IMG/VR virus record: IMGVR_UViG_3300005828_000085
Coordinates: 1 to 24,958 of that record
DNA: 24,958 bases
Origin: a virus
Strand: one strand, 5' to 3'
Numbering within the stretch: the stretch's first letter is position 1; every line of letters begins with the position of its first letter. Positions 1 to 24,958 of this stretch are shown here, one piece after another. Below the pieces are notes generated by a model, which saw nothing but the letters and a program-made list of their open reading frames with translations, was not told the origin of the DNA and made no database searches. Position numbers and translations under genes: made by a program.

Positions 1-96
1 AACCGGTGGGCGAAACCTACAGAGCCGGCGGAGCCCGGGAACGTGCCGACGTATGTGCGTGACCCTGAAACAGGAAAACTGGTACTGCAGCAATGA
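1..96 (+). CDS. C-terminal end of an unknown phage gene (partial)
   Basis: An open frame enters from the left edge and ends at the TGA at 94-96, giving the last 31 residues of a protein that closes with PETGKLVLQQ. The stop overlaps the ATG of the next gene in an ATGA arrangement, the same coupling used throughout this window, which supports a real gene. Too little is present to assign a family. Its position directly before a set of ejection proteins suggests a late structural gene. Confidence 0.6.
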   Translation, partial: NRWAKPTEPAEPGNVPTYVRDPETGKLVLQQ

Positions 97-1652
97 GAGT
101 GATCGTCGAAGGCAAGCCTTATAATGTGCCCGACGACGCCACCCCTGATGAGATAGACGAGATTGTCTCAATGGGTAGCGCGTCTGCCCCTGCCCCCGCA
201 CCCGCACCCACGTCCGCAGCTCCAGAGATGATGGAGCCGCCCGCACCGCGGCAGCCTACAGGTCCGCTGCAGGTCGCCGGTGAATTCGCCAACGCGGCCA
301 ACCGTTCATTCCTGGAAGGCCTGGACTATGTCGGCCCTGGCGCAATCAACGCCGGGCTGAGACTCGCCGGCAGCGACTACCAGATGCCAACACTCACCGG
401 TATGTTCGAGGAGAACGTCCCAGGAGCCCAGGGCGGATTCATGCCGGAGGGCACCGAGCGCGACGTGGTGCGCGGTGCCGGCGGTGTTCTACCCGTAGCG
501 GGGGCTATGGTGGGCGCAGGGCCGCGCAATCTGGCGAAAATCCCAGAGATGGCGAAGGAATGGTTCGGGTTCGGCACCGGCACCACTACCGCGGCAGCCG
601 GCCAGGTACCGGATTATGTGAAGACGAGGACCCCGGTCGATATTGCAGACCAGGCTGGCTATCCGTTGACCCCGGGGCAACGCTTCGACAGTAAGGGCCT
701 GCAGCTCCTGGAGAGCGCGATCGACTCCACCCCCATACCGTTCAACCCCATGCACCGGATCGCCCGGCAGCAACAAAACGTCGTCAACAAGGCTGCCGCA
801 GAATCAATAGGGCTGCCCGGCCAGACGCGGCTCACCCAGGAGAATATGGGTGGGGTAGCTAATCAACTGTCCGATGAATTTGAACGTCTGAAATTCGAGG
901 GCGACCTGACGCTCACGGATGATTTCGGTAATACCCTGGCAGACATCGAAGGGAGTGCCGGGCGTCGACTGTTCAAGGACCCAGTGATCAATGACACCAT
1001 CGACAAGATCATGGATTGGACCGGTGAGAACGGCGTCCTGTCCGCGCCCGATTACCAGAGTATGTCCTCTGAATTGAAAGCGAAGATCAGGCAATCGTTC
1101 AAGGGTGATAGTCCTGATCCCCTGTTCGCGGATTCATTGGGCAGGATCGTATCCGCACTCGATGACCTGGCGGAGAACAACATGGACGGTGTCGCCCTGG
1201 AGAGATTGAAGGCCGCCAGGAAGAAGTGGAAAACCTTGAGTGCCCTGGAAGGATCGCGCGCGGTGAAGGAATCCGGCGACGTCTCCGGCCCGCTCCTGGC
1301 TAACTACTTGAGACGGACCGACAAGGGCGGGTATGCTCGCGGCGGGAATACATCGCAGCTATACGACGCCGCCAGGTCGAGTAAAGCATTTCCGCCCAGG
1401 CCCGATAGTGGCACCGCGGGCAGGATGCTACTGCAACATCCGTTTATCACTGGCGCAGCGGGCGGTGGTGCCGCGCTGGCGGACCCCATGTACCTGGCTA
1501 CCCTATTGGGGCTCCCTGCTGCGGGGTCGGCATTGGCAAACGCCTATATGGTGGGTGCTCCTGCCGCGATGCGTGTGGGGCGAGAGGTGCCTGAGTACCT
1601 TGCTCGCCCTGGAATACTGAACGCCGCCCGCGGCTACCTGGAGGAAGAATAA
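93..1652 (+). CDS. Putative internal virion / DNA ejection protein (519 aa)
   Basis: The N-terminus (MRVIVEGKPYNVPDDATPDE) resembles a short 'G-K-x-Y-x-V-P-D-x-A-T' opening often seen on phage internal and injected proteins. It is followed by an Ala/Pro-rich linker (about residues 30-55). The middle carries a 'G-Y-P-L-T-P-G-Q' segment and a helical region (about 175-390) like that of phage DNA-transfer proteins. Near residues 450-500 there is a Gly/Ala-rich hydrophobic stretch that could insert into a membrane. Expected role: packaged in the head or tail and ejected with the DNA to help genome entry. Start: ATG at 93 overlapping the previous stop. Codons end in A or T more often than in the next gene, a hint of a different history. 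The family is inferred from pattern only; exact function is unknown. Confidence 0.75.
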   Translation: MRVIVEGKPYNVPDDATPDEIDEIVSMGSASAPAPAPAPTSAAPEMMEPPAPRQPTGPLQVAGEFANAANRSFLEGLDYVGPGAINAGLRLAGSDYQMPTLTGMFEENVPGAQGGFMPEGTERDVVRGAGGVLPVAGAMVGAGPRNLAKIPEMAKEWFGFGTGTTTAAAGQVPDYVKTRTPVDIADQAGYPLTPGQRFDSKGLQLLESAIDSTPIPFNPMHRIARQQQNVVNKAAAESIGLPGQTRLTQENMGGVANQLSDEFERLKFEGDLTLTDDFGNTLADIEGSAGRRLFKDPVINDTIDKIMDWTGENGVLSAPDYQSMSSELKAKIRQSFKGDSPDPLFADSLGRIVSALDDLAENNMDGVALERLKAARKKWKTLSALEGSRAVKESGDVSGPLLANYLRRTDKGGYARGGNTSQLYDAARSSKAFPPRPDSGTAGRMLLQHPFITGAAGGGAALADPMYLATLLGLPAAGSALANAYMVGAPAAMRVGREVPEYLARPGILNAARGYLEEE

Positions 1653-2797
1653 TGCCAAACTACTCGAAGGGTGTCGGTGCCCTGTTTGATGCAGCCGAAG
1701 CACGCATTGCGAAAGTCTTCGCCAAGAACCCGATTGACCAGGCGAAGCTGGCGCAGCAGTACCCGGAACTCGGCGACCCGCTGCTGAAATACGACAAGAA
1801 GAAGAACAAGGAATACTTGGGCAAGGGCCTGTCACAGGAGGAGAAGAACCTCCAGAAGGTCCGCACGGCGATCAACAAGAATATTATCGAGCCCGGTCTC
1901 TACGACCCGATGTTCCCCGAGGCGGATCGCTACTACGCCGACCCGAGCAGCTACAACCTGCAGGGCAATACCCTGACCGACGCGATCCCGAAGACCCAGG
2001 CGACGATCGACAAGTACGCCGGGCAGTTCGATACGCCGGAGGTGCGTGGCGCATTGTCCGAGGCGTTCGACCGCGGCAACCAGAACCCGGACGCTCGGGA
2101 CTGGTACGCGATGGGGCAGCTCCAGGACGCATTCATCAACGAGCTGGGCCCGGTCCAGGGCATGGCGAAATTCAAGGAACGCTTCGCCGACGCGATGGCG
2201 GCCACCACCGGCGGCGCAGATCCTGGCAGCAACATGCTGATGGCGACCTACGGCAACTTCCTGCAGAACCAGGGGCTGTCCCCGCCCGATGCCAGCTACA
2301 AGATGCCGCACCCGATCGGTGGCCGATTCGTCACCGGCAATATGGCTATGTACGACAAGGTGATGAACCAGGGCGATATGCTGTCCGCCTCCGGCCACCC
2401 GAAACGCTTCAATTTCTCCTCCAATTTCCTGGGCGATCGTTCGCGTTCCACCCTGGACGAGCAGATGACCCAGGGCATGATCGGGCAGAACGCTCCCCCA
2501 GGCGACTCCTACGGCATCCTGGAGGATGTTGTGGGGCAGGTGGCCAGGGAGAAGGGCGTGGAGCCCGCTAACCTGCAGGACGTCGCCTGGGCCGGATTCA
2601 AGGGGTCCGAGGGCAAGCCCATGATCCGCTGGGTCAACGAGATGATCGAGCGCACTTCCAGGGTCACCGGTAAGACGCCCCAGGAGGTCCTGCGCGGCCT
2701 GATACGCGGAGACATGCCAATGTACGGCCTGGGAGCCGGAACCGTCGCTGGCGGCGGTTTGCTGGCCGACCAGGAGCCACAACCAGGGATGATGTAA
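1652..2797 (+). CDS. Polyvalent-type internal virion protein of unknown function (381 aa)
   Basis: The ATG at 1652 shares its A with the TAA of the upstream gene (TAATG), and GGAGG lies just upstream, so start and coupling are clear. No signal peptide is visible. The central part (about residues 150-330) has RDWYAMGQ, a Gly/Ala/Asp-rich loop ending in N-x-L-x-A-T-Y-G-N, and a later W-A-G-F-K-G. This arrangement is, to my recollection, shared by uncharacterised domains of large phage and plasmid polyvalent proteins. The extreme C-terminus is a short Gly/Ala hydrophobic segment followed by LLADQE, matching similar segments in its neighbours. Context between two likely ejected proteins suggests it is also a virion-carried effector or ejection component. 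Catalytic activity cannot be assigned. Confidence 0.7.
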   Translation: MPNYSKGVGALFDAAEARIAKVFAKNPIDQAKLAQQYPELGDPLLKYDKKKNKEYLGKGLSQEEKNLQKVRTAINKNIIEPGLYDPMFPEADRYYADPSSYNLQGNTLTDAIPKTQATIDKYAGQFDTPEVRGALSEAFDRGNQNPDARDWYAMGQLQDAFINELGPVQGMAKFKERFADAMAATTGGADPGSNMLMATYGNFLQNQGLSPPDASYKMPHPIGGRFVTGNMAMYDKVMNQGDMLSASGHPKRFNFSSNFLGDRSRSTLDEQMTQGMIGQNAPPGDSYGILEDVVGQVAREKGVEPANLQDVAWAGFKGSEGKPMIRWVNEMIERTSRVTGKTPQEVLRGLIRGDMPMYGLGAGTVAGGGLLADQEPQPGMM

Positions 2798-5287
2798 ATG
2801 TCCAAATACACCAGCACTCTGGCCCGCATGCTCAAGGCTGCCGGCCTGGACCCCGACGAGCTGATGGACGCCACAGCCGACCCTGTCAAAGCCTACAAGC
2901 TGTTCCGCAAGAAGGGCGACGACCTGTTCCCGTTGTTCGTCAATGCCGACCAGAAGGTCCCCCTGGGCGAGTGGCTCAAGGCGGAGGCCGGCGCACTGAC
3001 TGACACCGGCAAGGTGAAGTCGAGCATCGGGCCCCTGGCGTATCGCCCGGGCTGGCACGCGGGCGAGTATCCCCTGGCGACCCACATCGGCGGCAAGGCC
3101 ACCGAGCACGGCAAGATCCCGACGAAGCCCAACTACCGCCCCGACGACCAGGTGTGGGCCGAGATCGAGATGCCCGGCATAGTCGACTGGCAGAAGGTGG
3201 CCAACAGCCGCGCCGAGATGACCAAGGCGGGTAAGCCCCTATCGAGAACAGCACACATCACCGACCAGGTGCCCTACGGTGGCCACTACCGATACAAGAC
3301 CAACCCCAACATGACCGGGGACTGGTTGATCGGCGGCGATATGCGGGTGAACCGTATCCTGGACGACGCAGAAGTACGGGACCTGAACAGGGGCTCTGGC
3401 TCCGAGGACCTGCCCAGGCTCCGTAACCTGCAGAAACGGAAAGGATATGTCCCCGCCCTGGCGGCGACGGCAGTCGGTGCTGGCGCGCTGTCTGATACCG
3501 AGGAGGCGGAGGCGATGCCCCTGTACCGGGCGTTCCGCGGGGAGCACGGCGCGCTCGCCGACCTTGGCGAGAAATTCCAAACGCGCCTGGGCGCGCTATC
3601 CTTCGGCGACGCCAAAACGGCTAACCACTACGCCATGAGCCCGAATGTAAGCAGCGACGTACCAGTGCAGCCGCGCGTCTACCCGTCCAACGTGCGTATC
3701 GACAACCCGGTGATCAACAACCCGGAGGACCCGTTTCTGCCGTTCACTGACCTGGAGAAGGCCACCGGGTTCGATCATGCCAAGAAGGTGTTCACTGACC
3801 TGGCCGGCCTGAACGAGTCAGAGTACATCGACGATATGCTGGAGGAGTACGGCGTGGACAGCATCGACCAGCTGCCCGACGACGCCCTGCGCCAGCTGGA
3901 CGTGCCAGCTTTCGAGGTCTTCAACGACCCCGAGACTATCCAGCTGATGAAGGCCAACGGCTACGACGGCGGCATCACCGCCGGGTATGGTGACAACTAC
4001 GACCAGGTGGAGTTCCGCCCGTTCGACGAGGGCCAGGTGTCCCCGGCATTCGGAGAGCACCCGGCCAACTCCCTCGGCGAGGATAATGCCTGGCGCGAGC
4101 CCCCGACGGTCATACCTGACAGCGGCAAGTACGTCGCCGATCGCTTGGGCCGTGCTGCCGAGCAAGGGTTTGATACAAGCAGGCGGCTGTTCCACGGCAC
4201 CGCCAACGACATCGAGGCGTTCGATCCTGGTCGCGCTGGGCTGGTCTACGCAGCGGAAGATGACCCAGACTACGCCTCGATGTTCGCCGGTGTTCGGGAG
4301 GGGGCCAACGTGATGCCGCTGTACATGCGCCCCGGCAACCAGTTGGACATGGTAGACAACCCAGAGCACAGGCAGCTCGCCATAGACCTGTTCAATGAGA
4401 AAGGCGGCTGGGCAAACCGGGCCGAGATGGATGGTCATGGCCCAGACGAGGCACAGAATTTCTGGGATGAAATGTTGGGGGATGATGCGCCCAGGCGGGA
4501 CAGTTACCTGTACGACCCGGAGCTGGACATGGACTGGGAGATCCTGGACGACCCTGAGACCGGTCTGCTGTTCGACCTGCAGGGTATGGGCTACGACAGT
4601 TTCCGGTTCAAGGAGGATGACGGGGTGATCGCCCAGGCGACCCATGACCCGGCACGCATCCGGTCAGTCAACGCACAGTTCAAGGACCCGGGTTCTGAAA
4701 ATATACTGGCAGGCGGTACAGCCGCGGCAGTGGGCCTGGGTGCTCTTACAGACACACAGGAGGCCCAGGCCTACGACTACGGCACAGGGCAGCCTGGCGC
4801 GCCCCTGGCGGACCCCGACGCCTGGATGTACGAACGCCCCGCCCTAATGGAAGGGGCCCTGGGAGGGCTCCCTGAGAGCTTGCAGGCGGGTATCCTGGCC
4901 GCCGGCAAGGAGACCGACAAGCTGATCACCGGGGCCCGGGACCTGTTCGGGTCCGCCCTGGGCATCGACGAGGAGTGGCGCGGCAAGAACCAGGCGCGCC
5001 AGAAGGCCAACGACCGCGTGTTCGCGCCTGTGGAGGACGAGTACGTCGGAGCGACTATGGCAGGCAGTATGCTGCCCTACCTGGCCACAGGCGCGCTGTA
5101 CGGCACCCTGGGCCCGCTGGGTGCTGGAGCCACCGCCGCAGCCGAGGGTGCCCTGTACTACCAGGAGGACCCCACAGATCGACTGATCAACGCCGGCCTG
5201 GGCGGCGGGCTCGGCTACGGCGTCGGTAAGGGCCTGCAGAAGTGGGGCGAGCGCGTATCGCAGAACCCCTGGCGGAGGGGCCGATAA
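2798..5287 (+). CDS. Polyvalent protein with two ADP-ribosyltransferase-like domains (829 aa)
   Basis: Several modules are visible. Residues about 70-200 hold an RPGWH...ATHIGG domain ending in GDWLIGGDMRVNRIL, common in phage polyvalent proteins. Residues about 240-420 begin PLYRAFRGEHG, contain LGALSFGD and end GYDGGI...VEFRPFDEGQV. Residues about 460-630 begin LFHGTANDIEAFDPG, contain GLVYAAEDDPDYA and end GYDSF...IRSVNAQF. The last two match the layout of ART-PolyVal (ADP-ribosyltransferase in polyvalent proteins) domains. The C-terminus (about 670-829) is Gly/Ala-rich, as in phage ejection proteins. Hydrophobic linkers at 216-239 and 636-658 end in near-identical DTEEAEA and DTQEAQA. Likely role: injected with phage DNA to modify host targets by ADP-ribosylation. 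Family recognition is from motifs; activity is inferred. Confidence 0.8.
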   Translation: MSKYTSTLARMLKAAGLDPDELMDATADPVKAYKLFRKKGDDLFPLFVNADQKVPLGEWLKAEAGALTDTGKVKSSIGPLAYRPGWHAGEYPLATHIGGKATEHGKIPTKPNYRPDDQVWAEIEMPGIVDWQKVANSRAEMTKAGKPLSRTAHITDQVPYGGHYRYKTNPNMTGDWLIGGDMRVNRILDDAEVRDLNRGSGSEDLPRLRNLQKRKGYVPALAATAVGAGALSDTEEAEAMPLYRAFRGEHGALADLGEKFQTRLGALSFGDAKTANHYAMSPNVSSDVPVQPRVYPSNVRIDNPVINNPEDPFLPFTDLEKATGFDHAKKVFTDLAGLNESEYIDDMLEEYGVDSIDQLPDDALRQLDVPAFEVFNDPETIQLMKANGYDGGITAGYGDNYDQVEFRPFDEGQVSPAFGEHPANSLGEDNAWREPPTVIPDSGKYVADRLGRAAEQGFDTSRRLFHGTANDIEAFDPGRAGLVYAAEDDPDYASMFAGVREGANVMPLYMRPGNQLDMVDNPEHRQLAIDLFNEKGGWANRAEMDGHGPDEAQNFWDEMLGDDAPRRDSYLYDPELDMDWEILDDPETGLLFDLQGMGYDSFRFKEDDGVIAQATHDPARIRSVNAQFKDPGSENILAGGTAAAVGLGALTDTQEAQAYDYGTGQPGAPLADPDAWMYERPALMEGALGGLPESLQAGILAAGKETDKLITGARDLFGSALGIDEEWRGKNQARQKANDRVFAPVEDEYVGATMAGSMLPYLATGALYGTLGPLGAGATAAAEGALYYQEDPTDRLINAGLGGGLGYGVGKGLQKWGERVSQNPWRRGR

Positions 5288-6565
5288 ATGCCCAGATTTG
5301 TTTCCTGGCTCGAGAAAGCAATCAACGAGTTGCCCCAGGCGAAGGCCACCGCGCAGCAGTGGATGGCCCAGCTCAAGAAATCGCCCCTGGCGAACATGAA
5401 CGAGATCGAGGATCGCGGCCTGGACGAATTCCTGGGCGGGCAGTACGACCGGTCCGGTGGCCGGGCGATCGCCAAGGAGGACATCCAGGGCTGGCTCAGT
5501 GAGCAACCGATGCCGATGCCCCAACGGTTGGGAGCCGGCAACGACTACGACGAGTACGCCACACCCGGCCTGGCCCAGTACCGCAACTATGTGGAGGCGG
5601 AGCCCATGTGGGACCCGCGAGATCCTTCCGATCACTTCAGCGGTTACCCTGGCTACCGGCAGCACACTCGCGGCGGCATGTTGGAGAACACCAACGTCGG
5701 GCGCACCCAGGTCCTGGACGAGGTCCAGAGCGATCTCAAGGGCAACATTCGCGACCGGTGGGACCCGGAGGGCATGACCCAGAGCGAGGCGGCCCTGTAC
5801 ACCCCGGAGGGGGCCAGGACGGGCCCCTGGCGGCGTGTGAATCCCTACCTGGGCTACGACTCCACCCCGATCGAGGAGATGACCTACATGCCCGGGTCGA
5901 TGTCCGACGACCTGGGGCAGGCCCAGTACGAGATCGAGCAGCTGCGCCAGGAGATCCCCCAGGGCGGCGACCTGGACTGGGGGCTCCAGGAGCTGGCGAG
6001 CTACAACCAGGACGTGGCTACCCGCGGCCGGGCGAACATGCCAGGCAAGGACCGCATGGAGTGGCAGGCGATGGCCAACTACCTGAACGACGCGGTGGAG
6101 GGTGACATGGGCGCGCTGGCCTGGCCCAGCTCGGACGTCCAGTACCGTCGCTACTTCAAGCGCAGCCCGGAGCATTACCAGTCAGTCCTGGACACCGCGG
6201 CGGCGGACGCCAAACTGTTCGAGGGTAACTCCTTCGGCCGGGAGGGCGTGCGACGCGAGCAGGCCGAGGCGAAGCAGGCCCTGGGCTCACTGCAGATGTA
6301 CAAGAACCAGTACGACAAGCGGATGCCCAGGGACAAGCGGTGGAAGCAGCTCGGCCTGGAGCCGAAGCTGGTGGACCTGAGCAACACCAGGCCGAAAGGC
6401 TGGAGCCCCTCGAGCCCGGGTGATGGTAGTCGCCCGCTGGGCAAGTATTGGGTGGTACAGCTAACGCCTGAAACGAAGGCCAGGCTGAAGGAAAGCGGCA
6501 TCCCCTATTATGTTATGGGTGGAGCCGCGGTACTTGGTCAAGAGGACGACGGCGCGCTGGATTGA
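5288..6565 (+). CDS. Polyvalent-protein-type virion protein with VQSD motif (425 aa)
   Basis: The ATG directly follows the upstream TAA, with GGAGGGG nearby. Residues about 1-75 (SWLEKAINELPQ...QWMAQLKK...GLDEFLGG...IAKEDIQGWL) match a helical domain widespread in large phage polyvalent proteins. An HTRGG...VLDEVQSDL segment (about 125-155) matches another, where the usual form is E-I/V-Q-S-D followed by a helix. In known large polyvalent proteins such domains sit in one chain; here they are a separate gene beside the ART-domain gene. The C-terminus is a short hydrophobic YYVMGGAAVLG followed by acidic residues, like its neighbours. It overlaps the convergent gene on the other strand by 28 bp. 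Function unknown; probably injected into the host. Confidence 0.75.
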   Translation: MPRFVSWLEKAINELPQAKATAQQWMAQLKKSPLANMNEIEDRGLDEFLGGQYDRSGGRAIAKEDIQGWLSEQPMPMPQRLGAGNDYDEYATPGLAQYRNYVEAEPMWDPRDPSDHFSGYPGYRQHTRGGMLENTNVGRTQVLDEVQSDLKGNIRDRWDPEGMTQSEAALYTPEGARTGPWRRVNPYLGYDSTPIEEMTYMPGSMSDDLGQAQYEIEQLRQEIPQGGDLDWGLQELASYNQDVATRGRANMPGKDRMEWQAMANYLNDAVEGDMGALAWPSSDVQYRRYFKRSPEHYQSVLDTAAADAKLFEGNSFGREGVRREQAEAKQALGSLQMYKNQYDKRMPRDKRWKQLGLEPKLVDLSNTRPKGWSPSSPGDGSRPLGKYWVVQLTPETKARLKESGIPYYVMGGAAVLGQEDDGALD

Positions 6566-6762
6566 CGCTTCCGGTGCGCGTGGATCTTCTTCTGCCAGCT
6601 GTGGATGTTCTGCAGCCGGTCTATCAGATCCTGGAGCGCGGCCAGGTCCTTCGCATTTCGCAGTGAGTAGTTACCGGTCTTCACCGACAGGTAGGGCGTG
6701 CCGCGGCAGCCCGGCCTCACTGTGATGGTGGCGTTTCGCCTGGTGCCATAGTTGCTTCGCAT
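6538..6762 (-). CDS. Small conserved-looking hypothetical protein (74 aa)
   Basis: Last gene of the leftward operon. The protein begins MRSNYGTRRNATITVRPG, has a beta-like N-terminal half (YLSVKTGNYSL), then a helix (DLAALQDLIDRLQNI) and a basic Ser-rich tail. Its start lies inside the zinc-ribbon gene (46-bp overlap) and there is only a weak GAGAGA ribosome-binding site, so the exact start is less sure. Its 3' end overlaps the convergent polyvalent-protein gene by 28 bp. I do not recognise a family. The amphipathic pattern and place in a colinear gene row support a real gene. Confidence 0.6.
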   Translation of the reverse strand: MRSNYGTRRNATITVRPGCRGTPYLSVKTGNYSLRNAKDLAALQDLIDRLQNIHSWQKKIHAHRKRQSSAPSSS

Positions 6763-6905
6763 ATCATTCTCTCTCGCCCGATCGCGGGCATAAAATGTTT
6801 ACAGTTCGGGCAGTACCAACCCTTGCGGGTTTTGCTACCGGCGTGGATAACCTCCCCCGCCGGCTGGTAGCAGATACTGCACGGTTTCTTCGCCAGGTCG
6901 GTCAC
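6717..6905 (-). CDS. Small zinc-ribbon protein (62 aa)
   Basis: The protein starts at GTG (complement of 6903-6905) and has CSIC near residue 9 and CPNC near residue 34, a two-knuckle CxxC...CxxC arrangement typical of a structural zinc ribbon. GGGGGTGAAGG upstream can serve as ribosome-binding site, five bases after the stop of the small membrane-protein gene. Such proteins in phages often bind nucleic acid or a host protein such as RNA polymerase, but no target can be read from the sequence. The alternative, that the cysteines are incidental, is unlikely given their spacing. Confidence 0.75.
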   Translation of the reverse strand: MTDLAKKPCSICYQPAGEVIHAGSKTRKGWYCPNCKHFMPAIGRERMICEATMAPGETPPSQ

Positions 6906-6909
6906 CCCT

Positions 6910-7050
6910 TCACCCCCACATGAGCAGCAGAAAGATCATGCCGGCTAGGACAAACCCGGCCAGGAACAGGATGATCTTGCCCGCCAGGGGCGTGGGCTGG
7001 TCGTCGAACCGGCGGCCGACCTGCTCGTAACGTCCGCGCTCGGAGGTCAC
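6910..7050 (-). CDS. Tiny single-pass membrane protein (46 aa, GTG start)
   Basis: The GTG start at 7050 overlaps the TGA of the upstream gene (GTGA), with GGAGG seven bases before it. The product has a charged N-terminal half (VTSERGRYEQVGRRFDDQ), then a single strong hydrophobic helix from about residue 22 (KIILFLAGFVLAGMIFLLLM) to the end. The likely topology is cytoplasmic N-terminus with a C-terminal anchor. A longer in-frame reading to 7275 exists but would overlap the upstream gene fully, so the short form is preferred. Function unknown; it could be a host-envelope effector or part of an unrecognised lysis or exclusion function. Confidence 0.7.
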   Translation of the reverse strand: MTSERGRYEQVGRRFDDQPTPLAGKIILFLAGFVLAGMIFLLLMWG

Positions 7051-7436
7051 GACAGCACCTCCAGGCACCCGGCGTTCTTGGCGTAGCCGCCGTAGGCGCG
7101 GATCGAGGAGTCGACGACACCAGGCATGCGCTCGCGCATCGCGTCCTTCAGCTCGTCGTAGGTGCCCTCCCAGCCGACGCCCAGCTCCTTCAGCACCGGC
7201 ACCACGACAGCACCGGAGCGCACCTTCGCCGCCTGGGGAATCCGTACCAGGCGCAGCCGGGTGTGGCCGGGCCACTTCGGGCCCTTGCTGGTGCGGGTGG
7301 CCTTCTTATTCTTCGGCATCGGCACAACGACCGAGCCGACGTCGAAGGCGGCCAGGGTGTAGCCCAGCTCCTGCAGGTCCATGATGGTCTGCAGGGCATC
7401 CGCCTGGTCAACCTTTACTGTGATGAGTACGTCCAT
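7047..7436 (-). CDS. Hypothetical phage protein (129 aa)
   Basis: The ATG at 7436 is preceded by AAGGAGCTATTT, a good ribosome-binding site. The first third (MDVLITVKVDQADALQTIMDL) looks like a beta-alpha unit. A basic middle (PKNKKATRTSKGPKWPGHTRLRL) could contact nucleic acid. The C-terminal helix region carries YDELKDAMRERMPG. I do not recognise a family. It is coupled by a GTGA overlap to the small membrane-protein gene downstream and lies in the early accessory segment of the leftward operon. Confidence 0.75.
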   Translation of the reverse strand: MDVLITVKVDQADALQTIMDLQELGYTLAAFDVGSVVVPMPKNKKATRTSKGPKWPGHTRLRLVRIPQAAKVRSGAVVVPVLKELGVGWEGTYDELKDAMRERMPGVVDSSIRAYGGYAKNAGCLEVLS

Positions 7437-7449
7437 AAATAGCTCCTTG

Positions 7450-7635
7450 CTACCAGTTTTCAGACCGCAGTTCCTGGAGTGCTTCCTCCCGTTCCACGCT
7501 CGCGTTTTCCCTTTCCAGGGTGTTGTTGGTGATCTGCACGACCTGGATCAGGTCGGCGTAGGTCACCAGGGTGTTGGGGCCGCGCTTCTTCGCGACGGCC
7601 CGCAGAACATCTTCCAGGCATTCCCAGGTGGTCAT
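7450..7635 (-). CDS. Small hypothetical protein (61 aa)
   Basis: The ATG at 7635 lies two bases after the stop of the upstream gene, with GGGGAG as ribosome-binding site in the end of that gene. The product (starting MTTWECLEDVLRAVAKKRGP) is predicted to be mainly helical with an acidic, Glu-rich C-terminal half. No motif or family is recognised. Tight coupling to the 113-residue protein suggests the two are made together. Confidence 0.7.
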   Translation of the reverse strand: MTTWECLEDVLRAVAKKRGPNTLVTYADLIQVVQITNNTLERENASVEREEALQELRSENW

Positions 7636-7637
7636 GA

Positions 7638-7979
7638 TCAGCTCCCCATGTACAATGTGATGGTGCCATCTTCCTGGGGGTAGATCCGCTCCAGGAATAT
7701 GTGGTGGAAATCACCGGTGTGGTTGATCGCATCGTTCACCAGCTCCATGATGCGGTACCAGGTGTAGTGTGGCAGGACATGGTGGCGGTAGACCTTGCTC
7801 TCGTCGTCGCCCCACCCGTCGTACTCCAGGACGCCGGACAGCTGCGCCGGCATCTCCAGTTGCTGGACCGACTCCGGGCCGGTCTTATCCATGCTGAAGA
7901 CCAGCTTCACGTCGTTGCTGACCTGGGACAGGTACAGCTGCACGGCGAAGTCGATCTTATCCCTTGTTTCGTAATCCAT
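7638..7979 (-). CDS. Hypothetical phage protein (113 aa)
   Basis: The ATG at 7979 follows a GAGGAG ribosome-binding site that sits in the loop of a small TGATC/GATCA hairpin. The protein starts MDYETRDKIDFAVQLYL. It has a central Asp/Gly-rich acidic section (LEYDGWGDDESKVYRHH) and ends in alternating hydrophobic residues (GTITLYMGS). The multiple His residues (RHH, HHIF) are notable but form no metal motif I can name. It is the first gene after the structured inverted-repeat element at 8003-8126, so its translation may depend on that element. Confidence 0.75.
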   Translation of the reverse strand: MDYETRDKIDFAVQLYLSQVSNDVKLVFSMDKTGPESVQQLEMPAQLSGVLEYDGWGDDESKVYRHHVLPHYTWYRIMELVNDAINHTGDFHHIFLERIYPQEDGTITLYMGS

Positions 7980-7981
7980 GA

Positions 7982-7996
7982 TGATCTCCTCGATCA
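7982..7996 (-). promoter_or_regulatory. Shine-Dalgarno held in the loop of a small hairpin (copy 1)
   Basis: On the minus strand this reads TGATC-GAGGA-GATCA: 5-bp arms with the ribosome-binding bases in the loop, a few bases before the ATG at 7979. The same 15 bases (17 with the flank) occur before the DUF932 gene at 9138-9152. A protein or small RNA could control translation of both genes through it. Confidence 0.5.
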
Positions 7997-8002
7997 GTTA
8001 AT

Positions 8003-8126
8003 CCCTTCTTGAAGCACCCGGCTCCACCGCGCGGGGGTAGCTACTCCCCCTGGGCTCCTAACCTGCGATGTCGTCCTGGCCTTGAAACGGTGAGCGCACT
8101 GTCCCGCCCAGGTGCTTCAAGAAGGG
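8003..8126 (-). ncRNA. Structured intergenic element bounded by a perfect 16-bp inverted repeat
   Basis: CCCTTCTTGAAGCACC at 8003-8018 is exactly repeated in inverted form at 8111-8126, leaving 92 bases between. Inside, 8021-8029 can pair with 8088-8095 (8 bp, one bulged base), and GGGGG at 8033-8037 with CCCCC at 8046-8050. CCTGGGC at 8049-8055 can also pair with GCCCAGG at 8106-8112, which crosses the inner stem and could form a pseudoknot or alternative fold. It starts five bases after one stop codon and ends just before a ribosome-binding site in the same operon. Candidate roles: RNase III processing site, attenuator, stable small RNA or DNA hairpin origin. There is no U-tract, so it is not a standard terminator. 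The strand is assumed from the operon. Confidence 0.5.
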
Positions 8127-8131
8127 CCCGA

Positions 8132-8386
8132 TTACTCGGGCATGTAGTCCGGTTCCCACACCGGGTTAGGGCAAGGCGCGGCCATCCGGTCCGCCAGTTC
8201 TTCGGCGTCTTCCTTGGCGAATTGAATATCGTCCAACACCTTCTGGCGGTCGTAGGCCAGGCACGCAGCGCGCTCTATCGCAGCTTCACGGGCAGCACGC
8301 TCCCTGGCGGGCCGTCCTACCTCCAGAGCAATGCTCTGGAGGAGGGCGATCACGATGCCGAAGCAGATCGCGATCCCGAGGCTCAC
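8132..8386 (-). CDS. Small membrane-anchored helical protein (84 aa, GTG start)
   Basis: The GTG at 8386 overlaps the TGA of the DUF932 gene (GTGA), and GAGGTGG precedes it. A longer in-frame reading is possible but would sit inside the upstream gene. Residues about 3-20 (LGIAICFGIVIALLQSIA) form one membrane helix. The rest is a long charged helix rich in Ala, Glu and Arg, probably coiled-coil, ending in a Pro-rich tail (PCPNPVWEPDYMPE). The layout resembles a phage inner-membrane accessory protein with a cytoplasmic or periplasmic helical domain. No spanin-type lipoprotein partner or holin neighbour is seen, so a lysis role is not supported. Confidence 0.7.
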   Translation of the reverse strand: MSLGIAICFGIVIALLQSIALEVGRPARERAAREAAIERAACLAYDRQKVLDDIQFAKEDAEELADRMAAPCPNPVWEPDYMPE

Positions 8387-9135
8387 AGTCCCACCACCTC
8401 GTCGATGAATCCGACGGCCTTGCTGGTGCGAGCGCGGACCAGGTCCATGTTGCACTGCTCGCCGGTAGGCTTGTTAGCCTCGGTCACGGCCTGCAGCAGA
8501 CGCCAGGCGGTGAACCCGTCCTCGGCGTGCTCGGCGTAGGACGGACGGTCCCACTCCTGGATCGCACGGCCCAGCTGCGCGCTGGTCATGGCACCCTGGC
8601 GGGTCATCTCGACCAGGGCAGCATCGCCCCAGCGAGGGCGCATGTCGAACAGGCGGTACGCATCGGCGCGCTCGTTCTCGCGCTCGGCCAGGGCCGGGAT
8701 GCGAGATACAGCCTGGTCAACCATCGCCGGCAAGCGGTTCCACACGTTGGTGGTCTGCTTGGTCGACAGGTTAGCCATGTCACCGTTGAAGCACATATTG
8801 CTGCAGACGATGACGCGGTTGCCCAGGCAGATCGCACGCGGCGTCTTCTGGCTGTGGCTGCCGCGGACACCCAGGGTGATGCTCATGTCATCACGCTGGA
8901 ACCCGTCCAGGCCGAGCTGGAGCGTTCCGAAGAACGTGTCGCCGGCCTTGTCCAGGCAGTATTCCTCTGCCTCGACGGTGATGCCCACGCGGTCCAGGCG
9001 CATGCGGATCAGGTCCATGAAGTCCCCGAAGCCGACGGGCTGGTGGAAACGTCCCTGGGGTGCAGGGGTCGGGACCAGGGCCAGCTGGTCTGCGGTCAGG
9101 ATCTGGTCCTGGGCTGAGTACATTAAACGTGCCAT
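8383..9135 (-). CDS. DUF932 family phage/plasmid protein (250 aa)
   Basis: The protein shows the hallmarks I associate with DUF932 proteins of phages and plasmids. These are a G-V-R-G-S-H-S block followed by C-L-G-N-R-V-I-V-C-S-N-M-C-F-N-G at about residues 90-120, a helical region rich in Glu and Arg, and a late W-R-L-L-Q-A-V-T-E segment near residue 215. The family is widespread on mobile elements, but its biochemical role is not established to my knowledge. Start: ATG at 9135 after GAGGAG set in a hairpin loop. It sits in the early accessory segment, consistent with takeover or counter-defence, which is inference only. Confidence 0.8.
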   Translation of the reverse strand: MARLMYSAQDQILTADQLALVPTPAPQGRFHQPVGFGDFMDLIRMRLDRVGITVEAEEYCLDKAGDTFFGTLQLGLDGFQRDDMSITLGVRGSHSQKTPRAICLGNRVIVCSNMCFNGDMANLSTKQTTNVWNRLPAMVDQAVSRIPALAERENERADAYRLFDMRPRWGDAALVEMTRQGAMTSAQLGRAIQEWDRPSYAEHAEDGFTAWRLLQAVTEANKPTGEQCNMDLVRARTSKAVGFIDEVVGL

Positions 9136-9137
9136 GT

Positions 9138-9152
9138 TGATCTCCTCGATCA
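9138..9152 (-). promoter_or_regulatory. Shine-Dalgarno held in the loop of a small hairpin (copy 2)
   Basis: This is the same TGATC-GAGGA-GATCA element as at 7982-7996, directly before the ATG of the DUF932 gene at 9135. Identity extends two more bases upstream. The two genes it precedes share no obvious sequence, so the leader itself seems to have been kept or copied. Confidence 0.5.
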
Positions 9153-9157
9153 GTAGA

Positions 9158-9436
9158 TTAAGCCGCGCGACGCGCGGCAGTTGAACGGGCGGTGACCTTG
9201 ATCGAAGTGACCAGGGAAACCTTGGTGTGAGCAGCGATCAGCTGGAAGCTGGGGTTCAGCTTCTTGCAGATGTTCTGCCAGTTGGTGGTCTTGCGGTTCT
9301 GCTCGATGATGGCCGCCTTGAACAGCTGGCCTTCAACGTCACCAGAGGCCAGGACCTGCGCCTTCAGTGCTGCTTCTTCCTCACGCAGTGCAGCGATTTC
9401 CGCCTGCACCCGACCCAATCTATCTACTGCTTTCAT
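9158..9436 (-). CDS. Small phage protein with N-terminal coiled coil (92 aa)
   Basis: The ATG at 9436 follows GGAGAG. The first 30 residues (DRLGRVQAEIAALREEEAAL) form a heptad-like coiled coil. The C-terminal half (NWQNICKKLNPSFQLIAAHT then VTARS) resembles a short segment found in many phage proteins of unknown function, which could be a compact nucleic-acid-binding unit. The tail is basic (TARSTAARRAA). It is the first gene after one copy of a duplicated leader cassette, so it probably has its own transcription or translation control. Function unknown. Confidence 0.75.
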   Translation of the reverse strand: MKAVDRLGRVQAEIAALREEEAALKAQVLASGDVEGQLFKAAIIEQNRKTTNWQNICKKLNPSFQLIAAHTKVSLVTSIKVTARSTAARRAA

Positions 9437-9440
9437 AACG

Positions 9441-9534
9441 TCTCTCCGTCGTATCGTCTAAGTAAAGCCCCTGTCTCCAGGGGAAGTGCAATTCTCTCAT
9501 ACCTTCGGGATGCCTTGCAACCCTTTTATTTTAC
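9441..9534 (-). promoter_or_regulatory. Duplicated leader cassette, copy 1 (putative promoter plus hairpin)
   Basis: This spacer shares blocks with the leader at 10045-10131. They are an A/T-rich block, then TTGCAA as a possible -35 (9515-9520) with GAGAAT as a weak -10 (9491-9496, 18-bp spacer). Next come the 19-bp identical block GCCCCTGTCTCCAGGGGAA (9467-9485), with a CCCCTG/CAGGGG hairpin and TCTC loop, and an identical 12-bp block around GGAGAG. The layout is promoter, hairpin, ribosome-binding site. The -10 is poor, so the promoter call is tentative; the repetition is certain. Confidence 0.55.
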
Positions 9535-9548
9535 CACCTGTCGCCTTT

Positions 9549-9689
9549 TCAGGCAGATGCCCCCAGGGCCTGAACCAGGACCGCGAGGATGAATATGAAA
9601 CCACCCAGGGCCAGGAGTGTGGCCAGGCATCCGGCCGTGCGGCCGAATACCAGGGTGATCAGGATCAATGTCAGCAGCAGGTAGATCAT
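9549..9689 (-). CDS. Tiny very hydrophobic membrane protein (46 aa)
   Basis: The ATG at 9689 overlaps the TGA of the upstream 118-residue gene (ATGA). The product is almost entirely hydrophobic, with two likely membrane helices (about residues 2-15, IYLLLTLILITLVF, and 21-42) separated by a short Gly-Arg-Thr turn. A longer in-frame start at 9734 is possible but lies inside the upstream gene. Two-helix proteins of this size can be phage holins, antiholins or exclusion factors. No lysis genes are seen nearby, and the gene lies in the early operon, so a host-membrane effector seems as likely. Confidence 0.7.
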   Translation of the reverse strand: MIYLLLTLILITLVFGRTAGCLATLLALGGFIFILAVLVQALGASA

Positions 9690-10042
9690 ATCAGACCGTC
9701 CAGGCTGCCCAGGGTACCGACCTCGATACCGCAACCGATGCCCATAGAGGCCAGGAGGGCGTCGTCTGCCGCTTTCCAGTTCTCCAGGTTCACCCGGCCC
9801 TTGTGCTCGATCCTGCGGACCACCGCCTTGGCCTGGTTCTCGCCGGTGACGATGTGCTCGACGCCGTCGTCATCAAACATCTTGAAACCCACGAATGCGT
9901 GCTTCAGGGCGTACTGGTAGTCGTCGTTCCAGAGCATGATGTGGACCAGGGGGAAGATCCCGTCCTCGGTCTCGACCAGGTCGCCCTGGAGAATCTCCAG
10001 CTGCAGGTTGTGGTGGCGGTAGTTAAAGTTTGTCAGGTCCAT
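9686..10042 (-). CDS. Hypothetical phage protein (118 aa)
   Basis: The ATG at 10042 is preceded by GGAGAG at the end of the second leader cassette. The protein starts MDLTNFNYRHHNLQLEILQ. Its first half is acidic with several aromatics, followed by a small basic patch (AVVRRIEHKGRVNLENW) and a Gly-rich C-terminal third. I recognise no domain. It is coupled by an ATGA overlap to the tiny hydrophobic protein downstream, which suggests paired production. Confidence 0.75.
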   Translation of the reverse strand: MDLTNFNYRHHNLQLEILQGDLVETEDGIFPLVHIMLWNDDYQYALKHAFVGFKMFDDDGVEHIVTGENQAKAVVRRIEHKGRVNLENWKAADDALLASMGIGCGIEVGTLGSLDGLI

Positions 10043-10044
10043 CT

Positions 10045-10131
10045 CGTCTCTCCGTCTGATTTCGTTGGCCCCTGTCTCCAGGGGAAACCCATCTTCTCAT
10101 GGGGTGCGATGCAATGCAACAACTTATTTTA
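10045..10131 (-). promoter_or_regulatory. Duplicated leader cassette, copy 2 (putative promoter plus hairpin)
   Basis: This is the second copy of the cassette at 9441-9534. The possible -35 TTGCAT (10114-10119) and weak -10 GAAGAT (10091-10096) are 17 bp apart. The 19-bp block with the CCCCTG/CAGGGG hairpin is at 10068-10086, and the 12-bp block around GGAGAG is at 10048-10059. It follows the stop of the SNF2 helicase gene, so it could start a separate transcript for the accessory genes. Confidence 0.55.
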
Positions 10132-11494
10132 ACGCCACCATGAGCCCGTCCTGGACCCCGGCCTTCTGGGTCAGGCTCCTGGTGATCTTGTCCTCGACCT
10201 CGCCGGCGACCAGGTGCCGGACGAACACCGTGGACTCCTGGCCCTGGCGATCGAGCCTGGCGATCACCTGCTGGTAGGTCTCCAGGTTCCAGTCGGCGGA
10301 GTAGAACAGGACGTTGTGCCCGCCCTTCTGCAGGTTCAGGCCGTGCCCCGCGGACTGTGGCTGTACCAGGAGCAGCGGCAGCTCGCGTTTATTCCAGGCG
10401 GCGATCCATGCGTCGGCGTCGCGGTCCTTGGTGCCACCGCCCAGCCAGGGGACGTGCCCCAGCTGCTCCTTGATCATCGCCAGCTCCTCCTGGTAGGTGT
10501 AGACCACCAGCAGGGGCTCGCCGTCCATCTCCTCGAGGACCTCCTCCAGGGCGCGGACCTTTCCTGTGTGTAACCTGTGGACACCGCCGTCCTCGTCGAG
10601 CATGAACCCGGAGGAGACCTGGCGCAGCTTCGTCTGTACCACCGCCATGTGGCTGGGCAGCACGACGGTGCCGTCCGGCATGTTCGCGACCAGGTCGTTC
10701 TCCAGCTCCTGGTAGATCGCCCGGACCTTCGCCGGCAGCTCCAGGCGCACGCTGGGCAACTGCACCGGGGGCAGCTGTCCCAGGACGTCGGAGGCGCGCA
10801 TGCTGATCACGCCGGCCTTCCTGAGCGTTTCGTTTATTGCGTTTATCGCCCCTGGCCGCGGCACCCAGCGGTGGTATCGCCTGGGGTCGCTGCTGGTGTC
10901 GATGAAATACTTGTTCAGGTAGGTGCCCTTCACCGGCCCCAGGGCGCGCCCCTCATCGAGGCAGTACATCTGCGCCCACAGGTCCGGGTAACCGTTCGGT
11001 GCCGGCGTGCCGGTGAGCCCGAGCCGGTAGGGTTTGTGCCTGGCCAGGATGCGCTTGAACGCGCGCCAGCGCATGCTGCCGGAGTTCTTCATCTTGGACA
11101 GCTCGTCCAGGACAACGGTGTCGAACGGGAACAGCCCGGTCTCCTCGAGCCATTGCAGCTTCTCATAGGTCAGGAGGTAGACGTCGGCTTGCGGCTTCTT
11201 TAGTTCGGCCACGCGCTTTGCGGGACTCTGGTTTAACAGGCTCACAGAAAGCGGGTACTTCCAGTGGGTCACCTCCTGTCGCCAGACCTGGTCGCAGATC
11301 CGCTTCGGTGCGATCACCAGGGTCCGCCGGGTCTTTCCCTTCCACATCCGCCAGGCCAGGATCTCCAGGGTCGTGAGCGTCTTGCCCAGGCCCATCTCCA
11401 GGAACAGGGCGTTTCCTTTTCCCTTTGTTACATGCGACGCCACTCGCTTTTGATAGTCGTGCAATGGCGCAGTTAGCTTGTAGGTCATTGTCAA
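10124..11494 (-). CDS. SNF2/SF2-type DNA helicase (456 aa)
   Basis: Superfamily 2 helicase motifs appear in order: Q-type opening (LHDYQKRV), Walker A MGLGKT (residues 34-39), DELS in place of DEAH (130-133), TGTPAPN (161-167) and motif VI QVIARLDRQGQ (409-419). Length fits the compact SNF2-like helicases that phages carry next to VRR-NUC and family A polymerase genes. It probably uses ATP to remodel or unwind DNA during replication or recombination. Start: TTG at 11494 with AAGG nine bases upstream; the ATG at 11488 is an in-frame alternative. The first part overlaps the end of the VRR-NUC reading frame. Confidence 0.93.
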   Translation of the reverse strand: MTMTYKLTAPLHDYQKRVASHVTKGKGNALFLEMGLGKTLTTLEILAWRMWKGKTRRTLVIAPKRICDQVWRQEVTHWKYPLSVSLLNQSPAKRVAELKKPQADVYLLTYEKLQWLEETGLFPFDTVVLDELSKMKNSGSMRWRAFKRILARHKPYRLGLTGTPAPNGYPDLWAQMYCLDEGRALGPVKGTYLNKYFIDTSSDPRRYHRWVPRPGAINAINETLRKAGVISMRASDVLGQLPPVQLPSVRLELPAKVRAIYQELENDLVANMPDGTVVLPSHMAVVQTKLRQVSSGFMLDEDGGVHRLHTGKVRALEEVLEEMDGEPLLVVYTYQEELAMIKEQLGHVPWLGGGTKDRDADAWIAAWNKRELPLLLVQPQSAGHGLNLQKGGHNVLFYSADWNLETYQQVIARLDRQGQESTVFVRHLVAGEVEDKITRSLTQKAGVQDGLMVALK

Positions 11495-11723
11495 TTACCG
11501 ATACCTTGAACCCTAATTTCCGCAGCCTGGTGTGCATCGCCAGCTGCCCCTCGCGGGGCACTACACCCTCGCGCTTGAACTCGATGAACTCGATGATCGC
11601 CCCGGGCATCAGCACCAGGCGGTCGGGTATGTGGATGAGGAACCCCATCTTGATACACAGCCCGCCGCGGTCTTTGATCGCCTTGGCGAATCGTCGCTCG
11701 AGGACTTTCTCGTCTGGTCTCAT
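11163..11723 (-). CDS. VRR-NUC nuclease (domain in first ~80 residues; long out-of-frame tail)
   Basis: The ATG at 11723 overlaps the DNA polymerase stop (ATGA). Residues 1-80 form a complete VRR-NUC domain of the PD-(D/E)xK fold. It has an N-terminal helix with Glu (KVLERRFAKAI), IPD with Asp34, IEFK with Glu48 and Lys50, and GQLAMHTRLRKLGF with Gln60. Phage VRR-NUC proteins are usually about 90-110 residues. This frame stays open to 186 residues, with about 110 codons inside the helicase gene. The tail is low-complexity and rich in Pro, Gly, Asp and Arg, as expected for a shadow frame. The domain call is firm; whether the whole tail is made in that form or is a quirk of GC-rich sequence is unknown. 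Role: probably branched-DNA cleavage in replication or recombination. Confidence 0.85.
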   Translation of the reverse strand: MRPDEKVLERRFAKAIKDRGGLCIKMGFLIHIPDRLVLMPGAIIEFIEFKREGVVPREGQLAMHTRLRKLGFKVSVIDNDLQANCAIARLSKASGVACNKGKRKRPVPGDGPGQDAHDPGDPGLADVEGKDPADPGDRTEADLRPGLATGGDPLEVPAFCEPVKPESRKARGRTKEAASRRLPPDL

Positions 11724-13603
11724 TTGCGGTAAATATCTCCTTCCCACCCGTCGACCTTCACCGGTAACCCGGCGGCCCAGGGTGGTAACGTGCACATGAT
11801 CTCGCCCAGCTCATCGGAGCAGTGTCCCAGGGCGATGACCTCATCGTGTACGGTGCCGCGCAGGTCGATCCCCTGGCGGTGAGCCCGGAGCATGGCCGAC
11901 GTCATGAGATCCCGGGCGGTGCCCTGGACCGCGGACTGGAAGATGCTCCCGCCGTATGTCGACTGCCGGCTCCACTTCCTGGTGTAGCGGTCGCGGCCCA
12001 TGAACGTGATCTCCGGGCCCATCCAGTCCTCGCGCCCTGGCTTGAGCACCGGGTCCTTGTAGGCGATCTCGCGGCCGGAGGGCAGCTTCAGCCACAGGTA
12101 ACCGTGGCGCACCTGGAGCTGGCACCGGTTGGTGTGGAACGCGGTGCCCGGGTTGTCGATCGCTCGCACGCCCGCGGTCTGGAAGTTCTTCCAGGCCTTC
12201 TCGACCTTGCGGTACTTGGACCGGAAGGTGTCGATCGCTCGCACGGCCGTCTCCTGGTCCACCACGATGTCCTGCTTGTCGCAGTAGGCGATGTAGCCGC
12301 GCCACCCCAGCTGGTAGCCGGCACCCAGGACCGCGGACTTCCCGATCTGCCGCTGCCACTTCTCGACCGCGTCGTAGGTGGCGAGGTAAATCCGGGCGGC
12401 CATCGTCTTGTAGGGGTCCAGGTTCTCGCGGAATTCCTGGAGCCCGGCCTCGTCGCCGGCCATCCACAGGATCACCCGGGTCTCGATCTGGGAGTAGTCG
12501 ACGGAGGTGATGTCGAATTGGAACACCGCCCGCAGCACGCTCACCAGGTCACCCAGGGTCGCGCCCTCGATGTTACGCAGGACCTCGATGTACTGCTCCA
12601 CCGTCTCGAACGTGCCCCGGGGCAGGTTCTGGGTGTTGAACCCGCCGCGGCTGGCGTACCGGCCCGTGCTGGCGGCGTGGTAGGCGAACAGGCCCTTCAT
12701 GGTAGCGTCGGCGCAGACCGCCAGGGGCAGCTTCTTGAGCTTCGCCAGGGACGTCTGGTTGACCAGGAGCCGCAGGTTCATCACCCGGCAGGCGTCCGGG
12801 TGTGGCCCGTCGTGGTCGAAGTTCGCGACCGCGCGCTCCAGGGTCTGCTTCTGCATGTCCTCGATGTCGACCCCGCGCTCCTGGAGCCACAGCAGGAGCT
12901 GCTCGCGCTGGCTCGGCTTGATCCCGCCGGTGATCGCCACGCACTCGGCGACGCCCAGGGCCTGCTGCTCGGCGACGCGCTTGCCCATCCTGCGGACCAG
13001 GTCCATGTTGACCGGCATGCCCTTGCGGTTCATGTCCAGGGTCAACCGCCAGGTGTTCAGCTCGATGGTGGAGAGGCGTCGGACCTTCCGCATGATGCTG
13101 TTCTCGGCGACGACGTCCTGGATACAGTAGTCACCCAGGGCCGCCAGGCGCACCGGGTCCTCGCGGAATTTCCCGCGGAACGGCCGGCACAGGTACTGGA
13201 TCAGCTTCTTGCCCTGGGGATCTTTCAGGTGCTTCTCAGCGACGCCCAGGGCCAGGCCGCACTCCTCGAGCTTGCTCGGCAGGGCCATCGCGTGACCTTC
13301 GGCCTGGGTGCAGCGCAGCTGGTCCAGGCGCAGCGGGCCGTGGTACTGGGCCAAGTGATGGGTCCAGATCGCCAGCTCGAACTCGGCGTTGAACGCGCGC
13401 ACAGTCCCACCGGCCTGGACGTGCTCACGCAGGGCGATCGGGAAGGGGTCGGTCTTCGGCCACCACAGGCCGGGGGATTTCATGCCGGGCAGTTGCCACG
13501 CCATGCAGAGAATTTCGGTGGAGGGGTCCTCGGCGTATCGCCAGGCACCCAGTTTAATATCGACGAGACTACGGGTCTCGAAGTCAATCGAGGCATCTTT
13601 CAT
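11720..13603 (-). CDS. Family A DNA polymerase with 3'-5' exonuclease (627 aa)
   Basis: The exonuclease domain comes first: ExoI SIDFETRS (Asp7, Glu9), ExoII AFNAEFEL (about residue 72), ExoIII YCIQD (Tyr159, Asp163). The polymerase domain follows. It has the phage hallmark TGRYASRGGFNTQNLPRG (about 313-330), motif A VDYSQIETR (Asp369), motif B KSAVLGAGYQLG (Lys422 to Gly433) and motif C VHDEV (His586, Asp587, Glu588). All expected catalytic residues are present, so it should be an active replicative polymerase. Start: ATG at 13603 after GGAGAG. It lies between the SSB and VRR-NUC genes, the usual order for this replication module. Confidence 0.96.
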   Translation of the reverse strand: MKDASIDFETRSLVDIKLGAWRYAEDPSTEILCMAWQLPGMKSPGLWWPKTDPFPIALREHVQAGGTVRAFNAEFELAIWTHHLAQYHGPLRLDQLRCTQAEGHAMALPSKLEECGLALGVAEKHLKDPQGKKLIQYLCRPFRGKFREDPVRLAALGDYCIQDVVAENSIMRKVRRLSTIELNTWRLTLDMNRKGMPVNMDLVRRMGKRVAEQQALGVAECVAITGGIKPSQREQLLLWLQERGVDIEDMQKQTLERAVANFDHDGPHPDACRVMNLRLLVNQTSLAKLKKLPLAVCADATMKGLFAYHAASTGRYASRGGFNTQNLPRGTFETVEQYIEVLRNIEGATLGDLVSVLRAVFQFDITSVDYSQIETRVILWMAGDEAGLQEFRENLDPYKTMAARIYLATYDAVEKWQRQIGKSAVLGAGYQLGWRGYIAYCDKQDIVVDQETAVRAIDTFRSKYRKVEKAWKNFQTAGVRAIDNPGTAFHTNRCQLQVRHGYLWLKLPSGREIAYKDPVLKPGREDWMGPEITFMGRDRYTRKWSRQSTYGGSIFQSAVQGTARDLMTSAMLRAHRQGIDLRGTVHDEVIALGHCSDELGEIMCTLPPWAAGLPVKVDGWEGDIYRK

Positions 13604-13684
13604 GTTTATCTCTCCAAGGGAGGAAGTGATCCCTGTGCGGCCCTGGTGGGATCAGTACCAGTTAGGAGTCAGACTCGGCCTATC

Positions 13685-13707
13685 CCAGGGGGGTCATGTC
13701 CCCCTGG
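13685..13707 (-). terminator. Hairpin right after the SSB gene, without a U-tract
   Basis: CCAGGGGG at 13685-13692 pairs with CCCCCTGG at 13700-13707 around a 7-base loop, four bases past the SSB stop codon. The rest of the 107-bp spacer has weaker repeats (CTGGT-N9-ACCAG and GAGTC-A-GACTC). No run of U follows on the minus strand, so it may stabilise the end of the upstream message or act as an RNase processing site rather than a strong terminator. Confidence 0.45.
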
Positions 13708-13710
13708 TGT

Positions 13711-14301
13711 TCACGCAAATGCGTCTTCTTCGTCGGTTTCGTCTTCCGCGGCGAAGTCGGACTCGGAGACGTTCTCCTCCTCGACCACTTCCTCGGCGAA
13801 GTCGGCGAAGTCGTCATCGGCTGCGCTGCGGCCGTCGAACCGGTCGCCGTGCTCCAACCACATGACGTTGTCCAGGTTCAGGCTCACGCCCTTACCACCG
13901 GTGGGGTGGGTCCAGGTCCACTCGCTCACAGACGCGCGGTACATTGCGCCTGAGTAGAGCAGCTCCTCATCCATTACCGGCTTGAGGTTCTTCATCACGA
14001 TGCCGGGGCGCGACTTGCTCTTGGCGTTCACGATCCAGGCACCGGCCCACTCGGGACGGTCGTCTTCCTGGTCGCCGTCCTTCCAGGGGTACTTCAGTTT
14101 CTTCGGGAGCGTGCCGAATTTCTCCTTCGCTTTCGCGTCGCAGATCGACTTCAGTTCCTTCATAAACTTCTTGGTGGCGGCGTCACCCTTGGGCAGGACG
14201 ATGGCGATAGAATACACCGGGTCTGCACCGGCGGCGGGTGCCTTCGGTTCTACCAGGTGGACGAATGATCCCTTGAAGGGAGGTGTGATTAGCTTTGCCA
14301 T
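13711..14301 (-). CDS. Single-stranded DNA-binding protein, DUF2815 / T7 gp2.5-like (196 aa)
   Basis: The protein opens with MAKLITPPFKGSFVHLVEP, continues with the family's IAIVLPKGD, NAKSKSRPGI and the late G-x-M-Y-R-A-S-V strand, and ends in a long acidic tail (EEVVEEENVSES...DETDEEDAFA). This OB-fold plus acidic C-terminus with a near-terminal aromatic is the layout of T7 gp2.5-type SSBs, and DUF2815 is commonly encoded beside phage family A polymerases. The acidic tail is where such proteins contact polymerase and helicase. Start: ATG at 14301 after GAGGAA. It is the coating and coordinating protein for replication. Confidence 0.88.
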   Translation of the reverse strand: MAKLITPPFKGSFVHLVEPKAPAAGADPVYSIAIVLPKGDAATKKFMKELKSICDAKAKEKFGTLPKKLKYPWKDGDQEDDRPEWAGAWIVNAKSKSRPGIVMKNLKPVMDEELLYSGAMYRASVSEWTWTHPTGGKGVSLNLDNVMWLEHGDRFDGRSAADDDFADFAEEVVEEENVSESDFAAEDETDEEDAFA

Positions 14302-14317
14302 GTGAGTGTTCCTCGTT

Positions 14318-15385
14318 TTAGGCGTCTTTAAAATCGTCGGCGGCGTCGGTGGTGATCGCAGGGCGTTTGTCCTTCGCGGACACCAGCACAGGCTGCCCTT
14401 CGGGTTTTATCGTCAATGCGTTCATCGTCTCAGCGTCCAACAGTTTCTCACCGGCTCCTATGCCGATGAGTTTTCGATCATACGCTGCATCCCCAAGTAC
14501 GGCAACAAGTTCTTCTTCGCCGACCCACTTCCGCATCGTATTAGCCCGGACCAACTTGTAGCCAGGGATCTCGTTACCCTTGAGCGCGAGCCCCTGGGCG
14601 TGTTCCTGCACGGCCTTCGCCCACGCCATCAGCGGCGGGATCATCTCCAGGTCGTCGGCCAGCTTGTCGGTATCCTCCGGCACGCTGAACTCCTGGGCGG
14701 CCAGGGCGTTGCGGTATGACTGCAGCTCCTGGCACTCGATGACGTGCGGGCAGAACCGGCACTGGTCCTCACCGGCGTTGTAGCTGTGCTTGCCCTTGAG
14801 GGCCGCCTGCTCTGCCAGGGCGACGTACTGCCGGACACCGGCCGCATACGCCAGGAGCGTCTCGCTGTGCGTCTCGTGCACCTTCGCGTGCCCGCCCTGG
14901 TGGACGATCAACTCCACCGGCCCGTTGTACTCGATCTCGTAGCAGCAGGCCGCGCCGTAGATCATGAGCTGGCTGGAGCTGGGCTCCACCGGGTGCATGC
15001 CGGTCTTCAGGTCGATGACCTTCAGCAGCTTGTCGTTCACCACCAGGGCGTCGATTGCGCCGGTCGCCCCATCCTCGCCGGTGATCGGCGTGAGGTGGCA
15101 GTTGACCTCGATGTGGATCTGGTTGTTGAAGTCTTCCTCGTGGTCGCGGACGTAGTTGACGTAGTCGACGATCGCCATGACATCCTCGACCGCGGCCGGA
15201 TCGTTCTGGTCGATCTGCCCGGTCAGTACGTCGGCGGCCAGCTCGTGCAGCATGGTCCCGCGCTCTGCCGCCGGGGAGCTGGTGTCCCTGGCCAGGGCCT
15301 CGGGCGATACCGCGGTGACGGAGGCGGAACACTTCAACCACCTGGGGGAACCGCTCGGGCTCCACTTCGCGTGTCCATTAATCAT
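14318..15385 (-). CDS. Cas4/RecB-like nuclease, DUF2800 family (355 aa)
   Basis: PD-(D/E)xK nuclease motifs are complete: GTMLHELA (His47), GAIDAL (Asp112), VIDLKTG (Asp125, Lys127) and QLMIY (Gln139, Tyr143). Four cysteines, Cys19 plus CRFC-x5-C (209, 212, 218), match the iron-sulphur cluster layout of Cas4 and AddB-type nucleases. Phage DUF2800 proteins occur directly beside DUF2815 SSBs, as here. Likely role: DNA end processing or recombination exonuclease in replication. Start: ATG at 15385, overlapping the upstream stop (ATGA). Confidence 0.9.
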   Translation of the reverse strand: MINGHAKWSPSGSPRWLKCSASVTAVSPEALARDTSSPAAERGTMLHELAADVLTGQIDQNDPAAVEDVMAIVDYVNYVRDHEEDFNNQIHIEVNCHLTPITGEDGATGAIDALVVNDKLLKVIDLKTGMHPVEPSSSQLMIYGAACCYEIEYNGPVELIVHQGGHAKVHETHSETLLAYAAGVRQYVALAEQAALKGKHSYNAGEDQCRFCPHVIECQELQSYRNALAAQEFSVPEDTDKLADDLEMIPPLMAWAKAVQEHAQGLALKGNEIPGYKLVRANTMRKWVGEEELVAVLGDAAYDRKLIGIGAGEKLLDAETMNALTIKPEGQPVLVSAKDKRPAITTDAADDFKDA

Positions 15386-15708
15386 AGTGCCAGGTACTCC
15401 TCTTTCGTGGCGGGTTGGGTCTGCTTCCTGGTGCGGAAGAAACCGATGCGGTCGTGCTTGGCCATGTACAGCCTGGCGTAGTACGCCCGGTGGTCGTTCG
15501 GGATCTTGAACCCGTCGTCGGACCGGGTGACGATCGCCGTCTCCCAGCGGATGCGCTCGACTACCATCGAGATACTGAAGTTCGTCCGGCCGGCGTTGTA
15601 CGCCTCATGGGCGAACCGCTCGATCAGTCGGTAGACGTGCGGGTTCTCCCGGTGGAACCGCTTGAAGGCCACCCACATGGGCCGCCTGAAGATCACCGGG
15701 GCGTTCAC
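15382..15708 (-). CDS. Small phage protein of a widespread unknown family (108 aa)
   Basis: The GTG start at 15708 overlaps the stop of the regulator gene (GTGA). The sequence has the pattern I recall from many phages: F-H-R-E-N-P-H-V-Y at about residue 18, helical E-R-F-A-H-E-A, ERIRWET at about 52 and N-D-H-R-A-Y-Y-A-R-L-Y-M at about 72, ending FFRTRKQ. Members commonly occur near replication genes and have no known function. The basic, helical composition would suit DNA binding. Its place between the regulator and Cas4-like nuclease supports a replication or regulatory role. Confidence 0.75.
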   Translation of the reverse strand: MNAPVIFRRPMWVAFKRFHRENPHVYRLIERFAHEAYNAGRTNFSISMVVERIRWETAIVTRSDDGFKIPNDHRAYYARLYMAKHDRIGFFRTRKQTQPATKEEYLAL

Positions 15709-15866
15709 TTCTTCTTGCTCCTTGCAAGGTAGTCCTCGATGGCGATACGGATGACCTGGGTGGTCTTGCGGCGTTCTTTCCTGGCGATCTTGTCCAGCTC
15801 CAGGCGCATGGCGGCCGGCATTCTGATTGCTATCTGTGAGTCGTGCTCTGCTGGTGCTTTGGGCAT
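15705..15866 (-). CDS. Ribbon-helix-helix (Arc/MetJ-type) transcription regulator (53 aa)
   Basis: From the ATG at 15866, preceded by GAGGAG, the protein has a beta strand QIAIRMP (about residues 11-17), then helix AMRLELDKIARKE and helix TTQVIRIAIEDYLARS. This is the strand-helix-helix layout of Arc-like dimeric repressors, at the usual length of about 50 residues. The strand would insert into the major groove. A longer in-frame start exists upstream but would run through the promoter. As first gene of the leftward operon, beside two overlapping promoters that share a palindrome, it is the best candidate to bind that site and regulate itself and the primase operon. Confidence 0.85.
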   Translation of the reverse strand: MPKAPAEHDSQIAIRMPAAMRLELDKIARKERRKTTQVIRIAIEDYLARSKKK

Positions 15867-15909
15867 GTCTATCTCCTCGTTAGTGTGGCGTCGTAGTTCG
15901 ACGGGATGC

Positions 15910-15939
15910 ACTATACACGAAACAGTTGCAGGGATGCAA
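15910..15939 (-). promoter_or_regulatory. Leftward sigma70-type promoter for the replication operon
   Basis: On the minus strand, -35 TTGCAT (15934-15939) and -10 TATAGT (15910-15915) are separated by 18 bp, with start of transcription expected near 15903. It leads into the regulator and replication genes. The -10 is close to consensus. Confidence 0.7.
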
Positions 15940-15940
15940 C
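15925..15940. promoter_or_regulatory. Palindromic operator overlapping two divergent promoters
   Basis: GTTGCA-GGGA-TGCAAC is a perfect 6-bp inverted repeat with a 4-bp centre, and both -35 boxes lie inside it. GGGATGCA is repeated at 15903-15910 and 15931-15938. A small dimeric protein bound here would affect both promoters. TGCAAC also appears in both duplicated leader cassettes. Confidence 0.6.
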
Positions 15941-15955
15941 GCCTGGGCATATACT
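15926..15955 (+). promoter_or_regulatory. Rightward sigma70-type promoter for the primase operon
   Basis: -35 TTGCAG (15926-15931) and -10 TATACT (15950-15955) are 18 bp apart, with transcription expected to start near 15962, about 30 bases before the primase start codon. The -10 is close to consensus. Confidence 0.7.
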
Positions 15956-15991
15956 GACCGACCCGCAGCATAACAACAGAGGAGATAATGC

Positions 15992-18052
15992 GTGATGGGA
16001 AGTAAAAAACAGGCCCCGGGGAAGGGGCCTACAAATGAACAGTTCCTGGCGGGAGTGTTCGGGGAAACTCATAATACCATCCTGGTCTGCAGTTTCAAGG
16101 GCCACCCCAAGGATGCACCGCAGTCCGCCTGGGTCCCGTTCAAGTGGCGCGAGGACTACGCCTGGGACGACCAGGCCAACAACTACTTCACCGTCAGCAC
16201 CTTCACCGGCAAGAACCGGCGCAAGCGCGACTTCGTCGCCCTGCATGTGGTGATGGTCGACGACGTGATCCTGAACGGGACCCACGTCGGCGGCAAGATC
16301 CCCAGGGAGGCGATCGCCCTACCCCCGACCTACGCCATCGAGACGTCGCCGGGCAACGCCCAGGTGGGCTACAAGCTCACCGAGCCGGTGACCGACCTGA
16401 CCATCGCCACCCGCCTGATCGCCGGCATCGCCAAGCGGGTGAGCCCGGACGAGACGGACCCGGGCATGCTGGGCGTCACCCGGTACGCCAAGCTCCCCCA
16501 GGGCGTGAACGGCAAGCACGGGCACGTCAACCGGATGAAGGGGTGGCACCCTGAGCGCACCTACACCGTGCGCGAGCTGTGCGCTGCCTACGACCTGGAC
16601 TACGAGGCCCTGATCGAGAAGCCGAAGCCTGTCCTGTTCGATACCGAGAGGTACCCGGAGGGCGGCCCGGTGGTCGAGGCCCTGGACTGGTACGCCCAGC
16701 TGGGCAGCCTGAAGGAGGAGACCCCGGACAAGTTCGAGCTGACCTGCCCCTGGGTCGATGGTCACAGCGAGGACCGTGACGACGGGTGCGCGATCGGCAA
16801 GCCAGGCTCCCACCCTGAGCTGCCCGGGTTCTGGTTCAAGTGCCACCACGGCAGCTGCCAGGACCGCACGCTCAACGATTTCATGTCCTGGTGCCGGGAG
16901 CAGGGGTTCGGCAAGACGGACGCCGCGGCCGACTTCGCCGGCCTGGAGGACGTCGACCTGGAGTACGAGCCCCCAAAGCCTGAGCCGGCGACGGGTTTCA
17001 AGCTATTCAGCTATGACAACCTGGACCCGGCGACCCCGCCCCCGCGGCAGCTGGTGGAGGATGTGCTCGTCTACGGCGAGATGACCCTGATCAGCGCGCA
17101 GCCCAACACCGGCAAGTCTGCCTTCGCCCTGGACCTGGCCGAGCACGTCGCGGCCGGCGATCCCTGGCACGGCAAGCTGGTGGAGCAGTGCACGGCCCTG
17201 TACGTCTGCGCGGAGTCACCGGCCACCATCGAGTCCAGGATGCGCGCGATCCGCGCCAGGCGGGGCGGCAGCGTCCCCCTGTACGGCACCTATGACCCGA
17301 TCACGTTGACGACCGAGGCCGACCGGAGCCTGTTCAGCGGCAAGATGAAGGCGACCCTGCGCGAGCTGCCAGGGACCAACCTGATCATCGTGGACACCTT
17401 CCGGTCCGCGACCCCAGGCATCGACGAGTCCGACGCGAAGGAGATCTCGCCGGTGGTGACCTACCTGCACCGCATGGCGCACGAGCTGGGCGTCCACGTC
17501 ATCCTGGTGCACCACACGACCAAGGCCGGCACGTCGTACTCTGGCTCCGGCGTGTTCGGGGCCATCGTCGACACCGAGATCGTGATCTGGGACGAAACGG
17601 ACCTGGACGGCGAGACCGAGGGACATGACAATCGCGGCTGCATCGTCGCCCACATCCGGCAGCAGCGCGGCCTGGCATCCAAGAACGAGGAGTTCTTCTA
17701 CCTGATCGAGTCGGCCGAGACGGGTCGGACCAACAACTTCGGGAAGCTCGAGACGGCCCCTGTGGTCCGCCAGGTCTCCCAGATGGAGCTGGATATGGGC
17801 CAGGCCGAGCGCGAGAGTGCCGAGGAGGAGCGCGCCAGGCTCGACCTGGAGGCGGATCTGGAGCGTATGGTGCATGCGACCCTGGCCGACCCGAGCATTG
17901 GAAAGGCGCGGTTGGCGCAGCTGTTAAGTATTGGTGAGAGGAGGGTGGATGCGGTGCGTCAGTTCGGCCTTGATAGGGGTGTTCTGGGCACCAATGGACG
18001 GCCTGGAAACGGGTGCAGATGGCACGTTATTCCAGAGTGTGACAGAGTATGA
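15992..18052 (+). CDS. Primase-helicase fusion: primase-like N-terminus plus RecA-like ATPase (686 aa)
   Basis: Three modules are visible. Residues about 15-210 resemble archaeo-eukaryotic/RepB-type primase domains, with VVMVDDV (Asp90, Asp91), AIETSPGNAQVGYKL and VTRYAKLPQGVNGK. Residues about 250-305 hold a Cys/His cluster (Cys252, His258, Cys266, Cys284, His286, Cys289) like zinc modules of phage primases. Residues about 340-585 form a RecA-fold ATPase: Walker A SAQPNTGKS (368-376), Walker B LIIVD (464-468), then GVHVILVHHTT. Together these would make primers and translocate on DNA. The C-terminal 90 residues are charged and helical. Start: GTG at 15992 with GGAG seven bases before; the next codon, ATG at 15995, is an alternative. 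First gene of the rightward operon. Confidence 0.88.
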   Translation: MMGSKKQAPGKGPTNEQFLAGVFGETHNTILVCSFKGHPKDAPQSAWVPFKWREDYAWDDQANNYFTVSTFTGKNRRKRDFVALHVVMVDDVILNGTHVGGKIPREAIALPPTYAIETSPGNAQVGYKLTEPVTDLTIATRLIAGIAKRVSPDETDPGMLGVTRYAKLPQGVNGKHGHVNRMKGWHPERTYTVRELCAAYDLDYEALIEKPKPVLFDTERYPEGGPVVEALDWYAQLGSLKEETPDKFELTCPWVDGHSEDRDDGCAIGKPGSHPELPGFWFKCHHGSCQDRTLNDFMSWCREQGFGKTDAAADFAGLEDVDLEYEPPKPEPATGFKLFSYDNLDPATPPPRQLVEDVLVYGEMTLISAQPNTGKSAFALDLAEHVAAGDPWHGKLVEQCTALYVCAESPATIESRMRAIRARRGGSVPLYGTYDPITLTTEADRSLFSGKMKATLRELPGTNLIIVDTFRSATPGIDESDAKEISPVVTYLHRMAHELGVHVILVHHTTKAGTSYSGSGVFGAIVDTEIVIWDETDLDGETEGHDNRGCIVAHIRQQRGLASKNEEFFYLIESAETGRTNNFGKLETAPVVRQVSQMELDMGQAERESAEEERARLDLEADLERMVHATLADPSIGKARLAQLLSIGERRVDAVRQFGLDRGVLGTNGRPGNGCRWHVIPECDRV

Positions 18053-18066
18053 CAGAGTATGACGTC
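18037..18066 (+). repeat. Three 10-bp direct repeats at the end of the primase gene
   Basis: GTGTGACAGA, GTATGACAGA and GTATGACGTC follow each other without a gap and cover the stop codon of the primase gene (18050-18052). GTGTGACA recurs at 18084-18091. The spacing of one helical turn is typical of protein-binding iterons. Confidence 0.6.
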
Positions 18067-18071
18067 ATACT
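18056..18071. repeat. Perfect 16-bp palindrome after the primase gene
   Basis: AGTATGACGTCATACT is its own reverse complement. It merges with the third direct repeat to its left and lies 17 bases before a strong hairpin. Possible binding site for a dimeric regulator or replication protein. Confidence 0.6.
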
Positions 18072-18088
18072 GTCCTACTAGTGGTGTG

Positions 18089-18115
18089 ACACGCCCCCCT
18101 TTAGGGGGAGCGTGT
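18089..18115 (+). terminator. Strong GC hairpin between primase and following genes
   Basis: ACACGC plus CCCCC (18089-18099) pair with GGGGG and GCGTGT (18104-18108, 18110-18115) around a TTTA loop, with one bulged A. This is an 11-bp stem in the spacer right after the primase gene. No U-tract follows, so termination may be partial or factor-dependent; transcript-end protection is an alternative. Confidence 0.5.
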
Positions 18116-18159
18116 ACACACCGCGGAACCGCGAGATATTACTGGGGAGTGGAGCACGA

Positions 18160-18468
18160 GTGGAACGCAGGAAATTAATTCAGGTGGCGGTGTTGGCGAC
18201 CCTGGCCAGCAGGCCGGCCTGGGGGCAGCAGTGTGACGGGCAGCTGATCTCGGCCAACACGATGATGTCGTTCACCGGTGGCAGCCTGTCACCCGGCCAG
18301 GAGGATCTGCTGACCGACCTGACCCGGGCCTTGAACGACCCGGGCAAGGTGGTGACCCAATTCGAGGACCAGGCGGTGTGCATCACCGATGTGGTCCAGG
18401 AACCCGACGGCATCTTCGCCGTCGACAACAAGCTGCTGCGGCAGCGCAATTACTTCGAGGAGAAGTGA
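18160..18468 (+). CDS. Small exported protein with signal peptide (102 aa, GTG start)
   Basis: The GTG at 18160 has GGAG five bases before it. A longer in-frame reading from 18112 starts inside the hairpin region and lacks a clear ribosome-binding site. The N-terminus has the three parts of a Sec signal peptide: basic ERRK, hydrophobic LIQVAVLATLA, and SRPAWG with likely cleavage near residues 22-24. The mature part is about 80 residues, with two cysteines (in QQCDG and AVCITD) that could form a disulphide in the periplasm. No lipobox is visible. Family not recognised. A periplasmic phage protein made with packaging genes might act in superinfection exclusion or envelope change; this is inference. 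Confidence 0.7.
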   Translation: MERRKLIQVAVLATLASRPAWGQQCDGQLISANTMMSFTGGSLSPGQEDLLTDLTRALNDPGKVVTQFEDQAVCITDVVQEPDGIFAVDNKLLRQRNYFEEK

Positions 18469-18470
18469 GC

Positions 18471-18734
18471 ATGGAAAAACCAGACGGACTGCAACTGACT
18501 GATGACCAGGTCAAGGCGATGATGGAGTGGCAGATGCACGCGGGGTACTGGGTCACCAGCCAGGCGGTGGCCCTGCACGGCATCGCCGAGCGTGAGGGGC
18601 TCGAGCTGGGGGACGATGACGTGCTGCGCGTTTCCCTGGAGCTGTTCAAGCTGGCCAGGGACGAGGATGTACAACGGCAGGCTGCCCAGGGTACGATGGT
18701 AGACCCGGTCACAGGCGAGGAGATCAAACCGTGA
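18471..18734 (+). CDS. Hypothetical phage protein (87 aa)
   Basis: The ATG at 18471 follows GGAG at the end of the upstream gene by eight bases. The product is acidic and helical (DDQVKAMMEWQMHAGYWVTS, then DDDVLRVSLELFKLARDED) and ends with DPVTGEEIKP. No domain is recognised. Coupled by GTGA overlap to the next small gene; part of a row of small genes before the terminase. Confidence 0.75.
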   Translation: MEKPDGLQLTDDQVKAMMEWQMHAGYWVTSQAVALHGIAEREGLELGDDDVLRVSLELFKLARDEDVQRQAAQGTMVDPVTGEEIKP

Positions 18735-18904
18735 GATCGAGTTACACCAGAACCACCAGCAAGGGCGCGCCCACCGAGTTGAACACCCGGCCGCCAGGGT
18801 ACAAGGACCTGGAGGATCGCATCCTGGAGCTGGAGAACAAACTCTACGCCCTGGAGCGGTTGTACGCCGACCTGTCCAAACCTGAACCCCCTACCGCCGC
18901 ATGA
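18731..18904 (+). CDS. Small coiled-coil protein (57 aa, GTG start)
   Basis: This gene fills what would otherwise be a gap. The GTG at 18731 overlaps the preceding stop (GTGA), and its TGA at 18902-18904 overlaps the ATG of the next gene (ATGA). The N-terminal third is basic with Ser and Thr (RSSYTRTTSKG). Residues about 24-50 (YKDLEDRILELENKLYALER) form an ideal heptad coiled coil, so it probably dimerises or binds a neighbour. The double overlap is strong evidence that it is real. Function unknown. Confidence 0.75.
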   Translation: MRSSYTRTTSKGAPTELNTRPPGYKDLEDRILELENKLYALERLYADLSKPEPPTAA

Positions 18905-19155
18905 GTGCCATCGTGATTGATGGGGCCGACGACGCGATCATCGGGTATGCCGATGATCCGTTTCGCGTGGTGTACGATTACGAGAAGCTGATCGACGTCT
19001 TCGCGAACAAGGGCGACCGGGACAGTGGCGTCGAGTGGGTAGAGTTCAACGTGATTCGCGGCCTGGCCTACATCGCCGACGGCAGCCAACCTGTGATAGT
19101 CTACCCGGCAGAGCGCGAGGAGATCGACATGCGCGCGGATGAGTTGGAGGACTGA
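18901..19155 (+). CDS. Hypothetical phage protein (84 aa)
   Basis: The ATG at 18901 overlaps the previous stop. The product (MSAIVIDGADDAIIGYADDP...VYDYEKLIDVF...EFNVIRGLAYIADGSQPVIVY) follows a pattern I recall from small phage proteins of unknown function: a 'D-D-A-I-I-G' opening, a 'V-Y-D-Y-E-K' block and an 'E-F-N-x-x-x-G' block. It is acidic overall. It precedes the small terminase gene with the ribosome-binding site GGAGG in its end. Confidence 0.75.
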   Translation: MSAIVIDGADDAIIGYADDPFRVVYDYEKLIDVFANKGDRDSGVEWVEFNVIRGLAYIADGSQPVIVYPAEREEIDMRADELED

Positions 19156-19156
19156 C

Positions 19157-19594
19157 ATGGCCGGAGCAGCGAAGAAAAACCCCGCGCTCAAGCGCAACCA
19201 ACCCAACAGGACGGGCCGCCCGACGGCCTACAAACCTGAGTATTGCGACCTGGTAGTCAAGATCGGCAAGCAGGGTAAATCCATTACAGCGATGGCCAAC
19301 GTCTGCGGCGTGCACCGTGACACGCTGTACGAGTGGGCGGAAGTGCATCCCGCGTTTTCCGACGCCTTAACGCGCGCGCGGGGGCACAGCCTCGAGTGGT
19401 GGGAGTCGACGGCCCAGGGCCAGGCCCGCGGCAAGTACGATGGAGCCAACGGCAACACCCTGGCGTTCATGCTCAAAAATCAACATCCGGATCAGTACCG
19501 CGACCGCCGCGAGATTGATCACAGCGGTGAGCTGCGCCTGGTGGAGATCGACTTCAGCGGGTTCGAGGGGGATGCCGATGACGGAACAGATTGA
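19157..19594 (+). CDS. terS: Terminase small subunit (145 aa)
   Basis: The ATG at 19157 has GGAGG six bases upstream. After a basic N-terminus (GAAKKNPALKRNQPNRTGRP) comes a helix-turn-helix region, SITAMANVCGVHRDTLYEWAEVHPAFSDALTRA (written here in outline; residues about 43-75), typical of small terminases that recognise phage DNA. The C-terminal part is for oligomerisation and large-subunit contact. It lies two small genes before the large subunit and overlaps the next gene by 17 bp. It should select the packaging site on the genome. Confidence 0.85.
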   Translation: MAGAAKKNPALKRNQPNRTGRPTAYKPEYCDLVVKIGKQGKSITAMANVCGVHRDTLYEWAEVHPAFSDALTRARGHSLEWWESTAQGQARGKYDGANGNTLAFMLKNQHPDQYRDRREIDHSGELRLVEIDFSGFEGDADDGTD

Positions 19595-19865
19595 GCAAGC
19601 GCAGCGGGTCATCGACCTGCAGAAGCGCGTGATCCTGGAGCAGCACGAGGAGATCCTGGCACTCAAGCACGAGCTGGCCAGGCAGAAGTGTCACACCTTC
19701 CGCTCCACACCCAACATGGTCGGGTTCATGACCAACAGCCAGGTCGAGAAGGTGACCAAGTGCGCCAACGGCTGCAGCGACAAGTACCTGCGGATGGAGA
19801 CGCGCCCTGGCGCATTCGTCTGGCAGTGCACCAGCTGCGGTAACGAGCAGGCGGTGCTGCGATGA
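19578..19865 (+). CDS. Small coiled-coil zinc-ribbon protein (95 aa)
   Basis: The ATG at 19578 lies inside the end of the small terminase gene, with GAGGGGG before it. The N-terminal 35 residues (QAQRVIDLQKRVILEQHEEI) are a coiled coil. The C-terminal part has two cysteine pairs, C-A-N-G-C and C-T-S-C, about 25 residues apart, which looks like a zinc ribbon. It may help the terminase or bind DNA at the packaging site, judging by position; no family is recognised. Confidence 0.75.
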   Translation: MTEQIEQAQRVIDLQKRVILEQHEEILALKHELARQKCHTFRSTPNMVGFMTNSQVEKVTKCANGCSDKYLRMETRPGAFVWQCTSCGNEQAVLR

Positions 19866-20038
19866 TCGAGCTGCGGTTTATCGAGCGCATCGACGAGGGC
19901 GGCACCCTGCGTCGCATCCTGCAGACCAGGGACGCGGCCTACGCCCCCTGGAAGGATGTGCCCTGCCTCACCCTGGAATCCCAGGAGCGCGACGCCAGGG
20001 AGGCGGCAGAGGACGCCAACGTGAGAGACTACAGTTGA
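19862..20038 (+). CDS. Small hypothetical protein between terminase genes (58 aa)
   Basis: The ATG at 19862 overlaps the stop of the zinc-ribbon gene (ATGA), and its TGA overlaps the TTG start of the large terminase (TTGA). This double coupling argues that it is real. The product has a beta-like opening (IELRFIERIDEGGTLRRIL), W-K-D-V-P in the middle and an acidic helical end. Short proteins with a similar 'Y-x-x-W-K-D-V-P' turn are common in phages, but no function is known to me. Confidence 0.7.
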   Translation: MIELRFIERIDEGGTLRRILQTRDAAYAPWKDVPCLTLESQERDAREAAEDANVRDYS

Positions 20039-21513
20039 GCGCGGCCGCCGGCAGGAGCGTCGACGCCCCTGGCGTCAAGCTCAAGTACAAGCCCCAGGGC
20101 TCGGTCCTGGCGGAGTTCCACCGGCGCAACGAGTTTGTGCGTATCGTCGTCGGCCCCCTGGGCAGCGGCAAGACCTTCGCGGCGATCTCCCAGGTCCTGC
20201 GCTCGATCCATGAGCAGACACCCAACGCCGCCGGCGTCCGCAAGTCCAGGTGGTGCATCGCCCGTAACAGCCTGCCGGACCTGCTGTCCACCACCATCCC
20301 CGACGTCAAGGCGGTGGTCGATGACATGGGCATCGGTGAGTGGGGCATGGGTAAGGTCATCGCCTGGCGGTGCAAGTACCGACGCGCCGACGGCACCACC
20401 GTCGAGGGCGAGATCATGTTCAGGTCCTTCGACGGCGAGCAGGATGTGGTCAAGGCCCGCGGCATGCAGCTGTCCGGGATCTGGGTCGACGAGCTGGGCG
20501 AGTTCCACAAGACCAACCTGGACATGCTGATCGGCCGGGTGAAGCGATTCCCGGCCAAGGTCGAGGTGCCGAACGCCAAGTTCGAGTGCCTGGGCACCAG
20601 CAACGCGGTGGCGAAGGATCACTGGCTGGCTGAGATCGCCCTGGCGCACACACCACCACCCAACTGGTGGATCGGCATCCAGCCTGGCGGCGTGATCATG
20701 AAGGGCAACACCTGGGTCGAGAACCCCCTGGCAGAGAACCGCAAGAACCTGCCCAAGAATTACTACCTGGACCAGTGCTCCGGCAAGAAGGAGTCCTGGA
20801 TCAGGCAGAACCTGGCCAACGAGTTCGTCCACCACAGCGACGGCCGGCCTGTCCATCCCAGCTTCAACGAGCAGATCCACGTCGCCCCGGTCAAGGCCAC
20901 CTACGGCCTGCCCCTGTACGTCGGCATCGACTTCGGGCGCACGCCGGCCGCGGTCATCGGCCAACGCCAGGTCAACGGGCAGTGGTACTTCCTCAAGGAG
21001 CTGGTGACCACCAACATGGGCGCGGACAAGTTCGGGCCCCTGCTGAAGGACTACCTCAACGAACACTTCCAGGGCTTCGAGATCGCCGACGTGACCGGCG
21101 ACCCGAGCGGCGACTACGGCACGCAATCGAGCGACGACACCGCCTTCGACCTCCTGGCGATGGGCGGCATCTACGGCACCCCGGCCTACACCAACGACCC
21201 GCAGATCCGCTACGCGGCCCTGGACGCGCAGCTGTCCGTCCTGATCGAGGGGCAGCCCGGGCTCCTGGTCGACCCCAGCTGCACCACCTTGATCAGAGGC
21301 CTGGCAGGGGAGTATTGTTTCAGGCGTATCCAGGTGGTCGGGGCCGAACGGTTCACCGATAAGCCCGACAAAGGCCCGACCTCGCACGTCTGCGAGGCGT
21401 CCCATTACCTGCTCCTGGGAGCAGGCGAGGGTGAGGCCCTGTTCGAGCAGAGTTGGGAATTAGAGACAGCTGGTATAGAATCCTGGGCACCACCCGATAA
21501 ATACTTCGAGTAA
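20035..21513 (+). CDS. terL: Terminase large subunit (492 aa, TTG start)
   Basis: The ATPase domain has Walker A GPLGSGKT (residues 40-47) and Walker B with GIWVDEL (Asp152, catalytic Glu153). A coupling-type T-S-N motif is near residue 190 (LGTSNA). The nuclease domain has VGIDFGRTP (Asp299) and DVTGDPSGDYG (Asp356, Asp360), the acidic triad of the RNase H-like fold. Length is normal for the family. Start is TTG at 20035, overlapping the previous gene; no better ATG lies near the conserved region. It cuts concatemeric DNA and drives it into the prohead through the portal. Confidence 0.95.
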   Translation: MSAAAGRSVDAPGVKLKYKPQGSVLAEFHRRNEFVRIVVGPLGSGKTFAAISQVLRSIHEQTPNAAGVRKSRWCIARNSLPDLLSTTIPDVKAVVDDMGIGEWGMGKVIAWRCKYRRADGTTVEGEIMFRSFDGEQDVVKARGMQLSGIWVDELGEFHKTNLDMLIGRVKRFPAKVEVPNAKFECLGTSNAVAKDHWLAEIALAHTPPPNWWIGIQPGGVIMKGNTWVENPLAENRKNLPKNYYLDQCSGKKESWIRQNLANEFVHHSDGRPVHPSFNEQIHVAPVKATYGLPLYVGIDFGRTPAAVIGQRQVNGQWYFLKELVTTNMGADKFGPLLKDYLNEHFQGFEIADVTGDPSGDYGTQSSDDTAFDLLAMGGIYGTPAYTNDPQIRYAALDAQLSVLIEGQPGLLVDPSCTTLIRGLAGEYCFRRIQVVGAERFTDKPDKGPTSHVCEASHYLLLGAGEGEALFEQSWELETAGIESWAPPDKYFE

Positions 21514-21526
21514 CGAGGGCAGCATC

Positions 21527-21664
21527 ATGGCAAAAACACGATCAGTACGACGCAGCGCAGGTCCCAACAAATCAATGGCTACCAGCCCCAAGGGGCGGCC
21601 GGTACTCGTACCAGGCGGGCGCAAAGCTCGTACTAACGACGGCATGCCCGCCGGGAGGAAGTAA
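21527..21664 (+). CDS. Very basic 45-residue protein
   Basis: The ATG at 21527 has a weak GAGGG upstream. The product is rich in Arg, Lys, Gly and Pro (MAKTRSVRRSAGP, then PKGRPVLVPGGRKA) with almost no hydrophobic core. It fills the space between terminase and the next gene, which begins two bases after its stop with GGAGG inside its 3' end. It might bind DNA or be a minor head component. Too short to place in a family; confidence is moderate because GC-rich spacers can stay open by chance. Confidence 0.55.
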   Translation: MAKTRSVRRSAGPNKSMATSPKGRPVLVPGGRKARTNDGMPAGRK

Positions 21665-21666
21665 CC

Positions 21667-22236
21667 ATGTACCTCAAGAGTGACTTCGTAGGCGTGCCCT
21701 TCCTGGTAGAGGCAGCCGGCCGGGACGCGATCCTGGCGGCGGCGAACAACCGCGGCCAGCGTGGGTTCAACCTGATCGCCCAGTACGGCGACACCACGAC
21801 CACCCCGCCGCTATCCCTGGCGACCATGCTCCAGACCTACACCTTCCCGACCCTGGCGGCCGTGGACGGTTTCCTGAACCATATGGGCCCGCGCGGCTCC
21901 GAGTTCCTGATCGCCCTGGCGGCCAACACCGGCGGCGTCCCCGACCAGCCGAGCATCACCGAGGTGGACAACGTCTACACCGCGACCGGCACCTGGCCAG
22001 GCGGCACCGTGATCACCTTCACCTGCACCGTGACCGACCCGGACGGGCAGTCCGACACCCACGTCTACCCGATCACCCTGCCCCCAGGGCAGCACAGTGG
22101 CGCGACGGTAGCCGGTGTGTGCGCGGCGTCCCTGGACCCGCAGGTCCACATCCGCGCGGTTGCCGCTGGCAATGTACTGACCTTGAGCCCTGCTGATCCT
22201 GACTACAGCCTGGTCTCCTCTGTATCGGTGAGCTGA
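21667..22236 (+). CDS. Putative structural protein, beta-rich (189 aa)
   Basis: The ATG at 21667 follows GGAGG by eight bases. The first half (MYLKSDFVGVPFLVEAAGRD) is mixed helix and strand. The second half (about residues 100-189) is dominated by Thr/Val strands and loops with Asp-Pro-Asp-Gly (FTCTVTDPDGQSDTHVYPI), like an Ig-like or other beta-sandwich domain. Its place between terminase and portal suggests a head decoration or accessory structural protein. There is no signal peptide. I do not recognise a named family. Confidence 0.7.
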   Translation: MYLKSDFVGVPFLVEAAGRDAILAAANNRGQRGFNLIAQYGDTTTTPPLSLATMLQTYTFPTLAAVDGFLNHMGPRGSEFLIALAANTGGVPDQPSITEVDNVYTATGTWPGGTVITFTCTVTDPDGQSDTHVYPITLPPGQHSGATVAGVCAASLDPQVHIRAVAAGNVLTLSPADPDYSLVSSVSVS

Positions 22237-22237
22237 T

Positions 22238-24319
22238 ATGTCTGACATGACGTTGATCAAGGTACTCGAAGGCCAGGTCAACGAATCAGACACGACCAGC
22301 TTCGAGGTCGGCGAGCAGCGAGAGCGCAACATGCGCTACTACTCGCTGCAGCCCATTGGGAATGAAATACCTGGCCGGTCGGCCTACATCTCGCCCGACG
22401 TCCTGGACGCGGTCGAGAGCAAGAAGGCCGTGTTCTCCGAGACGTTCCTGTCCAGCCGGGAGGTGGTGAAGTTCAGCAACTGCCCCTACCCTGGCGAGGC
22501 AGAGGGCAAGACGGTCTACGTCAACCGGGTATTCAAGCGCAACAAGCACGAGGCGATCTTCCGCGACGCCTGGCACGACGCATTCGTCGGCAAGCGGTGC
22601 GTGGTCCTGGCGGAATGGTACGACGACACCCGGGTCCAGGAGATCCAGGTCAACGGCATGCCGGCCCCCATGATCAACCAGCAGCTGCAGCAGATGGGCG
22701 AGCAGATCCGCGGCGTCGACACGTCCGCTGCCGAGATCCAGGAGATGCCCAGCCCGCAGGGACCGATGCAGATCGTCTCCGGCATGCTCAAGCTCGAGCT
22801 GGACGACAGCTACACCCGCCTGTCCCTGATCAAGCCCGAGAATTTCTACCGCGACCCCGAGGCGACCTACATCCAGGATTCCATGTGGTGCAGCTACGAG
22901 GAGACCATCTCCCGCGGCATGCTCACCGACATGGGCTACGAATACGACCAGGTGATGGGGCTCAAGCTCGATTACCGGTGGCGTAGGAACCAGGAAGACT
23001 TCGCGCGTAAGGCGCACGACTCCTCCTGGACACAGCACGGCAGGACCAGCCGGGTAAATTCCCAGGAGCAGGTCACGTTCTACCGCACCTGGACCTGGCT
23101 ATCGGCCGAGGATTTCGAGGGCGCGAACCTGGAGGGTTTTGAGCCCGAGGAAGGGTTCAACCTGTACGAGATCCATTGGTGCCACGGCGAGATCCTCCGA
23201 TGGGAGGAGGAGCACGACGACCAGGAACACCCCTACGCCATCAAGGTGGTGGAGGAGATGCCTTTCTTCGAGTGGGCCGAGATGAAGATCTCGCACGCCG
23301 AGCACGGCATGTGTACCTCCGACGTCGTAGCGTTCACCCAGAAGGCGCAGTCCGGCCTGAAGCGGATGGTCTACGACAACCAGAGTATGGCCAACAGCTC
23401 ACGCACCCTGGCCCTATCCGGTGCCCTCAAGAACCCCAGGGACCTCCTGGACAACAAGATCGGTGCCACGATATGGACCAAGCGCATGGACGCCGTTGCG
23501 GCCCTGCCCACACCGCAGCTGTCGCCGATGACGATGGATGCGATCAACCTGTTCAAGATGGACGGCGAGGAACGGTCAGGCATGTCTTCCCTGGCGAAGG
23601 GCATGAACTCCGACGCGGTGAAGTACCAGAACGCGGACGACATGATTGCCCGGCTTACCAATGCCGGTACCCGTCGTGTGACTGCGGCAGCCCGGGATTT
23701 TGCGAATACCTTCTTGATCCCTTTGTGCCAGTACGTTGTGAAGCTGGGGATGGAGAACGATAACAGCCAGTCCCTCCAGGAATACGCCGGGCAGCAGATC
23801 CCGATCGTACCGAAGCAGTGGCAGGATACCGAGAACCACATGGAGACCGCGGTCGCGCTCACCCCCGAGGAAGGCGCGATCATGAGCAACAAGCTCCTGA
23901 CCATGCACGGTGTGGTATCCCAGGACCCCGAGATGGCCCTGTCCTACGGCGTGGAGCAGAAGCACGCCCTGTTCGACATGATCTACGACATGATGGGCGT
24001 AAGCGACACCAGCAAGATCCTGCTGGCACCGTCCGATCCGCAGTACCAGCAGAAGGCGCAGCAGCAAGGCCAGCAGGCGCAGCAGGCCCAGCAGAAGCAG
24101 GACCAGCTCACCGGTATCCAGGTCGAGAACCTCCAGGCGCAGACCGAGGCGACCCGGTCACGCGAGCAGCGTGAGTGGGCGAAGTTCACCTGGGATCAGA
24201 CCGACGACATGGCCGACAACCTCCTGGCCGAGCAGAAGCAGACCTGGCTCGAGGACATCCAGCAGCAGGAGATCGACCTGGAAGCGAAACTCAAGAAAGA
24301 GGTGACCGTTCAGGGCTAA
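22238..24319 (+). CDS. P22-type portal protein (693 aa)
   Basis: Length and order (after terminase, before scaffold) fit the P22-like portal family. Recognisable parts are the N-terminal RNMRYYSLQPIGNEIPGRSA with a nearby VESKKAVFSETFLSS, a W-C-S-Y-E-E-T segment in the wing, a long central helix region near residues 370-400, and a Gln-rich coiled-coil C-terminus (QQKAQQQGQQAQQAQQKQDQ) like the barrel helix of P22 portals. Twelve copies should form the ring through which terminase packages DNA and to which the short tail attaches. Start: ATG at 22238, two bases after the previous stop. Confidence 0.9.
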   Translation: MSDMTLIKVLEGQVNESDTTSFEVGEQRERNMRYYSLQPIGNEIPGRSAYISPDVLDAVESKKAVFSETFLSSREVVKFSNCPYPGEAEGKTVYVNRVFKRNKHEAIFRDAWHDAFVGKRCVVLAEWYDDTRVQEIQVNGMPAPMINQQLQQMGEQIRGVDTSAAEIQEMPSPQGPMQIVSGMLKLELDDSYTRLSLIKPENFYRDPEATYIQDSMWCSYEETISRGMLTDMGYEYDQVMGLKLDYRWRRNQEDFARKAHDSSWTQHGRTSRVNSQEQVTFYRTWTWLSAEDFEGANLEGFEPEEGFNLYEIHWCHGEILRWEEEHDDQEHPYAIKVVEEMPFFEWAEMKISHAEHGMCTSDVVAFTQKAQSGLKRMVYDNQSMANSSRTLALSGALKNPRDLLDNKIGATIWTKRMDAVAALPTPQLSPMTMDAINLFKMDGEERSGMSSLAKGMNSDAVKYQNADDMIARLTNAGTRRVTAAARDFANTFLIPLCQYVVKLGMENDNSQSLQEYAGQQIPIVPKQWQDTENHMETAVALTPEEGAIMSNKLLTMHGVVSQDPEMALSYGVEQKHALFDMIYDMMGVSDTSKILLAPSDPQYQQKAQQQGQQAQQAQQKQDQLTGIQVENLQAQTEATRSREQREWAKFTWDQTDDMADNLLAEQKQTWLEDIQQQEIDLEAKLKKEVTVQG

Positions 24320-24750
24320 TGGATAAGAGAATTTTCGAGAATAAATTGCGTCGGGACGCGGGGCCGAAAGAGTTCGCGCTTACTGTGCACCCGACGATTG
24401 TAGTGGCCCATAAACGGAGAGAGAAAAATGGACCGAAGCAAAAACTCGCCAAACGGCGAGCACTCGCAGCAAGACTATTGGCAAGCCGCACAGGAAATGA
24501 TGCGGGCCGGGGAGGAAGCAGCTCGCCTGCTGAACAGCCCGGTCTTCAACCTGGCGTACCGGGCTCAGATGGAGGACACGATCAACCAGTGGTTGACGTC
24601 CGAGCCGAAGGAAACCAACAAGCGGGACAGTCTGTACCACCAGGCCCAGGCGCAGGTAGCAATGGCGACCAGGATGCAGAGCTTCGTCGAGCAAGCAGAA
24701 ATGCTGCGCGCCGAGCAAGATACAAAGCAAAGCGAGGAGCACAAGCGTAA
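24319..24750 (+). CDS. Possible small gene overlapping the next one (143 aa frame)
   Basis: The ATG at 24319 shares an A with the portal stop (TAATG), like other coupled genes here. The first 36 residues (MDKRIFENKLRRDAGPKEF and on) lie in a 108-bp space not covered by any other gene. Beyond 24428 the frame overlaps the 119-residue gene for over 300 bp, and its composition (Arg, Gly, Ala, Pro) looks like a shadow. Either a short protein runs into the next gene, or the spacer is non-coding leader. Confidence 0.3.
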   Translation: MDKRIFENKLRRDAGPKEFALTVHPTIVVAHKRREKNGPKQKLAKRRALAARLLASRTGNDAGRGGSSSPAEQPGLQPGVPGSDGGHDQPVVDVRAEGNQQAGQSVPPGPGAGSNGDQDAELRRASRNAARRARYKAKRGAQA

Positions 24751-24787
24751 CGAGTACCTGGACACCCAGGGATTCGGAATCCAATAA
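24428..24787 (+). CDS. Hypothetical protein between portal and scaffold (119 aa)
   Basis: The ATG at 24428 follows GGAGAGAGAAAA. The product is helical and acidic (SQQDYWQAAQEMMRAGEEAA, then MEDTINQWLTSEPKE) with many Gln and Glu residues and a short C-terminal FGIQ. It lies between portal and scaffold-like genes; a role in head assembly is suggested by position only. No family is recognised. Confidence 0.75.
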   Translation: MDRSKNSPNGEHSQQDYWQAAQEMMRAGEEAARLLNSPVFNLAYRAQMEDTINQWLTSEPKETNKRDSLYHQAQAQVAMATRMQSFVEQAEMLRAEQDTKQSEEHKRNEYLDTQGFGIQ

Positions 24788-24824
24788 ACCCGGCAGGTTT
24801 ACACACGAGTAGAGGAGTATTACC

Positions 24825-24958
24825 ATGCCTATAGCACCACCGCAGGGCCAAGGCCCCGCAGCAGTATCTGGGGAAGCACCCCAGCAGTCGTTCAGAGAGC
24901 GCAAGGCCGCAGAACTCGCAGCAGAGAGCGGGACCCGGCGAGAGCAGGAAGGACGACC
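24825..24958 (+). CDS. Start of a scaffold-like protein (partial)
   Basis: The ATG at 24825 has GAGGAG seven bases before it and runs off the right edge after 44 codons. The visible part is Pro/Gln/Ala-rich then charged and helical (REQEGR near the edge), like the disordered opening of phage scaffold proteins. In P22-like phages the scaffold gene follows the portal, which supports the call, but coat or another protein cannot be excluded. Confidence 0.55.
   Translation, partial: MPIAPPQGQGPAAVSGEAPQQSFRERKAAELAAESGTRREQEGR

Follow-up and report, generated by a model that had tools for sequence, protein, structure and literature searches.

Between two co-directional genes of a 24,958-base virus record (hereafter the window, i.e. 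the whole stretch of DNA analysed), positions 8003–8126 carry a pair of inverted arms around a GC-rich interior. A sequence-only reading had presented this element as a candidate new phage RNA, built from nested stems and a crossing pairing. The locus raises the question of how much of the proposed pairing exceeds chance, and what the remainder might do.

Results

A perfect outer inverted repeat fills an intergenic gap

The outer inverted repeat is real. Its arms (8003–8018 and 8111–8126) match perfectly over 16 bp at a spacing of 92 nt, exactly as had been claimed, and constitute the longest perfect inverted repeat in the 25-kb window at spacings of up to 200 nt. Among 300 dinucleotide-preserving shuffles of the whole window, searched with the same spacing limit, the longest perfect repeat reached 16 bp only once. 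The element lies inside a 152-bp gap between two genes on the − strand (8132–8455 and 7638–7979) and starts 5 nt past the stop codon of the upstream gene, in line with the earlier description of an element filling the space between its neighbours. Codon-usage scores across it are negative in all six frames, indicating noncoding sequence; as the repeat also falls exactly within this noncoding gap, a chance origin becomes less likely. Both arm sequences occur only once in the genome, and each holds the near-dyad CTTC-TT-GAAG. No U-tract follows either arm, as the sequence-only reading had also stated (coordinates of all features in Table 1).

In RNA of the − strand, i.e. the sense strand of the operon, the outer stem is predicted to extend to 19 uninterrupted pairs through a single U·G pair, U(8110)–G(8019), whereas in + strand RNA an A faces a C at this position and the stem ends at 16 pairs. 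That the extension is available on the sense strand alone hints mildly that the stem acts in the sense RNA of the operon. The − strand fold of the whole element was markedly stable (z = −4.46; 0 of 200 shuffles equally stable), compared to z = +0.51 for the loop by itself, so the excess stability stems from the outer stem alone.

Table 1. Features at and around the element, with positions in the window
Feature	Position	Strand	Description
Upstream gene	8132–8455	−	107-aa ORF, no family; codon usage favours coding in this frame
5′ arm of outer stem	8111–8126	−	CCCUUCUUGAAGCACC; lengthened to 8108 by a U-G wobble and two G-C pairs; identical in the relative G001
Interior	8019–8110	−	92 nt, noncoding, fold at shuffle level; differs from G001 at 8085 and 8095–8098
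Proposed inner 8-bp bulged stem	8021–8095	−	Strings present, chance-level; one pair lost in G001, uncompensated
3′ arm of outer stem	8003–8018	−	GGUGCUUCAAGAAGGG; extends to 8021; identical in G001
Ribosome-binding leader of downstream gene	7982–7996	−	TGATCGAGGAGATCA; 5-bp hairpin, Shine-Dalgarno sequence in loop
Downstream gene	7638–7979	−	113-aa ORF without a family; strong coding signal

The interior pairs no better than shuffled sequence

Compared to shuffled sequences, the 92-nt interior showed no additional folding stability, whether on the − strand (z = +0.51) or on the + strand (z = +1.46). All of the inner pairings named in the sequence-only reading do exist as strings: an 8-bp stem with one bulge (GCTCCACCG at 8021–8029 with CGGTGAGC at 8088–8095), a hairpin (GGGGG at 8033–8037 with CCCCC at 8046–8050) and a crossing pairing (CCTGGGC at 8049–8055 with GCCCAGG at 8106–8112). 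They cannot all form together, however, because the crossing pairing takes bases 8111–8112 from the outer arm and 8049–8050 from the CCCCC of the hairpin, with at most 5 bp left. Likewise, G8021 is claimed twice: it belongs to the inner stem and also, on the − strand, to the outer stem once this is extended to 19 bp.

Neither do such pairings call for a special explanation. In 1000 shuffled loops, which took in two bases of each arm, a Watson-Crick helix of at least 7 bp arose 227 times (about 23%), and 394 of the loops contained at least as many helices (five) of 5 bp or longer. Together with the interior z scores, these counts do not bear out the view that multiple nested pairings in so short a spacer are improbable. 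The useful outcome is a negative one: nested and crossing pairings are to be expected by chance from a GC-rich loop of 92 nt.

A near-identical relative retains the arms

The only close relative found among viral contigs, IMGVR_UViG_3300005824_000019 (G001; 41,169 bp), is 99.6% identical to the window over the shared part and, judging from its 120-bp end repeat, probably represents a complete genome. Five of the 85 differing aligned positions fall within the element, all of them in the loop (8085 and 8095–8098). The outer arms are identical, and the 19-bp stem is common to both predicted folds. The predicted interior folds differ between the two versions, that of G001 likewise lying at shuffle level (z = −0.01). 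On the − strand, 8095–8098 reads TGCG in the window and AATT in G001, and the change at 8095 costs the proposed 8-bp inner stem one of its pairs. None of the five loop differences is compensatory, in a comparison that involves a single near-identical relative. For the same reason, with about half a change expected per 124 bp at 99.6% identity, conservation of the arms is weak evidence.

Runs of neighbouring differences between the two genomes occurred at 8095–8098, 10922–10925, 5293–5296 and 15186–15189. The cluster in the loop is thus not peculiar to the element, similar ones being found elsewhere (10922–10925, 5293–5296). Such runs are hard to account for by point mutations arising independently; one of them creates an EcoRI site within the G001 loop. 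In a predicted gene region of G001 outside the window (16647–16687; L030), we further noticed an inverted repeat of ~12 bp with an 11-nt loop.

Operon context

The − strand encodes a family A DNA polymerase, an SNF2-type helicase, an Enc34-type ssDNA-binding protein and a DUF2800/PD-(D/E)XK nuclease, and the + strand an AAA/DnaB-like helicase, a terminase and an SU10-type portal. Also on this late strand, an 829-aa protein (2798–5287) matched ART-PolyVal just above the cut-off. ART-PolyVal denotes an ADP-ribosyltransferase in polyvalent proteins, and the 829-aa protein is possibly an injected phage protein. No tRNA was found in the window, nor an integrase or recombinase among the genes identified. 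GC skew tracks gene strand and does not switch at the element, for which reason we rejected a replication origin. A scan detected neither a sigma-70-like promoter nor a terminator near the element, which would therefore belong to the operon transcript.

The 107-aa upstream ORF is likely shorter in reality, starting from an internal codon. Its coding sequence contains a second strong hairpin (8316–8345, − strand; CCUCCAGAGCAUUGCUCUGGAGG; −21.8 kcal/mol, z = −5.3), ~190 nt upstream of the element. The leader of the downstream gene recurs identically at 9138–9152 (− strand) ahead of another operon gene, the two copies sharing a Shine-Dalgarno GAGGA in the loop of the 5-bp hairpin, immediately before the ATG, and might serve as a common translational operator. 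The other copy directly follows its stop codon (9136–9160). In the predicted 236-nt fold, the downstream Shine-Dalgarno sequence lies outside the stem and is unpaired with the element. A 250-aa protein encoded at 8383–9135 (− strand) had no Pfam or PHROG match; its relatives (25–30% identity), present in few viral contigs, share the motif VCxNMCFNGDM and have no inverted repeat nearby.

Searches for homologues

An Rfam search, which the sequence-only reading had suggested, gave no match at the gathering threshold and no credible family even at E 10. At the DNA level, phages, plasmids and E. coli genomes yielded only chance-level matches to the element. The arm-pair pattern, run against viral contigs and 84,980 species genomes, retrieved G001 plus chance matches; for instance, a hit in Bacteroidota (L074) proved to be a longer inverted repeat of its own that contains the same 12 letters, and was judged a coincidence. 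A 22-pair inverted repeat (L046) was discarded as a homologue since it sits in an unrelated AT-rich gap. The core pattern of inner stem and crossing strand occurred in 15 stretches, all of which except G001 lacked the outer stem, and an 18-mer from the loop core matched G001 alone. G001 was also the sole match of the 113-aa downstream protein, with none in the species genomes, and relatives of the DNA polymerase (about 25–38% identity) were without homologues of the genes flanking the element. No second copy of the element was present in the window or in the 41-kb G001.

Discussion

We read the element as a hairpin that acts in cis between two genes of the leftward (− strand) replication-operon mRNA, as an RNase III-type processing or stability site, and assign this reading a probability of roughly 0.5. 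Of the functions offered earlier, a processing site thus still describes the outer stem best. We infer transcription through the element, duplex formation in the cell, and cutting or protection: the arms would pair into a long duplex upon synthesis of the polycistronic mRNA, and a double-strand-specific ribonuclease of the RNase III type may cut this duplex, or the duplex may block exonucleases. The upstream and downstream messages would thereby be separated or become unequal in stability, while the downstream ribosome-binding site would stay free, outside the stem, and the 92-nt interior would act mostly as a spacer. Speaking for this hairpin are its intergenic position, the noncoding score, the extension restricted to the sense strand and the retention of the arms while the loop changed; against it stand its single copy and the lack of a homologue elsewhere in the collections searched. 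With 19 uninterrupted bp, 16 of them perfect, the predicted sense-RNA duplex is a borderline RNase III target when held against the criterion of about two helical turns, or 22 nt, the minimum used in PMC5371410. Being near this lower limit, it may equally well protect without being cut.

The same inverted repeat is predicted by a role at the DNA level and by an insertion remnant. The latter, or more broadly a repeat born by insertion or by chance (e.g. a MITE-like scrap bounded by terminal repeats of 16 bp, or the product of a template switch) that is functionless now, we regard as unlikely though worth keeping in view. Terminal inverted repeats, an unstructured interior and a length of 124 bp would all suit it, as would the position, with a stop codon on one side and, on the other, a conserved leader that elsewhere adjoins its stop codon (9136–9160). 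Against such an origin, the arms are still perfect, no clear target-site duplication was seen, the window and its 41-kb relative hold no second copy, phages, plasmids and E. coli genomes none beyond chance, and beyond G001 the arms recur in viral contigs and the 84,980 species genomes at chance level only. A site acting in DNA, with two inverted 16–19-bp half-sites bound by protein for looping, recombination or the start of replication, would make sense of the perfect inverted repeats, which suit dimeric binding, and of the arms, which hold a small near-dyad and occur nowhere else in the genome. Yet GC skew does not switch at the element, no integrase or recombinase is among the identified genes, and the U-G extension, confined to the sense RNA, argues mildly for RNA; we give a DNA site rather poor odds, lower than those of a functionless repeat. 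Hardly better placed is a stable structured RNA or riboregulator, a 124-nt RNA that would be set free to work in trans or as a sensor. Closure and protection of such a molecule would fall to the outer stem, and the 7-bp complement offers a possible alternative pairing. The headline of the sequence-only reading is nevertheless not supported, given an interior at chance level and predicted to fold differently in G001, mutually exclusive pairings, a lack of compensatory changes in this one relative and of any credible Rfam match at E 10, and no promoter-like site of the element's own. A bolder variant, a discrete ~120-nt RNA released by the 19-bp stem, with an interior that alternates between outer-stem pairing and the crossing CCUGGGC/GCCCAGG pairing, as a kind of regulator absent from Rfam, appears very unlikely.

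Two readings concern the upstream gene's end. The strong stem immediately after the stop codon could suggest that transcription is attenuated or terminated here by an atypical device, e.g. a Rho-linked one with a stabilising 3′ stem. This, too, we hold to be very improbable: the U-tract that an intrinsic terminator has after its stem is absent, the terminator scan gave no hit at the element, the flanking genes are co-directional, and a good ribosome-binding site comes after the stem. As for a stimulator of frameshifting or readthrough, the 5 nt between stop codon and stem would be fitting, and the other two forward frames remain open for ~20–34 codons beyond the stop; but with no slippery heptamer seen and codon usage noncoding in every frame across the element, we give this idea next to no credence.

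Overall, what this orphan phage carries between the two genes is a strong hairpin, probably an ordinary one and no new kind of RNA. If the hairpin serves in processing or stability, it illustrates how messages of a single operon are kept apart in a phage lineage otherwise uncharacterised, and would leave existing knowledge of phage RNA unchanged.

Comparison with known systems

HDV-like and theta ribozymes of phages resemble the element on paper, in the order of crossing strand, inner stem and hairpin. An HDV-like ribozyme is defined by its P1/P2/P3/P4 arrangement with a catalytic C opening J4/2 (PMC10879173). We rejected this assignment: a loose descriptor scan found no match in the arrangement that had been proposed, no HDV-type family of Rfam matched at E 10, and the pairings of the element, unlike those of the ribozymes, are chance-level and mutually exclusive. 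Theta ribozymes, moreover, typically lie beside a tRNA, whereas none is near the element or anywhere in the window. MITE-like elements share the perfect terminal inverted repeats and the length of about 124 bp, yet a MITE is recognised by its multiple copies or by a transposon akin to it; the present element is single copy, without target duplication or relatives, across the window, G001, phages, plasmids, E. coli and the species genomes.

Closer parallels come from processed mRNAs. RNase III sites are known in T7, T3 and lambda mRNAs, and cleavage between genes can leave a stabilising hairpin behind (PMC5371410). Like the RNase III hairpins of T7 early mRNA and of lambda (sib/int, N leader), the element would place a long intergenic duplex in a polycistronic phage mRNA between co-directional genes. 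It differs in that its stem is predicted from sequence, spans 19 bp against the 22-nt minimum (PMC5371410), and encloses a long loop of 86–92 nt. In E. coli, RNase III cleavage near ahpC-ahpF and pflB leaves stabilising hairpins (PMC5371410), and the candidate hairpin shares their layout, with a stem just past a stop codon and before the next ribosome-binding site.
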